A stretch of 64,000 nucleotides of DNA from SAR116 cluster bacterium (GTDB lineage: Bacteria > Pseudomonadota > Alphaproteobacteria > Puniceispirillales > Puniceispirillaceae): the NCBI GenBank assembly GCA_004212735.1, contig SHBD01000002.1, forward strand, positions 1 to 64,000. The letters are read 5' to 3'. The translations under genes and the position numbers were made by a program. Below, in pieces: positions 1 to 64,000 of the stretch. The notes under the pieces were generated by a model. That model searched no databases. It was given only the letters and a program-made list of their open reading frames with translations, and was not told the DNA's origin. The first letter of the stretch is position 1, and the number at the start of each line of letters is the position of its first letter.

Positions 1-719
1 CCTTTGGCGAGTGTAGCCTTGAGACCGCTTAGCGGCCTCAGACACATCGCAAACTATTGATAAGACGTTGTTATTTGACCTCTGCCTTAAAGACAGAAGA
101 CAACAAAACAACTATGGTCTGATGATTGGTTTGGAAGTTGGTGTCGTGCACGAAAGTCACGACTACGACGACCATTCCCTAACCTAGCCCACGGACTTGG
201 ATCTATGGATTTGGTTTGTCGTGGTGGTCGTAACATCGAAGAGGTTTCAATGGGTGGACATTAATACGACCACCTCCGCCAAAACCATAATTGCTAGTAT
301 TTAGCAGTTGAAATCCAACCTCCATCATAAGTGACCCCTAAGTCATTTCTCGTAGAGAAAAGATTGGCCCCCTCTGCATAGGGTACCCCACTTAATCCGT
401 GTGTCTTTCTAAGCAGTCAAAACCACCGACATGTCAGTAGTCTGCCCTTAGGTGGACCCAGATTAAGGTGAGCAAAAAGTACAAAAGTCATCCATAGGTG
501 GCCCCTAACTCTCAAGCCGTTAGGCGCCTTCCGATTTGCTCAAAAGAAACTAGGGGCAACGTCGATAAATTTCTGTTGTCTTTGGTCACTCCTCGGTCAC
601 TCTTAACCCATAATTTCGAGTGACAGAGGGCCATATTTGTCGATACCATCGTCGGCAACGACAACAACTGACACAAGGCTGTGACAAAGGTGTGGCTTGG
701 GTTTAATACCAAAGAGAAA
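1..719. other. Low-GC gene-free region downstream of tRNA-Met
   Basis: I cannot support a gene here. The base composition is visibly more AT-rich than the rest of the window, stops are frequent in all six frames, and the longest closed frame (512-712, minus) resembles nothing I know. A degenerate element of the form CATAGGTGGCCCCTAACT recurs near 324-345, 373-395, 440-466 and 488-512. GCCCCTA (501-507) can pair with TAGGGGC (551-557), and small hairpins occur at 25-35 and around 143-160. It does not match the conserved cores I know for tmRNA, RNase P RNA, 6S or SRP RNA. A gene running off the left edge cannot be excluded. Confidence 0.5.
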
Positions 720-796
720 TGGTAGCGGAGGAGGGACTTGAACCCCCGACACGCGGATTATGATTCCGCTGCTCTAACCAGCTGAGCTACTCCGCC
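720..796 (-). tRNA. tRNA-Met (CAU), elongator type
   Basis: A 77-nt cloverleaf reads on the minus strand. It has a 7-bp acceptor stem, the D arm GCTC/GAGC, an anticodon stem GCGGA/TCCGC with loop ATCATAA (anticodon CAU), a variable loop, the T arm with TTCAAGT, discriminator A and an encoded CCA (720-722). The GCGGA anticodon stem lacks the three G-C pairs of an initiator, so it reads as elongator Met. A lysidine-modified tRNA-Ile2 shares the CAU anticodon but usually has different arms. The first acceptor pair is a G1-U72 wobble. Confidence 0.93.
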
Positions 797-988
797 AAAA
801 TCGGGCCGGTGAACGGCACGACGTTCATGCTTACCATCATGCTGAGAAACATGCTTAGCGCTTGATGTCGCCCTTTTTTAAGGCTTTAAGGGTATCATCG
901 TCAAGCCCGATATCGGCGCCGCCGCGAAAATTTCGCCGGGCGTTCTGAATGCACCGGGCCAGTATCAGCCACAGGCCGGACAAGCGCC

Positions 989-1735
989 ATGATCGAAGAT
1001 TTCCTGACCGCCTTCATCGTCTATTTCGTCGTCATAGACCCGATCGGCACCGCCCCCATTTTTCTGGCGGTCACAGCCGCACAGGACAAGCGCGCGAAAA
1101 TCCGCACTGCGATCGAGGCAACGCTGGTGGCAACCTTGATCATGGTGTTCTTTGCGCTGTGCGGGTCATGGGTGCTGCAATATCTCAAAATCGGCGAGCC
1201 AGCCTTCAAGATCGCCGGTGGGGTGATTCTGTTCCTTGTGGCGTGGGATATGCTGAACAGCAAACGCCAGGCGCGCAAACGCCGCGAGACAACCGCCCCT
1301 GCCCTTGCTTCTAACTTTGCTCCTGACTTTGTTCCTAACCTTGGACTGAACATTGCTGATAACGCTGGTGACGAGGCCATCCCCAGCCAGAAATCAACAA
1401 AAGAGGACAGCGGCAACGATGACGAGCCGGAAAATGTGGCCATCTTCCCTCTGGCCATCCCGATGCTGGCCGGACCGGCGGCAATCATGTCGGTGATGGT
1501 TGTATCCGCTGATTTCAGTGGCAGCATGGTGACGAGCCTGACCGGATATGGCGCGTTGATGACGGTGATGCTGGCGACCGGCTTGATCATGGTGTTGACG
1601 GCAATCGCCGAAAGGATAATCGACCCACGCCTCAGCAATGTGTTCTCTCGGGTGACGGCAATCATTCTGGCAGCGCTGTCCGTACAGTATGTGATTGACG
1701 GGCTGGCGGCGCTTCACCTGATTACATCCCTCTGA
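989..1735 (+). CDS. marC: MarC family integral membrane protein
   Basis: This 248-residue polytopic inner-membrane protein belongs to the MarC/UPF0056 family, whose transport function is not firmly established. The family signature near residues 13-26 (VVIDPIGTAPIF) is clear, as is the second half-repeat at 155-166 (AIPMLAGPAAIM). About six hydrophobic helices are visible: 5-27, 43-65, 74-90, then three after residue 150. Between the two halves, residues 91-148 form a hydrophilic insert with basic and then acidic stretches, which makes the protein longer than the usual 200-220 residues. No strong Shine-Dalgarno precedes the ATG. It stands alone, upstream of a second membrane protein on the same strand. 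Confidence 0.9.
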   Translation: MIEDFLTAFIVYFVVIDPIGTAPIFLAVTAAQDKRAKIRTAIEATLVATLIMVFFALCGSWVLQYLKIGEPAFKIAGGVILFLVAWDMLNSKRQARKRRETTAPALASNFAPDFVPNLGLNIADNAGDEAIPSQKSTKEDSGNDDEPENVAIFPLAIPMLAGPAAIMSVMVVSADFSGSMVTSLTGYGALMTVMLATGLIMVLTAIAERIIDPRLSNVFSRVTAIILAALSVQYVIDGLAALHLITSL

Positions 1736-1853
1736 GACCCGCCGAGCCTTCCTCGCCGTAATTGTGCCGCAAATGGGGCGTAACGAGTTGTCATCTGGTG
1801 CTCCTTCAAAGGAACCGCCAACACCCCCCATAGCTCCCGTGACGAGACGTTAA

Positions 1854-2348
1854 ATGCAACAAGACATTCTGATTATCGGTGTGCTGTTTCCGGCAATCCC
1901 ACTGATGATGATCAATTTTGGCAACCGCTATGCCGTACTGGCAAGTCTGATCCGCGACCTGCACGACACGGTGATCCACGATAATACCTCGCAAGGTGAT
2001 GCCGAACGCTTTTTGCTGCAAATCAATAGCTTGCGCAAACGCCTGCGGCTGATTGGCATCGTGCAGACGATCTCCGCCTTGGCTTTCTGTTTCGCATTAT
2101 CGGCGATGATCGCCACATATCTGGACGCCACTGCGATTGGCAGTTGGCTGTTTTTCAGCTCGATCATGCTGATGATGCTGGCGATGCTCAGCTTTACAAT
2201 CGAAATACAGATCGCCAATTCAGCGCTTGATGTGCATATTTCAGATCTGGAAGACCATCATGAATGGCACCATCTGATCAAGCCGAAACGCACCCGCCGT
2301 GCCGCCAAAAAAGCCGCCAAACAGGTTACAAAACAGGCCGTCAGCTAG
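1854..2348 (+). CDS. DUF2721 family membrane protein
   Basis: This 164-residue protein of unknown function matches the DUF2721 pattern. It has an N-terminal membrane helix (3-22) with FPAIPLMMINFGNRY, followed by a conserved amphipathic LASLIRDL segment, a central LRKRLRLIG stretch and two further helices (about 65-90 and 95-117). The C-terminal 30 residues are rich in lysine and arginine (KPKRTRRAAKKAAK) and probably lie in the cytoplasm. It lies 118 nt downstream of marC on the same strand and ends 25 nt before a convergent ligase gene. No function can be inferred beyond membrane location. Confidence 0.8.
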   Translation: MQQDILIIGVLFPAIPLMMINFGNRYAVLASLIRDLHDTVIHDNTSQGDAERFLLQINSLRKRLRLIGIVQTISALAFCFALSAMIATYLDATAIGSWLFFSSIMLMMLAMLSFTIEIQIANSALDVHISDLEDHHEWHHLIKPKRTRRAAKKAAKQVTKQAVS

Positions 2349-2373
2349 AGCAGCGATCAAAGCAGATGCCCGT

Positions 2374-3987
2374 CTAGCCCGGTGTCACCATAGCACGCAG
2401 GCGTTTTTTGTCGATCTTGCCAACACTTGTTCTGGCAAGGTCCGCGACGATGTCTATTCGCTCTGGCAGCGCCCATTTCGAAAGCGCTCCCGCAGCAATC
2501 TCAGCCTCAAGCGCCGCGGCAATATCTGCTGGCAGCGTGTCAGGGGCGGCGCCCTCCTCCGGCACCACCAGCAACAGCGGCCGCTCGCCCCATTTCGAGT
2601 CGGGAATGCCGATTGCCGCCACCTCAGCAACACCGGTGACAGCGGATGCCACGCTCTCCAACGTCAGTGAGGAAATCCACTCACCACCGGATTTGATCAC
2701 ATCCTTTAACCGGTCGGTGATCATCAGCGAGCCATCCACCTCTATCCGACCAACATCGCCAGTGTGCAGATAACCACCCCGCCACAGCGCGGCGGTGGCG
2801 TTTTCGTCTTTCAGGTAGGCATCATTGAGCCAGGGCGCACGCGCTACAATCTCGCCGGTGGAAACACCATCGCGCGACACATCACGCATTTCCGCATCGA
2901 CAACGCGCAGCTCGACCATCGCCGCCGGTCGGCCTGTTTTCAACCGCGCCGCAACATCGGATTCATCCGCCGGGTCAAGATGCACCGTTGTCAGCAGCGG
3001 ACAGGTCTCTGACAAGCCATAGGCTGAAAACACATTGATCCCCCGTGCTAGCGCCGCCTCGGCCAGACCACGTGGCAACGCCGAACCGCCAATCACCACC
3101 TTCCATCTGTCAAAGGTGACCTCAGCCGCCGCATCACAGGTCAGCAGCATATGAAGGATGGTCGGCACACAATGCGAGAAAGTGACACCATGCCGGTCAA
3201 TGAGGCGGACAAGATTATCCGGCTGATAGCGGCCCGGATAGATCTGCCTGAGGCCAAGCATCGTCGCCGCATAGGGAAAACCCCAGCCATGTACATGGAA
3301 CATCGGCGTGATTGGCATATAGACATCATGGGTGTGAAACCGATTGCCAGCCGCCATTGGCCCGAATGTCGACAGGATGCCCATCGTATGCAGCACCAGT
3401 TGGCGATGCGAATAGGCAACGCCTTTTGGATCACCGGTGGTGCCGGTGGTATAAAAACAGGTGGCCCGCAGATTTTCATCAAAATCGGGAAAAACAAATG
3501 AGGATGGCGCTGCCGTCATCATCGCCTCAAGCATACCCTCAATAACGAGCGTGCTTTGCGGCGCTTCCCCAGCAGGTGCATCACGCATCACGAAAAGCCG
3601 GACCGGCCGTTTTACCATTGACATGGCGTCTTCCAGAAGCGGCAGAAAATCAGCATGCACCAGAATGATATCATCCTCGGCATGGTCAATCGTATAGGCA
3701 ATCTGGGCTGGCGACAGGCGGATATTGATCGTATGCAGAACCGCGCCCATCATCGGCACAGCAAAAAAACACTCCAGATAGCGGTGCGTGTCCCAATCCA
3801 TGACACCTACCACAGTCCCCCGCCCGACACCGGCATCAGACAGAGCGCCTGCCAGCCTGTGCAGCCTTCCGGAAAAGTCGCGATAGGTGAAATGGCCGAG
3901 GCCATCGCTGATGATTTGCTGATCTGGCACCGCCTGTAGCGGCGCTGTCAACAAGGTCTTGATCAGGAGCGGAAAGTCAGCATTCAT
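2374..3987 (-). CDS. Acyl-CoA synthetase (AMP-forming), medium/long-chain type
   Basis: This 537-residue ANL-superfamily enzyme activates a carboxylic acid with ATP and CoA to an acyl-CoA. The phosphate-binding motif YTTGTTGDPKG lies at residues 179-189. The adenylate motif YGLSET, the hinge segment TGDVGRIEVDG...DRLKDVIKSGGEWIS and the C-terminal lysine of TSVGKIDKK are all present. The N-terminal part with GAVLHTINIRL and DHAEDDIIL resembles the AlkK/FadD-like clade that also contains DmdB, the methylmercaptopropionate-CoA ligase of marine bacteria. The substrate cannot be assigned from sequence alone. It is monocistronic as far as visible, 113 nt downstream of mnmA on the same strand. Confidence 0.9.
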   Translation of the reverse strand: MNADFPLLIKTLLTAPLQAVPDQQIISDGLGHFTYRDFSGRLHRLAGALSDAGVGRGTVVGVMDWDTHRYLECFFAVPMMGAVLHTINIRLSPAQIAYTIDHAEDDIILVHADFLPLLEDAMSMVKRPVRLFVMRDAPAGEAPQSTLVIEGMLEAMMTAAPSSFVFPDFDENLRATCFYTTGTTGDPKGVAYSHRQLVLHTMGILSTFGPMAAGNRFHTHDVYMPITPMFHVHGWGFPYAATMLGLRQIYPGRYQPDNLVRLIDRHGVTFSHCVPTILHMLLTCDAAAEVTFDRWKVVIGGSALPRGLAEAALARGINVFSAYGLSETCPLLTTVHLDPADESDVAARLKTGRPAAMVELRVVDAEMRDVSRDGVSTGEIVARAPWLNDAYLKDENATAALWRGGYLHTGDVGRIEVDGSLMITDRLKDVIKSGGEWISSLTLESVASAVTGVAEVAAIGIPDSKWGERPLLLVVPEEGAAPDTLPADIAAALEAEIAAGALSKWALPERIDIVADLARTSVGKIDKKRLRAMVTPG

Positions 3988-4100
3988 AAGACACCGGCGA
4001 GATAGGTTCCAAGGCTAAAAACCTAACAGCCGCAGCCTCTATTGCAAGCCGTTTCCAGCAGTGCTGACAGCGCAATCCATGATATCTGGAGAGCTGGATG

Positions 4101-5327
4101 TCAACTGGCAAGCGCGGCAAGAGGCGCTGCGGTTATCCACCCACCGCCAAGCAAATTCTGGCTGTCATCGGCGTCATAGATGGCAGCCGCCTGCCCCGCA
4201 GCAATGCCGAATTGTGGCTCCTGCAGCCGAATGACGACACCGCCATCAGCCACGGATTCGATCATGGCCGGCATCGCCGGTGCCGTATTGCGAAGCCGCG
4301 CAAGAACAGCATGACCCGGCAATGGCGCGCCATCACGCGCCACCCAGCTTGTCTCACCGAGATGCACCTGTTCACAAGCGAGCGCAGACTGCGGACCAAC
4401 AATAACCTGATGCGTTGCCGGATCAATGCCGACAACATAGAGCGGCCCCTCAGCCTCGTCAGCGTCCTTGCGACCGCCAATGCCAAGGCCGCGCCGCTGC
4501 CCGATGGTATAGTCAATGATGCCGTTATGCGTGCCAAGCACAGTGCCATCAAGATGCACGATCTCTCCGGCCTCGACCGCGCCTGGCCGCAACCGCCGCA
4601 CCACATCGCCATAACGACCATTTGGCACGAAACAGATATCCTGACTGTCCGGCTTGTCAGCCACACTCAAGCCGTGCCGGTGCGCCAGCTCCCGGGTTTC
4701 CTCCTTGCTCAGCCCCCCAAGGGGAAACCGCAGATAGTCAAGCTGGTCCGGCGTTGTCGCAAACAGGAAATAGGATTGGTCCTTACCGGCATCAGCACCA
4801 CGATGGAGAACCGGGCCAGCAGCGGTATCAAAGCGCTGGACATAGTGACCGGTCGCAAGACAATCTGCGCCCAGATCACGGGCGGTTGTCAGCAGATCAG
4901 AGAATTTGACCGTCTGATTGCATTTGACACAGGGAATGGGCGTTTCACCGCGCAGGTAACTGTCGGCAAAATCCTGCATCACCTGATCGCGAAACCGGCT
5001 TTCATAATCGAGCACATAATGCGGAATGCCAAGGCGCGCCGCCACAGTACGGGCATCATGGATATCGACACCGGCACAACAGGCCCCTTTCGCCTGAACG
5101 GCGACACCATGATCGTAGAGTTGCAGGGTAATGCCGATGACCTCATAGCCCTGCTCATGCAGCAGGGCGGCGGTCACCGAACTATCGACACCGCCTGACA
5201 TTGCTACAACGACACGTGTCTCTGCCACAGGCTTGGCAAAGCCGAGCGAATTAAGTGCCATCGGGGCAGATGGTGCAGCTGATGATGCTGGCGGTGATGC
5301 CGGCGGTGATGTCGGTGGCGACACCAT
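4101..5327 (-). CDS. mnmA: tRNA-specific 2-thiouridylase
   Basis: MnmA makes 2-thiouridine at wobble U34 of Lys, Glu and Gln tRNAs, adenylating the base and then transferring a persulfide sulfur. The PP-loop SGGVDSS sits at residues 44-50. The two catalytic cysteines are at 133 (in CVKCN) and 232 (in DSQDICF), and HYVQR and GKDQSYFL are conserved. The first 22 residues are a proline/serine/alanine-rich extension. The ATG at 5327 has an AAGGAA site 9 nt upstream that overlaps the ferredoxin stop, so it is probably the true start; an ATG at residue 23 (5261) is the alternative. It is the last gene of the cysE-desulfurase-ferredoxin run, consistent with sulfur delivery. Confidence 0.96.
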
Positions 5328-5339
5328 GAGTGTGGTTCC

Positions 5340-5654
5340 TTACATATCCTCGGGTACGGTCAGACGCAGACCATCAAGCGCATCCGACATTTCGATCTGG
5401 CAGCCAAGACGCGAGGTCTCGGTTAAACCAAAGGCCAAATCCAGCATGTCCTCCTCATCCTCACTCGGGCCGCCAGTTTTGGCAAACCAATCGGGGTCAA
5501 CAATGACATGACAGGTCGCACAGGACAGACAGCCACCGCAGGTGCCCTCGATACCGAGATTGGCATCACGGCCAGCCTCCATGACGGTGACACCCTCGTC
5601 AACGCTCACATCATGCTGCTTGCCATCTGGCGTGGTGAAAATAATTGTTGGCAT
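5340..5654 (-). CDS. [2Fe-2S] ferredoxin, adrenodoxin type
   Basis: This 104-residue electron carrier of the adrenodoxin/ISC-ferredoxin type has cluster ligands at C39, C45, C48 and C85, in the spacing C-x5-C-x2-C plus a distal cysteine. C42 is an additional cysteine inside the loop. A good ribosome site (GGAGTG) precedes the ATG. The stop lies 12 nt before mnmA and its last bases form the mnmA ribosome site, suggesting translational coupling. In its setting beside a cysteine desulfurase and a thiolase-type tRNA enzyme it plausibly supplies electrons for iron-sulfur or sulfur-transfer chemistry; that role is inferred from context. Confidence 0.93.
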   Translation of the reverse strand: MPTIIFTTPDGKQHDVSVDEGVTVMEAGRDANLGIEGTCGGCLSCATCHVIVDPDWFAKTGGPSEDEEDMLDLAFGLTETSRLGCQIEMSDALDGLRLTVPEDM

Positions 5655-5746
5655 GGTCTGCTCACTCCATTAAACGACACCCGGCAAGGGGTGCCTAAAT
5701 TCCAGTCCCAAAAGCGCCGGGTTTACTTAAGGCTGCGGCGATGCTT

Positions 5747-6853
5747 TTACAACCCAGCCAGCACTTGCGCAAGCCTTTCGAAATCTTGCCTGCGGGTCTG
5801 CCAACCACCAGAAACGCGGATTGCCTGCGCCGCCTTCTCGCCAGCACCCATAGCATTGAGAACATGGCTGGCTGTCACCTTGCCCGAAGAACAGGCTGAA
5901 CCCGCACTGACCGCAACCCCGGCAATATCAAGGGCCATGACCATCGTCTCGGAGGGTTTGTCCCCAACGACAAGACAGGACGTGTTGCCAAGGCGAGGCA
6001 CGTCCGCGCCAAACAGCACCATATCGGGCCGCGCTGCGCCGATTTCAGCCTCGAAGGCGTCACGCCAACGAGCCATCTCGCGGTAATGCGCAACATCACC
6101 GAAGGCAGCGGTTGCCGCAGCACCGAAACCGGTGATGCCGAGAAGATTTTCCGTTCCGGAGCGCCGTCCCTGTTCCTGACCACCGCCGCGCAGCAAACTT
6201 GTCAGGCTTTGTCCCGGACGAACAGCAAGCGCCCCAACACCTGTTGGACCGCCGATCTTGTGCGCCGAAAAACTGGCAAAATCCAGCCCCAGCGCCTCTA
6301 AATCAATATGTGTTTTGCCAAGAAGCTGGACCATGTCGCTATGCGTTGCGAGACCGGCATCACGGGCAATCTGGACGATCTCGGCAAGTGGCTGGATCAC
6401 GCCAGTTTCGTTGTTGGCCGCCATCACCGAGACAATTGTCTGCTTTCGCTGTTCCACCGGAACAGCTGCAACCATCTGTTTTAATGCGGCAAGATCAACC
6501 ACGCCATCGCCTGTCACCGGCAACAGGCTGGCCCGCGGTGCCGCCTGAAGCACAGAATCATGCTCGATCGCGCTGGTGATCACATGCGAAAAGCCAGACA
6601 GGGCAAGGTTATTCGCCTCGGTGCCACCGCTGGTAAAAACCACATCCTGCGCCCGGCATCCAACAAGGACGCCAAGAGACTGGCGTGCATCTTCGACAAG
6701 TAACCGTGCCCGGCGGCCAAACCCATGCACCGAGGAGGGATTGGCGGGAGGGCCCATCGCCTTGTGGATCGCGGCAACAGCTTCAGCGCGCAACGGCGCG
6801 GTGGCGTTATTATCCAGATAGATAGGGTCAGCGACCGGCATTGAAACGACCAC
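5747..6853 (-). CDS. Cysteine desulfurase (IscS/NifS family)
   Basis: This PLP enzyme converts cysteine to alanine and passes a persulfide to iron-sulfur scaffolds or tRNA-thiolation enzymes. Visible motifs are YLDNNATAP, SSVHGFGR, FTSGGTEANN, IEHDS (H98), NNETG, the PLP lysine K199 in SAHKIGGP, RSGTENLLG, and the catalytic C321 in the mobile loop SACSSGK. The length of 368 is slightly shorter than E. coli IscS. The first codon is GTG at 6853, with an in-frame ATG at 6841 as alternative; neither has an obvious ribosome site. No IscU or Suf scaffold gene is nearby, and the downstream ferredoxin and mnmA point to sulfur supply for tRNA as one likely job. Confidence 0.93.
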   Translation of the reverse strand: MVVSMPVADPIYLDNNATAPLRAEAVAAIHKAMGPPANPSSVHGFGRRARLLVEDARQSLGVLVGCRAQDVVFTSGGTEANNLALSGFSHVITSAIEHDSVLQAAPRASLLPVTGDGVVDLAALKQMVAAVPVEQRKQTIVSVMAANNETGVIQPLAEIVQIARDAGLATHSDMVQLLGKTHIDLEALGLDFASFSAHKIGGPTGVGALAVRPGQSLTSLLRGGGQEQGRRSGTENLLGITGFGAAATAAFGDVAHYREMARWRDAFEAEIGAARPDMVLFGADVPRLGNTSCLVVGDKPSETMVMALDIAGVAVSAGSACSSGKVTASHVLNAMGAGEKAAQAIRVSGGWQTRRQDFERLAQVLAGL

Positions 6854-6890
6854 GCATTAGGGTTTACAAGACAAGCCTCACCGGGCCGAT

Positions 6891-7664
6891 CTAGCTTTTG
6901 GTTGGTTTGCGACCGGCATAATTTGTGGCCGTATCATCAGCGCGCCGTGGCTTTCCCGCATCATCATGCATCGCCGTTGGCGCCAATCGGTCTTCCATAT
7001 CATTCAGGCGGGCACGAAGCGATTGCACTTCATCAACGAGCGCGGCTATCGTGCGCTCACGGGGGTCAACCTCACCCGGGTTGGCAACGGCGTAAGCCTG
7101 AAATCTTTCATCGGCCTTGCCCGCACCAGCCTTTGCCGCAACCTGGCGTGCCGGCACCCCAACAACGGTGGCACCCTCAGGCACATCCTTGGTCACAACG
7201 GAATTACCACCAACACGCGCACAGGCATTGACGGTGATATTGCCCAATACCTGCGCTCCGGAGCCAATGATCACATTGTCACCGATGGTCGGATGGCGTT
7301 TGACGGACCGTTGCGCGCTGGCATCAACGGCCGGCAGAACACCACCAAGCGTCACCCCCTGATACAAGGTTACGTCGCGCCCGATAACCGATGTTTCACC
7401 GATCACAACACCAGCCCCATGATCAACAAAAAAGCCACAACCGATGGTCGCGCCGGGATGGATTTCAATATTGGTCACCATACGGGCAAACTGCATGATG
7501 AAGCGGGATGTGAATTTAAACCCTCCACGCCACAGCGGATTGGCCAGACGATAGGCAAGCATAACCTGAAAACTGGGATAAAGAAAAATCGCTGCAAGTT
7601 TTGAACTGGCTGCGGGGTCACGCTCCATGATGGCGTTCAGATCTCGGCTCAGTTTGGCAAACAT
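6891..7664 (-). CDS. cysE: Serine O-acetyltransferase
   Basis: CysE acetylates L-serine with acetyl-CoA to O-acetylserine, the direct precursor of cysteine. The N-terminal segment LSRDLNAIMERDPAA and the left-handed beta-helix (IEIHPGATIGCGFFVDHGAGVVIGE and following hexapeptide turns, GSGAQVLGNI, VGVPAR) are typical. A C-terminal tail of about 60 residues contains a short predicted coiled coil. The frame extends upstream to a TTG at 7745 and an ATG at 7736, but MFAKLSRDL at 7664 matches the usual family start and has GGAAG upstream, so I chose it. It is the first gene of a run reading into the cysteine desulfurase 37 nt away: cysteine synthesis next to cysteine use. Confidence 0.92.
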   Translation of the reverse strand: MFAKLSRDLNAIMERDPAASSKLAAIFLYPSFQVMLAYRLANPLWRGGFKFTSRFIMQFARMVTNIEIHPGATIGCGFFVDHGAGVVIGETSVIGRDVTLYQGVTLGGVLPAVDASAQRSVKRHPTIGDNVIIGSGAQVLGNITVNACARVGGNSVVTKDVPEGATVVGVPARQVAAKAGAGKADERFQAYAVANPGEVDPRERTIAALVDEVQSLRARLNDMEDRLAPTAMHDDAGKPRRADDTATNYAGRKPTKS

Positions 7665-7817
7665 CTGCTTCTGCTTCCATTTCAGTTTTCGTTCAGAGTT
7701 ACTATATCCACTATTAACGAGTGGCGAATAATTCATGCGTGCCAAAGCTGGCTTGGCCTCGCCTCATTATTGAGATATAAGCCCCTTTCACAATATCACA
7801 AGACGAACGGAAAAAAC

Positions 7818-8480
7818 ATGCCCGAGGTGATTATCAACGGCCCTGAGGGGCGGCTCGAATGTCGCTACATGCCCGCCGAAGCGCCCAATGCACCAACCGC
7901 GTTGATGCTGCATCCCGAACCCGACAAGGGCGGCACCATGAACAATCGGGTCACCTATTCACTTTACAAGCATTTTCAGGCGCGTGGGTTTTCGGTGATG
8001 CGGTTCAATTTCCGGGGCGTCGGTCGCAGTCAGGGTCAATATGACAATGGCGAAGGCGAACTCTCGGATGCGGCGACAGCAATGGATTGGTTGCAGGCGC
8101 AGAATCCAGCCTCCAGCCAATGCTGGATTGCTGGATTTTCCTTTGGATCATGGATTGGCATGCAATTGATGATGCGCCGCCCTGAAATCAGGGGTTTTGT
8201 CTCGGTGACACCACCGGCATCAACGCATGATTTCTCATTTCTGGCCCCCTGCCCCGCATCCGGATTGATCATCCATGGCGAAGAGGACACAATTGTGCCG
8301 CCCGATGCGGTGCATAAGCTCGTCGAACGCATTTCGATCCAGAAGGGCGTGAAAATTGAGGTTGATGTGTTACCGGGAGCCAACCATTTCTATGCCGATC
8401 ACCTTGATGAATTGATCGCCCGCATCGGTGGCTATCTGGATACGGCTCTCACCGCCCCAGATTTTGATCCGCTCTCATGA
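7818..8480 (+). CDS. Alpha/beta hydrolase, COG2945-like
   Basis: This hydrolase of about 220 residues resembles predicted dienelactone hydrolase-like esterases. It shows LMLHPEPDKGGTMNN near the N terminus, the nucleophile elbow GFSFGS with Ser108, Asp157 in HGEEDTIVPP and His190 in GANHFYADH, giving a full catalytic triad. I use the ATG at 7818, preceded by a GGA ribosome site, rather than an upstream ATG at 7770. It is divergent from cysE, sharing an intergenic region of about 150 bp with it. The substrate is unknown. Homologues are common single genes in Alphaproteobacteria. Confidence 0.85.
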   Translation: MPEVIINGPEGRLECRYMPAEAPNAPTALMLHPEPDKGGTMNNRVTYSLYKHFQARGFSVMRFNFRGVGRSQGQYDNGEGELSDAATAMDWLQAQNPASSQCWIAGFSFGSWIGMQLMMRRPEIRGFVSVTPPASTHDFSFLAPCPASGLIIHGEEDTIVPPDAVHKLVERISIQKGVKIEVDVLPGANHFYADHLDELIARIGGYLDTALTAPDFDPLS

Positions 8481-8627
8481 TCACTCTGGCGCTATTCCAC
8501 TGGCGTGAAAATTGTGACCGGCGGAGACATAATGATAGCGGCAATTGATGTGGGCGGAGCGAAGTCTTTGCCCTCCTTTTGCGCGGAGAACAGGCCAACA
8601 GGCCAGACATAAAACCAGGCGATTGTC

Positions 8628-9875
8628 ATGACGTATAAATCAGCCCTCATCCAACAATTCACCGAGCGTGGCTACATGCACCAGGCAACCAACCTCGAGG
8701 GGTTGGACGAGACTGCCGAACAGCAGATTGTGCCGACTTATATCGGTTTTGACTGCACTGCGGACAGCCTGCATGTCGGCTCACTGGTGCAGATCATGAT
8801 GCTGCGCATCATCCAGAAATCAGGGCATAAGCCGATCGTCCTGATGGGCGGTGGCACGACCAAGGTTGGCGATCCATCAGGCAAGGACACCGCGCGCCCT
8901 CTTCTGTCAGACCAGGATATCGAGCACAACAAGCAGGGCATCAAGTCGGTCTTTGAAAAATATCTGACCTTTGGTGATGGCCCAACAGACGCGGTAATGG
9001 TGGATAATGCCAACTGGCTGGACAATCTTGCCTATGTGCGATTCCTGCGTGATTACGGACCGCATTTTTCGATCAACCGGATGATGTCGATGGAATCGGT
9101 AAAATTGCGGCTTGAGCGCGAACAACCGCTATCCTTCCTCGAATTCAACTATGCCATCCTTCAGGCCTATGATTTTCTGGAGTTGCGGCGGCGCTATGGC
9201 TGTCTGTTGCAACTTGGCGGCTCTGACCAATGGGGCAACATCGTCAGCGGGATTGACCTGACGCGCCGCGTCGATGCACAGGAAATCTTTGGATTGACCT
9301 CGCCTTTGATCACCACCGCCTCCGGGGCAAAAATGGGCAAATCGGCGGATGGCGCTGTCTGGCTGAATGCCGAAAAACTATCACCCTTTCATTTCTGGCA
9401 GTTCTGGCGCAACACCGAGGACGCCGATGTTGGCCGCTTTCTGGCGCTGTTTACCGAGTTGTCGATGGATGAGGTGAACCGCCTCGCCGCATTGCAGGGT
9501 GCCGAAATCAATGAGGCGAAAATCATTCTCGCCAATGAAGCAACAATTCTGTGCCACGGCGCCGACGCCGCCAGAGAGGCGATGCAGACAGCCCAGCAGA
9601 CCTTTGTCTCAGGTGGCGGTGTCTCAGACGGCCTACCGCAGACTGAGATCCATGCGGATGAGGCCAACGGCATGGAGATGATCGCCGCCCTCAACAAAGT
9701 AGGCTTTGCCACCTCGAATGGTGAGGCAAGACGGCTGATCCGTGGCGGCGGTGCGCGGTTGAATGACGCGCAGATCAATGATGAGGCAAAAACCCTGTCG
9801 CCTGACGATTTCATTGACGGCAAGGCAAAGATTTCGGCTGGCAAAAAACGTCATGCGCTGCTTGTGCTTGTGTGA
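8628..9875 (+). CDS. tyrS: Tyrosyl-tRNA synthetase
   Basis: This class Ic aminoacyl-tRNA synthetase charges tRNA-Tyr. The 415 residues contain the HIGH-type motif HVGS at 49-52, the tyrosine and ATP pocket segments ([25 protein letters not shown]), the KMSKS-equivalent KMGKS at 235-239, and a C-terminal S4-like RNA-binding domain ([16 protein letters not shown]). It appears monocistronic, with 147 nt of upstream spacer, and is convergent with the AsmA-like gene, the two stops lying about 40 nt apart. No T-box or other leader is evident. Confidence 0.97.
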
Positions 9876-9916
9876 GGCAACGGCGAGCGCGCGCTGCCCT
9901 TATCCGGAGATTTGGC

Positions 9917-12900
9917 TTAACCTTCTGGCGCATTATCAATACCCAAAATCCGCGTGCCTTCGCGCTTCAGCCAATCCGGACTGACGACATCGCGCAGAAT
10001 GCCCGGAATCAATGACGCCGCATTTGTTGATGTCTGCGGATCATCAATTAACCCTGACATTGAAAACTGGGTAACAAACAGGCCGCCCTTATCGACCCCG
10101 GTCAGGATATTGCCAAGAAGCGGAATGGCGCCAATCACCTGATTGAGCAGATTGGCAGGAACGAGATTGCCGCTGACCTCAACCTCGCGCGACATGGTGT
10201 CGTAGCGCCCGACCATCGACAAAGCGATATCAACGCCGCCACCGCGCAGCTGTCTGATATCGACCAGCGAGCCACGCTTGCGGAATTCAGCCTCGCCCCA
10301 TTCAAAACGTGTACCATCACCCTTGACAAGGCTGAGCAGGCCAATCGGCCCGAGAACGGAAAAGGCCCGCACCGCTCTTGGTGCCTCGACCACATTGAAC
10401 TCGCGGATCTTTATCTGTGTATCAAATTCGGCAAAATTATCAGGAACATAGGTGTTAACAAGCTCAATGCTGCCTGAGCGGATGGTATCGGTGACATTCA
10501 ACCCGGTCAGCATTCTTCCGGCATTCTGTGAGGCCATCTCCAGCCTCGGTGGGGTGTCTTGGCCGTTGGTAAATTTTAATGTCGTTTCAGCCCCACCAAC
10601 AAGGCCGGTGCCACGCAGAAATTCACCTGTATCACTATAGATGACCGTTAGATTCGCCTCCTCAATCAGCGGTTTGCCCTGGAACATGAGATCGCCATTG
10701 AGGACGGCCTTACCGCCTCCCGCCTGATGCTTGCTTCCAACGAGGTGTCCGGCAAGTGTCAGGCCATCACCAATCACAAATTGATTGGCTGTCAGATCAA
10801 AGCTGATCTTGCGGTTGGCCCCGATGCCGCTGTTACGCCGCAGTGGCACAAGATCAACAATGCGCGCCGTCGCGCTGACATTCACACCCTCGCCACTATT
10901 CTCAATAATCACATCACGCAGGTCATTGCCTGGCCACTTGATACGTTCGAGAAGTGCGCCCTGCACCGAACCGCCCGGACCAAGCGCAACCTGGCCCAAT
11001 ACAGACAGGCTGCCAAGGGAAATATTGACATCCTGTAGCCGGTTGACGCGGCCATTGCGTAGCAGAAAAGTCAGGCGGGCATGGCCATTTTCCGACGGTA
11101 ATTTTGCCCATGATATTTCTGGCACATTGACCGAGGCGCTGCGCATCTGCGCGGCAAGGTCAACACTGACCTCCGTTAACGCCATGTCACCGCTCATTGT
11201 GACACTGCCACCAACCTGTCCGCCAACATCGAAGCCGGTGATATCAGCAAGCATCTCGGCCATTGTCGCGGACGGAGCTGCCTTGCCAATGAAGCTCACA
11301 TTGTCAGTGAGCGCATCAGAGCGAAAGCTGAAATCGCCGGCAATGCCAGCGATTGCCGCCTTGCCGGAAATTTCGATCACACCCTTGGCGAAATTCGCCA
11401 CGAGATTGGCATCCTCGATCGTTGTGCCGTAGGGCAGATTTTGAAAGGACCCGTCGGAGATGGTGGCATCAATGGCAAGCGAGATCGCCTCCCTGTCAAT
11501 ACGCTGTTGAATCGGAAAGGCGGCATTCAGCGAAAGCTCAACCTCGCCTTGTGGCTGCATAGCCGCGACCTCAAACACACCAATTTTGCCAAGTCCAAAT
11601 TCGCCACCAACAGCAATCGCGGTCGCCAGACTTCCCTTCAACGCCATTTTTGCCTCTGCCTTCGGCACAGTCCCGGCAAGAGGTCCGACCAGCGGGGACG
11701 CAATGGTCACGCGCCCATATAGCAAGGCAAGGTCCGCAATATTGGCCTGATTGAGAACAATCGTTGCCACTTCCTCCTTAAGGCTGAGCTTGCCATAGAC
11801 ATTGGTCATCGGAGGTGCCGCGCCCAACAGGGTCATTTCGGCGTTGGCCATCGCCAGACTGCCCGTCAACGTCTCGATCTGCGGCTGTGTTCCGTCAAGG
11901 GCGGCAACAAGGTTGATGGTCGCATCCTGCACCAAGCCTGCCGGAATTCGATCAGCAACCAATTGCCGCGTTGCCGGCTTCAGCCATTGCGGCCACAACG
12001 CATGAAACAAATCGAACTGCATTTGCTTACTGGCCATCGATAATGACAGGGTCTGGGGTGTCCAGTCATTGACAAGACTCAGGTTGCCGCCAAACTGCAT
12101 CTCGGCCCCATTCGCCAGCGCGACATCAAATCTCTCCAGCGTGAGCCTATTGTCACTAAGGCCGGCTTTGACCTCAATGGCGTCAATACCAACGGCACCA
12201 TCATAGCCGGCAATAAGCACAGAGCCATCGCCAAGGCCAAGTTCGAGCCCCATGCTCTGGACCTGACCGCCGGTGCCAAGAGACAGATTTACGGTGCCTT
12301 CAGCTGTGCCAACAATTCGTTGATACTGGCCAGCCGCCAGATCAAGCCTGATGCCCGTGAAGGATGAGTCAAGCGTCATCCGGGACATCGCAAAATTACC
12401 ATCTTCTTTGTTGTAGCGGCCAACAAAATCAAAGCTGATGTCAGTCAGCGCCCCTCCCGAAAAATGATCAAAGAGAACTTTTTTGACATCGGCTGCCGCC
12501 GTGTCAGGCCACTCCTGATTGAGTGAGGCGAGCGAAAGGCGGTTGATGCCAAGCGCACCAGCGACAACCGGTTGATCGCTGTGAAAATCAAGCAGGTCAC
12601 CAGAAAATGAAAAATGCCGATCATCATCAAGTTTGATTTGCATTGTGCCAATCGAAACAAGATCAGCCTCGCGCCGGTAAGTGGCATCCAGCCAGATCGA
12701 ACGAAACCCTGCCTCTGGGTTAGAGCCGGGCATCTGAATCGTGCCGTCGATTGCGCTGATTGCCATGTCCATACGGGTGATCTGGCTGGCATCAACACCG
12801 GCACTGAGCGCGCCGCTGATAGTGCCGAAACCGTCAACCGCCGCAGGCAATCTATCGAAATAGGGAACAAGGCCCGCTGTTACAAAATCATTGGCAGTGA

Positions 12901-13630
12901 TATCAACAAGGAAATTGCCACCACTTGGCCAGCCGACAAAATCTGCCTTTAGACGCCCCCCTGCTTCCTTGTCAATTTGGCGGCTCAGGGTCAGGAAACC
13001 ACCAATGCCAGTTGTGGCATCACTGGTCACGCTGATTGTGGCGTCACCCAAAACCAAGGGGGCAATGCCCGGGTCCTGATGCGACAGTGACACCCGGCTG
13101 GCGCGGACAGTCAGGCGCTCAAATCCTTTGGGCGCGAGAGCGCCTCCACTCGTATTGCTGCCACTCGTGGTTGAGAGTTTTTTGATGCTTTCAAAGAGAA
13201 ACATCGCCAGCGGTGACGTGGTCCACCCATTGGCGCTGCGGATGATATCCACCTCAAGACCGCTGATGGCGACCTCGCTTGGTGCCCCAGTGACCAGGGA
13301 ATTCAGACCAAAGGCGATATCAGCTTTTGGGATCAGTAAATCCGTATCATCGAGCTGCATCCCGATATTGGTGGCATGGATGTAAACCGACATGGGACCA
13401 GACCGGAAGGCAAAGCTGGCACCACCGACCGTCACCTGTGCCGCACCGCTGACAGCGGAGATACGGTCCTCAAGGATTTGCGCCACACCGCCTAGATGCA
13501 GCACATAGGCAGAAGGCAGGCCAACAAACATCACCAGCAAAACAAGCAGGGTTGTTATGACCTTTTTCCAGAACGGAGTGCGTCGGTGCCGCTTGATGCC
13601 GTCTCTATCGCGCAAAAAATGCTCCATCAA
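9917..13630 (-). CDS. Giant AsmA-like/YhdP-type envelope protein
   Basis: This 1237-residue protein has one N-terminal membrane anchor (about residues 24-46, after a basic cytosolic stretch). The rest is a very long, beta-rich, low-cysteine periplasmic region with repeated short strands, typical of AsmA-family lipid-transport bridges such as YhdP and TamB. The C-terminal segment VPANLLNQVIGAIPLLGNIL...GLFVTQFSMSG matches the AsmA-like C-terminal domain. In that family such proteins span the periplasm and are thought to move phospholipids to the outer membrane. Family placement is by pattern recognition only. It stands alone, convergent with tyrS and divergent from the peroxiredoxin gene. Confidence 0.82.
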   Translation of the reverse strand: MMEHFLRDRDGIKRHRRTPFWKKVITTLLVLLVMFVGLPSAYVLHLGGVAQILEDRISAVSGAAQVTVGGASFAFRSGPMSVYIHATNIGMQLDDTDLLIPKADIAFGLNSLVTGAPSEVAISGLEVDIIRSANGWTTSPLAMFLFESIKKLSTTSGSNTSGGALAPKGFERLTVRASRVSLSHQDPGIAPLVLGDATISVTSDATTGIGGFLTLSRQIDKEAGGRLKADFVGWPSGGNFLVDITANDFVTAGLVPYFDRLPAAVDGFGTISGALSAGVDASQITRMDMAISAIDGTIQMPGSNPEAGFRSIWLDATYRREADLVSIGTMQIKLDDDRHFSFSGDLLDFHSDQPVVAGALGINRLSLASLNQEWPDTAAADVKKVLFDHFSGGALTDISFDFVGRYNKEDGNFAMSRMTLDSSFTGIRLDLAAGQYQRIVGTAEGTVNLSLGTGGQVQSMGLELGLGDGSVLIAGYDGAVGIDAIEVKAGLSDNRLTLERFDVALANGAEMQFGGNLSLVNDWTPQTLSLSMASKQMQFDLFHALWPQWLKPATRQLVADRIPAGLVQDATINLVAALDGTQPQIETLTGSLAMANAEMTLLGAAPPMTNVYGKLSLKEEVATIVLNQANIADLALLYGRVTIASPLVGPLAGTVPKAEAKMALKGSLATAIAVGGEFGLGKIGVFEVAAMQPQGEVELSLNAAFPIQQRIDREAISLAIDATISDGSFQNLPYGTTIEDANLVANFAKGVIEISGKAAIAGIAGDFSFRSDALTDNVSFIGKAAPSATMAEMLADITGFDVGGQVGGSVTMSGDMALTEVSVDLAAQMRSASVNVPEISWAKLPSENGHARLTFLLRNGRVNRLQDVNISLGSLSVLGQVALGPGGSVQGALLERIKWPGNDLRDVIIENSGEGVNVSATARIVDLVPLRRNSGIGANRKISFDLTANQFVIGDGLTLAGHLVGSKHQAGGGKAVLNGDLMFQGKPLIEEANLTVIYSDTGEFLRGTGLVGGAETTLKFTNGQDTPPRLEMASQNAGRMLTGLNVTDTIRSGSIELVNTYVPDNFAEFDTQIKIREFNVVEAPRAVRAFSVLGPIGLLSLVKGDGTRFEWGEAEFRKRGSLVDIRQLRGGGVDIALSMVGRYDTMSREVEVSGNLVPANLLNQVIGAIPLLGNILTGVDKGGLFVTQFSMSGLIDDPQTSTNAASLIPGILRDVVSPDWLKREGTRILGIDNAPEG

Positions 13631-13754
13631 AACCCTGTATCACTTGCCTTGTAAGCCGATAAATTTCAACTATCTATCCCCTATAGACCTGTTAACATCG
13701 GCGCGCGACCAGCGCCAGCCTCAACCATCTACAGATGCGAAGGAATGGACAATC

Positions 13755-14210
13755 ATGCTTGAACTTGGCGCAAAGTCACCCTCTTTCACCCTGCCGACAG
13801 ATAACGGTGATTTTAATCTTGCAGACTATCATGGCAAAAAGATGGTCGTGTTTTTTTTCCCGCGAGCGGACACATCGGGCTGCACCAAGGAAGCGATCGC
13901 TTTTTCTGCGCTCAAGGATGACTTTGCCGCCGCCAATTGCGAGGTGATCGGCATCTCCAAGGACAGCGCCGCCAAACAGGCGAAATTCCGGGCAAAGCAT
14001 GGACTGACCTGTCTGCTGGGTGCGGACGATGCAACCGATGTCTGCGAGCAATTCGGCGTGTGGGTGGAAAAATCCATGTATGGCAAAAGCTATATGGGTA
14101 TCCAGCGCGCCAGTTTCGTCATCGACGAGCAGGGGATGATTGCCGCCGTATGGCCGAAGGTGAAGGTGCCCGGCCATGCAGAAGAGGTGCTGGCCTTTGT
14201 TACGTCTTGA
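13755..14210 (+). CDS. bcp: Peroxiredoxin, Bcp/PrxQ type
   Basis: This 151-residue thiol peroxidase reduces hydroperoxides at the expense of thioredoxin or another thiol. The peroxidatic Cys43 lies in the motif ADTSGCTKEA. The position where E. coli Bcp has its resolving cysteine, five residues later, is isoleucine (I48). Other cysteines occur at 62 and further on, so a different partner or a 1-Cys mechanism is possible. The ATG at 13755 has an AAGGA site 9-10 nt upstream; longer in-frame starts lie inside the divergent AsmA-like gene and are rejected. The DUF455 protein follows 42 nt downstream and is probably co-transcribed. Confidence 0.92.
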   Translation: MLELGAKSPSFTLPTDNGDFNLADYHGKKMVVFFFPRADTSGCTKEAIAFSALKDDFAAANCEVIGISKDSAAKQAKFRAKHGLTCLLGADDATDVCEQFGVWVEKSMYGKSYMGIQRASFVIDEQGMIAAVWPKVKVPGHAEEVLAFVTS

Positions 14211-14252
14211 TTTGTCACGTTTTAAATTTATACATCTTAACAGGGGCTTGAT

Positions 14253-15086
14253 GTGCCAACCGGACAAACCCTGACCACAGCGCTGGCAGAAGTGTTGCGG
14301 GTGGATTGTGCGCGGGACAAGGCAATAGCCGTGCGCCAGCTTGTGGCACAATGGCAGGACGGCAGCTTTACAACCATCGGGCAAGCCACACCCCCCGCAC
14401 GCCCTGGCCGTCCCGAACGCCCGCAGTTACGCCCCCCGCGTGAGGTGCCACGCCGACGCATTACCAAAACGCCAGGTGGACGGATTGCGCTGGTGCATGC
14501 AATTGCCCATATCGAGCTGAACGCGATAGATATGGCGCTGGATATGGCATGCCGGTATGTAGCGCACCGCCTGCCCCGTGATTTCTATACGGACTGGCTG
14601 TCGGTTGCCGATGATGAGGCGCGGCATTTCCTGATGCTGTGTGACAGACTCGCGGAATTGGGCGCCAGTTATGGCGATTTGCCAGCGCATGATGGGCTGT
14701 GGCAGGCAGCCCAGGAAACAGCTGACGATTTTCTTGGCAGGCTTGCCATTGCACCGCTTGTCCTAGAGGCGCGTGGCCTTGATGTTACGCCAGCGATGAT
14801 CAACCGTTTGCAGAGCGTAGACGATGCACAAACCGCCGCCGCATTCACCATTATCATGAATGACGAGATCGGCCATGTGGCGATCGGCAAGAAGTGGTTT
14901 GATTATGCCTGTGGTATGGAACGGCGCGACCCGGTCAGCACTTGGCATCAGCTTGTTGGTACATATTTTCGGGGGCCGCTGAAGCCACCTTTTAACATTG
15001 CTGCGCGCACCGCCGCCAAATTCTCAGCCGCTTTCTATGCACCGATGGCAGAACGCACTGATCTGTATGACAGCCCCCGCCGGTAA
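14253..15086 (+). CDS. DUF455 ferritin-like protein
   Basis: This 277-residue protein of the DUF455 family has a ferritin-like four-helix fold. Candidate di-metal ligands are visible in order: E88 in AHIELNAID, E122 and H125 in DDEARHF, E172, and E205 and H208 in NDEIGHV. The first 70 residues are a poorly conserved, proline/arginine-rich region. The start is GTG at 14253, preceded by AGGGG. It follows bcp on the same strand, which suggests a role linked to peroxide or iron handling, but no reaction is known for the family. Confidence 0.85.
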   Translation: MPTGQTLTTALAEVLRVDCARDKAIAVRQLVAQWQDGSFTTIGQATPPARPGRPERPQLRPPREVPRRRITKTPGGRIALVHAIAHIELNAIDMALDMACRYVAHRLPRDFYTDWLSVADDEARHFLMLCDRLAELGASYGDLPAHDGLWQAAQETADDFLGRLAIAPLVLEARGLDVTPAMINRLQSVDDAQTAAAFTIIMNDEIGHVAIGKKWFDYACGMERRDPVSTWHQLVGTYFRGPLKPPFNIAARTAAKFSAAFYAPMAERTDLYDSPRR

Positions 15087-15144
15087 GCAGGCGCCGATAA
15101 TCGGTGCCAATCATGGGCGACGCTAAGGGGCAGCTACCAAGAAT

Positions 15145-16254
15145 TTATGTGCGCTGGGCACCAACACGGGCGGCAAGGCTGGCCTCGACGAAATCGTCCA
15201 GATCACCATCAAGTACACCCGCCGCATTGCCCTTTTCGACATTTGTCCGCAGGTCCTTGACCATCTGATAGGGATGCAGCACGTAGGATCTGATCTGATT
15301 GCCCCAGCCAATTTCAGTCTTGCCAGCAGCAGCATCAGAGGCAGCGTCCTCGCGTTTTTGCAACTCCAGTTCATAAAGACGGGCCTTCAGCATATTGAAG
15401 GCCGTGGCCCGGTTGCGGTGCTGCGAGCGGTCATTCTGGCACTGCACAACGATGTTGGTCGGCAGATGCGTGATGCGGATAGCGGAGTCCGTCTTGTTCA
15501 CATGCTGGCCACCCGCCCCTGACGCGCGATAGGTGTCGATGCGCAGGTCCTTATCCTCTATCTCGATCTCGATGTTCTCATCGACAACCGGGTAGACCCA
15601 GGCGCTGGCAAAGCTGGTATGGCGGCGGGCTGAGCTGTCATAGGGAGAAATGCGAACAAGACGATGCACCCCAGACTCGGTTTTCAGCCAGCCATAGGCA
15701 TTTTCGCCCTCGATCCGCATGGTCACGGATTTGATGCCGGCCTCCTCGCCCGCGCTTTCTTCAATCATCTGCAATTTGAAGCCACGTGACTCGCACCAGC
15801 GCGAATACATCCGGGCCAGCATTTGCGCCCAATCCTGCGCCTCGGTTCCGCCAGCTCCAGCGTGGATCTCGAGAAAACAATCATTGCCGTCAGCTTCGCC
15901 AGACAGCAGGCTCTCAAGCTGGCGCTTATCGGCGATCGCAGCAAGCTGAACCAGCGCCTCCTCGGCCTCGGCAACGACATCCTGATCACCCTCGATCTCG
16001 CCTAATTCGATTAATCCGACAGCATCATCCATTTCATTCTGCAAGGAGGTGATCATATTGAGCTGCCGTTCAAGCCGGTTCTTTTCGCGCATGGCTTCCT
16101 GCGCGACGGCCTGATCATTCCAGAAGTCCGCCTCTGCGCTTTGTGCCTCGAGTTCGGTAAGGCGTGCCAGCGCCACATCATAACCAACATGCACACGCAA
16201 CAGCTCAATGGTGGCGATTATCGATTCAATTTTTGCCTGGGTTTCAGCCTGCAT
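15145..16254 (-). CDS. prfB: Peptide chain release factor 2
   Basis: RF2 ends translation at UGA and UAA codons. The 369 residues contain the GGQ hydrolysis motif at 248-250 (RASGAGGQHVNKTDSAIRITH) and the stop-reading loop at 203-205. That loop reads SPY rather than the SPF of E. coli, followed by DSSARRHTSF. The reading frame is continuous from ATG at 16254, so the +1 programmed frameshift found near codon 26 of many prfB genes is absent. It is the last gene after amiC-like and mrcA, 96 nt downstream of mrcA. Confidence 0.96.
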   Translation of the reverse strand: MQAETQAKIESIIATIELLRVHVGYDVALARLTELEAQSAEADFWNDQAVAQEAMREKNRLERQLNMITSLQNEMDDAVGLIELGEIEGDQDVVAEAEEALVQLAAIADKRQLESLLSGEADGNDCFLEIHAGAGGTEAQDWAQMLARMYSRWCESRGFKLQMIEESAGEEAGIKSVTMRIEGENAYGWLKTESGVHRLVRISPYDSSARRHTSFASAWVYPVVDENIEIEIEDKDLRIDTYRASGAGGQHVNKTDSAIRITHLPTNIVVQCQNDRSQHRNRATAFNMLKARLYELELQKREDAASDAAAGKTEIGWGNQIRSYVLHPYQMVKDLRTNVEKGNAAGVLDGDLDDFVEASLAARVGAQRT

Positions 16255-16350
16255 TTAGATATACCCTGCCCTTGCTCTTGCGATGGCGACACCACAGCAT
16301 GCGGTGCCAACCGGCGTAGATAACTAACGCGCCGCCGGTGCCGTGACAAG

Positions 16351-18861
16351 TTAGAACAGGCCGGGCGTTGTCACCTCGCCGTCGCCAACATCAGGATTAC
16401 CGCCCGGCACATCAATCAGATCACCACCCGGACGCTGGCCCGGCTTAAACACTTCCATCACCGCCTTGGCATGTGTTGGCAGCACCCTCTCTCCCGTTTC
16501 TGCATGCACCGGAATAATCGTCACACCGCTTGGCCGGCGGAACGGGATTACCGGCCTGTCCGCATGGGCGCGGCCAATAAAATCTCCAAAGATTGGCACT
16601 GCTACGGTCGATCCGGTCTCGCGCTTGCCAAGCGGGCGCGGCGTGTCATAACCGACAAAGACACCAACCGCGAGATCAGGGGTAAAGCCGATAAACCAGC
16701 CATTTGTATTGTCATTGGTCGTTCCGGTTTTGCCGGCAACAGCAAGTTCCAGCTTGGCAATGCGTCGCCCGGTGCCCCGTTTGACAACACCCTCAAGCAT
16801 CGAGACCATCTGAAAGGCAGAGGCCGGCGTTGTCAGCTGCGCGCGAATATCTGGCAATTCGGGAATTGGCTGGTTATCCCATCCAACGCTAAACTGGCAC
16901 CCCTCACAGGGCCGGCTGTCATGGCGATAGATGGTGACGCCATTGCGATCCTGAATGCGGTCAATCAGGCTGGGGGTGATCTGTTTACCACCATTGACCA
17001 GCATGCCATACGCAGCCGTCAGCCTCAGCAATGTGGTCTCGCCAGCCCCAAGCGACATCGACAATAGAAGTGGCAGATCCTCATTCAGGCCAAATTTGCG
17101 GGCATAGGTCTGCACTTCCTCCATCCCCAACCGCATCGCCAAACGCGCGGTCATCAGATTGCGTGATTTTTCGATGCCGACACGCATGATCGACGGGCCA
17201 TAGAAACGTTTGGTGTAGTTTGCCGGTTTCCATTTTGGCTTGCCCGGCCCCTGATCCACCACCAGCGGCGCATCCAGAATTCGCGTCGTCGGCGAATAGC
17301 CGTTATCGAGCGCTGCCAGATAGACAAAGGGTTTGAAGGCTGAACCCGGTTGACGCAACGCCTGCACCGCGCGGTTGAATTCTGAGGTGGCGAAATCATA
17401 CCCTCCGCTCATCGCCAGCAGCCGACCCGTATGGGGATCAAGAGCAACGATTGCCCCCTCAACAAGAGGACGCTGTGAAAGCGAAAATTCATCTTCGGCC
17501 GGTTCATACCCATCGCGGATCAGGTCAGGTGTGTCGTTGGGTCGCTGAACCATGACGATATCACCCTCGGCAATGGCATGGCGCAGATCAGTCAGCGGCG
17601 GCGGGCGCACCCCCTCATCATCACGCGGAGGGTAGGCCCAGAAGGCCAAGTCAAAGGGAATGCTGGCATTCTGGCCATTGACGAAAATCCGGGCCCGTTC
17701 CTTATCCACCTCGGTAACAAGAGCCGCATAATGGCCAGGCAGCATCTTTGCCTGTTCTGCCGCCAATGCCTCGTCGACATCGTCATCAGCCGCAATGGTA
17801 GCAAGAGCACCTCGCCAACCCTGACGGCGATCAAGCGCTTCAAGCCCCCGTTGCAGCGCAACCCGCGCCGCCCGCTGCAGAAATGGATCGATTGTCGTGC
17901 GCACTGACAGGCCGCCGCCATAAAGCATGTCCTCACCATATTCGGTGATCAGCGCACGCCTTACCTCCTCTGTGAAATAGGGAGCATTGGCAGCGTCAAA
18001 ACCAGATTGTGCAGCGATCTCTAGCGGTTGGGCAATTGCGGCAGCGGCCTCGGCGTTACTGATGTAGCCATTGCCGGTCATCTGCCGCAGAACCCAGTTG
18101 CGGCGGTTGGTTGCAGCTTTGATCTTGCGAACAGGATGATAGTTGGACGGCGCTTTTGGCAACGCGGCGAGGTAGGCAACCTCGGCCAAGGACAATTGGT
18201 TTAGCGGCTTGTCAAAATAATTGAGAGCGGCAGCCGCGACGCCATAGCTGCCATAACCAAGATAAATCTCGTTCAGATAGAGCTCCAGTATCTGGTCCTT
18301 GGAAAAGGCACGCTCCATCCGTAGCGACAAAATGGCTTCCTTGATTTTCCGTTCAACCGACACCTCGTTGGTCAGCAGAAAGTTCTTCGTTACCTGTTGG
18401 GTGATTGTCGACGCCCCGATGGGACGCCGCCCCCGGCCATAATTCTTTGCATTGGTAATCACTGCCCGCAGCATCGCCTGCGGATCAATGCCGAAATGGC
18501 TGTAAAATCCACTGTCCTCAGCAGACAGGAACGCATGGATCAGGCGCGGTGGTATTGCCTCAACAGGGACAAAAAGTCGCTTCTGGTTGGCATATTCGGC
18601 AAGCAGCGCGCCATCACCGGCATGAATGCGGGTCACCACCGGCGGCTCATATTTTGCCAGTTGGTGATAGTCCGGCAAATCCTTGCCATAGGTCCAGAAC
18701 ACCCAGAGCAAGCCTCCACCAACAGCAACCACAACCAGGAACAACAGGCTTAACAGCACCGATAACAAGAAGAAAAAACGTGACAAAATTGAGCGCGTCC
18801 CCTCCTCGGGCAGCGTTTCGAGGTGCATGTTCCCCATTTTTGCAGACTTTTTGACCATCAT
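16351..18861 (-). CDS. mrcA: Penicillin-binding protein 1A
   Basis: This bifunctional class A PBP (836 residues) polymerises and cross-links peptidoglycan. A membrane anchor at about residues 28-55 is followed by the GT51 glycosyltransferase domain (AEDSGFYSHFGID, GASTITQQVTKN, ELYLNEIYLG). The transpeptidase domain shows the active-site SxxK (GSAFKP), SRN and KTGTT motifs. The C-terminal tail after residue 790 is proline/glycine-rich. It starts 12 nt after the amidase stop, so the two are almost certainly one transcript, linking septal hydrolysis and synthesis. Confidence 0.96.
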   Translation of the reverse strand: MMVKKSAKMGNMHLETLPEEGTRSILSRFFFLLSVLLSLLFLVVVAVGGGLLWVFWTYGKDLPDYHQLAKYEPPVVTRIHAGDGALLAEYANQKRLFVPVEAIPPRLIHAFLSAEDSGFYSHFGIDPQAMLRAVITNAKNYGRGRRPIGASTITQQVTKNFLLTNEVSVERKIKEAILSLRMERAFSKDQILELYLNEIYLGYGSYGVAAAALNYFDKPLNQLSLAEVAYLAALPKAPSNYHPVRKIKAATNRRNWVLRQMTGNGYISNAEAAAAIAQPLEIAAQSGFDAANAPYFTEEVRRALITEYGEDMLYGGGLSVRTTIDPFLQRAARVALQRGLEALDRRQGWRGALATIAADDDVDEALAAEQAKMLPGHYAALVTEVDKERARIFVNGQNASIPFDLAFWAYPPRDDEGVRPPPLTDLRHAIAEGDIVMVQRPNDTPDLIRDGYEPAEDEFSLSQRPLVEGAIVALDPHTGRLLAMSGGYDFATSEFNRAVQALRQPGSAFKPFVYLAALDNGYSPTTRILDAPLVVDQGPGKPKWKPANYTKRFYGPSIMRVGIEKSRNLMTARLAMRLGMEEVQTYARKFGLNEDLPLLLSMSLGAGETTLLRLTAAYGMLVNGGKQITPSLIDRIQDRNGVTIYRHDSRPCEGCQFSVGWDNQPIPELPDIRAQLTTPASAFQMVSMLEGVVKRGTGRRIAKLELAVAGKTGTTNDNTNGWFIGFTPDLAVGVFVGYDTPRPLGKRETGSTVAVPIFGDFIGRAHADRPVIPFRRPSGVTIIPVHAETGERVLPTHAKAVMEVFKPGQRPGGDLIDVPGGNPDVGDGEVTTPGLF

Positions 18862-18873
18862 TCAGCAAACCTG

Positions 18874-20265
18874 TCAGATTTCCGGTCCAAACTCTTCAAG
18901 ATATTTCACAATCGCATCTGTAAGCCGCCCGGCCAGTTTGCGACGGTAGGGTTCGCGATTGAGGTTTGACTCATCTTCGCGGTTCGACAAAAACCCCATT
19001 TCGACCAGCACGGACGGCATGTCAGGAGCTTTTAACACGGCAAATCCGGCAAAACGATGGCCACGTTTGTCGCCCCCGGGCATATTTCTGATCTCTCGTA
19101 GAATTTTGCCGGCAAAATGTGTGGATTGGTTCATTGATTCACGTTGGAACATGCGCAGCAATTCATTTGCCGCCTCAGGGTCCTCAACGCCCAGATCCGG
19201 CCCGCCAATCAGGTCGGCTTTGTTCTCATTACGGGCCAATGCCGCCGCCTCTTTATCCGATGCGGTCTCGGAGAGGGTGAAAACGGACATGCCGTGTGCC
19301 GATTTCGACGCCGCAGAATCCGCATGCAGCGAGACAAAAAGGTCAGCATTCTGGACCCTAGCCAGCTTGATCCGTTGGCGCAGTTTGAGATATCTGTCAT
19401 CCTTGCGCGATAACACTGCCCTAATATGTCCGGTTGCCTGAAGTTGGCGAGCAAGTTCGATAGCAGCGGCAAGGGTGATGTCCTTTTCTTTTGTGCCCGC
19501 CCGCCCAATGGCACCCGGGTCCTTACCACCATGCCCCGCATCAATGAACACGACCCAACGATTTGGCCGTTTCATTGGTGCCGGGACCCCCACTGCCGGA
19601 TTGACCGTAACGGTCGGTTTTGTCTGCTTAGGCTTTGGCACGGGCGGCGTAATCGCCGAGGCCACCATTTTAGTTTCGGCGTCTACTGTTCGCTGGTCAT
19701 TCGTCAGATCAGCCCCGCCAAACTGGATCGGTTTGCTGTCACGCAACGCCGCAGCGGCCACCTGAAAGGCCGTCCTGCCATTATCTGCCATATCGATGAC
19801 GAGGCGATGCCCCCCCTTGTTTGGCGGCAGGGCAAAGGCCCGAAATGGCGCAGACGGCGAGTCAAGCTCGATGACAAGCCGCCCAATCCCGGGTTCCGGC
19901 TGGCCAAAGCGATAGGCAGTGGCCGGCGATCTGTCGAGGCGACCCTTTTTAGGCAAGGAGTCAATCTGCCAGCCAACATCGCGCATATCGATCACCAGCC
20001 TGTAAGGCGCACTGAGCAAAGACATCTTAACCGTCGCCGGGGTGTTGGTCTCTACAACCAGCCGGAGCGCCTGCTGGCCATCAACACTGACGGTTCCAAG
20101 CCGCAACGCGGTCAGTCCGTTACTATCAGAAGTGTTAGTGGTAGTGGCATCAGCGTGAGCAGTCACTGCCATACAGAGATGCAAAAGCAGAAGCACCAGC
20201 ATTGCGGATAGACACGCCAAACACCGGCCGGTCAAACGGGTCAATGTCCAGCCTTCGTTCCTCAT
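18874..20265 (-). CDS. amiC: N-acetylmuramoyl-L-alanine amidase, AmiC-like
   Basis: This zinc amidase cleaves the peptide stems from peptidoglycan, typically at cell separation. From the ATG at 20265 it begins with a signal peptide ending in VTAHADA. An AMIN domain (about residues 55-150), a proline/lysine linker and a C-terminal Amidase_3 domain follow. Zinc ligands are suggested by DAGHGGKDPG, SLHADS and the late VEMGFLSN glutamate. The frame continues upstream to a GTG at 20346, but that start would bury the signal peptide. The purine tract GGGAGG abuts the ATG, which is unusually close for a ribosome site. First gene of the amiC-mrcA-prfB set. Confidence 0.92.
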   Translation of the reverse strand: MRNEGWTLTRLTGRCLACLSAMLVLLLLHLCMAVTAHADATTTNTSDSNGLTALRLGTVSVDGQQALRLVVETNTPATVKMSLLSAPYRLVIDMRDVGWQIDSLPKKGRLDRSPATAYRFGQPEPGIGRLVIELDSPSAPFRAFALPPNKGGHRLVIDMADNGRTAFQVAAAALRDSKPIQFGGADLTNDQRTVDAETKMVASAITPPVPKPKQTKPTVTVNPAVGVPAPMKRPNRWVVFIDAGHGGKDPGAIGRAGTKEKDITLAAAIELARQLQATGHIRAVLSRKDDRYLKLRQRIKLARVQNADLFVSLHADSAASKSAHGMSVFTLSETASDKEAAALARNENKADLIGGPDLGVEDPEAANELLRMFQRESMNQSTHFAGKILREIRNMPGGDKRGHRFAGFAVLKAPDMPSVLVEMGFLSNREDESNLNREPYRRKLAGRLTDAIVKYLEEFGPEI

Positions 20266-20978
20266 CCTCCCATGGCCTTGGCCAGACTGCGGACATTCAG
20301 GGTATTTGTTGATAAGGCGTTCATCAAAAGGACTGAAACCACTCACTTTATGCTGATATCTGTCGCCAACACCCTACCGGATTAAACCCCGCTTCCAAAG
20401 CCCAGTTTTATTTTTTTATGGACGGTGACACGGTCGACCTTTTGTTGACAGAGAGGGGCATTGGTCCGTTACGGGCGCGGCAAAGCAGACCCCAGTCGCA
20501 GAAACCCAGCAGCAGAAACCCAACTGCAGAAGCCCAGCAGCAGAAGCTCAATCTGGAAAATCGCCGGAAAATTAAGGCGAATTGATTTTTAAAAACTATC
20601 CTTGTTGGCATTTGGGTTAATGAGTGTGTATAGTCGGGCCGTGGACGTGTTTCTGGTTTGTGAAAACCACGAACCAACACGCCTGACATTGAATTACCCG
20701 CTGGGTGGTTCGGCCCTTGCAGTTATGCCAGACGGAGTTTCCGTCCCGCGACTGACCAGATGAATGGGCCCGGCCAGCGAAAACCGACGAAACTCTAACA
20801 CCGGACCCACCGATGATTAACATAATGTCACAAGTGCAAACGAGAGCCCCGCGAAATGGCGGCTCGTCTTTGCCTGACATTCCGGCTGGCGTCCCGGTTT
20901 CACTGTACCTGTCGCGCGCGCAAATTTCTGCCGTAAATAACGGCGAAGATGCGTGCCTGACCGGAGAAAGACACCATA
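20266..20978. promoter_or_regulatory. amiC/rne divergent region and long rne leader
   Basis: About 710 nt separate the two divergent genes. A good sigma70-like promoter for rne is TTGGCA (20605-20610), an 18-nt spacer, and TATAGT (20629-20634). That leaves an untranslated leader of about 340 nt. Within it are an imperfect long hairpin around 20646-20681 (CGTGTT...AACACG, with an inner GGTT/AACC stem), a perfect hairpin GACGGA-GTT-TCCGTC at 20731-20745, and GCCGT-AAATA-ACGGC at 20931-20945, just before the ribosome site. RNase E mRNAs in other bacteria are autoregulated through their 5' leader, so these are candidates for such sensing. Confidence 0.6.
20499..20554. repeat. Four 14-bp tandem repeats upstream of rne
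   Basis: Four head-to-tail 14-bp units start with CAGAA: CAGAAACCCAGCAG, CAGAAACCCAACTG, CAGAAGCCCAGCAG and a diverged CAGAAGCTCAATCT. They lie about 50 bp upstream of the probable rne promoter -35 box and on the far side from amiC. The first three units differ by at most four positions. No coding frame uses them. They may be slippage-generated or a binding array. Confidence 0.85.
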
Positions 20979-23501
20979 ATGACAAAACGATTATTGATCG
21001 ATGCACGCCAGCCCGAAGAAACGCGGGTGGTGTTGCTAAGCGGCACCCGCATTGAGGATTTTGATTACGAGGCAAAAAACCGCAGACAATTAAAGGGAAA
21101 TGTATATTTGGCCAGGGTGACCCGGGTCGAGCCTTCCTTGCAGGCGGCATTCGTAGAATATGGCGGCAATCGCCAGGGATTCCTCGCATTTAGTGAAATC
21201 CACCCTGACTATTACCGGATCCCCGTTGAGGATCGCGAAGCGCTGATTGAAGCCGAAAATGCCGAAAATGCGGAGGATGAGTCCGAAGCCGAGGCCGATG
21301 GCGCACCGGAAACTGTTGGTGGTGACGGCCAGGACTATGATGATATCCGCCCGCGCCGACAGGTTCGCAAATACAAAATCCAAGAAGTGATTTCCCGCAA
21401 GCAGATCATGCTTGTGCAGGTGGTCAAGGAAGAGCGCGGCAACAAGGGGGCCGCATTGACTACATATCTGTCGCTGGCAGGTCGCTATTGCGTGCTGATG
21501 CCAAACTCAAGCAGAGGCGGTGGCGTCAGCCGAAAAATTACCAACATAGCTGACCGCAAGCGCCTCAAAACCGTTGTTGGCGGCCTAGATGTGCCGGCTG
21601 GCATGGCGGTGATCGTTCGCACTGCCGGTGCCAAGCGCACAAAGGCAGAGATCGCCCGAGATTATGCTTATCTGTCAAAATTGTGGGATGACATCCGCAG
21701 CCGCACGCTGGAGTCACAGGCACCATCGGTGATCCATGAAGAAGGAAACCTGATCAAACGCTCGATCCGCGATCTATACACAAGTGAGGTCGAGGAAATT
21801 CTGGTCGATGGCGAGGACGCCTACAAGACGGCACGGACGCACATGAAAATGTTGATCCCCAGCCATGTGAAAAAGGTCCAGAAATATGAGGGCGATCAGC
21901 CGGTTTTTCAGCGTTATGGCGCGGAAAACCAGATGGAGACGATCCACAGCCCACAGGTAACGCTGAAATCTGGTGGCTATCTGGTGATCAATCAGACCGA
22001 GGCGCTGGTCGCTGTCGATGTCAATTCCGGGCGGTCAACCCGGGAGCGCAACATCGAGGAAACCGCGCTGAAAACCAACCTTGAGGCAGCCGATGAATTG
22101 GCACGCCAACTGCGGTTGCGTGATCTGTCTGGCCTGATTGTCGTCGATTTCATCGATATGGAAGAAAACCGCAACCAGAACGCGGTTGAACGGCGGATGA
22201 AAGAGGCAATGCGCAATGACCGTGCCCGCATCCAAATCGGCTCGATCAGTCATTTCGGCCTGTTGGAGATGTCACGCCAGCGGCTGCGGTTGAGCTTTAA
22301 TGAATCAATTAGCAATCTGTGCCCACATTGTGAGGGAACAGGCCGCGTCCGTTCGATAGAAACTGCGGCCATGCAAATGCTGCGGATCATCGAGGAAGAA
22401 GCGCAGAAGGGCAAGATGGACGAATTGCATGTCACGATGCATCGCGACGTTGCCCTGTTCATCCTGAACCACAAGCGAACATCAGTGGCCGAGTTGGAGG
22501 CACGTTACGGCGTGCAGATCGTTCTGTCCTCGGACGACAGTCTGATCGCCCCTGATTACCGGGTTGAGCGTGTTGGCTGGCAAGGCAAAAAACCGCAGGC
22601 GGCCAACAATAACCGCCGAGCCAAGGCCGAGTCCAGCACCGCCAGTGCCGCCAGTGCCGAGAGTGATGGCGAAACAACGGATGCGGTCGCCAGCGAAGAG
22701 GACACGCCATCAGATGATGAGCAGCCAAAGCGGCGCAAGCGTGGCCGGCGGGGTGGCCGCAGGCGGCGGCGGCGCGGCGGCGAGGGTGACAACAATCAGA
22801 ACGGCGCACAGGCAACCGAATCCGATACACCAGCCGATGACACTGCCAAAGCGGCAGATCAGAATGATGGTGCCAGCGCACCTGATCAGGCCAGTGATGG
22901 TGACGCGGACGCAAAACCCGCCAAAGCCGCGCGCGGTGGGCGTGGACGTGGCCGCAGGGCGGTGAAGAGTGATGACACCGGCTCACAGGTTGAGGGTGAA
23001 ACCACTCAAAGTTCTGAGGCTGGTGGAAGTGGTGACAATGATGACAGTGGTGAGAGTGTTGTGGCAGATGCCAGCACTGCGCCAACCGATGCCGACACCG
23101 CAGGCGATGCCAAATCGGCAAAACCGAAAGGGCGAACCCGCAAGAAAGCAGCACCAAAAACAGCACCAGAAACTGCAGATAACGCAGATAACGATGTAGC
23201 AGTAGATGCGGCTGGGGGCGGTGAAGAAGATGCGCCGAAGCGAGCCCGCAAAAAAGCCCCCGCTGCGAAAACTGGCACCGCGAAAAAGGCGAAGAAGGCC
23301 GCTGCAAAGAAAACAGCGCGCAAGAAGGCGGCACCAAAGTCAGCTGCCGCCGACAGTGCTGGTGAGCGGGCACCCGTTACCAGTGAAAAAGTTGCAGACG
23401 AGACACAGCGTGCGCCAATCAGTTCGGCACCGCAGGATGTTATCGAGGTTGGTGAAGCCAAGCCCCAAGGCCGCAAACGCGGCTGGTGGAACCGCGGCTA
23501 G
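20979..23501 (+). CDS. rne: Ribonuclease E
   Basis: RNase E is the main endonuclease for mRNA decay and for rRNA and tRNA processing, and the scaffold of the degradosome. The 840 residues start with the RNase H-like and S1 regions (GNVYLARVTRVEPSLQAAF), the S1 part interrupted by an acidic insert at about 88-120. The catalytic core follows, with VAVDVNSG and VDFIDM carrying the metal-binding aspartates, and the zinc-link CPHCEGTG. From about residue 520 the protein is a disordered scaffold of acidic stretches and Arg/Lys runs (RRGGRRRRRRGG, several KKAA runs), ending in GRKRGWWNRG, a likely partner-binding tail. Its stop overlaps that of the convergent aminotransferase by 4 nt. Confidence 0.96.
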   Translation: MTKRLLIDARQPEETRVVLLSGTRIEDFDYEAKNRRQLKGNVYLARVTRVEPSLQAAFVEYGGNRQGFLAFSEIHPDYYRIPVEDREALIEAENAENAEDESEAEADGAPETVGGDGQDYDDIRPRRQVRKYKIQEVISRKQIMLVQVVKEERGNKGAALTTYLSLAGRYCVLMPNSSRGGGVSRKITNIADRKRLKTVVGGLDVPAGMAVIVRTAGAKRTKAEIARDYAYLSKLWDDIRSRTLESQAPSVIHEEGNLIKRSIRDLYTSEVEEILVDGEDAYKTARTHMKMLIPSHVKKVQKYEGDQPVFQRYGAENQMETIHSPQVTLKSGGYLVINQTEALVAVDVNSGRSTRERNIEETALKTNLEAADELARQLRLRDLSGLIVVDFIDMEENRNQNAVERRMKEAMRNDRARIQIGSISHFGLLEMSRQRLRLSFNESISNLCPHCEGTGRVRSIETAAMQMLRIIEEEAQKGKMDELHVTMHRDVALFILNHKRTSVAELEARYGVQIVLSSDDSLIAPDYRVERVGWQGKKPQAANNNRRAKAESSTASAASAESDGETTDAVASEEDTPSDDEQPKRRKRGRRGGRRRRRRGGEGDNNQNGAQATESDTPADDTAKAADQNDGASAPDQASDGDADAKPAKAARGGRGRGRRAVKSDDTGSQVEGETTQSSEAGGSGDNDDSGESVVADASTAPTDADTAGDAKSAKPKGRTRKKAAPKTAPETADNADNDVAVDAAGGGEEDAPKRARKKAPAAKTGTAKKAKKAAAKKTARKKAAPKSAAADSAGERAPVTSEKVADETQRAPISSAPQDVIEVGEAKPQGRKRGWWNRG

Positions 23502-24676
23502 AGACTTTTCAGATACGAAGGAAGCCAGCTGTTGATACGACGGCTGGCTTTTTTCATGTCCTCTGTGCTGCCGGCATATGATAGCCGCAAATGGCGATGC
23601 CCCAGCTCCTGATCAAAATCCACTCCAGAGGTGCAGGCGACATGCGCCTCTCGTAGCATGGCATTGGCAAAATCAAGCGAGTTCACAGCCGTTTTTGAGA
23701 GTTGCGTCAAATCGGCATAGATGTAAAACGCCCCGTCTGCAGGGGCCATATCGCCGAGAAATTCTGGCGGAAGTTCACGAAGCAGAACGTCACGGTTCTC
23801 GCGGTAACGCAGAACATTCTGGTCAAGAATGTCATAATCGTCAAAGGCCGCCATCGCGCCTTCCTGCATCGGGCGCGACGGCCCAATATACAGGTTCTGG
23901 GCCAGCCGCTCGGTTATTTCCAGCAGGTCATCGGGCAGAATCATCCAGCCAAGGCGCCAACCAGTCATGCAAAAATATTTGGAAAAGGAATTAACCACAA
24001 TGGCACTGTTGCTGTGCAGAAGGGCTGAGGTCGGCCGTGTATCAAAGGTCAAGCCATGATAAATCTCATCCATGATCAGGCGCACACCATTGGCGTCACA
24101 CCAGTGACAGATATGCTTTACGTCAGCATCACTCATCACCACACCGGTAGGGTTTGCCGGACTGGCCAACAATAACCCATCAGGCAGATTGCCCTCATTT
24201 GCCAGAGCCTCAAGCCGTGGCACCCACCCCTCAGCCGCGCGCGATGGCAGCAATAAAGGCTCCAGCCCAAGCGCCTTCATCACATTGCGGTAAGCAGGGT
24301 AACCCGGATTAGCGATAGCGATCCGGTCGCCTCGATCAAATGCCCCCAAAAAGGCAAGGGTAAACCCCAGGGATGAGCCAAGCGTCACGGCGATATTGGC
24401 TGGGTCAGGACGGCAATCATACCAATCTTCATAATGTGCGGCAATGCGTTGGCGCAGGGGCAACTCGCCAAAAGCCACGGAGTAGCCATGTGTTCGTGTT
24501 GTGCCAAGTGATGTTGTCAGCGCCCGCAGGACAGCAGGTGGTGGCGGTGTCGAGGGCTGGCCAACCTCCAGATGCACCAGATCAGCACCAGTCACTTCAA
24601 GCTCGCGTGTCGCGTTCATCATCTCCATTGCCAGAAACGGGGGAATGCGATTGGTTGTCGAAACTTTAATGGCCAT
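23498..24676 (-). CDS. Class I/II pyridoxal-phosphate aminotransferase
   Basis: This fold-type I aminotransferase (about 392 residues) belongs to the aspartate aminotransferase superfamily. Recognisable elements are HLEVGQPSTPPP, the YP pocket in NPGYPAYRN, ASPANPTG, DEIYHGLTF, the PLP lysine in NSFSKYFCMTGWRLGW, and the C-terminal HLRLSYAGS. The start ATG at 24676 has AGGTGG 9-10 nt upstream; the longer frame to 24796 lacks such a site. The amino donor and acceptor cannot be assigned. It is convergent with rne and divergent from the M48 protease gene. Confidence 0.9.
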   Translation of the reverse strand: MAIKVSTTNRIPPFLAMEMMNATRELEVTGADLVHLEVGQPSTPPPPAVLRALTTSLGTTRTHGYSVAFGELPLRQRIAAHYEDWYDCRPDPANIAVTLGSSLGFTLAFLGAFDRGDRIAIANPGYPAYRNVMKALGLEPLLLPSRAAEGWVPRLEALANEGNLPDGLLLASPANPTGVVMSDADVKHICHWCDANGVRLIMDEIYHGLTFDTRPTSALLHSNSAIVVNSFSKYFCMTGWRLGWMILPDDLLEITERLAQNLYIGPSRPMQEGAMAAFDDYDILDQNVLRYRENRDVLLRELPPEFLGDMAPADGAFYIYADLTQLSKTAVNSLDFANAMLREAHVACTSGVDFDQELGHRHLRLSYAGSTEDMKKASRRINSWLPSYLKSL

Positions 24677-24824
24677 CTGAAATACCACCTCGATCTTGTT
24701 CATAAAATAAAATATGCCGGCCAGCGGCGCGATGGAACGATCAGACGGGTGTTTAGCAAACTCGGAGTAAAAAGGCCACAGTTCCGCCAGATTCATGGGC
24801 TAGCGAAAACAGTGGGCACCCGAT

Positions 24825-26261
24825 ATGTTACGGCGTGTTAGCATCGGCAATGGGCGTGATCACAAGAGGGATAATGTCTTGAACAGACCGGCTTTCAATC
24901 CACACCCCGCAAAGGCGGCAAATCAAGCCCGCGTCATCGTGAGGCGATTGGTCTTGGCTGGTCTAGGACTTCTTGTCGGTCTCGGTGCCATCCTGCCTGC
25001 GCAGGCAAATATGATCCGCGACACCGAAATAGAGGCCGGGATTGACGAGCTGATCGCGCCCCTGATCCGCGTTGCCGGCTTTGCTCCGGGAGCGATTGAC
25101 GTCCGCATCATTCTGGACAACCGGATGAATGCCTTCGTGCAAAGCAAGCGCACGGTCTATATCAATTCCGGCCTGATTGAGAGCAGTGATGATCCTTTGC
25201 TGTTTTTGGGCGTGATGGCGCATGAGCTGGCGCATATCAAGGCCGGTCACGTGCAGCAGATTGATGAGACCCTGACCACTGCGGGAACCGCTGCCGCGCT
25301 GGCGACCATCGCCGCTGTGGCCATTGCCGCCGGGGGCCATGGTGATGCGGCCGCTGGTGTTCTGGTTGGCGGCACCGACCGCGCAAACCGTAACATTCTG
25401 TCATCGGTACGCCGGAACGAGGCAATTGCCGATGAGATTGGGCTGACACTTCTTGACGAAGCCGGTATTTCTGCCAATGGGTTGCGTGACATGATGGCCA
25501 GAATGGCGCGCCAACGTGCCCTACCCGAGTCGCGACAATCTCAGTATTACACAACCCATCCCGGCACTGCCCAGCGTTTGCAGACCTATCAGGACCATGT
25601 GAACAGCTCGCCGCACACCAACAACAAACCAGCGCCTGAGCTGGCAGAAAAATTCCGCCGGATCAGAGCCAAACTCCATGCCTGGACGGAGCGTCCACAG
25701 ACGGTACTGAACAGCGAAAGTGACGATCTTGAGTCCTATCTGCAAACCTATGCCCATGCCATTGCCGCCTATCGTCGTGGCGATCTGGATGGCGCGCTTG
25801 AACGGATCGACAGCCTGATCGAGGCGCAGCCAAAAGACCCCTATTTTCACGAATTCCGCGGCGACATTCTGATGTCGATGGCGCAACCCTCAGCCGCAGC
25901 AACAGCCTATGAGAACGCCATTAAATTGCGGCCGAACAGCCCGCAGATCGAGTTGCTTCTGGGGCGCGCGCTCATTGCGACTGGTGACAAGACACGCCTG
26001 CCACGCGCCATCGAGGTGATTACAAACGCGCGCAAGGCTGAGCCTGAATGGGCCTTTCTGCACCGCCAGCTTGGCATCGCCTACGGCAAGGCCGGACAAA
26101 TCAACCATGCCGACCTCAGCCTTGCGAATGAGGCCATTTTACGGGGTGATAGCATACGCGCAGTACAGCTCGCCAAACGCACACTAGGGCGCGGTGATCT
26201 TCCCGATACGCTGCGCAATCGGGCCAACGACATTATCTACCGCTACGAACTAAAGAACTGA
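24825..26261 (+). CDS. Periplasmic M48 metalloprotease with TPR repeats (BepA-like)
   Basis: This 478-residue zinc protease of the M48 family resembles BepA/YfgC, which maintains outer-membrane proteins. A long basic N terminus leads into a signal sequence (about 40-62, ending PAQANM). The zinc site is H133-E134-x2-H137 in MAHELAHIKAGH, with E198 in RNEAIADEIG as third ligand. From about residue 300 a set of TPR-like helices follows (AHAIAAYRRGDLDGALERI, PYFHEFRGDILMSMAQPSAA). The next gene, a DsbA-like protein, lies about 120 nt downstream on the same strand; both point to envelope quality control. Confidence 0.9.
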   Translation: MLRRVSIGNGRDHKRDNVLNRPAFNPHPAKAANQARVIVRRLVLAGLGLLVGLGAILPAQANMIRDTEIEAGIDELIAPLIRVAGFAPGAIDVRIILDNRMNAFVQSKRTVYINSGLIESSDDPLLFLGVMAHELAHIKAGHVQQIDETLTTAGTAAALATIAAVAIAAGGHGDAAAGVLVGGTDRANRNILSSVRRNEAIADEIGLTLLDEAGISANGLRDMMARMARQRALPESRQSQYYTTHPGTAQRLQTYQDHVNSSPHTNNKPAPELAEKFRRIRAKLHAWTERPQTVLNSESDDLESYLQTYAHAIAAYRRGDLDGALERIDSLIEAQPKDPYFHEFRGDILMSMAQPSAAATAYENAIKLRPNSPQIELLLGRALIATGDKTRLPRAIEVITNARKAEPEWAFLHRQLGIAYGKAGQINHADLSLANEAILRGDSIRAVQLAKRTLGRGDLPDTLRNRANDIIYRYELKN

Positions 26262-26384
26262 TAAAAAAACTGGCACGACATGGCGGATAATTGATGGCGA
26301 TTCTGCCGCTAGGCAAATCTGGTTGCGGTTGCTATAACGCGGTCCAGCATGAAACAGCCCCAATGGGCAAAAGGAACTCATAAG

Positions 26385-27095
26385 ATGCTTCGAATTTTCG
26401 GATTTATTGCCCTGATGATGATTTTGACCAACCCCGTGCACGCTGATCTCAAATCAGTCGACAAAACCAAACTGGATGAGATGATCCGCGTCTATATCGA
26501 GGAAAACCCCGAGGTGATCCGCAATGCGTTGCAGCAATTGGCCGAACGTGAGGATAAGGCGCAGAAAATGGCGGCACTGGCATTTCTGGAAATGTCCGAA
26601 GGCGATCCGGTGCTTGGCAATCCGGACGGCTCGCTGGTGATCTATGAATTCAGCGATTATAATTGTGGGTATTGTAAACGTGTGTTCGGGCCCATTCAGG
26701 AAGTTTTGGCTGAGGATGATGACATCCGCTTCGTGATCAAGGAGTTTCCAATCCTGGCGCAATCATCACTGTTCGCGGCACAGGCGGCAATAGCCACCCA
26801 GATACAGGGCGTGTTTCCGCAATACCACATCACCATGATGACCAATCCCGGGGCCATTTCAATGGACACAATTTTGGCTGCGGCACGTGATGCCGGCGCG
26901 GACATCGGCCAGTTGCAAAAAGACATGAATAGCGCCGAGACAGCCGCCGTGATCAACCGCACACGCATGTCTGCTGAACAATTGCAGATTTCCGGAACGC
27001 CCGGGCTTGTCATTGGTTCGACAATCATTCCCGGTGCCATCAGCGGTGATGAATTGCGCCGCCTGATCGCCGAGGAACGAGCCAAACGCGGATAA
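26385..27095 (+). CDS. DsbA-family thiol-disulfide oxidoreductase
   Basis: This secreted thioredoxin-fold protein (236 residues from the ATG at 26385) has a signal peptide ending at VHADL and a helical N-terminal extension. The active site is C94-G-Y-C97 in FSDYNCGYCKRV, and the cis-proline loop is SGTPGLVIG. The layout, with an N-terminal coiled segment before the DsbA domain, resembles the ScsC/BcfH/Com1 group, some of which are trimeric isomerases. AAGGA lies about 9 nt upstream of the chosen start; the earlier ATG at 26349 lacks one. aroQ follows 59 nt downstream. Confidence 0.92.
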   Translation: MLRIFGFIALMMILTNPVHADLKSVDKTKLDEMIRVYIEENPEVIRNALQQLAEREDKAQKMAALAFLEMSEGDPVLGNPDGSLVIYEFSDYNCGYCKRVFGPIQEVLAEDDDIRFVIKEFPILAQSSLFAAQAAIATQIQGVFPQYHITMMTNPGAISMDTILAAARDAGADIGQLQKDMNSAETAAVINRTRMSAEQLQISGTPGLVIGSTIIPGAISGDELRRLIAEERAKRG

Positions 27096-27154
27096 CAGGA
27101 GACCACGCGGCAAGCGCTGGCAATAAGCAGAAAAAGAGTGGTAGGGTTGGGTCG

Positions 27155-27604
27155 ATGCCTGAGACAGTAAAAATATTGGTGGTCAATGGCCCCAACTTGA
27201 ACATGTTGGGGACGCGTGAGCCGGAAACCTATGGGGCGATGACGCTTGACGCGATCGGCGATAAATGCCGGGCCGTCTGTAAAACGCATGGCTTTGATAT
27301 GGAATGGATGCAGTCAAATTCCGAGGCGGTCCTGATCGACACCATTCAGGCGGCCTGCAACAAATTTGACTGGATCATCGTTAATGGTGCCGGACTGACA
27401 CACACTTCGGTTGCGCTTCGCGATGCGCTGGCACTATTTACCGGCGGCGTTATCGAAGTGCATCTGTCGAACATCCACGCACGCGAGGAATTTCGCCACA
27501 CCTCGCTGATCACCGCCATTGCAAAAGGTGCCGTGATCGGCTTTGGCGCTAGTTCCTATACTATGGCCATCTCGGCAATTGCCGAGATGCAAGAGGAGTC
27601 CTGA
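27155..27604 (+). CDS. aroQ: 3-dehydroquinate dehydratase, type II
   Basis: This enzyme dehydrates 3-dehydroquinate to 3-dehydroshikimate in the shikimate pathway. The 149 residues carry the type II signature: NGPNLNMLGTREPETYG at the N terminus with the catalytic tyrosine, QSNSE, NGAGLTHTSVALRDAL, and EVHLSNIHAREEFRHTS with the catalytic histidine. It starts an aroQ-accB-accC run, accB beginning 4 nt after its stop. A second shikimate gene, aroC, lies far away at the right edge. Confidence 0.96.
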   Translation: MPETVKILVVNGPNLNMLGTREPETYGAMTLDAIGDKCRAVCKTHGFDMEWMQSNSEAVLIDTIQAACNKFDWIIVNGAGLTHTSVALRDALALFTGGVIEVHLSNIHAREEFRHTSLITAIAKGAVIGFGASSYTMAISAIAEMQEES

Positions 27605-27608
27605 GACG

Positions 27609-28082
27609 ATGGCAAAAGCCCCAAAGAACCCCGTTGAACCCGCCACTGAACTGGTCAAGGCTCTTGCCAACATTCTGGATGATGCCGGGCTTTCTGAACT
27701 GGAGTATGAGACAGATGACGTTGCCATTCGGCTGTCGCGTGTATCTGGTGCAGCGCCCGTCGCCGCCGTGGCACCGGTGGCCGCACCGGCAGCTGTCGCC
27801 GCGCCAGATACACAATCTGCCGAGGGCGCCGCTGATCTCAGCGCCCATCCAGGCGCGGTGATGTCACCGATGGTCGGAACCGCCTATATCTCGCCCGAAC
27901 CCGGCGCTCCAGCCTTTGTCGAGGAGGGCAGCACTGTCAAAAAGGGCCAGACATTGCTGATCGTCGAGGCAATGAAGGTGATGAACCCGATCACCGCTCC
28001 CCAAGATGGAACCGTCTCCAAAATCATGGTGAAAAATGCCCAGCCAATCGAATTCGGCGAAGTGCTGGTTGTGATCGAATAA
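27609..28082 (+). CDS. accB: Biotin carboxyl carrier protein of acetyl-CoA carboxylase
   Basis: AccB carries biotin between the carboxylase and transferase halves of acetyl-CoA carboxylase, the first step of fatty acid synthesis. The 157 residues have a helical N terminus, an Ala/Pro/Val-rich flexible linker (about 46-80), and a C-terminal biotinyl domain with the biotinylated lysine K123 in VEAMKVMN. The start at 27609 follows the aroQ stop by 4 nt. Its TAA shares one base with the accC ATG, so the two are translationally coupled. Confidence 0.97.
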   Translation: MAKAPKNPVEPATELVKALANILDDAGLSELEYETDDVAIRLSRVSGAAPVAAVAPVAAPAAVAAPDTQSAEGAADLSAHPGAVMSPMVGTAYISPEPGAPAFVEEGSTVKKGQTLLIVEAMKVMNPITAPQDGTVSKIMVKNAQPIEFGEVLVVIE

Positions 28083-29425
28083 TGTTTAACAAAATTCTCA
28101 TCGCAAATCGGGGTGACGTCGCCCTTCGCGTGCTGCGCGCCTGCAAGGAAATGGGCATCCCCAGTGTCATTGTCCATTCAACGGCGGATGCGGATTCGAT
28201 GCCGGTGCGCCTCGCCGATGAATCGGTTTGCATCGGGCCCCCAAGCAGCGCCGAGTCCTATCTCAATGTTCCCTCGATTCTGGCAGCGGCTGGAATAACC
28301 GGCGCCGATGCAGTGCATCCGGGCGTTGGCTTTTTGTCCGAGAATGCCGATTTTGCCGAGATCGTGAAAGCCCATGGCCTGACCTTCATCGGCCCGGAAA
28401 CGCGGCACATCCGGTCAATGGGTGACAAGGTTGAGGCCAAAATTACCGCCGCGAATGCCGGTCTGCCGCTGGTACCTGGCTCTCCCGGTGCGGTTCATAC
28501 CATCGCCGAGGCGAAAAAGCTCGGCAAGACCATTGGCTATCCATTACTGGTTAAGGCGGCCTCAGGGGGGGGTGGCCGCGGTATGAAAGTGGCTGAGACA
28601 GCTGCTGATCTAGCCGAGGCTTTCAGTTCAGCTAGATCAGAAGCGAAAGCCGCATTTGGCGATGACACGGTGTATCTGGAGCGTTATCTTGGTCAGCCCC
28701 GTCATATTGAGGTGCAGGTCATCGCCGACTCGCATGGCAATGTCGTGCATCTTGGTGAACGTGAATGTTCGGTCCAGCGCCGCCACCAGAAACTGTTTGA
28801 AGAAGCCCCCTCACCAGCATTATCAGCAGATCAACGCGCAGACATCGGCAGAATTGCCGCCGAAGCGACGCGAAAGATGGGATATCTTGGCGTCGGCACA
28901 ATGGAATTCCTTTATGAGGATGGCGAGTTCTTCTTCATCGAGATGAATACCCGTCTACAGGTGGAACACCCGATCACCGAGGAAATCACCGGGGTCGATC
29001 TGGTGCGCGAACAGATAAGCATCGCGGCCGGCGAAAAACTGTCCTTCGCGCAGGAAGATGTCACCTTCACCGGCCATGCCATCGAATGCCGGATCAATGC
29101 AGAGCATCCAGAGACCTTCATGCCAACGCCCGGCAAAGTGACAGCATTTCACGCAGCTGGTGGCCCGGGCGTCAGGGTCGAGTCATGTCTCTATTCGGGT
29201 TATTCGGTTCCACCCTATTACGACAGCCTGATTGCCAAGCTCGTGGTCTATGGTGATGACCGGGCACATTGTCTTGCCCGCCTGAAGCGGGCGATCGAGG
29301 AATTTGTCGTTGAACCGATTCCAACGACATTGGCGCTGCATGCACGGTTGGTCGAGGCTGACGCCATCATCGATGGAAGCTATAATATTCGTTGGCTTGA
29401 AGAAAAATTTCTGGCCAGCGACTAG
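28082..29425 (+). CDS. accC: Biotin carboxylase subunit of acetyl-CoA carboxylase
   Basis: AccC carboxylates the biotin on AccB using ATP and bicarbonate. The 447 residues show the N-terminal ANRGDVALRVLRAC (the common GEIA is GDVA here), the glycine-rich ATP loop KAASGGGGRGM, the catalytic FFIEMNTRLQVEHPITEE, and C-terminal biotin-carboxylase helices. Length is normal for the family. aat follows about 60 nt downstream on the same strand, a common alphaproteobacterial order. Confidence 0.97.
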   Translation: MFNKILIANRGDVALRVLRACKEMGIPSVIVHSTADADSMPVRLADESVCIGPPSSAESYLNVPSILAAAGITGADAVHPGVGFLSENADFAEIVKAHGLTFIGPETRHIRSMGDKVEAKITAANAGLPLVPGSPGAVHTIAEAKKLGKTIGYPLLVKAASGGGGRGMKVAETAADLAEAFSSARSEAKAAFGDDTVYLERYLGQPRHIEVQVIADSHGNVVHLGERECSVQRRHQKLFEEAPSPALSADQRADIGRIAAEATRKMGYLGVGTMEFLYEDGEFFFIEMNTRLQVEHPITEEITGVDLVREQISIAAGEKLSFAQEDVTFTGHAIECRINAEHPETFMPTPGKVTAFHAAGGPGVRVESCLYSGYSVPPYYDSLIAKLVVYGDDRAHCLARLKRAIEEFVVEPIPTTLALHARLVEADAIIDGSYNIRWLEEKFLASD

Positions 29426-29483
29426 GCCAGCCTTCAGGCCAATCCGCGGCATAAATCAGGGAACAGCAGAAACGGGCAGGCGC

Positions 29484-30176
29484 ATGTCCACACGCTACGC
29501 ATTTTCACCGGAAACGTTGATCAAAGCCTATTCGCTTGGTGTTTTTCCGATGGCGGATGGTGCCAACAGTCAGACCATCAATTTTTATGACCCAGACGTG
29601 CGGGCGCTAATACCGCTTACTGTAGGCGCCGAATCGAAACAGCATTTTCACATTCCCAAGCGGTTGCGCCGCACCGTGAAACAGGGCCGATTCATGGTGA
29701 CGATTGACAGGGATTTTCCTGCAGTCATTGCTGAATGTGCCGCACCGCGCCCCGACCGCGAAGACACCTGGATCAACAGCGACATCAAGCGCCTCTATAT
29801 AGCGCTGCACAAGCTGGGCTTTGCCCATTCAATCGAGGTCTGGGATGGTGACAGTCTGGTTGGCGGCCTTTATGGGGTGGCGTTGCGCTCCGCATTTTTC
29901 GGCGAGTCCATGTTCTCACGCGCCACCGACGCATCAAAGGTTGCGCTGGTGCATCTTGTTGCGCGACTGAGGGCCGGCGGCTTTCACCTGCTCGACGCAC
30001 AATTCACGACAGACCATTTGCAACAATTCGGCATCTTCGAGCTACCGCGCGAGCAATTCCAACAGCGCCTTGCAATGGCGCTGGCAAAGCATGCCGATAT
30101 TCTGCCCGGGGAGCCGGACACACCAATGGTTGCCGCGTTGCTGACGGCAATTCAGACTGCCGAACAGCCAGGTTAA
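29484..30176 (+). CDS. aat: Leucyl/phenylalanyl-tRNA-protein transferase
   Basis: Aat adds Leu or Phe from a charged tRNA to N-terminal Lys or Arg of proteins, making N-end-rule substrates for ClpS-ClpAP, whose genes occur at 37.5-40.2 kb in this window. From the ATG at 29484 there are 230 residues. Typical segments are AYSLGVFPMAD, WINSDIKRLYIALHKLGFAHSIEVW, LVGGLYGVALRSAFFGESMFSR, and LDAQFTTDHLQQFG. An upstream in-frame ATG inside accC is rejected. The stop overlaps the convergent DUF2155 gene by about 4 nt. Confidence 0.96.
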   Translation: MSTRYAFSPETLIKAYSLGVFPMADGANSQTINFYDPDVRALIPLTVGAESKQHFHIPKRLRRTVKQGRFMVTIDRDFPAVIAECAAPRPDREDTWINSDIKRLYIALHKLGFAHSIEVWDGDSLVGGLYGVALRSAFFGESMFSRATDASKVALVHLVARLRAGGFHLLDAQFTTDHLQQFGIFELPREQFQQRLAMALAKHADILPGEPDTPMVAALLTAIQTAEQPG

Positions 30177-30565
30177 TCAATAATGCAATCCAGCAGCGTG
30201 ACGTCATAGACAGGATGTTCCACCGCCGAAACCGCGGGGCTGGACGAGAACATCCAACCGGAAAAAACCTGCCTGCCAGGTGCGGTCTGGTCATGACCAC
30301 GATCGGTGATTTCCAGAAAGGCCACATTTTCCGGCGGCTCCTCAGGAGGCCGGAAAGCACAGCGCTGAATGACGATCTCAAGCGTGCCGAACCTAATGGG
30401 CTCGCCAATCGGGGCTGACAGCGTCGAAATACGCGCGGTGATCTTGTCAAGTGCCTGGAGCTGAGCAACCGTGCCATTGATCCAGCTAGCATGTGCCGGT
30501 GAGATGGCGCAAAGCAGCATCGCACCAACAGTCAGACCGGCACCTAAGTTAAATTTACTGCGCAT
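30173..30565 (-). CDS. DUF2155 family secreted protein
   Basis: This 130-residue protein starts with a signal peptide (ending at about AHAS, residues 24-27). Its mature part matches DUF2155, an alphaproteobacterial family of unknown function: AQLQALDKITARI, GTLEIVIQRCAFRPPEE, FLEITD, FSGWMFSSSPAVSAVEHPVYDVTLLDC. Two cysteines flank the domain. It overlaps the end of mlaD on the same strand by about 11 nt and is convergent with aat. The fixed neighbourhood with mlaD suggests an envelope role. Confidence 0.88.
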   Translation of the reverse strand: MRSKFNLGAGLTVGAMLLCAISPAHASWINGTVAQLQALDKITARISTLSAPIGEPIRFGTLEIVIQRCAFRPPEEPPENVAFLEITDRGHDQTAPGRQVFSGWMFSSSPAVSAVEHPVYDVTLLDCIID

Positions 30566-31004
30566 CGCCTGCTGAAAACACCGCCTTGCCGAGAAGATCG
30601 GTCAGGCTGACAGGGTCCCGCGTGTCGTAGATCACATCGCCGGCGACCATCATCGTCTCATCGGCACCCGGCATCAATTCCAGATAATTGCCGCCAAGCA
30701 GCGAGGCAGCGGTGATTCTGGCGCTTGTATCAGCCGGCACCGTAATCGCGGGGTCGAGGGCAATGACAATCCGCGCCGCATAGGTGATAGGGTCCAGCTC
30801 CTGGCGGATAATCCGTCCTACCTTAATCCCGGAAATACGCACGTCATCGCCAGCTGACAGCCCTCCTGTCGAGCCAAATTCAGCAACAATCTCATAGCCA
30901 TTGGCACCTTTTAGATCGGCGGCCTCATAGGCGAGTGACACAAACCCTGCAGCAGCCAGCAGAACAATGGCTCCCATGATTATTTCCAGTGTGTTGCGTT
31001 GCAT
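30555..31004 (-). CDS. mlaD: MlaD-like MCE-domain lipid-transport protein
   Basis: This short (149-residue) MCE protein has one N-terminal transmembrane helix (about 6-25) and one MCE domain (VAEFGSTGGLSAGDDVRISGIKVGRI...LLGGNYLELMPG), as in MlaD, the periplasmic substrate-binding ring of the Mla phospholipid transporter. The ATG at 31004 has AGGAAA close upstream. Partner genes mlaE, mlaF and mlaC are not in the window; instead it sits between NDUFA12 and DUF2155. Confidence 0.9.
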   Translation of the reverse strand: MQRNTLEIIMGAIVLLAAAGFVSLAYEAADLKGANGYEIVAEFGSTGGLSAGDDVRISGIKVGRIIRQELDPITYAARIVIALDPAITVPADTSARITAASLLGGNYLELMPGADETMMVAGDVIYDTRDPVSLTDLLGKAVFSAGDAQ

Positions 31005-31081
31005 TTTCCTACTAGATCCTAACAAGTTTTTGCCTAGTCCAGCCGGCGTGTAGCCCGCGTGACTGCCTCAGCGACCAAGCC

Positions 31082-31438
31082 TCAGCTTGGTGTCCAGGGT
31101 TCATAATCGCCAGTGGCCGTTGCCCGTTTGCCACCACGCAGGACATGGCCGGCAGGCCGGTGCGCATATTTCGTTCCCGTCAGATTCGGCAGATGATCCT
31201 GCTGCCAGTCATACCGGTGATAACCATCAGCTGGCGGTGGCGTGTCCTCGGTGTGATGCAGCCAGCCATGCCACTCGGCGGGCACCTTTGAAGCTTCGGC
31301 AATGCCATTATAGCGGACGTAGCGGCGTGGCGGCTTGCCAGCACGTGCCTTACGTTCCTCGTAATAGCGATTGCCATGTTCATCACTGCCGACAAGGTTT
31401 GCCGTCAGCTTCAGTGAGATCAATGTCACCAGATCCAT
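31082..31438 (-). CDS. NADH dehydrogenase accessory subunit NDUFA12 homologue
   Basis: This 118-residue homologue of the mitochondrial complex I subunit B17.2/NDUFA12 is an accessory subunit found in Alphaproteobacteria and mitochondria. The signature VGSDEHGNRYYEER, RRYVRYNG, VPAEWHGWLHHTEDTPP and a C-terminal YEPWTP are clear. It likely binds the matrix-side arm of complex I. It is encoded away from any nuo operon, and reads into mlaD and DUF2155 on the same strand. Confidence 0.95.
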   Translation of the reverse strand: MDLVTLISLKLTANLVGSDEHGNRYYEERKARAGKPPRRYVRYNGIAEASKVPAEWHGWLHHTEDTPPPADGYHRYDWQQDHLPNLTGTKYAHRPAGHVLRGGKRATATGDYEPWTPS

Positions 31439-31974
31439 TTTCTTTTGCCTTCATAAAGTGACCGTCGAGGTTGCCCGAATAGTCGGGGACCGGTTAGGCG
31501 GCGCCCGGGTGGTTGGAGGACAGCCCGTGCCGCCAGCATTCGCTCACCCCAATTTGTTGTGCGCCACTATAAGCCGTTAGCATATGCCGCGTCCAGACCA
31601 GAACAGGCCTCTTTGCCAATTCCGATCCCATCAACCCGAAAGACAGGGATGAGGGAGGTCTTTTTGCATGTTTCGCAAGCTCCTTGGAGGAAAGACTGCC
31701 ATGGGTAAAAAAATGAAATATCCTCAGTAACTTGGAAGCATCACACACAAATTATCACTGGTCTCCTGATGGCTTTGTTACATAAATATTATGGCAAAAA
31801 GACGTTTTTTTTGAGATTGCCTATTGTCCCCTCACCGCAACATCATGTAGTTTACTACTTGTGGAGCCGCTAGATGTGGTAAGTCCTCCACAGATACCTT
31901 ATAACCAACAGTAAACTAACAACAAACCACAAAACAACACTGTGGTGACAAAAAGAGATTCAGAGGACCAGACC
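31439..31974. promoter_or_regulatory. Spacer upstream of nrdJ with clustered inverted elements
   Basis: 536 nt lie between the NDUFA12 start and nrdJ. Near nrdJ there is a hairpin GTAG-TTTA-CTAC (31847-31858) and an inverted pair TGTGGAG (31860-31866) with CTCCACA (31886-31892). Further TGTGG or CCACA copies are at 31875-31879, 31927-31931 and 31941-31945: five in under 90 bp. The layout suggests an operator region for the ribonucleotide reductase gene. I see no NrdR-box match and no B12-riboswitch core. Confidence 0.45.
31668..31730 (+). CDS. Possible 20-residue small ORF or leader peptide
   Basis: ATG at 31668 opens a 20-codon frame ending TAA at 31730, with GGGAGG about 9 nt upstream. An in-frame internal ATG at 31701 (9 codons) has its own GGAGG 10 nt upstream. 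The product would be short and lysine-rich (MFRKLLGGK...KKMKYPQ). Two good ribosome sites in one small frame are more than expected by chance, but there is no homology evidence. It lies 245 nt upstream of nrdJ on the same strand. Confidence 0.3.
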   Translation: MFRKLLGGKTAMGKKMKYPQ

Positions 31975-34900
31975 ATGCGCTTTGAAAGACGGTTCACAAA
32001 AGCCGGACAAGATCCCTATGCGACCATCGATTTTCGTCTGGCAACAAGCGAAATCCGGAACCCGGATGGAACCGTTGTATTTCAAGCAGACAATGTCGAG
32101 GTGCCCGCACAATTCTCACAGGTCGCAACTGACATTCTGGCTCAGAAATATTTTCGCAAGGCTGGCGTTCCCCGCGTGTCAAGGCGCGTCGAGGAAACGT
32201 CTGTGCCGTCTTGGCTGTGGCGCTCGGTCCCGGATGAAAAGGCACTTGATGACCTGCCTGAAGACCAGCGTTTCGTGGGCGAAACTTCAGCCAAGCAGGT
32301 TTTTAACAGGCTGGCCGGCACCTGGACCTATTGGGGCTGGAAAGGCGGATACTTCACAAGCGAGGAGGACGCCCTCACCTATTATGATGAAATGTGTCAC
32401 ATGCTGGCGATGCAGATGGCAGCGCCCAACTCGCCGCAATGGTTCAACACCGGTATGCATTGGGCCTATGGCATCGACGGTCCCAGCCAGGGCCACCATT
32501 ATGTCGATTTCAAGACCGGCAAGCTGACCAAATCCAGCAGCGCTTATGAGCATCCCCAGCCGCATGCCTGTTTCATCCAGTCAGTGAGTGATGATCTGGT
32601 GAATGATGGCGGCATCATGGATTTGTGGGTGCGCGAGGCACGGCTGTTCAAATATGGATCTGGAACAGGGTCTAACTTCAGCCGTGTTCGCGGTGGCGGA
32701 GAGAGCCTGTCAGGTGGTGGCAAATCATCTGGTCTTATGAGTTTCCTGCGCATTGGTGACCGCGCCGCCGGTGCGATCAAGTCTGGTGGCACGACGCGGC
32801 GTGCGGCGAAAATGGTCACGGTCGATGTCGATCACCCCGACATTGAGGAATATGTTGATTGGAAGGTTGTCGAGGAGCAGAAAGTTGCGGCCCTCGTTGC
32901 CGGATCAAAACTGGCACAAAGGCACATGGGCGAAGTGATGGCGGCCTGTCAGATCACCGAGGGTCTGGATGGCGATGAGCGGTTTGATCCGCGCGCCAAT
33001 AAGGCACTCAAAAAGGCGATCCTCTCAGCCCGCAAATCAATGATCCCCGAAAATTACGTGCAGAGGGTCATCCAGTTTGCCCAGCAGGGCTACACCGAGA
33101 TCGAATTCAAGACCTATGACACTGATTGGGATTCAGAGGCGTATTTGACCGTTGCCGGACAGAACTCCAACAACTCAGTCCGAGTGAGCAACGAATTCCT
33201 GCAAGCCGTGCTGGATGAGGGCGATTGGGAATTGATCAAGCGCCGCGACAACGGCGTGGCCAAGCGGATCAAGGCTGCCGATTTGTGGGAAAAGATCGCC
33301 CACGCCGCCTGGGCCTGCGCTGATCCGGGACTGCAATATGACACCACAATCAATGAGTGGCACACCTGTCCTCAAGGGGGACGGATCAACGCATCCAACC
33401 CCTGCTCAGAATATATGTTCCTTGATGACACGGCGTGTAATCTTGCCTCGCTGAACCTGATGCAATTCCGCCATGATGACGGCTCGTTCGACATAGAGGC
33501 CTTCGAGCATTCCTGCCGGTTCTGGACATTGACGCTTGAGATTTCAGTGTTGATGGCACAATTCCCGTCAAAGGAAATTGCCCAGCGATCCTATGAATAT
33601 CGCACACTCGGACTTGGCTTTGCCAACATCGGCGGCCTGTTGATGGCGCAGGGTCATTCCTACGACAGCGACGAAGGCCGCGCCATCTGCGCCGCGATCA
33701 CCGCTGTGATGACTGGCGTTTCCTACGCCACCTCAGCCGAGATCGCCAGTGAGGTGGGTGCTTTTCCTCAGTATAAAAAGAACAAGAAGCACATGCTGCG
33801 AGTGATGAAGAATCACCGTTTGGCAGCGCATGGCGACGCCAGTGGCTACGAAGGGTTGAGCATCATGCCTGTGCCGCTTGATGCCGACTCCTGCCCGGAT
33901 ACGAATCTCGTCGAAGCGGCGCGCACCGCCTGGGACAAGGCCGTGACGTTGGGCGAGGCAAATGGCTATCGCAATGCGCAGGCCACTGTGATCGCCCCGA
34001 CCGGAACAATCGGTCTGGTAATGGATTGTGACACCACTGGGATCGAGCCAGATTTCGCCATTGTGAAATTCAAGAAACTGGCCGGCGGTGGCTATTTCAA
34101 GATCATCAATCGCGTGGTGCCCGAAGCATTGGCCAATATGGGCTACAGTCAGGAGCAGATTGATGACATCATCAAATATGCGGTTGGCAATGGCAGCCTG
34201 AAAAACTGTCAGGCGATTTCGGTCAACGCCCTCAAGGACAAGGGCTTCGGCGATGCCGAACTGGCCAAGCTCGAAGCCGCAATGGAAAGCGCCTTCGACG
34301 TGAAATTCGCTTTCAACCGATTCACGCTTGGCGATGATTTTTGCAAGGACAAGCTTGGTTTCACCGACGCCCAGCTTGATGATTTCAATTTCAACATGCT
34401 CCAGGCGCTTGGCTTCGACAAAGACGCCGTCGAGGCTGCCAACATCCATGTCTGTGGATCGATGACGCTTGAGGACGCACCGCATCTAAAGGATGAGCAT
34501 CTGCCAGTGTTTGACTGTGCGAATGCTTGTGGCCGGATTGGCAAGCGCTTCCTGTCGGTTGACAGCCACATCACCATGATGGCGGCGGCACAGCCATTCA
34601 TCTCTGGAGCGATCTCGAAGACAATCAACATGCCAAACAGCGCTACTGTCGCGGAATGCGGCAAAGCCTATATGTCGTCATGGAGACTGGGACTGAAAGC
34701 CAACGCGCTCTACCGCGACGGCTCAAAGCTCAGCCAGCCCCTGTCATCGGGCCTTGTCGAGGATATTGACGAGGACGAGGAAAGTTTGGATGCACTGAAC
34801 ACACCTGTTGCCGCAGCCGCACCACAGGTGATCGAAAAGGTTGTGGAACGCATTATCCGCGCGGAACGCGAGAGACTGCCACACCGCCGTAAGGGCTACA

Positions 34901-35625
34901 CGCAAAAGGCAACGGTTGGCGGCCACAAAGTCTATCTGCGGACTGGTGAATATGAGGATGGTCGTATTGGCGAAGTCTTCATCGACATGCACAAGGAAGG
35001 CGCGGCTTTCCGCTCGCTGATGAATAATTTTGCGATTGCCGTGTCGATTGGCCTGCAATATGGCGTACCGCTTGAGGAATTTGTCGAAGCCTATACATTC
35101 ACCCGGTTCGAACCACAGGGTATTGTGACCGGCAATGATGCAATCAAGATGTCGACATCCATCCTCGACTACACCTTCCGCGAATTGGCGATTTCCTATC
35201 TCGATCGCCATGACCTTGGCCATGTAAATCTGGATGATCTCGATGTGACAACGACCGGTCCTGGTGATAACCAGTCCGACCTCGTCAACAAAGTCACCAG
35301 TCGTGGTTTCATCCGCAAACAGGGGTTGGTTGTCTATTCGAATCAGGGCAATGCCGCAACCGCCATTTCCCAGGATAATGGGTTTGCAGCAACAACCGAG
35401 CCAGTGGCGTCACCGGCACCGGCGATAGCCAGTGGGGCATCCAGCGCCAGCCGTGCAGCCGTTGCCGGCACTGCCGCCAGTGACGAGACGGCAACCCGCG
35501 TTCAACAGGCCCGCATGCAGGGCTATGAAGGCGAAGCCTGTCCCGAATGTCAGAATTTCACCCTTGTCCGTAATGGTACCTGCCTGAAATGCAATACCTG
35601 TGGCGGCACAACAGGGTGTAGCTAA
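31975..35625 (+). CDS. nrdJ: Adenosylcobalamin-dependent ribonucleotide reductase
   Basis: This class II reductase makes deoxyribonucleotides with a B12-derived radical and needs no oxygen. The 1216 residues include the active-site motif NPCSEY with the catalytic cysteine near residue 477, the allosteric and substrate segments [14 protein letters not shown] and [20 protein letters not shown], and a zinc-like C terminus CPECQ...[14 protein letters not shown] that likely recycles the active-site thiols. The start ATG at 31975 has GAGGA 6-7 nt upstream; a GTG at 31942 is rejected. It is single-gene, closed by a strong terminator. Its presence implies cobalamin synthesis or uptake by this organism. 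Confidence 0.96.
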
Positions 35626-35655
35626 GCTCTCCCTGCAGAGCAACCTGCAGAACTG

Positions 35656-35684
35656 GCCCCGCACCTCGGTGCGGGGCTTTTTTT
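35656..35684 (+). terminator. Rho-independent terminator after nrdJ
   Basis: A perfect 9-bp GC-rich stem (GCCCCGCAC / GTGCGGGGC) with loop CTCG is followed directly by seven T residues. It lies 30 nt after the nrdJ stop. Confidence 0.95.
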
Positions 35685-35806
35685 CTGTCGTTCACATAGA
35701 CATAAGGCAGTGTTTTCGCTTGTCCTCGAGCGGCAGGTTGTGTAAGCGTCCTCGCATCAATCAGACCATCGCTGTCAGGCGTGACAGGCCAATTCAGGAG
35801 ACCAGA

Positions 35807-36271
35807 ATGAGCAACGTTGAAGCAAAATTGAATGAGATGGGAATCACCGTTCCCGATGCACCGGCACCTGCGGCCAATTACGTGCCCTTTGTGACCACCG
35901 GCAATCTTGTGTTCATTTCCGGTCAGGTTCCCTTTGTCGACGGCAAATTGCAGATCACCGGCAAAATTGGTGATAACGCCACAATCGAGGACGGACAAGC
36001 ACAGGCGCGTATCTGTGCGATCAATTTGATTGCCCAGTTGAAAGTTGCCTGCGGCGGCGATCTTGACCGCGTGAAGCGCGTTGTCAAACTGGGCGCTTTC
36101 GTCTGTTCAGCAGATGATTTCAACGGTCAGCCCGGCGTTGTCAACGGTGCGTCTGACCTGATGGTTGAGGTCTTTGGCGAGGCTGGCCGGCATGCCCGGT
36201 TCGCGGTTGGAACAAACGCATTGCCTCTTGGTTGCCTTGTTGAAATCGATGGTATCTTTGAAATCGAATAG
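35807..36271 (+). CDS. RidA/YjgF family protein
   Basis: This 154-residue member of the RidA superfamily hydrolyses reactive enamines or imines in other members. From ATG at 35807, with AGGAG 7 nt upstream, it reads ANYVPFVTTGNLVFISGQVP, DGQAQARICAINLIAQLK and GRHARFAVGTNALPLGCLVEID. The usual arginine of RidA (in R-S/A-x-V) appears as RFAVGTNALP, and the length exceeds that of classic RidA, as in the YjgF-like subgroup with an N-terminal extension. Enzymatic activity is therefore uncertain. It sits between two terminators and is a single gene. Confidence 0.88.
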   Translation: MSNVEAKLNEMGITVPDAPAPAANYVPFVTTGNLVFISGQVPFVDGKLQITGKIGDNATIEDGQAQARICAINLIAQLKVACGGDLDRVKRVVKLGAFVCSADDFNGQPGVVNGASDLMVEVFGEAGRHARFAVGTNALPLGCLVEIDGIFEIE

Positions 36272-36309
36272 AGCGCCGTGATCGTCCAGCCAGTCATCGC
36301 AAAAAATCA

Positions 36310-36336
36310 GCCGGCCTCTTGCGGGGCCGGTTTTTC
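36310..36336 (+). terminator. Rho-independent terminator after ridA homologue
   Basis: The stem CCGGCC / GGCCGG with a loop of about 8 nt (TCTTGCGG) is followed by TTTTTC. It lies about 40 nt after the RidA-family stop and only some 20 nt before the next start codon. Confidence 0.88.
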
Positions 36337-36354
36337 GTTGCCATCTCTTCTGTC

Positions 36355-37524
36355 ATGGATGGTGACAGTTTTTCTCTTGAGTTATGTGACGATATAAGCC
36401 GCATCGCCGCCCCCGATTGGGATAGCATTGCCGGCACCCAGAATCCCTTTGTCTGCCACGCCTTTCTGGCAGCACTGGAGGCTGGCAAAGCGGTGGGTGG
36501 AGATACCGGGTGGGACCCGCTGCATCTGGTTATGCGCGACGACGGTGGCAAGCTGATTGCAGCGATGCCCCATTATCTAAAGCACCATTCTTATGGCGAA
36601 TATATTTTTGATCACAGCTGGGCCAATGGTTTCATGCGGGCCGGCGGTCAATATTACCCGAAGATGCTGGCCGCCATTCCCTTCACCCCGGCAACGGGAC
36701 CTCGCCTGCTGACCGGCACAGCCACGGGCGTGCGCCGCCAGACGCTCATCCGCGGTCTGGCAAATGGGATGGCGCAATATGTTGACAAGTTACAGCTCTC
36801 ATCGGCGCACATCAATTTTCTACCTCTTGACGATGCCAATGCGCTTGTCGATGAAGGCTGGTTGCTCCGCCATTCAATCCAGTTTCATTGGCATAATGAC
36901 GGCTATCAATCCTTTGATGATTTTCTGGCGAGCCTGTCATCACGCAAACGCAAGAATATCCGCAAGGAACGGCAATCGCTGGTCGATGCCGAGGTGCAGA
37001 TGCTGTCACTGACCGGTGCAGCCATCAAAAGTCACCATATCGATGATTTCTATCGCTTTTACATGTCCACCATCGACCGCAAATGGGGTGGTGCCTATCT
37101 GACGCGCGAGGTGTTTGAAATCCTACATGCCACTATGGCCGACCGGATGCTACTGGTCATGGCCGAATATCAGGGACGTATCATTGGTGGCGCACTAAAT
37201 TTCATAGGTGAAACCACGCTTTATGGGCGCAATTGGGGTGCCGATCTGGACATTCCCAACCTGCATTTTGAGGCCTGCTACTATCAGGCAATCGACTATG
37301 CCATTGCCAACAAGCTGTCATCCGTCGAGGCTGGCGCCCAGGGCTTTCACAAGGTCCAGCGCGGTTACCTGCCGGTGAAAACCTGGTCGGTTCACTGGAT
37401 TGCGCATTCCGGCTTCAAACAGGCCGTCTCGCGCTTTTTGATGGCCGAAGAGCGCGGCATTGACCAGGAAGCCAATCACATCACCATGGCCAGCCCGTTC
37501 AAACGGGGCGGCACGCAGGACTGA
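36355..37524 (+). CDS. COG3146/DUF482 GNAT-fold acyltransferase-like protein
   Basis: This 389-residue protein of the COG3146 family is predicted to have two GNAT-like folds, resembling FemAB-type peptidyltransferases. Diagnostic segments are NPFVCHAFLAALE, AMPHYLKHHSYGEYIFDHSWA, SLSSRKRKNIRKER, FYMSTIDRKWGGAYLTREVFEIL, GGALNFIGETTLYGRNWGA and VEAGAQGFHKVQRGYLP. The acceptor is unknown. The ATG at 36355 starts about 20 nt after a terminator and has no recognisable ribosome site, so either the start or the promoter arrangement is unusual. Possible alternative starts lie inside the terminator and are rejected. Confidence 0.85.
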   Translation: MDGDSFSLELCDDISRIAAPDWDSIAGTQNPFVCHAFLAALEAGKAVGGDTGWDPLHLVMRDDGGKLIAAMPHYLKHHSYGEYIFDHSWANGFMRAGGQYYPKMLAAIPFTPATGPRLLTGTATGVRRQTLIRGLANGMAQYVDKLQLSSAHINFLPLDDANALVDEGWLLRHSIQFHWHNDGYQSFDDFLASLSSRKRKNIRKERQSLVDAEVQMLSLTGAAIKSHHIDDFYRFYMSTIDRKWGGAYLTREVFEILHATMADRMLLVMAEYQGRIIGGALNFIGETTLYGRNWGADLDIPNLHFEACYYQAIDYAIANKLSSVEAGAQGFHKVQRGYLPVKTWSVHWIAHSGFKQAVSRFLMAEERGIDQEANHITMASPFKRGGTQD

Positions 37525-37544
37525 GGCGCGACGCAGCGCCGGAC

Positions 37545-39836
37545 CTAGCCGCGTTCAGGCGCAGGCAAGGCAGTGCGTTTGCCCGGAAGCGCCTTTTGCG
37601 GCGGTGCCTTCACCGTCACCACAAGTGCGTCATCCTCCACATCGACAAGCGCAAGCCCGCCACCGGTCAACTCACCAAACAGCAGCTGGTCGGCAAGCGG
37701 CTTTTTTATGTGTTCCTGTACAACGCGGGTGAGCGGACGCGCACCGTAATTACGGTCATATCCCCGATTTGCCAGCCAATCACGTGCGGCTTCCGTCAGT
37801 TCGATCTCGACGTTGCGTTCAGCAAGTTGGGCGTCAAGCTGCATAATGAATTTATCAACCACAAGGCGGATCACATCATGTTCAAGCGGAGCAAACGGAA
37901 TGATCGCGTCCAGCCGGTTGCGGAATTCTGGGCTGAACAGCTTTTCAATAGCTTCGATATCCGCCCCCTCATTCGTTTCACGGTTGAAACCGATCGCCTT
38001 TTTTGAGAGTTCCTGCGCCCCGGCATTGGTTGTCATGATCAGGACAACATTGCGGAAATCAACCGATTTGCCGTTATTATCCGTCAATTTACCATGATCC
38101 ATGATCTGCAGCAGAATGTTAAACAGATCCGGATGCGCTTTTTCAATCTCATCAAGAAGCAACACCGCATGCGGCGTCTGGTCAACAGCATCGGTGAGCA
38201 ACCCACCCTGATCAAAACCGACATAGCCTGGAGGTGCGCCGATTAACCGCGAGACGGTGTGGCGTTCCATATATTCTGACATATCATAGCGCAACAGTTT
38301 GATGCCGAGCGCTTCTGCCAACTGACGGGCAACCTCGGTTTTGCCGACACCCGTTGGTCCTGAAAACAGATAATTGCCAACCGGCTTTTCCGCCTCGCGA
38401 AGGCCGGCACGCGAAAGTTTGATGGCCGAGGCCAGCGCACTGATCGCCTTATCCTGGCCAAACACCAGCCGTTTCAGATCACCCTCGAGTGACGCCAGAA
38501 CCGCTTTGTCATCACGGCTGACATGCTTTGAGGGAATACGGGCCATGGTCGCCACTGTCGCCTCTACCTCACGTTGGCCGATTGTCTGCTTGCGGCGTGA
38601 CTTGGGCAGCAGATTCTGCGCCGCAGCTGCCTCGTCAATGACGTCGATCGCCTTGTCGGGCAATTTGCGGTCGTTGATGTAACGGGCTGACAGATCAACC
38701 GCAACCTTCAGCGCCGCACCGGTGAAGCGTACCTTGTGATGATCCTCATACCGGCTCTTCAAGCCGTTGAGAATTTTGATCGTATCGGCAATGGTCGGCT
38801 CATTCACGTCGATTTTCTGAAAACGACGCACCAGCGCGCGGTCCTTTTCAAAATGCCCGCGATATTCCTTGTAGGTGGTCGAACCTATACAGCGAAGAGT
38901 GCCTTCCTGAAGTGCTGGTTTGAGCAGGTTTGAGGCGTCCATGGCTCCGCCTGAGGTTGCGCCAGCACCGATCACCGTATGGATCTCATCGATGAATAAA
39001 ATGGCATTCTCGTCCTCGGCGACAGCCTTCATTACAGCTTTAAGCCGCTCCTCAAAATCACCACGATAGCGCGTGCCAGCAAGCAGCTGACCCATGTCGA
39101 GCGAGTAGATCACCGCATTGCTGAGAACATCAGGCACCTCGCCATTGTGGATGCGAAGTGCCAACCCCTCGGCGATGGCAGTTTTGCCAACACCCGGATC
39201 GCCAACATAGAGCGGGTTGTTCTTGGTGCGGCGGCACAGCACCTGAATGGTGCGGTCAAGCTCTCGGTCGCGACCGATCAAAGGATCAATTCGGCCAGCC
39301 GATGCCTTAGCGATCAGATCAACCGCATATTGGCTGAGCGGATCGCTGCCTTCAGTAGTTTCGGCGTCTGATTCAACACGTTCTTCGGTACCCCGACCAA
39401 TGTTGCCATCGCTGCCATGGCTGATATAGGACACGGCATCAAGGCGCGTCATGTTCAGGGATTTGAGGAACCAGACGGCATGGCTTTCACGCTCGGAAAA
39501 GATTGAGACGAGGACATTTGCCCCTGTCGCGACCTCACGGCCTGACGATTGGGTGTGAATGATCGCGCGCTGAATCACACGCTGAAAGCTGGCGGTCGGC
39601 TGCACGTCGAGATTGTCACTATGGCTGACAATCGAGGCAAGTTCGGTTTCGATGTAATCAGTCAGGCGGGAACGCAACTCCTGGATATCCACCTTGCAGG
39701 CAGACAGAACTTCGAGCGCATCACTGTCTTCGGTCAGCGCGAGAAGCAGATGTTCCAGCGTGGCAAATTCATGCGCTTTTGCCGTGGCCGCGCCCATGGC
39801 CCGGCGCAGGGTCTCCTCAAGTTCTCTTGACAGCAT
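37545..39836 (-). CDS. clpA: ClpA ATPase subunit of the Clp protease
   Basis: This AAA+ unfoldase feeds substrates to ClpP. The 763 residues contain the N-domain (MLSRELEETLRRAMGAA...FATLEHLLLAL), a first AAA module with Walker A GDPGVGKTAIAEG, and a second with GPTGVGKTEVARQ and the sensor/Walker B LLLDEIEKAHPD. A ClpP-binding IGF/IGL-type loop is expected near the end of the second module, but I did not verify it. It begins 5 nt after the clpS stop, so clpS-clpA is an operon. clpP is not in the window. Together with aat it implies an N-end-rule degradation pathway. Confidence 0.97.
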   Translation of the reverse strand: MLSRELEETLRRAMGAATAKAHEFATLEHLLLALTEDSDALEVLSACKVDIQELRSRLTDYIETELASIVSHSDNLDVQPTASFQRVIQRAIIHTQSSGREVATGANVLVSIFSERESHAVWFLKSLNMTRLDAVSYISHGSDGNIGRGTEERVESDAETTEGSDPLSQYAVDLIAKASAGRIDPLIGRDRELDRTIQVLCRRTKNNPLYVGDPGVGKTAIAEGLALRIHNGEVPDVLSNAVIYSLDMGQLLAGTRYRGDFEERLKAVMKAVAEDENAILFIDEIHTVIGAGATSGGAMDASNLLKPALQEGTLRCIGSTTYKEYRGHFEKDRALVRRFQKIDVNEPTIADTIKILNGLKSRYEDHHKVRFTGAALKVAVDLSARYINDRKLPDKAIDVIDEAAAAQNLLPKSRRKQTIGQREVEATVATMARIPSKHVSRDDKAVLASLEGDLKRLVFGQDKAISALASAIKLSRAGLREAEKPVGNYLFSGPTGVGKTEVARQLAEALGIKLLRYDMSEYMERHTVSRLIGAPPGYVGFDQGGLLTDAVDQTPHAVLLLDEIEKAHPDLFNILLQIMDHGKLTDNNGKSVDFRNVVLIMTTNAGAQELSKKAIGFNRETNEGADIEAIEKLFSPEFRNRLDAIIPFAPLEHDVIRLVVDKFIMQLDAQLAERNVEIELTEAARDWLANRGYDRNYGARPLTRVVQEHIKKPLADQLLFGELTGGGLALVDVEDDALVVTVKAPPQKALPGKRTALPAPERG

Positions 39837-39841
39837 GCTTC

Positions 39842-40222
39842 TTATTCCTTTTCCAGTTGCAGTTGGAGCGGATGTTCATTTTGCCTTGCATATTCCATGA
39901 CCTTGGTAGCCTTCGCTTCAGCAACCTCGTAGCTGTAAATGCCACACACCCCGATGCCGCGACGATGGACATTCAGCATGATATCGTTGGCCTGAGTGTT
40001 GGACAGGTTGAAGAAATGTTGCAGCACATGCACGACAAACTCCATCGGCGTGTAGTCATCATTCATCATAAGAACTTTATACATCGACGGTTTTCTGGTT
40101 TTGGTGCGGCTATCGAGAACCAGTTGCGACTGGCCACCACCATCATCACCATCTTCCCGCTCTGCGCTAAGCCTATGCTTATCCATCATTTTTTTTACGG
40201 TCCGGTCTGCCACTATGATCAA
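39842..40222 (-). CDS. clpS: ClpS adaptor protein
   Basis: ClpS hands N-end-rule substrates to ClpA. The conserved core [24 protein letters not shown], the [17 protein letters not shown] segment and the flexible N terminus are present. Start choice is uncertain: the frame opens with TTG at 40222, with AGGA about 5 nt upstream, whereas ATGs at 40189 and 40186 have no clear site. Operon with clpA. Confidence 0.95.
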
Positions 40223-40563
40223 ACTTTCCTGCGCTCTAGCGCCTGCAGGACACCCCCTCTGCTGTTTACAGTGTTCATAAAATCGGTCACGAAATCAATA
40301 TGTCCGACGGTCGCACTGGTCCGACCAGAAGTTTGTCCCTCCACAGGGATATTGGCATTAATATTGCTGTGATAAAGAGCGTATAGAAAAAAAACAGTCA
40401 TGTTTCCTTGATTTAATCAAAAACGCGTGAAATGAGGTATCAATTGGTAAATGAAGTGAGACCGGTGATGGTATCTCCACCTCTTGTTGAAAGAGAGTTA
40501 AATGCGGTATGCTGGCGTCCATTGGAAGCTCATGTCTCACTTTGCTCCACGGAGTCCTGACCC
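40223..40563. promoter_or_regulatory. Divergent clpS/dacA promoter region
   Basis: 341 nt separate the divergent genes. For the carboxypeptidase gene, TTGTTG (about 40484-40489) followed 18 nt later by TATGCT is a reasonable promoter. The clpS side is AT-rich with repeated AATATT-type tracts near 40350-40370. I see no hairpin-plus-T-run and no small gene. Confidence 0.4.
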
Positions 40564-41916
40564 TTGCGCATTTTGACCAGCCTCAACCATGACAGAATGC
40601 GAGAAGACATTGAGTGTGGCAAAAAATCACGTTGCCTGCCTCAGATAATATTGAATTTTGTTGCGCCAATGCTACTGGCTATCGCGGTTGCGGCGCTGCT
40701 GACCGGCGGGATCAGCCAGCGGGCCGAAGCGGCAAAATACGCCGCTATCGTTATTGAAGAGGATAGTGGCAAGGTGTTGTTTTCTCGCAGCGCGGACAGC
40801 CTGCGTTATCCAGCCTCGCTGACGAAGATCATGACGCTCTATCTGGTGTTCGAGGAACTGGCGTCTGGACGCCTGAAAATGGACAGCCGCATAAAGGTAT
40901 CCCGGCTTGCCGCTGGTCGCTCCCCGTCAAAACTATATCTCAAGACAGGCCAAACGATTACTGTGGAAGACGCCATATATGCGTTGGTTACGAAATCAGC
41001 AAATGATGTAGCCACAGCGATTTCCGAGCACCTGTCTGGCAGCGAGCGTGAATTCGGCAAGCGCATGACGCGCAAGGCACGCGCTCTTGGCATGTCGCGC
41101 ACCACCTTTCGCAATGCCTCCGGTCTGCCGCACAGTAAACAACGCAGCACCGCCCGGGATATGGCGCGTCTGGCCGTGGCAATGCGCCGCGATTTTCCAC
41201 AATTCTATGATTTCTTCAGCGCCAGAAGCTTTCGCTGGAAGGGCCAGAAATTCAAAAACCACAACAGATTGCTGTCCGCCTATAAAGGCACGGACGGGAT
41301 CAAGACAGGTTACATCAACGCCTCTGGCTTCAATCTTGTTGCATCGGTCGAACGACGCGGTGTGAGATTGATTGGTGTCGTCTTTGGTGGCAGGACCGGC
41401 AGCAGCCGCGACCGGCATATGATGCAGATATTAGATGCCTCCTTCAAACGGGCCAAACCGGCCGATCTGGGCACACAGGTGGCGGCGGTGCGTGTGCTGC
41501 CAAAGCGCAAGACCACAATCCCACCGAAAAAACTGCCGGTGGCGCCGCCCAACCGGCGCAAGATCAGAGCCAATGTCGATGTCAGCGTCGCCGATGCCTC
41601 GGGGTATCTTGATGCCGACAGCGTTACAAAGCGCGCCCGTGAAGACAGTTTCGAGACCATCTGGAGCGTGCAGATCGGCAGCTTTGCGAAACGCGCAAAT
41701 GCACATAAGGCAGCGGCCCGCGCGCGGCGCGTCGCCGATAACGTGCTCGGCCAGTCGCCAGCGCGTCTAACATTGGTGACACGGGGCAATCTGCCGTTAT
41801 GGCGGGTGCGCTTCAACAATCTAGATGAGGATCAGGCCCGGTCTGCCTGCGCTGCCCTGTTCGCCAAGGGACGACCCTGTTTTGCCGTGCAGGAACAGTT
41901 GAAACGCGCCGGTTAA
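40564..41916 (+). CDS. D-alanyl-D-alanine carboxypeptidase with C-terminal SPOR domain
   Basis: This PBP5/6-like enzyme (450 residues) trims pentapeptide stems of peptidoglycan. After a long basic N terminus and a signal helix (about 28-55), the serine-active-site motifs are S85-L-T-K88, S145-A-N147 and K247-T-G249. A linker of about 60 residues leads to a SPOR domain (about 366-445: WSVQIGSFAKRANAHKAAARA...LWRVRFNNL), which in other proteins binds denuded septal glycan. The first codon is TTG at 40564 with GGAG 9 nt upstream; ATG at 40597 is the alternative. The SPOR fusion suggests targeting to the division site. Confidence 0.94.
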   Translation: MRILTSLNHDRMREDIECGKKSRCLPQIILNFVAPMLLAIAVAALLTGGISQRAEAAKYAAIVIEEDSGKVLFSRSADSLRYPASLTKIMTLYLVFEELASGRLKMDSRIKVSRLAAGRSPSKLYLKTGQTITVEDAIYALVTKSANDVATAISEHLSGSEREFGKRMTRKARALGMSRTTFRNASGLPHSKQRSTARDMARLAVAMRRDFPQFYDFFSARSFRWKGQKFKNHNRLLSAYKGTDGIKTGYINASGFNLVASVERRGVRLIGVVFGGRTGSSRDRHMMQILDASFKRAKPADLGTQVAAVRVLPKRKTTIPPKKLPVAPPNRRKIRANVDVSVADASGYLDADSVTKRAREDSFETIWSVQIGSFAKRANAHKAAARARRVADNVLGQSPARLTLVTRGNLPLWRVRFNNLDEDQARSACAALFAKGRPCFAVQEQLKRAG

Positions 41917-41973
41917 AACCAATCCTGTGTCTTTGCTGGCACATCTCATGGCACCTTTCCTATCAGCGGGCCT

Positions 41974-42420
41974 CTAGCCCGTCTCAAACCGACCCAGCAA
42001 TGCCTCATCAAGATCAGGCGTTGTTGTTGGTAACGGTCCCCATTTCGGGTGTTTATTGGCAAACAGCTGGCCCTCCACGGTCAGATCATCGGTGTTGTCC
42101 AGCATCCCCGTGCTGACCGACATCATATCCTCACCATCCAGTTGATAAAACAGGTTGGAGCCGCACTGATTGCAAAACCCCCGCTGCGCCCAGGCCGAAC
42201 TGCGATACCAGGTCAGGCTGGCATCACTGGTAAAGCGGTAGCTGTCCCGTGGAGCGGCGGTGGCGGCCCATGACGCACCAGCCAGACGGCGGCAGTCATC
42301 ACAATGACAGGCCAGAATCTGGCGCAAGGGACCGGTTACCGAGAAGGTGATGGCACCACAATGGCAACGACCATGAAAAATCTGGCCAGCGGTGGATGGC
42401 ATTTCTGTGCGTTTGCTCAT
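41974..42420 (-). CDS. GFA-family (DUF636) zinc protein
   Basis: This 148-residue protein has the glutathione-dependent formaldehyde-activating enzyme (GFA/CENP-V) fold. The zinc ligands are visible as CHCG, CHCDDCR and CNQCGSNLFYQ. In characterised members the fold binds one or two zincs and may act on S-hydroxymethyl-glutathione, but most family members have no proven substrate. With formaldehyde-releasing N-demethylation genes elsewhere in the window a detoxification role is tempting, but this is context only. It is convergent with the DacA-like gene and upstream of dnaE2 on no shared transcript (76 nt spacer). Confidence 0.88.
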   Translation of the reverse strand: MSKRTEMPSTAGQIFHGRCHCGAITFSVTGPLRQILACHCDDCRRLAGASWAATAAPRDSYRFTSDASLTWYRSSAWAQRGFCNQCGSNLFYQLDGEDMMSVSTGMLDNTDDLTVEGQLFANKHPKWGPLPTTTPDLDEALLGRFETG

Positions 42421-42495
42421 TTTAAGGTTGATCCCTCACGGTGAATTAAGTGTATGACCTTACTGTAATTGGCAAAACTTCAGCAAAAGTTAAAA

Positions 42496-45400
42496 TCATC
42501 GAAAATCACGGCTGCGCATTCTGGTGCCGCTGGTGTTGGCTGCGGCGGCACTATCCAGATAACGCAAAAACCCATTGAGATTGAACAGCGAATCGGCGAT
42601 AAAATGCACCACCGATTGTTCCCGCTGAACGCGGCCAACAACCCCCAGAATCTGTGAGCGCAGCAAAGCCTCGCGATAAGTTTCGGTCAATTTCGGCCAG
42701 ATGATGACATTGAGCGCGTGGATATCATCCTCCAACGTCAAAAACACCGTGCCACTGGCTGTTCCGGGACGCTGACGCATGGTGACCAGTCCGGCCAGCC
42801 GTAGACGTGTGCCATCACGCACATCATGTGCCACAGCGCAGCTCTGCCACCCTGCCGCCTGCAGTGACGGTGCCAGCATGGTAACGGGATGCGCTTTGAG
42901 CGACAGGCCGAGGCTGCGGTAATCGGCAGCCACCTCCTCACCACCACTGGCAGATGGCAGACTGACAGTAGGTTCGGTGCCGGCAACGCTGTCATGGCGG
43001 CGACCGGCCTGTGCGAATAGTGGCATTTCATGCAGACGTTGCCGGGCAAGCGCGCGCACCTGCCACTGTGCCTGCCGCCGGTCCAACTGCATGCTGGCAA
43101 ACCCATCTGCTGCGGCTATCGCCTGAAGCGCAGTGGCCGACACATCAGCCCGCCGCATAATGTCAGCAAGGCTGTCAAAGGCTGGCCGTCCTTCTTGCTC
43201 TTGCTCTTGCTGTTGGCGGCTGGCGGCAATGCGCTCTCCCTCGCCGCGGGGCAACCCCTTGACCATACGCAGGCCAAGACGCAGCGCATGATGACCCCGC
43301 CGGTTCTGCGGGTCCGTCTCCAGCGTGCTGTCCCATGCCGAGTGACCAACATCGACAGGACGCACCTGAACACCGCTGCGCTTTGCCTCGGCGATCAGCT
43401 GCGAAGGTGAGTAAAACCCCATCGGCTGCGCGTTGAGCAGCGCGCAGATAAACACATCTGGATAGTGGCATTTGATCCAGGCCGAGATATAGACAAGCAG
43501 CGCAAAGCTGGCAGCATGTGATTCGGGGAAACCGTAGGTGCCAAACCCCTCAATTTGCTTGAAACAGCGCATGGCAAACTCGCTATCATAGCCACGCGCG
43601 GTCATGCCGGTGACCATTTTCTCACGAAAACGGCTGACCTCACCATTTTTCTTGAACGTGGCCATGGCGCGGCGTAACTGATCAGCCTCGCTGCCGGTAA
43701 AGCCAGCACCGACAATGGCAATCTGCATCGCCTGTTCCTGAAAGAGAGGCACACCAAGGGTACGCTCAAGCACCATACGCAGATCCTCTGACGGATAGCT
43801 GATGCGTTCAAGGCCAGCCCGCCGCCGCAGATAGGGATGCACCATATCCCCTTGAATGGGACCTGGACGGACAATTGCCACCTGTACGACAAGATCGTGA
43901 AAACAGCGTGGCTGCAAGCGCGGCAACATCGCCATCTGGGCCCGCGATTCAACCTGAAACACGCCAACTGACTGACCAGCGCATAACATGTCATAGGTGG
44001 CCTTGTCCTCAGGCGGCACAGATGCCAGCGTCAATGGCCGGTTGTAATGCAGACGCAACAGGTCAAAGGCGCGGTGGATACAGCTGAGCATGCCAAGCGC
44101 CAGCACATCCACCTTGAGCAGCCCCAGAGCATCAAGATCATCCTTGTCCCATTCAATAACGGTGCGCCCCTCCATTGCCGCCGGGCTGATCGGACAGAGA
44201 TGATCAAGACGGCCCCGGGTGATGACAAAACCGCCAACATGCTGCGAGAGATGTCGGGGAAAGCGGCTGATGTCAGCGACTAGCCGCATCACCAGAACAA
44301 GCCGCCTGTCGGCTGGATCAAGCCCTGCCGCCTGCAAAGCCGCACCGTCAAGCGCCTGTTTTTCGCGGCCCCAAACCTCGCCAGACAGCGCTGCCTGCAC
44401 ATCCCGGCTCAGGCCAAAAACCTTGGCCACCTCACGCAGAGCACTACGCCGCCGATAGGTGATCACGCTGGCGGCAAGCCCAGCGCGCGTGCGGCCATAT
44501 TTGGCATAGATATGCTGGATCACCTCCTCACGGCGTTGATGTTCAAAATCCACATCGATGTCGGGCGGCTCGCCCCTGGCCTCGCTGATGAAACGTTCAA
44601 ACAATGGCTGTGAGCGGTTCGGGTCAACCGCGGTGATGCCAAGACAATAACAGACCGCCGAATTTGCGGCGGACCCACGCCCCTGACACAGGATGCCGCG
44701 CCCCCTGGCAAACCGCACAATGTCAAAAACCGTCAGGAAATAAGGGGCAAATTCCAGCTTTGCGATCAAGGCCAGTTCACGGTTGAGATAGGTCTCAACC
44801 TTTGCCGGAATGCCATCGCGGTACCGATCACGCGCTCCTTTCCAGGTTTGATATTCCAGCTCCTGCATGGCGTTGCGCCCGTTTGGCGAAACCTCGTCTG
44901 GATATTCATAGGACAGATCAGACATGCTGAAGCTGCACAGGCTGGCAAGATCGGCCGCCGCCGCCAGCGCATCCGGCCAATGCCGCCAGCGCCGCGCCGC
45001 CTCTTCCGGGCTGATCAGATGCCGTTCAGCATTGCGCGAGAGCAAATGGCCGGCCTTGTCCAATAGCTGTTTCTCGCGGATACAGATCAGCACATCGGCA
45101 AGTGGCCGCCGTTCAGCGATGTGGTACAGCGCATCACCAGCCGCTGCCAGCCGCAGACCCGCCGCCTGCGCCATATCGCCAAGAAGTGCAAGACGTGCCT
45201 GATCCGCACCATCACGATAAAGGCTTGCCCCGGCAAAGACCCGGCCCGCCGCAAGCTGGCCGATCTGGGTGAGTTGGGCCTGATAATCCAGCGCCGGATG
45301 CGCTGGCGGCATGACCAGCAGTGCCGTGCTCGCAGACAGGCGGGCAAGATCGGCAAGATGCATGATGGGAGCGGCCTTGCTGCCCCGCAGATTGGCTTCG

Positions 45401-45720
45401 CTCAGCAGCATCGAAAGCGACTCATAACCGCCACGATCAAACGGATGAACGATGATGTCCGGCCCATCAACCAACCGCAGCCGCGCACCAACAACAAGCC
45501 GAATATCATGATCGCGCGCCGCACAATGCGCCCGGACAATGCCGGCAAGTGAATTGACATCGGCAATACCTATCGCCTGCCAGCCAAGCGCCGCCGCCGT
45601 TGCCACCATTTCATCGGGATGCGCGGCACCGGTCAGAAAGGTGAAATTGCTGTAACAACCAAGCACGGCTGAGGCAGGTTGGCGCATCCTGCCGGTATTT
45701 ATCGGATCTGTCTGGGTCAT
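42496..45720 (-). CDS. dnaE2: Error-prone DNA polymerase DnaE2 (ImuC)
   Basis: This C-family polymerase of the ImuA-ImuB-DnaE2 mutasome performs translesion synthesis and causes SOS mutagenesis. The 1074 residues include a PHP domain (N-terminal CYSNFTFLTGAAHPDEMV), the palm with the catalytic aspartates in PPDIDVDFEHQRREEVI, the helix-hairpin-helix region (QIEGFGTYGFPESHAASFALLVYISAWIKCHYP), and a C-terminal OB domain (DGTRLRLAGLVTMRQRPGTASGTVFLTLEDD). It starts with an ATGA overlap with the imuB stop, so the two are translationally coupled. Confidence 0.97.
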   Translation of the reverse strand: MTQTDPINTGRMRQPASAVLGCYSNFTFLTGAAHPDEMVATAAALGWQAIGIADVNSLAGIVRAHCAARDHDIRLVVGARLRLVDGPDIIVHPFDRGGYESLSMLLSEANLRGSKAAPIMHLADLARLSASTALLVMPPAHPALDYQAQLTQIGQLAAGRVFAGASLYRDGADQARLALLGDMAQAAGLRLAAAGDALYHIAERRPLADVLICIREKQLLDKAGHLLSRNAERHLISPEEAARRWRHWPDALAAAADLASLCSFSMSDLSYEYPDEVSPNGRNAMQELEYQTWKGARDRYRDGIPAKVETYLNRELALIAKLEFAPYFLTVFDIVRFARGRGILCQGRGSAANSAVCYCLGITAVDPNRSQPLFERFISEARGEPPDIDVDFEHQRREEVIQHIYAKYGRTRAGLAASVITYRRRSALREVAKVFGLSRDVQAALSGEVWGREKQALDGAALQAAGLDPADRRLVLVMRLVADISRFPRHLSQHVGGFVITRGRLDHLCPISPAAMEGRTVIEWDKDDLDALGLLKVDVLALGMLSCIHRAFDLLRLHYNRPLTLASVPPEDKATYDMLCAGQSVGVFQVESRAQMAMLPRLQPRCFHDLVVQVAIVRPGPIQGDMVHPYLRRRAGLERISYPSEDLRMVLERTLGVPLFQEQAMQIAIVGAGFTGSEADQLRRAMATFKKNGEVSRFREKMVTGMTARGYDSEFAMRCFKQIEGFGTYGFPESHAASFALLVYISAWIKCHYPDVFICALLNAQPMGFYSPSQLIAEAKRSGVQVRPVDVGHSAWDSTLETDPQNRRGHHALRLGLRMVKGLPRGEGERIAASRQQQEQEQEGRPAFDSLADIMRRADVSATALQAIAAADGFASMQLDRRQAQWQVRALARQRLHEMPLFAQAGRRHDSVAGTEPTVSLPSASGGEEVAADYRSLGLSLKAHPVTMLAPSLQAAGWQSCAVAHDVRDGTRLRLAGLVTMRQRPGTASGTVFLTLEDDIHALNVIIWPKLTETYREALLRSQILGVVGRVQREQSVVHFIADSLFNLNGFLRYLDSAAAANTSGTRMRSRDFR

Positions 45721-47372
45721 GCAAAAAATCCATGCAGGAACCAGTTGATATCCTCACCACGTTCAGGCAACCCCTCGCGATACACCCAGAAACGCGCACC
45801 TGTTTCATCCTGAAGCCGAAAATAATCACGGGTCCGGGTACCAGATGGTGCCGTCCACCATTCCGGCGCAATCCGTTCAGGACCGCTGGCGCGGCTGATC
45901 CGGTGGGTCTTTTTGCGCCAGACAAACAGGGCTGGCGGATGGTCAGGCAACAACGCCGTCACCGCCACTGGCTGCGGATGCGATAACAGCCGGATTGGTC
46001 GTGGGGCAGCGGTGGCAAGCTGTGCCGGCCAGCCATCAGTGGCGAACATATCATCAGGGTCAGTGGTGGTGGTGGTGGTACCAGACGCCGGCACCGCCCC
46101 CATATCAGGAAGCGCCATATATTGCGCGGCCTCGGGTTGCCAACAGGCCCGCGGGCGCAGACGCAGCACTGTTCCATAGCCAAGCCGTGCCACCAGCCTG
46201 TCAACAAGGCTGGCATAGCTTTCAGCCGTGGTCAGCCCTTCATCAAACCGGCGGCAAAGGGGGCTTTGCGGGCTACAGCCATGCGCCTCCATCCAGGCGC
46301 TTTCCAGACCAAATTCCGGATTGATCGCCTCGCCAGCATCAGCCAACAGCCGGTGAAAGGCAGACGCATCCCGGCCCGGGCGCGACAGATGCGTGTCATG
46401 CACCTGGACAGTGCCGTCAACACGTTGCCAGCCAAGCCGCAACCGCCGCGTGGCAAGACCATTATGTTGCAGAATCTCAGCAATATCCTCGGCCAGCCGG
46501 TGGATGGTTGCCTTGATATCATCGGGAGCTGCCACCGGTTCAGCAAAATTCAGCACCGCCAGTAACGGGCGCTGGGGGGCAATCGGGGCAAAGCTCTCAT
46601 TGATATGGCCGAGCGCGGCATCGAGTCGTTCGATCAGCTGGCTGCCAAAGCGGTTGGCCAGCGGCGCCCGTGGCATGCCCAAAATGTCACCGATATGCCG
46701 CAAACCAGCCGTTGCCATTGCCGCAACAGTGCGGCGATCAAGACGCAACGCCGCCAGTGGCAGGGGTGTGAGCAATGCGGCGGTCACTCTGGTGGTGGTT
46801 TTTCTGTCCGGGGAAGGCAACCGGCTTTGTACCCGCCCATAGCGGGCAAGCCCCCAAGCGGCACCGCAGCTTGACGCCACACCGAGCCGCGCCCGCAAGC
46901 CAGAACGCCGCAACCGCCACAGCATATCCGCCAGCAATGGCCGCACACCGCCATACAGATGCGTTGCCCCGGCCACATCCAGCCAGATACCATTGCCATC
47001 CCGGGCAATGGCGCTTGCCGTCATCGCGCCTATACCGGAATTGCCTGTACCAGAGTTGGCAGCACCCTGATCCGGGGCGGTAAGGGGCGAATAACGCCGC
47101 GCCCACAAAGCCAGATGATGCAGATCCCGCGCATCCGCCGCCGGAGCCGAATCGCGTGAGACCAGATCCGGACACAGCGCCCGCGCATCGGCAAGCCGCA
47201 TGCCAATTTGCAGGCCACGACGATGACCCCGCCGACAGAGGGCATCAACATAATCAGCCCCCTGATATCTGCTGGTCAGAACCAACGTCTGCTGGCCATC
47301 ACTTTCGCCGGTCTGGCGCAACCGTTCAGTCGCCAGCCAGGGAAACCAGACATAGATGATAAGACGTTCCAT
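45717..47372 (-). CDS. imuB: ImuB, inactive Y-family polymerase-like protein
   Basis: ImuB is the hub of the mutasome: it resembles a Y-family polymerase, binds the beta clamp, ImuA and DnaE2, and lacks catalytic activity itself. From the ATG at 47372 there are 551 residues. The palm starts WFPWLATERLRQ where active Y polymerases have D-x-D, and the second site reads IWLDVAGATHLYGG without SxDE, consistent with a dead active site. Helix-hairpin-helix (LRHIGDILGMPRAPLANRFG) and little-finger regions follow. It begins 11 nt after the imuA stop. Confidence 0.95.
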   Translation of the reverse strand: MERLIIYVWFPWLATERLRQTGESDGQQTLVLTSRYQGADYVDALCRRGHRRGLQIGMRLADARALCPDLVSRDSAPAADARDLHHLALWARRYSPLTAPDQGAANSGTGNSGIGAMTASAIARDGNGIWLDVAGATHLYGGVRPLLADMLWRLRRSGLRARLGVASSCGAAWGLARYGRVQSRLPSPDRKTTTRVTAALLTPLPLAALRLDRRTVAAMATAGLRHIGDILGMPRAPLANRFGSQLIERLDAALGHINESFAPIAPQRPLLAVLNFAEPVAAPDDIKATIHRLAEDIAEILQHNGLATRRLRLGWQRVDGTVQVHDTHLSRPGRDASAFHRLLADAGEAINPEFGLESAWMEAHGCSPQSPLCRRFDEGLTTAESYASLVDRLVARLGYGTVLRLRPRACWQPEAAQYMALPDMGAVPASGTTTTTTDPDDMFATDGWPAQLATAAPRPIRLLSHPQPVAVTALLPDHPPALFVWRKKTHRISRASGPERIAPEWWTAPSGTRTRDYFRLQDETGARFWVYREGLPERGEDINWFLHGFFA

Positions 47373-47383
47373 TGCGCCGGTAC

Positions 47384-48610
47384 CTAAGCAGTCCGCCGGG
47401 CCTGTTGCCCGGGGTGGCTGGTGCCAGAGTGGCTCCCCCCAGCATCTGCGATGGTGGGTTTGGCATGTGGTGAAGATTTGGCGGGCTCGCCTAATGTAAG
47501 CTGACTTAGTGTCAGCTGGTTTGACAGCAGCTGGTTGGGGCGGGCTGGCAGTTCGGCTAGATGATTGTCGATCGGATCCCATGCCAACCGCAGGCTGTAT
47601 GGCCGACCGCCACGCACCTGTTTGAGATCGACATCCCAGACGCTGTTCCATGTGGTGTCTGCCGGGCTGCTGTCATCAGGTGCGGGCGTAACATGCCAGA
47701 GACTCTCAAAACCGCTGGCAGCGCGCGGCCAGCCAAGCAGAAAGCCGGTTGTCATGCTGGCCTCGGCGGCAAGCTGGGTGCGGCGGGCAAGCCGCATCCA
47801 GTAATCAGCCGATTGCCGCGTGCCATCATATTCGGCAACCACCGCCGCCAGCCCATCCGTACGCAGAATATCCTCCAGCACCGCCAGACGGCGTGCCGGA
47901 TTTGGCGTGTCGACAATCAACAGCCGGGAAGGATCCAGCCCAAGCGCCGCCAAGCCCGCCGCATAGAGCATGCCGCCAGCCGCATCATGCGACGCCGGAC
48001 ACCAGACAATAGGCCCCGTAGACACCGGCCCCGTAGACACCGGCCCCGTAGACACCGGCCGGTGACCAGCCGCGGCGGTACCTGTCTGGGGGGGATGATC
48101 TGATTTCAGATTATCTGGGGCCAGATCATGTGCCCCCGAATCATGTGCCCCCGAATCATGTGATACAGACCCATGTGATACAGACTCATGTGACGCCAAT
48201 AGCTGACGCAGCAGACAGATGGCAAACCCGGTCAACGCACCATGCGCACCAGCCCAGTTGGCGCACAGCATATGCACCCGCCCCAGCGCCAGCCCACCGG
48301 CAAGCGCCGAATCGAGACCCGCAAGCCCCAATGCCAGACGCGGCCGTGCCATGCGGCCGTCCAGAACCGCAACCTGACGGCGCAGATGGATAAAATTCTG
48401 ATACCTTTTTTGATGTTGGGCTTGGTGTTGATGTTGGTGTTGGGCCTCATGCTGGTGTTGATATTGGGGTTGGTGTTGGGTGGTTTTCTGGGCAAAATAC
48501 CTGTTTCTCTTGACTAAATTGGATTTGCTTCCGGCCTGTTCTTCCGAGGCCGGACCCTGCTGGCACCGGGGGATGTGCGGTGCCGACACTAAATGGTTTG
48601 TGGTCGCCAT
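47384..48610 (-). CDS. imuA: ImuA-like SOS protein with repeat-rich N terminus
   Basis: ImuA, a RecA-like protein without clear ATPase motifs, activates the mutasome. Family features here are LGLAGLDSALAGGLALGRVHML, VWCPASHDAAGGMLYAAGLAALGLDPSRLLIV and SGFESLWHV...WDVDLKQVRGGRPYSLRLAWD. The 408 residues are longer than usual because of low-complexity inserts: a Gln/His tract (about 45-70), five 5-residue units rich in Ser/His/Asp (about 137-161), and three PVSTG-type repeats (about 185-200). All come from tandem DNA repeats with periods divisible by three. The ATG at 48610 has GGAGGG upstream, and a LexA box lies 45 bp further. The C terminus is also low-complexity. Confidence 0.9.
   Translation of the reverse strand: MATTNHLVSAPHIPRCQQGPASEEQAGSKSNLVKRNRYFAQKTTQHQPQYQHQHEAQHQHQHQAQHQKRYQNFIHLRRQVAVLDGRMARPRLALGLAGLDSALAGGLALGRVHMLCANWAGAHGALTGFAICLLRQLLASHESVSHGSVSHDSGAHDSGAHDLAPDNLKSDHPPQTGTAAAGHRPVSTGPVSTGPVSTGPIVWCPASHDAAGGMLYAAGLAALGLDPSRLLIVDTPNPARRLAVLEDILRTDGLAAVVAEYDGTRQSADYWMRLARRTQLAAEASMTTGFLLGWPRAASGFESLWHVTPAPDDSSPADTTWNSVWDVDLKQVRGGRPYSLRLAWDPIDNHLAELPARPNQLLSNQLTLSQLTLGEPAKSSPHAKPTIADAGGSHSGTSHPGQQARRTA
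48012..48056. repeat. Three 15-bp tandem repeats inside imuA
   Basis: Three identical head-to-tail copies of GGCCCCGTAGACACC, followed by a partial GGCC. The period keeps frame and encodes five residues per unit on the minus strand. Perfect identity indicates recent expansion. Confidence 0.95.
48126..48200. repeat. Five 15-bp degenerate tandem repeats inside imuA
   Basis: Five contiguous 15-bp units begin TCATGTG or CCATGTG: two copies of TCATGTGCCCCCGAA, then two ending in ATACAGAC, then a diverged fifth ending in ACGCCAAT. Pairs of neighbours are identical or nearly so, showing stepwise duplication in frame. Confidence 0.92.
48411..48480. repeat. Gln/His-coding short repeats in imuA
   Basis: An imperfect array of GTTGAT, GTTGGT and GTTGGG hexamers on the plus strand encodes an alternating Gln-His tract on the minus strand. 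It is the third repeat block in the same gene. Confidence 0.85.
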
Positions 48611-48654
48611 ATTGCGCCCTCCATGATCACTTCATGTGCTGATTTGATTTTTTT

Positions 48655-48669
48655 GTTCTCTTTTTGTTC
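48655..48669. promoter_or_regulatory. LexA (SOS) box upstream of imuA
   Basis: GTTCTCTTTTTGTTC is an exact match to the alphaproteobacterial LexA operator GTTC-N7-GTTC (GAAC-N7-GAAC on the coding strand). It lies 45 bp upstream of the imuA start, so imuA-imuB-dnaE2 should be DNA-damage inducible. Confidence 0.93.
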
Positions 48670-48998
48670 TAAAAGCAAATGAGTGCTGAGTCAAGGAGCT
48701 GGACGCTCATGCGGCACAGAATCTCAGGTGAGTTGCAAAAAAGCAACAGGCCGGCATTAACCGGAGACGCGCCGGATGGAGGAAGCGCCAGATCGGCAGT
48801 GCCTGCCTCTTGGGAGTCAAAAGCTAGGCACCCGTCGCGATCAGATGCGTCAGCGCCGAGACAACACTCGCCCCCTCTGGGGCCAGCCATGTACCGAATT
48901 CTGACAAATCCTTGTCGTTGTCAGTTCCCTCAATCTTGGCATCGCCTGGCTCCGCAGGCACTTGCGAAACCTGTGGCGTGGTGTGGACGCTGCTCTGG
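48670..48998. other. Gene-poor spacer between imuA promoter and M20 gene
   Basis: Frames of 119 codons (plus, from 48679) and 127 codons (minus, 48824-49207) overlap here. Neither resembles a known family and neither has a convincing start. The minus frame would overlap the end of the amidohydrolase. A degraded gene is possible but unproven. Confidence 0.35.
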
Positions 48999-50168
48999 CT
49001 ATTTTGGTAATTCGCTCTCGACCAGTTGCGCCCAATAGGACGCGCCAAGCGCCAGAATCTCATCATTGAAGTCAAACCGCGCATTGTGCAGCATGCCATC
49101 AGCCGGTGCCGGGCCGGACCCAAGCCAGATATAGGCACCTGGCCGCTCTTCAAGCATGTATGAGAAATCCTCGGCACCCATTGACGGGCTGACATCTGTT
49201 TCAACATTATCCGCCCCCAGCAGGCCGCGCATCACCTCGGCCGCACGGCCAGCCTCAGACGCATGATTGATGGTTGGGGGATAGCCGGGCATCCATTCAA
49301 ATTCCAGCGAACAGCCATAGGTGCGGGCCGTCTGCTCGGCAATATCGCGGATCGAGTCGGCCAGAAGCTGGCGCGTATGCGGGGCAAAAGAGCGCGCGGT
49401 GCCAGCAAGACGAACATTGCCCGGAATCACATTATAGGCGGAACCAGCCTCAAAAATGGTGACGGTGACGACACCTGCCTCCACCGGCGAGACACGGCGG
49501 GCGACAATGGTTTGCAGCGATTGCACGATGGCTGCACCACAGGGGATCGGGTCGATGGTCAAATGCGGCTGTGCAGCGTGGCCGCCAAGACCGATGACGG
49601 TCATGTCAAACATATCAGCCGCAGCCATACAGGCACCCGAATGCACGCCGGCCTTGCCCCGATCCATGCCCGGCCAATTGTGCATGCCCCAGACAGTCGC
49701 AACATCGAATTTTTCGAACAACCCGTCCTTGATCATCGCCTCACCGCCGCCGCCGCCCTCTTCCGCCGGCTGGAAAATGAAATAGACTGTACCGTCAAAA
49801 TTGCGGGTCTCGGCCAGATATTGCGCGGCGCCAAGCAACATTGTCGTGTGCCCATCATGGCCGCAGGCATGCATCTTTCCTGGGGTCTGTGAGACATGGT
49901 CAAACTCGTTCAGCTCCTGCATGGGCAGCGCATCCATATCCGCGCGAAGGCCGATCGCACAGGTGCTGGCACCAGTGCCATGAAGGATACCGACAACGCC
50001 CGTCTTGCCCATCCCGCGATGCACCTCGATGCCGAAGCTGGTGAGCTTCTCGGCGACAAAATTCGAGGTCCATACCTCTTCATAGCTGAGCTCGGGATGC
50101 TGGTGCAGTAGATGCCGCCAGCCCCGCATTTCATCCTGTCTGTCAGCAATTGAATTGATCACGGCCAT
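48999..50168 (-). CDS. M20 family amidohydrolase (hippurate hydrolase/N-acyl-amino-acid deacylase type)
   Basis: This di-zinc peptidase-family enzyme (389 residues from the ATG at 50168, GGAG 9-10 nt upstream) hydrolyses N-acyl or N-carbamoyl amino acids in its subfamily. Motifs are HQHPELSYEE, RADMDALPM, MHACGHDGHTTMLLGAA, QPAEEGGGGGEAMI, the lid domain GLGGHAAQPHLTIDP, and the late SMGAEDFSYM histidine/glutamate region. The exact substrate is unknown. It is divergent from the sarcosine oxidase operon and might feed it a modified glycine or sarcosine derivative, but this is inference only. Confidence 0.9.
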   Translation of the reverse strand: MAVINSIADRQDEMRGWRHLLHQHPELSYEEVWTSNFVAEKLTSFGIEVHRGMGKTGVVGILHGTGASTCAIGLRADMDALPMQELNEFDHVSQTPGKMHACGHDGHTTMLLGAAQYLAETRNFDGTVYFIFQPAEEGGGGGEAMIKDGLFEKFDVATVWGMHNWPGMDRGKAGVHSGACMAAADMFDMTVIGLGGHAAQPHLTIDPIPCGAAIVQSLQTIVARRVSPVEAGVVTVTIFEAGSAYNVIPGNVRLAGTARSFAPHTRQLLADSIRDIAEQTARTYGCSLEFEWMPGYPPTINHASEAGRAAEVMRGLLGADNVETDVSPSMGAEDFSYMLEERPGAYIWLGSGPAPADGMLHNARFDFNDEILALGASYWAQLVESELPK

Positions 50169-50260
50169 CGGTATGTCTCCGTCAAGGTGGGTGCTAAACT
50201 TAAGTCCTGTATTACAGAGGTGAAGTGTGATCGGGTTGGCAACGTGGGTCAAGTGATTGG

Positions 50261-50290
50261 CATGGCGGTCCATGGCGGTCCATGGCGGTC
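50261..50290. repeat. Three 10-bp tandem repeats CATGGCGGTC
   Basis: Three identical, contiguous copies lie about 95 bp upstream of the M20 start. The period is not a multiple of three, fitting non-coding DNA. Confidence 0.95.
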
Positions 50291-50310
50291 CACGATGATT
50301 CATGGTTTCA

Positions 50311-50343
50311 TTTTGGTGTCGTTTTGGTGTCGTTTTGATGTCG
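50311..50343. repeat. Three 11-bp tandem repeats TTTTGGTGTCG
   Basis: Two identical copies and one with a single change (TTTTGATGTCG) lie 20 bp after the 10-bp array. Confidence 0.93.
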
Positions 50344-50647
50344 TTTAGCGGGCAATTTTTGGAGGTGGCAGGGCATGTTATCGGTTTCACTTTGGCCTCG
50401 GTTCTGGTAGATCATGCGGCACTGAGCGGTATCTGGGGCATTCGGACGCGGCGCAGTGTCGATTGCGCCAAATCCAAGGTCGTCAGGGGAACAGGAATTC
50501 GCGGCGTGTGGCCGCAGATTGGCACCCTTAGAAATTGACGGCTCTCACGACCGGCGACAGGCGATTTTTTTCATCTTTGTCACCGGGCATGGCGCAGAGC
50601 TGAACAACCGGCAAGACAGAAAAGCCGGGCAAAAGGGGATCTGGATC

Positions 50648-51946
50648 ATGGCATCACATCAGCCCGACCGTGGACAGCGCGGCCTGCCAGGCGGGAAGCC
50701 GAAATATTCCGCTTTTGCGATCGCCAAAAAGGCGATGAATTATCATCAGGACTGGCAACGCGCCTGGCGCGATGCGGCACCAAAAGATGAATATGATGTG
50801 GTGATCATCGGCGGCGGCGGCCATGGGCTTGCCACTGCCTATTATCTGGCTGCCGTGCATGGCATGGCAAACATCGCCGTCATCGAAAAAGGCTGGCTTG
50901 GCGGCGGCAATACAGGCCGCAACACGACAATCATCCGCTCGAACTATCTGTGGGACGAGTCAGCGGCGATCTATGAACATGCGCTTAAATTGTGGGAAGG
51001 CATGACTCAGGATCTGAATTACAATGTGATGTTCAGTCAGCGCGGTGTTTTGACAATCGCACATAGCGAGCATGAATTGCGTGAAATGTCGCGCCGCGTC
51101 CATGCGATCCGCCTGAATGGTATCGATTCAGAAATTTTGGGGCCCGCCGAAATCAAGAAATTCGTGCCAACGATCAATATCGACCAGTCGATCCGCTATC
51201 CGGTGATGGGCGGCTTTTTGCAGAAACGTGGCGGCACCGCGCGGCATGACGCCGTTGCCTGGGGCTATGCGCGGGCGGCTGATGATCTGGGCGTTGATAT
51301 CATCCAGAATTGTGAGGTGACAGCGCTGCGCCGTGAGCGCAGTAAAATCACCGGAATTGAAACCACCCGCGGCTTTATCAAAACGCCCCGGGTTGGCTGT
51401 GTTGTGGCGGGTCATTCGAGTGTGATTGCGGCGATGGCCGATATCCGCCTGCCCTTGGCCAGCCGGCCGCTGCAGGCACTTGTCTCAGAGCCGATCAAGC
51501 CGATCCTGGACACGGTGATCATGTCAAATGCGGTGCATATGTATATCAGCCAATCCGATAAGGGCGAGATGGTGCTTGGTGCCGGAGTCGATAAATATAA
51601 CTCCTACGCCCAGCGCGGCTCCTTTCCGGTGCCAGAGCATATGCTCGCGGCAGCGGTTGAGCTGTTTCCGGTGCTCTCGCGTCTGCGGATGCTGCGGCAT
51701 TGGGGCGGCATTGTTGATACCTGTCCCGATGCTTCGCCAATCATCTCGAAAACCGATGTCGAGGGCCTCTATTTCAATTGTGGCTGGGGAACGGGCGGTT
51801 TCAAGGCAACGCCCGGGTCAGGCCATGTTTTCGCTGATCTGATTGCCAATGACAGGCCAAATAAAATTGCCGCACCCTATGATCTCAATCGGTTCCGGAC
51901 GGGCCTTTTGATCGACGAGCATGGTGCCGCCGGTGTGGCGCATTAA
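50648..51946 (+). CDS. soxB: Sarcosine oxidase beta subunit
   Basis: SoxB is the FAD-containing catalytic subunit of heterotetrameric sarcosine oxidase, which oxidises sarcosine to glycine with transfer of the methyl group to tetrahydrofolate. From the ATG at 50648, with AAGGGG upstream, there are 432 residues. A Rossmann motif [18 protein letters not shown] sits at about 50-67, with [37 protein letters not shown] and [16 protein letters not shown] downstream. Longer frames to 50456 lack support. First gene of soxBDAG. Confidence 0.94.
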
Positions 51947-52011
51947 GTGTGGCTCCTTAGACACATGGTTTTGAGACACACGGTTTTGAGAAGGGGCTGG
52001 GAGACAGGAAA

Positions 52012-52452
52012 ATGCTGATTATCAATTGTCCACATTGTGGTCCGCGTGAGGAGAGCGAATTTGCCTGTGGCGGAGAAGCGCATATCGCACGCCCCCTTGC
52101 CGAAAACAGCATCAGCGACGCCGAGTTCGCCGACTACCTGTTTTTGCGCGACAACCCAAAGGGTCTGTTTCTTGAACGCTGGCGGCACAGTGCCGGCTGT
52201 CGGCGCTGGTTCAATATCGCGCGTGACACGGTGAGTCACGAGATCATCGAAGTGTATCCGATGGGCGCGCTGCCACGGAAGAAAGACGCGCTGGCAACGC
52301 ATGCGGCAAGCTGGCGGCGCGACACAGCGGCCGAAAAAGCAGCCGAGAGGGCAGCACAGAAAGCACAGAAACCGGCACAGAAACCGGCACAGAAACCGGC
52401 CCGACAGAAGGCAGCGGCAAAGAAAGCTCCTGGCAAGCGGGGAGGCAAATAA
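52012..52452 (+). CDS. soxD: Sarcosine oxidase delta subunit with repeat tail
   Basis: SoxD is the small zinc subunit of the tetramer. CPHCGPR at the N terminus and the later cysteine in HSAGCRRWFNIARDT are the expected zinc-binding residues. The core of about 95 residues is followed by a lysine/alanine/proline tail containing AQKPAQKPAQKPA, derived from 12-bp tandem repeats, making it longer than usual. Its stop overlaps the soxA start (52452). Confidence 0.93.
   Translation: MLIINCPHCGPREESEFACGGEAHIARPLAENSISDAEFADYLFLRDNPKGLFLERWRHSAGCRRWFNIARDTVSHEIIEVYPMGALPRKKDALATHAASWRRDTAAEKAAERAAQKAQKPAQKPAQKPARQKAAAKKAPGKRGGK
52369..52401. repeat. 12-bp tandem repeat in soxD
   Basis: Two full copies of AAACCGGCACAG and a partial third, preceded by a shortened AAAGCACAG unit. 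The period is in frame and encodes KPAQ units. Confidence 0.9.
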
Positions 52453-55400
52453 TGGGACTGATGAAAGCAAAACCAGCCGCCCAGCAGATGCGTCGGCGCA
52501 GCAGCGGCGGCCGCATCGACCGGACAAAGCCTGTTACATTCACCTTTGATGGACGAAGCTATCAGGGCTATGAGGGAGACACGCTGGCATCGGCCCTATT
52601 GGCCAACAATGTGCATCTTCTTGGCCGGTCATTCAAATATCACCGCCCGCGCGGCATTGTTGGCAGCGGTTCTGAAGAACCGAACGCGCTGATTCGGCTT
52701 GGCCGGGGTGCCTATGCCGAGCCCAATCTGCGCGCCACGCAGATTGAATTGTATGAGGGATTATATGCGGAAAGCCAGAACCGCACACCCTCTCTCAAAT
52801 TCGATATTGGCGCGGTAAATTCCCTGCTGGAGCGCTTCTTTCCGGCTGGTTTCTATTACAAGACCTTCATGTGGCCTGCCTCGATGTGGATGACCTATGA
52901 ACATGTCATCCGGCGCGCCGCCGGGCTTGGCAGGGTGGCTGACGACCATAACGACCCCGACCGATACGAAAAAGCGCATGTGCATTGTGACGTGCTGGTT
53001 GCCGGTGGCGGTGCTGCGGGCCTGATGGCGGCACTCCATGCCGGACGTAGCGGCGCACGGGTGATTCTGGCCGATGAGCAGAACGAGTTTGGCGGCTGGT
53101 TGCTGGCGGAAAATGACACCCGCATCGAGGGTGTGGATGCCAACAGCTGGATCGCAGGGATGGTGGCAGACCTTGCCGCGATGCCGGAGGTGACATTGCT
53201 GCCGCGCACCACCGTGTTTGGCTATATGGACCATAATTATCTGACGCTTGTGGAGCGCGTTACCGACCATCTGGCTGAGCGGCCAGCGCATCTGCCGCGC
53301 CAGCGTCTGTGGAAAGTGCGTGCCGGCCAGACAGTGCTGGCACAAGGGGCGCATGAACGGCCCCTGGTATTTTCCGGCAATGATTTGCCTGGTGTGATGC
53401 TGGCCGGCGCAGTGCGTCATTTCATCAACCGCTTTGGCGTTCTGCCCGGCAACCGCGCGATTGTTGTGACGAATAATGATGACGCCTATCGGACCGCGAT
53501 CAGCCTCAATGAGGCAGGCGCGAATGTCGTTGTGGCCGATCTGCGGATCGGCGCATCCGGTCCTTTGATCACCGCCGCCAAGGATGCGGGGATTGCCGTC
53601 ATGGCCGGACATGCGGTCACGCTTGCAGATGGCAACCACCGTGTGGCCCGTGTCGAGATATCCGCGGTCAATGAAGGAGCCACCCAGATCACCGGCGACA
53701 CGGTGCATATGGATTGCGACCTGATCGCCATGTCGGGCGGCCTGTCACCGGCGGTGCATCTGCATTCGCAGGCGCGCGGCAAACTTGCGTGGGACGACCG
53801 GACACTGTGTTTCAAACCATCGGCAACGCATGAAGCCTCGTTCAATGCCGGGGCCTGTAATGGCAGTTTCGATCTTGGTGCGGCACTGCGTGAAGGCGCG
53901 CGAGCCGGAGTGAAAGCAGCCACCGCCGCCGGATTCAAGGCGTTTACCAGCATCGAGACACCCGCGCTGGACACGCCAAAACAGAGCTGGCGGCCCCTCG
54001 CGGCGTGGAAAATCACCAATGGTGAGGAACCGGGCAGAGGACCGAAGGCATTTGTCGATTTTCAGAATGATGTGACAGCATCAGATGTTGCCCTCGCCGC
54101 ACGCGAGGGCTTTCAGTCAGTGGAGCATCTCAAACGCTATACCACCATGGGAATGGCGACCGATCAGGGCAAGACATCGAACATCAACGCGCTGGCCATT
54201 CTGGCTGATGCGCTTGGCAGCGAGATCCCCGAGGTTGGAACAACGACGTTCCGCATGCCCTACACGCCCGCCAATATCGGCGCGATTGCGGCGCGTGATA
54301 TTGGGCATTTGTTTGATCCCACTCGGCTGACCCGCATGGATGAGTGGCACCGCGCCAATGGCGCCACCTTTGAACATGTCGGCCAGTGGATGCGCGCCTG
54401 GTACTACCCCCAGGAGGGGGAGACCATGGCCGAGGCAGTCAACCGCGAGGTGCTGGCAGCGCGGACGACGGCGGGACTGCTGGACGCATCGACGCTTGGC
54501 AAGATCGATATTCGCGGCCCGGATGCGGCCGAGTTTCTCAACCGTATCTATACGAATAGCTGGCTGAGGCTCGGCATTGGCAAATGCCGCTATGGGCTTA
54601 TGCTGAAAGATGACGGTATGATCATGGATGATGGGGTGACGACCCGCCTCGCCGAGGATCATTTCCACATGACAACGACGACCGGCGGTGCCGCTGGGGT
54701 TCTCGACTGGATGGAGGAATGGCTGCAAACGGAATGGCCTGACCTGAAGGTATATCTGACCTCGGTGACCGAGGAATGGTCGGTTGCCACCCTGTCCGGG
54801 CCGAATGCCGCAAAAATTCTTGAGGCGGCAGGGATTGATATTGACCTTGGCGCCTCGTCCTTTCCCTTTATGTCGATGCAGGAAGCACATCTTGGCGGAT
54901 TGCCGGTACGGATTTTCCGGATTTCCTTCACTGGTGAGCTGTCCTACGAGATCAATGTCAAGGCGCGCCATGGGCTGGCACTCTGGACGCTGCTGATGAA
55001 AGCCGGTACCGATTTCGGCATTACGCCCTATGGCACCGAGGCGATGCATGTGCTGCGCGCCGAGAAAGGCTTCATCATCGTTGGTCAGGAAACCGATGGT
55101 TCGGTGACACCGCCGGATCTGAATATGAACTGGATCGTGTCTGATGTGAAAGCCGATTTCATTGGCAAGCGGGCGCTTGCCAGAGCCTCGATGAGCTATG
55201 ATGACCGCAAACAGCTTGTCGGCCTAATGACAACCGACAGCCAGCGGGTGATTCCCGAGGGCGCACATGCGGTGATTGACCCGGACCAGCCGATGCCAAT
55301 GGAGATGCTTGGCCAAGTGACCTCCTCCTACTATTCGCCAAATGTCGGCGCTTCGATCGCCATGGCGATGCTCAAGGGTGGCCACAGCATGTTGGGCTCA

Positions 55401-55496
55401 AAGGTCTATTTCCCGATGCTTGATGGCGATGTGATTGAAGCGGAAATTGTCGAGCCGATGTTCTTTGACGCGAAAGGAGAGCGGATCAATGGCTGA
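52452..55496 (+). CDS. soxA: Sarcosine oxidase alpha subunit
   Basis: SoxA, the large subunit (1014 residues), binds NAD and carries the folate-linked half-reaction. It has an N-terminal ferredoxin-like fold (VTFTFDGRSYQGYEGDTLASALLANN), a central nucleotide-binding region (VLVAGGGAAGLMAALHAGRSGA and GNRAIVVTNNDDAY), and a C-terminal GcvT-type tetrahydrofolate domain (ARTTAGLLDASTLGKIDIRGPDAAEFLNRI...GELSYEINV). It shares an 8-nt overlap (ATGGCTGA) with soxG. Confidence 0.96.
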   Translation: MGLMKAKPAAQQMRRRSSGGRIDRTKPVTFTFDGRSYQGYEGDTLASALLANNVHLLGRSFKYHRPRGIVGSGSEEPNALIRLGRGAYAEPNLRATQIELYEGLYAESQNRTPSLKFDIGAVNSLLERFFPAGFYYKTFMWPASMWMTYEHVIRRAAGLGRVADDHNDPDRYEKAHVHCDVLVAGGGAAGLMAALHAGRSGARVILADEQNEFGGWLLAENDTRIEGVDANSWIAGMVADLAAMPEVTLLPRTTVFGYMDHNYLTLVERVTDHLAERPAHLPRQRLWKVRAGQTVLAQGAHERPLVFSGNDLPGVMLAGAVRHFINRFGVLPGNRAIVVTNNDDAYRTAISLNEAGANVVVADLRIGASGPLITAAKDAGIAVMAGHAVTLADGNHRVARVEISAVNEGATQITGDTVHMDCDLIAMSGGLSPAVHLHSQARGKLAWDDRTLCFKPSATHEASFNAGACNGSFDLGAALREGARAGVKAATAAGFKAFTSIETPALDTPKQSWRPLAAWKITNGEEPGRGPKAFVDFQNDVTASDVALAAREGFQSVEHLKRYTTMGMATDQGKTSNINALAILADALGSEIPEVGTTTFRMPYTPANIGAIAARDIGHLFDPTRLTRMDEWHRANGATFEHVGQWMRAWYYPQEGETMAEAVNREVLAARTTAGLLDASTLGKIDIRGPDAAEFLNRIYTNSWLRLGIGKCRYGLMLKDDGMIMDDGVTTRLAEDHFHMTTTTGGAAGVLDWMEEWLQTEWPDLKVYLTSVTEEWSVATLSGPNAAKILEAAGIDIDLGASSFPFMSMQEAHLGGLPVRIFRISFTGELSYEINVKARHGLALWTLLMKAGTDFGITPYGTEAMHVLRAEKGFIIVGQETDGSVTPPDLNMNWIVSDVKADFIGKRALARASMSYDDRKQLVGLMTTDSQRVIPEGAHAVIDPDQPMPMEMLGQVTSSYYSPNVGASIAMAMLKGGHSMLGSKVYFPMLDGDVIEAEIVEPMFFDAKGERING

Positions 55497-56103
55497 TATC
55501 ATGACAGGTGATGCGATGCTTCCGGGCCGCAGCGCCCTTGCCGGGCGCGCCGGGATGAACGTAGCCGCCCCAGATGGCGGTAAGACCGGCCTGCGGGTGC
55601 AGGAGGTGGCACATATTGGCAAGATCAATATCCGTGGCACCAAATCCATCGCCAAGGTGATCTGGAACCATACCGGCTGTGATTTTCCGCCAGCCAACAA
55701 CATGGTCAGCTCTGCCGGAGCCCGGCACATTGTCTGGCTTGGCCCGGATGAGGCGCTGCTGCTGTGTGAAGCTGGCATGGAACGCGACCTGAGACGCAAG
55801 ATCAGCGCTGATCTTGCCGGCCAGCATTTCGCCGCAACAAATGTCACCGACGCGCTGTGTGTTCTAAAGGTTGAGGGTCCTGATGTGCGGGCGGTGCTTG
55901 CCAAGGGCTGTGCGCTTGATCTGCATCCAGGCAAATTTGGTCCCGGCCAGTGTGCGCAGACGGTGCTGGCACATGCCGGTGTGACGATAATCGCCACCGA
56001 TGAAAATTGCTTTTTGCTGATCTGCCGGACCAGTTTTGCCCCCTACACGCTCGACTGGTTGCAGGATGCGGCACTGGAATTCGGCTTTGTTTTTCAGGGA
56101 TAG
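55489..56103 (+). CDS. soxG: Sarcosine oxidase gamma subunit
   Basis: This 204-residue gamma subunit, a small GcvT-fold protein, completes the tetramer. Recognised by its position after soxA and by VAHIGKINIRGTKSIAKVIW, ARHIVWLGPDEALLLC, NVTDALCVLKVEGPDVRAVLAKGCALDLHP and RTSFAPYTLDWLQDA. ATG at 55489, inside the soxA stop overlap. Last gene before a convergent terminator. Confidence 0.93.
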   Translation: MADIMTGDAMLPGRSALAGRAGMNVAAPDGGKTGLRVQEVAHIGKINIRGTKSIAKVIWNHTGCDFPPANNMVSSAGARHIVWLGPDEALLLCEAGMERDLRRKISADLAGQHFAATNVTDALCVLKVEGPDVRAVLAKGCALDLHPGKFGPGQCAQTVLAHAGVTIIATDENCFLLICRTSFAPYTLDWLQDAALEFGFVFQG

Positions 56104-56128
56104 CTGACCCATTATCATTATTATGAAA

Positions 56129-56158
56129 AAGTCCCGGCCGGATAACCGGGGCTTTTTT
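56129..56158. terminator. Bidirectional terminator between soxG and mttB
   Basis: A GC-rich stem (CCCGG / CCGGG) is flanked by A-rich sequence on the left (GAAAAAG) and TTTTTT on the right, so it can terminate both convergent transcripts. Confidence 0.85.
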
Positions 56159-56190
56159 GATTCGCCAGAAATAGCTGTTCGTCCGCTTAT

Positions 56191-56211
56191 GTAATCGGCT
56201 TAGTAATCGGC
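56191..56211. repeat. 12-bp microduplication at the mttB stop
   Basis: GTAATCGGC occurs at 56191-56199 and again at 56203-56211, so the last codons and stop of mttB are duplicated immediately downstream. Confidence 0.8.
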
Positions 56212-57753
56212 GTCTGGCAATTCCTCCATCCGGCGGGCAATGAAGGCACGCAAGGCCTCATCAATCGCCGGATCCAGCTCCGGCTCCTGATAGGCATCAA
56301 GCATTTCACCAACGCGGGTGCGAGCGCGCACATTGCTCTCAAGACAGCCTTCGGATGACCATTGTTCAAAAGTGTTGTTGTCGGCCAACTGCGAGCGCCA
56401 GAAAGCGGTCTCAAAATTCGCCTGGGTGTGCGAGGAGCCAAGAAAATGCTGGCCCGGGCCGGTCTCGCGGAGCGCATCCATCGCCTGGCCATTGTCCGAC
56501 AAATCAATGCCATCGACCAGATTTTGCATCATCGTCAATTGGTCAGCATCAAGCAGCAGCTTGGCATAGTCGGCGACAAGGCCGCCCTCCATCCAGCCAC
56601 CGGCATGCAGAACGAAATTAACACCGCCCATCACCGTTGGCAGAATGGTATGGGTGGATTCATAGGCAGCCTGCGCATCCGCAGTTTTGGCTCCGGTCAG
56701 CGACCCGCCAGACCGGAAGGGCACGCCAAGACGACGGGCCAGCTTGGCACAGCCATACAGCACCTTGGCAGGTTCCGGCGTGCCAAAAGTGGGGGCGCCC
56801 GTCTGCATCGACATCGAGCTGGCGAAACTGCCGAAAATCACCGGTGCGCCGGGATTGACGGCCTGGGTAAAGGCGATACCACTCATCGCTTCGGCAAGGG
56901 TCTGGGCAAGGGTACCAGCAACCGAGACCGGCGACATCGCCCCGGCCAGAATGAAGGGCGCGGTGATCACCGCCTGATTGTTCCGCGCATAGACCTTGAG
57001 CGCCCCCAACATGGTATCATCCCAGGTCATCGGCGAGTTGGCATTGATCAAGCTGACGCAGACCGTGTTATTGGCAACGAACTCATCGCCAAACAGAATT
57101 TTCGACATATCAACCGTGTCCTGCGCCCGGCTTGGGGCGGTGACCGACCCCATATAGGGTTTGTCGGACAGGCGCTGATGCGCATAGATCATTTCGAGAT
57201 GACGCTTTGTCACTGGCAGATCGACAGGCTCGCACACGGTGCCACCAGAATGATGGAATCCGGGGTGCATATAGACGAGTTTCACAAAATTGCGGAAATC
57301 ATCCATAGTGGCATAACGGCGCTCACCCTCAAGATCGCGAACGAATGGCGGACCATAGACAGGCGCAAACACCGTCTTGTTGCCGCCAATCTCTACAGAG
57401 CGGGCAGAATTGCGCGCATGTTGGGTGAAGCTGGCAGGTGCGGTGGCGCACAACTGACGCGCCAGGCCACGGGGAAAATGCACCCGCTCGCCTGTTACGT
57501 CACAACCAACATTGCGCAGGATATCGAGCGCCTCCGGATCATCGCGGAAATCAATGCCTATTTCCTCAAGAATCGTCTCGGCATTGGCCTCGATGATTTC
57601 CGTCGCCTCATCGCTCAGAATATCAACAGGCGGGATGTTGCGTGTGATGAATGGCGCGCTGGTGCCGTCACCACCGCCTGCCCGCAATTGACGCCGCGCA
57701 TCGCGCCCGCCACCACGACGCGAACGCCGCTCTGATATCTGAGGTTCAGACAT
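56200..57753 (-). CDS. MttB-family (trimethylamine/betaine methyltransferase superfamily) protein, non-pyrrolysine
   Basis: This 517-residue member of the MttB superfamily (COG5598) resembles enzymes that move a methyl group from a quaternary or tertiary amine to a corrinoid protein. The family pattern is clear: DEATEIIEANAETILEEIGIDF, VFAPVYGPPFVRDLEGERRYATMDDF, the SPMTWDDTML active region and CLESNVRARTRVGEMLDAY near the end. The frame is continuous with no internal amber codon, so it lacks the pyrrolysine of true MttB. The N terminus is Arg/Gly-rich. AGGAGAGGA precedes the ATG. It follows the DMGDH-like gene by 45 nt in one operon. Confidence 0.92.
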   Translation of the reverse strand: MSEPQISERRSRRGGGRDARRQLRAGGGDGTSAPFITRNIPPVDILSDEATEIIEANAETILEEIGIDFRDDPEALDILRNVGCDVTGERVHFPRGLARQLCATAPASFTQHARNSARSVEIGGNKTVFAPVYGPPFVRDLEGERRYATMDDFRNFVKLVYMHPGFHHSGGTVCEPVDLPVTKRHLEMIYAHQRLSDKPYMGSVTAPSRAQDTVDMSKILFGDEFVANNTVCVSLINANSPMTWDDTMLGALKVYARNNQAVITAPFILAGAMSPVSVAGTLAQTLAEAMSGIAFTQAVNPGAPVIFGSFASSMSMQTGAPTFGTPEPAKVLYGCAKLARRLGVPFRSGGSLTGAKTADAQAAYESTHTILPTVMGGVNFVLHAGGWMEGGLVADYAKLLLDADQLTMMQNLVDGIDLSDNGQAMDALRETGPGQHFLGSSHTQANFETAFWRSQLADNNTFEQWSSEGCLESNVRARTRVGEMLDAYQEPELDPAIDEALRAFIARRMEELPDADY

Positions 57754-57798
57754 TTGCTTTTTCCTCTCCTGCGAAGCTGTTATCTCTGGTCAACCGGC

Positions 57799-60237
57799 TC
57801 AGGCACGCAGTTTTTCATTGTCCTGGTCATAGGGGGACTCGCCGATGACCGTGGCCCGCAGCCGCTGGTCGAGGATGTCGATCATCAGCTCCGTACCAAC
57901 GCCAGCCAGATCCGGACGGACCATCGCAAGGGCAAGGGATTTATCCAGACGGAAGCCATAGCCACCACTTGTTGCGCGGCCAATCACCTCGCCATCTGGC
58001 AACATGATCGGGTTGCCGCCAATGGCATCGGCATCGGTGGTGTCATGCACCGCGAGCGTAACCATCGTGTTCTGGAAGCCTGCTTCCTGCCACTCGCTGA
58101 GTTTCTGGCGCCCCTTGAAGTCACCTTTGTTCAGATGAACAAACCTGTCAAGGCCACTCTCAAGCGCCGCATATTCAATCGACAATTCGGTACCGACGAG
58201 GCGGTAGGATTTCTCCAGGCGCATGGCATCCATAGCCCGAATGCCAAACGGCTTCAGACCAAATTCGGCACCGGCGCCCATCAGCGCATCAAAGATATGG
58301 TTCTGATACTCAATTGGGTGATGCAGTTCCCAACCAAGCTCGCCAACGAAATTCATCCGAAACGCCATGGCCGGCGCGAGATTCACCTCAATCAAACGGC
58401 TGGAAAGCCATGGAAAGGCCGCGTTGCTGAGATCGGCACGGGTGATTTTCTGCAGAATATCACGAGCCTTTGGACCGGCCAGAACCAGAACACCAACGGA
58501 ATTGGTAATATTGTCAAACCTGACCGAGCCGTCATTCGGCATATGTTTCTTGATCCAGTCGTGATCCAGTCGCTGCGACGCGCCAGCGGCAACAAGATAG
58601 AAACTGTCATCAGACTCCCGCTGAATGGTAAATTCGGAATGCACGCCGCCGCGTTCAGTCAACGCATGGCACAGCGCAACCCGGCCCACCTTGCGCGGCA
58701 GTTTGTTGGCAACAAGATGGTCGAGGAAAGCCTCGGCACCCGGGCCAGAAATGCGGCATTTGGAAAAGGCTGACATATCCAGCAACCCGGCATTTTCCTG
58801 AACATTGCGAACTTCATTGCCAACATGCTCAAACCAGTGTGACCGGCGGAAAGACCAATGGTCCTCCCGGGGTGTTCCCTCTGGGGCAAACCAATTGGCC
58901 CGCTCCCAGCCAAATTTCTGGCCAAACACGGCACCAAGGGCTTTCAGCCGGTCATAACAGGGGGCGGTGCGCAACGGTCGCGCGGCAGCCCGCTCCTCAT
59001 CCGGGTAATGGGTGGTAAAGACATTCGCATAGGCCTCTTCATTCTTTACCTTGAGATAGGATTGGGTCGTGTAGCTGCCATAACGGCGCGGGTCGACACC
59101 TAGCATGTCAATAGTTGGCTCACCCTCAACAATCCATTCAGCGAGCTGCCAGCCAGCACCGCCAGCGGCGGTGATGCCAAAGCTATGCCCCTCATTCAGC
59201 CAGAAATTCGGCACATCCCATGCCGGGCCGATGATTGGGTTGCCGTCAGGTGTGTAGGCAATGGCGCCATTATAAACTTTTTTGACGCCAACCTCGCCAA
59301 AGGCCGGCACACGTTCCATCGCCGACTCGATATGTGGCTCCAGACGCTCAAGGTCTTCCTGAAACAATTCATATTCAGAGTCATCGCTTGGCCCATCGAC
59401 ATAGCAGGCCGGCGCGCCCTTCTCATACGGGCCAAGAATCAGACCGCCAGCCTCCTCACGCATGTACCATTGGCCATCGGAGTCACGCAACACGCCCATC
59501 TCATGCTCACCGCGTGCATGGCGGTCTTTGATGTCGGGATGCGCCTCGGTGACGATATATTGATGCTCAACAGGGATCACCGGCACGTTCAGGCCGACCA
59601 TCTGGCCTGTCTTGCGGGCAAAGTTGCCGGTGCAGCTGACCACATGCTCACAGGTGATCTCGCCCTTGTCGGTTGTCACCTTCCACTCACCCTCAAGGGT
59701 GCGGCTGATCGCGGTCACGGTGGTATTGCGATAGATTTCGGCGCCCCGGTCACGCGCACCGCGTGCCAGCGCCTGAGTGAGATCGGCAGGCTGGATGTAA
59801 CCGTCATCCGGGTGCCGGATCGCCCCAATCAAGCCATCTGTATTGCACATCGGCCAGTAATCCTTGACCTCGTCAGGGCTCAGGAGCTGCACGTCGACGC
59901 CAATGGTGCTGGCAACACCGGCATATTGGCGATATTCGTCCATGCGGTCAGGCTTTGAGGCAAGACGGATGTTCGAGACATTGCGGAAACCGACATCCAT
60001 ACCGGTCTCTTCCTGCAATTCCTGATAGAATTTGACCGAATATTTATGCACTTGGCCAACTGAATAGGACATGTTGAACAGCGGCAGCAGGCCGGCAGCA
60101 TGCCAGGTCGAGCCCGAAGTAAGCTCCTTGCGCTCAAGAAGAACGACATCAGACCAGCCTTTTTTTGCCAGATGGTAAAGGGTGCTGACACCAACAACAC
60201 CACCCCCAACAACAACAACGCGCGCATGCGTTTTCAT
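57799..60237 (-). CDS. Dimethylglycine/sarcosine dehydrogenase-like flavoprotein
   Basis: This 812-residue enzyme of the DMGDH/SARDH family oxidatively removes an N-methyl group from dimethylglycine or sarcosine. An N-terminal FAD motif VVVVGGGVVGVSTLYHLAKKG is followed by SGSTWHAAGLLPL, whose histidine carries the covalent FAD in homologues. The C-terminal half is a GcvT-type folate-binding domain (AGLLDMSAFSKCRISGPGAEAF...VGELGWELHHP). GGGAG lies upstream of the ATG. First gene of an operon with the MttB homologue. The substrate is set by analogy; another N-methyl amino acid is possible. Confidence 0.9.
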   Translation of the reverse strand: MKTHARVVVVGGGVVGVSTLYHLAKKGWSDVVLLERKELTSGSTWHAAGLLPLFNMSYSVGQVHKYSVKFYQELQEETGMDVGFRNVSNIRLASKPDRMDEYRQYAGVASTIGVDVQLLSPDEVKDYWPMCNTDGLIGAIRHPDDGYIQPADLTQALARGARDRGAEIYRNTTVTAISRTLEGEWKVTTDKGEITCEHVVSCTGNFARKTGQMVGLNVPVIPVEHQYIVTEAHPDIKDRHARGEHEMGVLRDSDGQWYMREEAGGLILGPYEKGAPACYVDGPSDDSEYELFQEDLERLEPHIESAMERVPAFGEVGVKKVYNGAIAYTPDGNPIIGPAWDVPNFWLNEGHSFGITAAGGAGWQLAEWIVEGEPTIDMLGVDPRRYGSYTTQSYLKVKNEEAYANVFTTHYPDEERAAARPLRTAPCYDRLKALGAVFGQKFGWERANWFAPEGTPREDHWSFRRSHWFEHVGNEVRNVQENAGLLDMSAFSKCRISGPGAEAFLDHLVANKLPRKVGRVALCHALTERGGVHSEFTIQRESDDSFYLVAAGASQRLDHDWIKKHMPNDGSVRFDNITNSVGVLVLAGPKARDILQKITRADLSNAAFPWLSSRLIEVNLAPAMAFRMNFVGELGWELHHPIEYQNHIFDALMGAGAEFGLKPFGIRAMDAMRLEKSYRLVGTELSIEYAALESGLDRFVHLNKGDFKGRQKLSEWQEAGFQNTMVTLAVHDTTDADAIGGNPIMLPDGEVIGRATSGGYGFRLDKSLALAMVRPDLAGVGTELMIDILDQRLRATVIGESPYDQDNEKLRA

Positions 60238-60410
60238 GTTTCGAACTCCCTTTCAAAGAGGATCAGGCGCCGCTATCACCGCATCGCCAACCGCCATTCA
60301 TTCACTGGTAAAATCTTAGTGAAGGAGCAAAAAAACAGCGTCTCCCATCCGACTTTTTTTGACCAAAATAGGCAATAGGCGACGCTCCGTTCGTTTCGGA
60401 ACATCAATCC
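60238..60410 (-). promoter_or_regulatory. Structured leader with possible attenuator, DMGDH operon
   Basis: Read on the minus strand, AGCGTC (60386-60381) can pair with GACGCT (60342-60337), and this is followed by seven T residues (60335-60329). The overlapping GGAGC (60388-60384) can instead pair with GCTCC (60328-60324). The two stems exclude each other. A third hairpin (TTCACT / AGTGAA, 60301-60323) sits before the ribosome site. It does not match the glycine riboswitch consensus. Confidence 0.4.
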
Positions 60411-60481
60411 CGCCAGATATTATGTGTACTGGACGGGCGCACGCTTTAGGTTGGCGCAAGCGATGGACGGGCTGACCGGGG

Positions 60482-60510
60482 CTCAGGGGCTCAGGGGCTC
60501 AGGGGTTCAG
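60482..60510. repeat. 8-bp tandem repeat CTCAGGGG at the pdxH stop
   Basis: Three identical copies (60482-60505) and a diverged TTCAG follow. The pdxH stop TGA lies inside the third unit. Confidence 0.9.
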
Positions 60511-61131
60511 ACGCTGGATATCCCAGCCACCAGCCCCATTGCCGGTAAAGCGGAAGCGGTCATGCAGGCGATGCTCGCCATCGGCCCAGAATTCGATTTC
60601 CTGAGGCGCGATGCAATAGCCGCCCCAATGTGACGGGCGTGGCACAGTCTCCGGGAAACGCGCCTCTGTTGCGGCCACCGCCGCCGCCAGCTCGTCACGG
60701 CTGCCAAGGGGTTGGGACTGCGCCGAGGACCAGGCACCGATCTGGCTGCCACGACCGCGGGTGTTAAAATAGGCATCTGATTGCGCCGCTGGCACCTGTG
60801 AGACCGGGCCAACAACCCGTACCTGACGACGCAGGCTTTTCCAGTGCATGCAAAAGGCGGCCTTTTCAGTCGTCAGCAATTCACCTGACTTGCGGCTTTC
60901 ATAGTTGGTGTAGAAAACAAATCCGTCTGCAGACCATTCCTTGAGCAGGACCATCCGCACGGAGGGCATGCCATTTTTGTCCACACTGGCAAGTGCGATA
61001 GCATCGGGATCGTTGATTTCCGAGGCAACGGCTTGTTCAAACCATTGACCAAAAAGGGCGAAGGGATCGGTATTCTGTTCAATTTCCATGCCGGCGCGCT
61101 CCTGTTCTTTGATGCCGAAATGGGCATTCAC
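60499..61131 (-). CDS. pdxH: Pyridoxamine 5'-phosphate oxidase
   Basis: PdxH uses FMN to oxidise pyridoxine or pyridoxamine phosphate to pyridoxal phosphate, the cofactor of several enzymes encoded in this window. The 210 residues include VRMVLLKEWSADGFVFYTNYESRKSGEL, AFCMHWKSLRRQVRVVG, NTRGRGSQIGAWSSAQS, WGGYCIAPQEIEFWADGEHRLHDRF and the C-terminal RLNP. It is divergent from the glycine-zipper gene, which is in turn followed by fabI and aroC. Confidence 0.95.
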   Translation of the reverse strand: MNAHFGIKEQERAGMEIEQNTDPFALFGQWFEQAVASEINDPDAIALASVDKNGMPSVRMVLLKEWSADGFVFYTNYESRKSGELLTTEKAAFCMHWKSLRRQVRVVGPVSQVPAAQSDAYFNTRGRGSQIGAWSSAQSQPLGSRDELAAAVAATEARFPETVPRPSHWGGYCIAPQEIEFWADGEHRLHDRFRFTGNGAGGWDIQRLNP

Positions 61132-61285
61132 TCTGACAGCTGCAATGGTGCCACGCTGAAAAGCGGTGAGAGTTTGGTGGTAAAAACAAATTATTGCCTT
61201 ATTTCTTCGTCATAAAGTTTCCTGTGGTAGGAATGAAACCTGCGCACTACATGAAAAACCCGACAGACATCAAAGGTGTTCAACG

Positions 61286-61930
61286 ATGAAGCATGTAAAT
61301 CAGACTACCCAAACCACCAAACACACACCCGGCAGAAGGACTGCATTGTCAGCCGCTAACGCGGGTGTTGCCCTCGGTCTTGCCTTCGGTATCACTCTGG
61401 GTGCCACTCTGGGTTTCACCGTGCTTGGCGCAGGCACCGCCGCCGCCGAGACGCGCGTTGAGACCGTTCTGGGAACCGTGACAAAATCCGACCCGATCCG
61501 CAGCAGTTATGTGCGTAAAACGCCAAAGGATGAACGTATTTGCCGGACCGAGGATGTGCCGATCTATGGCGAAACCAAGGGCGGCCAATCCGATCTGGGG
61601 GCAATGATCGTTGGCGGCCTGATCGGCTCGGCCATCGGCAACAAGCTGTCCAATAATGAGGGCGCGGGAGCCGCAGGAACCGTTGCTGGTGCCATTTTAG
61701 GGCGTGAGCAGGCAAAAAATGCAACCGGCCAGCGTGAAATTGTCGGCTATCGCCAGCAGGATGTCTGTGAGACGCGCACGATCATGACCGAACAGACCGT
61801 TCAGGAGATCACCGGTTACAGAAATACGATCGAGATCGACAACAAGATCATCATGCTTGAATCCGCACGACCGCTCGCCCCGAATGAGCGTATCGAGATC
61901 AACCGTCAGGTCACCTATTCGCTTCGCTAG
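61286..61930 (+). CDS. Secreted glycine-zipper protein
   Basis: This 214-residue exported protein has an N-terminal signal/anchor helix (about 26-54, ending GTAAAET) and a central glycine zipper of the 17-kDa antigen/2TM type (GAMIVGGLIGSAIGNKLSNNEGAGAAGTVAGAILG). The C-terminal part contains four cysteines in total across R-ICRTEDV and DVCETRT regions and a beta-rich tail. Such proteins are membrane-associated or outer-membrane lipoproteins of unknown function. No lipobox is evident. It precedes fabI on the same strand by about 310 nt. Confidence 0.85.
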   Translation: MKHVNQTTQTTKHTPGRRTALSAANAGVALGLAFGITLGATLGFTVLGAGTAAAETRVETVLGTVTKSDPIRSSYVRKTPKDERICRTEDVPIYGETKGGQSDLGAMIVGGLIGSAIGNKLSNNEGAGAAGTVAGAILGREQAKNATGQREIVGYRQQDVCETRTIMTEQTVQEITGYRNTIEIDNKIIMLESARPLAPNERIEINRQVTYSLR

Positions 61931-62244
61931 ACAGGACTTGACCTCCACCGCCAGATGGGTGGATGGGCGGCGTTGCACAGCAGGCCGAGACTTGCTGTGC
62001 CAGACAGTTGACGGCTGGGCGGCAGGTTTTGCCGCCGCTGCCCCCAAGATATAAAATGAGATGGACCCCTGATGGGCTTTGAGCCAGTTCTAGGCTGGCT
62101 TTGGGTTGAAGTTGGGGTTGGAGTTGGCTTTGGCACCGGCTTCTGCTTGCTCTGAACGCAGGAGCCTGTAGAATGTCGGCACAATAGATATTAGGTGGGC
62201 GCACACCCAATGCGGCCATGTTAAAGACGTGAAAGACCAGAGCC
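61931..62244. other. Spacer between glycine-zipper gene and fabI
   Basis: 314 nt with no supported gene. It is G/C-rich near 61980-62040 and has a GTTGGGGTTGG-type repeated stretch at 62104-62130 (TTGGGTTGAAGTTGGGGTTGGAGTTGGCTTTGG in several short steps). A minus-strand frame here is not recognised. The fabI ATG lacks a strong ribosome site. Confidence 0.4.
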
Positions 62245-63087
62245 ATGAGCAAGCAGAACACACCACAAAGTAAGCCCAGCAATACCGGCGGCGTAATGGC
62301 GGGTAAGCGTGGATTGATCATGGGCGTGGCAAATGACCGCTCAATCGCTTGGGGGATTGCTGCCAAGCTCGCTGAACAGGGAGCCGAACTGGCTTTCACC
62401 TTTCAGGGCGAAGCGCTGGAAAAGCGCGTCTGGCCACTGGCTGCGTCGGTCAATAGTGACCTTGTTCTGCCCTGTGATGTCACCGATGAGGCAAGTGTTG
62501 ACGCTGTCTTTTCAACGCTTGCCGACAAATGGGGCAAGCTGGATTTCGTGCTGCATGCCATCGCCTATTCCGACAAGGAAGAGTTGAAGGGCCAATATGT
62601 CGATACCAGCCGTGGCAATTTCCAGCGAACGATGGATATCTCTGTCTATTCCTTTACCCATATCGCACAAAAAGCCACGGCGATGATGAATGATGGCGGC
62701 GCATTGTTGACGTTGACCTATTACGGCGCAGAGAGGGTAATGCCACACTATAATGTGATGGGCGTTGCGAAAGCGGCACTCGAAGCCTCGATCCGCTATC
62801 TGGCGGTTGATCTTGGTGGCCGCAACATCCGGGTGAACGGCCTGTCAGCTGGCCCGATGAAAACACTGGCGGCATCCGGTATTGGCGATTTCCGGTACAT
62901 CTTAAAATGGAATGAGTACAACTCGCCGCTCAAACGCAATGTGACGCTTGATGATGTTGGGGGCGCCGGGCTTTATCTGCTCTCAGACCTGTCATCAGGA
63001 GTTACCGGCGAGACGCACCATGTCGATTGCGGTTATCACGTTGTCGGCATGAAAGCGGTTGACGCGCCCGACATTTCGACTGTCTGA
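62245..63087 (+). CDS. fabI: Enoyl-ACP reductase (NADH)
   Basis: FabI reduces enoyl-ACP in the last step of each fatty-acid elongation cycle. The 280 residues show the modified Rossmann motif [45 protein letters not shown] and the catalytic Y...K in [27 protein letters not shown]. The N-terminal 17 residues are polar; ATG at 62296 is an alternative start. The aroC ATG begins 1 nt after its stop, so the two are coupled. Confidence 0.95.
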
Positions 63088-63088
63088 C

Positions 63089-64000
63089 ATGTCAGATAAC
63101 AGCTTCGGAAAACTGTTCTCCTTTACCAGCTTTGGCGAAAGTCACGGGCCCGGCATCGGCTGTGTGGTCGATGGCGCACCGCCGCGCATGGCGCTGTCAG
63201 AGGCGATGATACAGCCTTATCTGGACCGCCGGCGGCCCGGCCAGAACCGCTTTGTCACACAACGCCAGGAAGAGGACAGGGTTGAAATCCTGTCCGGTGT
63301 TTTTGAGGGACAGACAACAGGAACACCGATCGGGCTGTTGATCCGCAATAAGGATCAGCGCTCCAAGGATTATGGCGATATCGCAAAACAGTTTCGGCCC
63401 GGCCATGCCGATTACACCTATCAGGAAAAATATGGCATCCGCGATTATCGCGGTGGCGGAAGATCCTCGGCGCGCGAAACCGCGGTGCGTGTTGCCGCCG
63501 GTGCCATCGCTGATCTGTTTCTCAAACAGGCGCTTGGTACCCCCTATCGGGTACGCGGCGGCGTTGTGCAGATCGGACCGCACAAGATCAACCGGGATAA
63601 TCTCGATTGGGACAATTGCGACAAGAACCCGTTTTTCTGTCCCGACGCCGAGGCGGCCGCCGCGTGGGAGGGGTATCTGGATGATGTTCGCAAGCAGGGA
63701 TCATCAGCCGGGGCCATTCTGGAAATTGTTGCCGATGGCATTCCCGTCGGCCTTGGGCAGCCGATTTATGGCAAGCTGGATACCGAACTTGGTGCAGCGA
63801 TGATGAGCATCAATGCCGTCAAGGGCGTGGAAATCGGCAGTGGCTTCGCCGCAGCCGCAATGGATGGTCGCGAGGCTGGCGATGAAATGCGCGAGGGACC
63901 AGCCTTCCTGAGCAACCATGCTGGCGGCATTCTGGGCGGCATTTCAACGGGTGAGCAGATTGTCGTTCGCGTTGCGATTAAACCCACTTCATCGATTCTG
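63089..64000 (+). CDS. aroC: Chorismate synthase (5' part, cut by window end)
   Basis: AroC makes chorismate from EPSP, the last common step of aromatic biosynthesis, and needs reduced FMN. 304 codons are present with no stop before the edge. Conserved segments are [98 protein letters not shown] and [20 protein letters not shown]. The C-terminal 50-60 residues lie beyond the window. It is translationally adjacent to fabI. Confidence 0.96.

Follow-up and report, generated by a model that had tools for sequence, protein, structure and literature searches.

An MttB-family methyltransferase gene facing soxBDAG in SAR116 is probably part of an aerobic MtgBCD(E)-type glycine betaine pathway

Genes at the locus

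The window is the 64-kb stretch of DNA that was analyzed, bases 1-64000 of contig C12 of a SAR116 genome of 2.49 Mb that is 96% complete. Its genes and their domains, order, linkage and co-occurrence were seen directly. The features considered here are as follows.

31942-35625: NrdJ (TIGR02504 score above the cut-off)
50456-51946, plus strand: soxB, sarcosine oxidase beta subunit (longest frame; start codon uncertain)
52012-52452, plus strand: soxD, sarcosine oxidase delta subunit
52452-55496, plus strand: soxA, sarcosine oxidase alpha subunit
55435-56103, plus strand: soxG, sarcosine oxidase gamma subunit (start codon uncertain)
56133-56150, minus strand: terminator-like hairpin between the convergent mtgB and soxG (consensus match only)
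56200-57753, minus strand: mtgB-like gene for an MttB-family (PF06253) non-pyrrolysine methyltransferase of 517 aa (profile match)
57799-60237, minus strand: dmgdh-like gene for a DAO, FAO_M, GCV_T and GCV_T_C flavoprotein of 812 aa (domain matches)

The dmgdh-like gene and the mttB gene are both intact and follow one another on the minus strand across a gap of 45 bp. soxB, soxD, soxA and soxG are on the plus strand and converge toward mttB. Frames, domains and strands confirm what had been read from the sequence alone, that a DMGDH-like gene is the operon partner of a non-pyrrolysine MttB opposite soxBDAG. The hairpin at 56150-56133 sits beyond the MttB stop codon; a terminator scan of 4.8 kb gave eight hairpin sites against 4.2 expected, so that the hairpin is backed by its position alone. 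Use of cobalamin by this cell, proposed earlier on the basis of NrdJ, is supported by gene content, although the TIGR02504 search was above its cut-off in 7 of 14 control genomes and therefore discriminates only moderately. Profile searches for PF02607, PF02310 and PF00809 found no match within the 64-kb window.

The methyltransferase and its flavoprotein partner

MttB matches PF06253 over positions 1-500 of 500 (762.8 bits). Its frame is without an internal stop, hence there is no in-frame UAG, and its TIGR02369 score is below the cut-off (259.6 bits against 525). On both grounds an identity as the pyrrolysine trimethylamine methyltransferase, which belongs to the same PF06253 family, was rejected. 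The closest solved structure is 4yyc (744.8 bits, 63% identity), a putative trimethylamine methyltransferase presumably from Sinorhizobium meliloti; to our knowledge it has no tested function.

Identity to the MtgB of Desulfitobacterium hafniense is 42%. Y94, N199, R309 and H345 are the betaine contacts of that enzyme given in the available text of PMC6855144, where they are themselves docking predictions and not measured contacts. This MttB is the only one of the five paralogues in the genome to have all four; MttB_11 and MttB_12 have three of four, MttB_13 has one and MttB_10 has none. At a fifth docking position, F353, this MttB and the aligned alphaproteobacterial and actinobacterial relatives have G. 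According to the available part of PMC12478193, substrates vary among the functionally characterized MttB-family members. The DMGDH-type partner and the four retained residues suggest that glycine betaine is the likely methyl donor.

The best solved relatives of the 812-aa flavoprotein are mammalian dimethylglycine dehydrogenases (648 bits, residues 2-800 aligned). A dimethylglycine oxidase structure, which we take to be Arthrobacter-type, scores 346 bits. From its sequence the protein is predicted to act on dimethylglycine with tetrahydrofolate (THF). Several DMGDH-like paralogues are present within the genome.

A corrinoid partner on the same contig

In the whole genome PF02607 has one match, at C12:86426-86644. 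PF02310 matches the C12 corrinoid protein and a 744-aa frame on contig C1, the latter probably methylmalonyl-CoA mutase. The corrinoid gene is the following.

L009:9992-10696, about C12:85991-86695, minus strand: MtgC, free-standing corrinoid protein (PF02607 and PF02310) of 234 aa, 28 kb from MttB

Downstream on the same strand are genes for a DUF1638 protein (PF07796, 226 aa), a MetF-like protein (PF02219, 315 aa), a pterin-binding protein (PF00809, 341 aa), here called MtgD, and a RACo-domain protein (683 aa), the RACo/RamA-type activase. The run from MtgC to the activase lies 23-28 kb from MttB. Solved relatives of MtgC are the trimethylamine corrinoid protein and other corrinoid proteins; those of MtgD are methyltetrahydrofolate:corrinoid methyltransferases and MetH, those of the MetF-like protein are methylenetetrahydrofolate reductases, and that of the activase is 3zyy, an iron-sulfur RACo-type protein. 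A second and stronger PF00809 match (238 bits), on contig C65, is probably dihydropteroate synthase. MtgC falls short of the cut-off on each of the two NCBIfam MtgC models (206.3 against 370 and 179.1 against 310), which were built for other MtgC proteins; aerobic MtgC is phylogenetically distinct from that of anaerobes, as stated in the part of PMC12478193 available. The activase is below the AcsV (386.5 of 800) and RamA (121.4 of 500) cut-offs.

The sequence-only reading had described MttB as an orphan with neither a corrinoid gene nor a second methyltransferase gene at hand. The absence stands for the window and fails for the genome, and the run just described rejects the term orphan. Its alternative, a corrinoid partner encoded elsewhere, is borne out, and the genome search that it proposed yielded one MtgC and a RACo/RamA-type protein. 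It had named a dedicated corrinoid operon elsewhere as the finding that would speak against it, and this was nearly the outcome; the genome has five PF06253 (MttB) genes and one MtgC, so MtgC is probably shared among the paralogues and not dedicated to this one.

Other routes for betaine and methionine

Three proteins in the genome match PF02574. One of them, an MtgE-like subunit encoded elsewhere, scores 460.6 bits against a cut-off of 338 on NF005718, the NCBIfam model for betaine-homocysteine methyltransferase. In the available text of PMC12478193 this type is argued to be MtgE and to be without the betaine-binding residues. MetH was not found in the genome, where MtgC is the sole PF02607 match, and NCBIfam and PF01717 searches of the genome found no full-length MetE. 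The claim is restricted to full-length MetE because a core-MetE-like protein of 402 aa is under every NCBIfam methionine synthase cut-off shown (best score 101.7 of 406); its PF01717 pieces reach 29.8 and 21.7 bits, where the cut-off is 21. Four Rieske (PF00848) proteins were found in the genome, the best at 148.3 bits against the NF058607 cut-off of 670, and a GbcA route for betaine in this cell was rejected on these scores.

Neighborhoods of MttB orthologs

Neighborhoods were named for the best 80 of 225 loci, to which all counts in this section refer. Relatives at 94-95% MttB identity among these are SAR116 single-cell genomes. A DMGDH gene is directly upstream of MttB in 47 of the 80, with gaps of 33-296 bp, and soxG is convergent with MttB in 49; one SAR116-like locus (L045) begins at MttB. 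Six non-SAR116 alphaproteobacterial loci (L061-L066, 62-66% identity) are without an adjacent DMGDH, and in L063 and L064 a RamA-MtgD-DUF1638-MtgC run adjoins MttB instead. RamA is directly upstream of MttB in all 26 of the actinobacterial loci (Acidimicrobiales and relatives, 59-66% identity). MtgC, DUF1638 and MtgD are visible in 22 of these 26, and the other four loci end sooner. The available part of PMC12478193 refers to Actinomycetota solely as the source of 5% of mtgC reads. Literature searches returned nothing relevant on Acidimicrobiia with corrinoid and betaine, and no paper on the enzyme itself for MetF and Sphingobium.

Co-occurrence and linkage of MttB and MtgC

The class sample comprised 95 alphaproteobacterial genomes drawn class-wide at a completeness of at least 95%, 20 with MttB and 75 without. 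Of the 20, 19 have MtgC at 74% identity or above, as against 0 of the 75 (Fisher p 4e-19, with genomes treated as independent); the identity limit was picked after a gap from 74% to 52% had been seen. If every MtgC match is counted, 68 of the 95 genomes are positive, for the most part through long, MetH-sized frames. G190 is the exception among the 20: it has no MtgC match, and its MttB lacks an in-frame stretch of about 77 residues.

In the order sample (136 genomes) MttB is present in 77, of which 66 have MtgC. The 11 MttB-positive genomes without MtgC compare with 11.5 predicted from incompleteness alone, and at a completeness of at least 90% MtgC is present in 38 of 38 MttB-positive genomes. 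One family of the order has neither MttB nor MtgC, so descent confounds co-occurrence at the order level. The two genes are on one contig in 27 of the 59 genomes with both rows typed; the distance between them is 26.4-32.0 kb in 26 of these 27 and 48.8 kb in the other. The position of MtgC 28 kb away, outside the dmgdh-mttB operon, counts against an MtgBCD(E) reading of the locus, as do the G at F353, the scores of MttB, MtgC and the activase under their model cut-offs, and the six alphaproteobacterial loci without an adjacent DMGDH.

Proposed pathway and alternatives

Taken together, we consider it very probable that this locus encodes the substrate end of a glycine betaine methyltransferase system that is aerobic, cobalamin-dependent and of the MtgBCD(E) type, in which methyl groups would pass from MttB to MtgC to MtgD and the remaining steps would fall to the DMGDH-like enzyme and SoxBDAG. 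Homology and Ruegeria pomeroyi genetics are the basis for the proposed reactions, for their substrate and direction, and for the sharing of MtgC. Acting as MtgB, MttB would demethylate glycine betaine once, to dimethylglycine, with the methyl group passing to the corrinoid of MtgC in its Co(I) state. MtgD would move the methyl group on to THF, and the MetF-like enzyme would oxidize methyl-THF to methylene-THF. Corrinoid that slipped to Co(II) may be re-reduced by the RACo/RamA-type protein, perhaps together with DUF1638. From dimethylglycine, the DMGDH-like enzyme and SoxBDAG would proceed to sarcosine and then glycine, and these steps would supply methylene-THF as well. All five MttB paralogues would probably draw on the one MtgC, which together with the MtgE-like subunit would probably serve methionine synthesis too. 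The three-step aerobic N-demethylation cascade from betaine to glycine, suggested beforehand, is well supported by gene content.

The same MttB-MtgC-MtgD machinery could be charged by another quaternary amine, such as proline betaine, carnitine or a related betaine, with the DMGDH-like enzyme acting on the matching tertiary amine. A substrate is not readable from sequence with certainty, and the substrate range of known MttB-family members in the available text of PMC12478193, the loss of F353 and the several DMGDH-like paralogues all leave room for such a donor. We nevertheless regard it as unlikely, since the DMGDH-like enzyme is nearest to true DMGDH, soxBDAG is directly opposite, an arrangement shared by 49 of the 80 best among 225 loci, and the four docking residues are kept.

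The remaining explanations dispense either with the corrinoid protein or with MttB itself. Direct transfer of the methyl group by MttB to THF or homocysteine would suit a window without a corrinoid gene and a folate domain in the operon partner. It is nonetheless most improbable, because the genome has an MtgC, MtgC accompanies MttB in 19 of 20 genomes and is found in 0 of 75 others, and in the actinobacterial loci the ortholog lies beside the run with RamA and MtgC. The different methyl acceptor raised by the sequence-only reading is thus not supported, and an orphan MttB or a new acceptor was rejected on the contig run and the class-wide co-occurrence. Nor do we give much more than a token chance to demethylation of betaine by another enzyme, of the Bhmt or GbcA type, with MttB redundant or minor. 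One protein does exceed the NCBIfam betaine-homocysteine methyltransferase cut-off and there are four Rieske proteins, but the latter are all below the GbcA cut-off (670, best 148.3) and the former type is argued to be MtgE, without betaine-binding residues (PMC12478193, available part).

The genome has a second MttB-flavoenzyme pair (L010), located next to a sulfatase, in which a divergent MttB (24% identity) is accompanied by a cupin-HTH regulator and by two flavoproteins of the DMGDH-like type. A tentative idea, which we would not favor, is that the five MttB paralogues differ in specificity and all deliver to a single MtgC hub, and that L010 is one more module of serial demethylation, for a methylated amine that has so far been assigned to no MttB.

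Comparison with known systems

The SAR116 DMGDH-like protein has the same domain order as mammalian dimethylglycine dehydrogenase (4p9s, 5l46) and is alignable over residues 2-800 of 812, but it is bacterial and encoded in an operon with MttB. In the anaerobe D. hafniense, too, the betaine methyltransferase MtgB is of the MttB family and is combined with a corrinoid protein (MtgC) and a THF methyltransferase (MtgA). The SAR116 MttB differs in sequence, as noted above, and no chain named MtgA is among the 17 PDB sequences matched by the SAR116 MtgD.

The closest likeness, by gene set as described in the available part of PMC12478193, is to the aerobic MtgBCD(E) system with split methionine synthase of R. 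pomeroyi and Phaeobacter inhibens. The R. pomeroyi system and SAR116 share a PF06253 MtgB, a free-standing MtgC, MtgD, a MetF-like protein, a RamA-type activase, DUF1638 and an MtgE-like protein, as well as several MttB paralogues, the lack of MetH and nearby genes for later demethylation. According to the same source, R. pomeroyi with mtgC or mtgD knocked out no longer grows on betaine and requires methionine, and growth on betaine raises the levels of two PF06253 proteins as well as those of a MetF paralogue, RamA and DUF1638. It also reports mtgC in SAR116, up to seven PF06253 genes per Mtg system and, in marine proteobacteria, later demethylation genes often near mtgBCD. Relative to R. pomeroyi as described there, the SAR116 mtgB is paired with a dmgdh-like gene facing soxBDAG, and the mtgC-DUF1638-metF-mtgD-ramA run is 23-28 kb away. 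The betaine, dimethylglycine and sarcosine steps would thus stand side by side in SAR116 with shared corrinoid machinery near. This gene set agrees with the 2025 report, in the part available (PMC12478193), that aerobic marine bacteria demethylate betaine via cobalamin. Because the corrinoid partner is encoded further along the same contig, MttB is no orphan and a new acceptor need not be invoked; most likely the SAR116 genes exemplify the pathway published in 2025 rather than a novel one.

Spacing of MttB and MtgC

The genes for MttB and the free-standing corrinoid protein MtgC lie about 26-32 kb apart in 26 of the 27 genomes of the order that carry both on one contig. In the SAR116 cluster genome (contig C12) the endpoints of this spacing are:

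56200-57753, minus strand, the window MttB
85994-86695, MtgC

On marine actinobacterial contigs (L067-L071 and L073-L093), MtgC, DUF1638, MtgD, RamA and MttB form one run; MtgC is visible in 22 of these 26 loci, which are among the best 80 of 225 loci. The MttB frame of genome G190 (L105:1100-2386) is short of about 77 residues, the loss being in frame, and may reflect a deletion, a pseudogene or an assembly fault. No MtgC match was found in the G190 genome.

MttB paralogues

At about 231-233 kb of C12 (L011:6648-9148), an MttB paralogue adjoins a dimethylargininase-like protein, whose likeness scores 192.5 bits against a cut-off of 450. A second MttB-flavoenzyme cluster lies at about 180-189 kb of the same contig:

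L010:3811-12771, cupin-HTH regulator, two DMGDH-like flavoproteins, divergent MttB and sulfatase

The sulfatase scored under the cut-off of the choline-sulfatase model. The MttB of this cluster is 24% identical to the window MttB.
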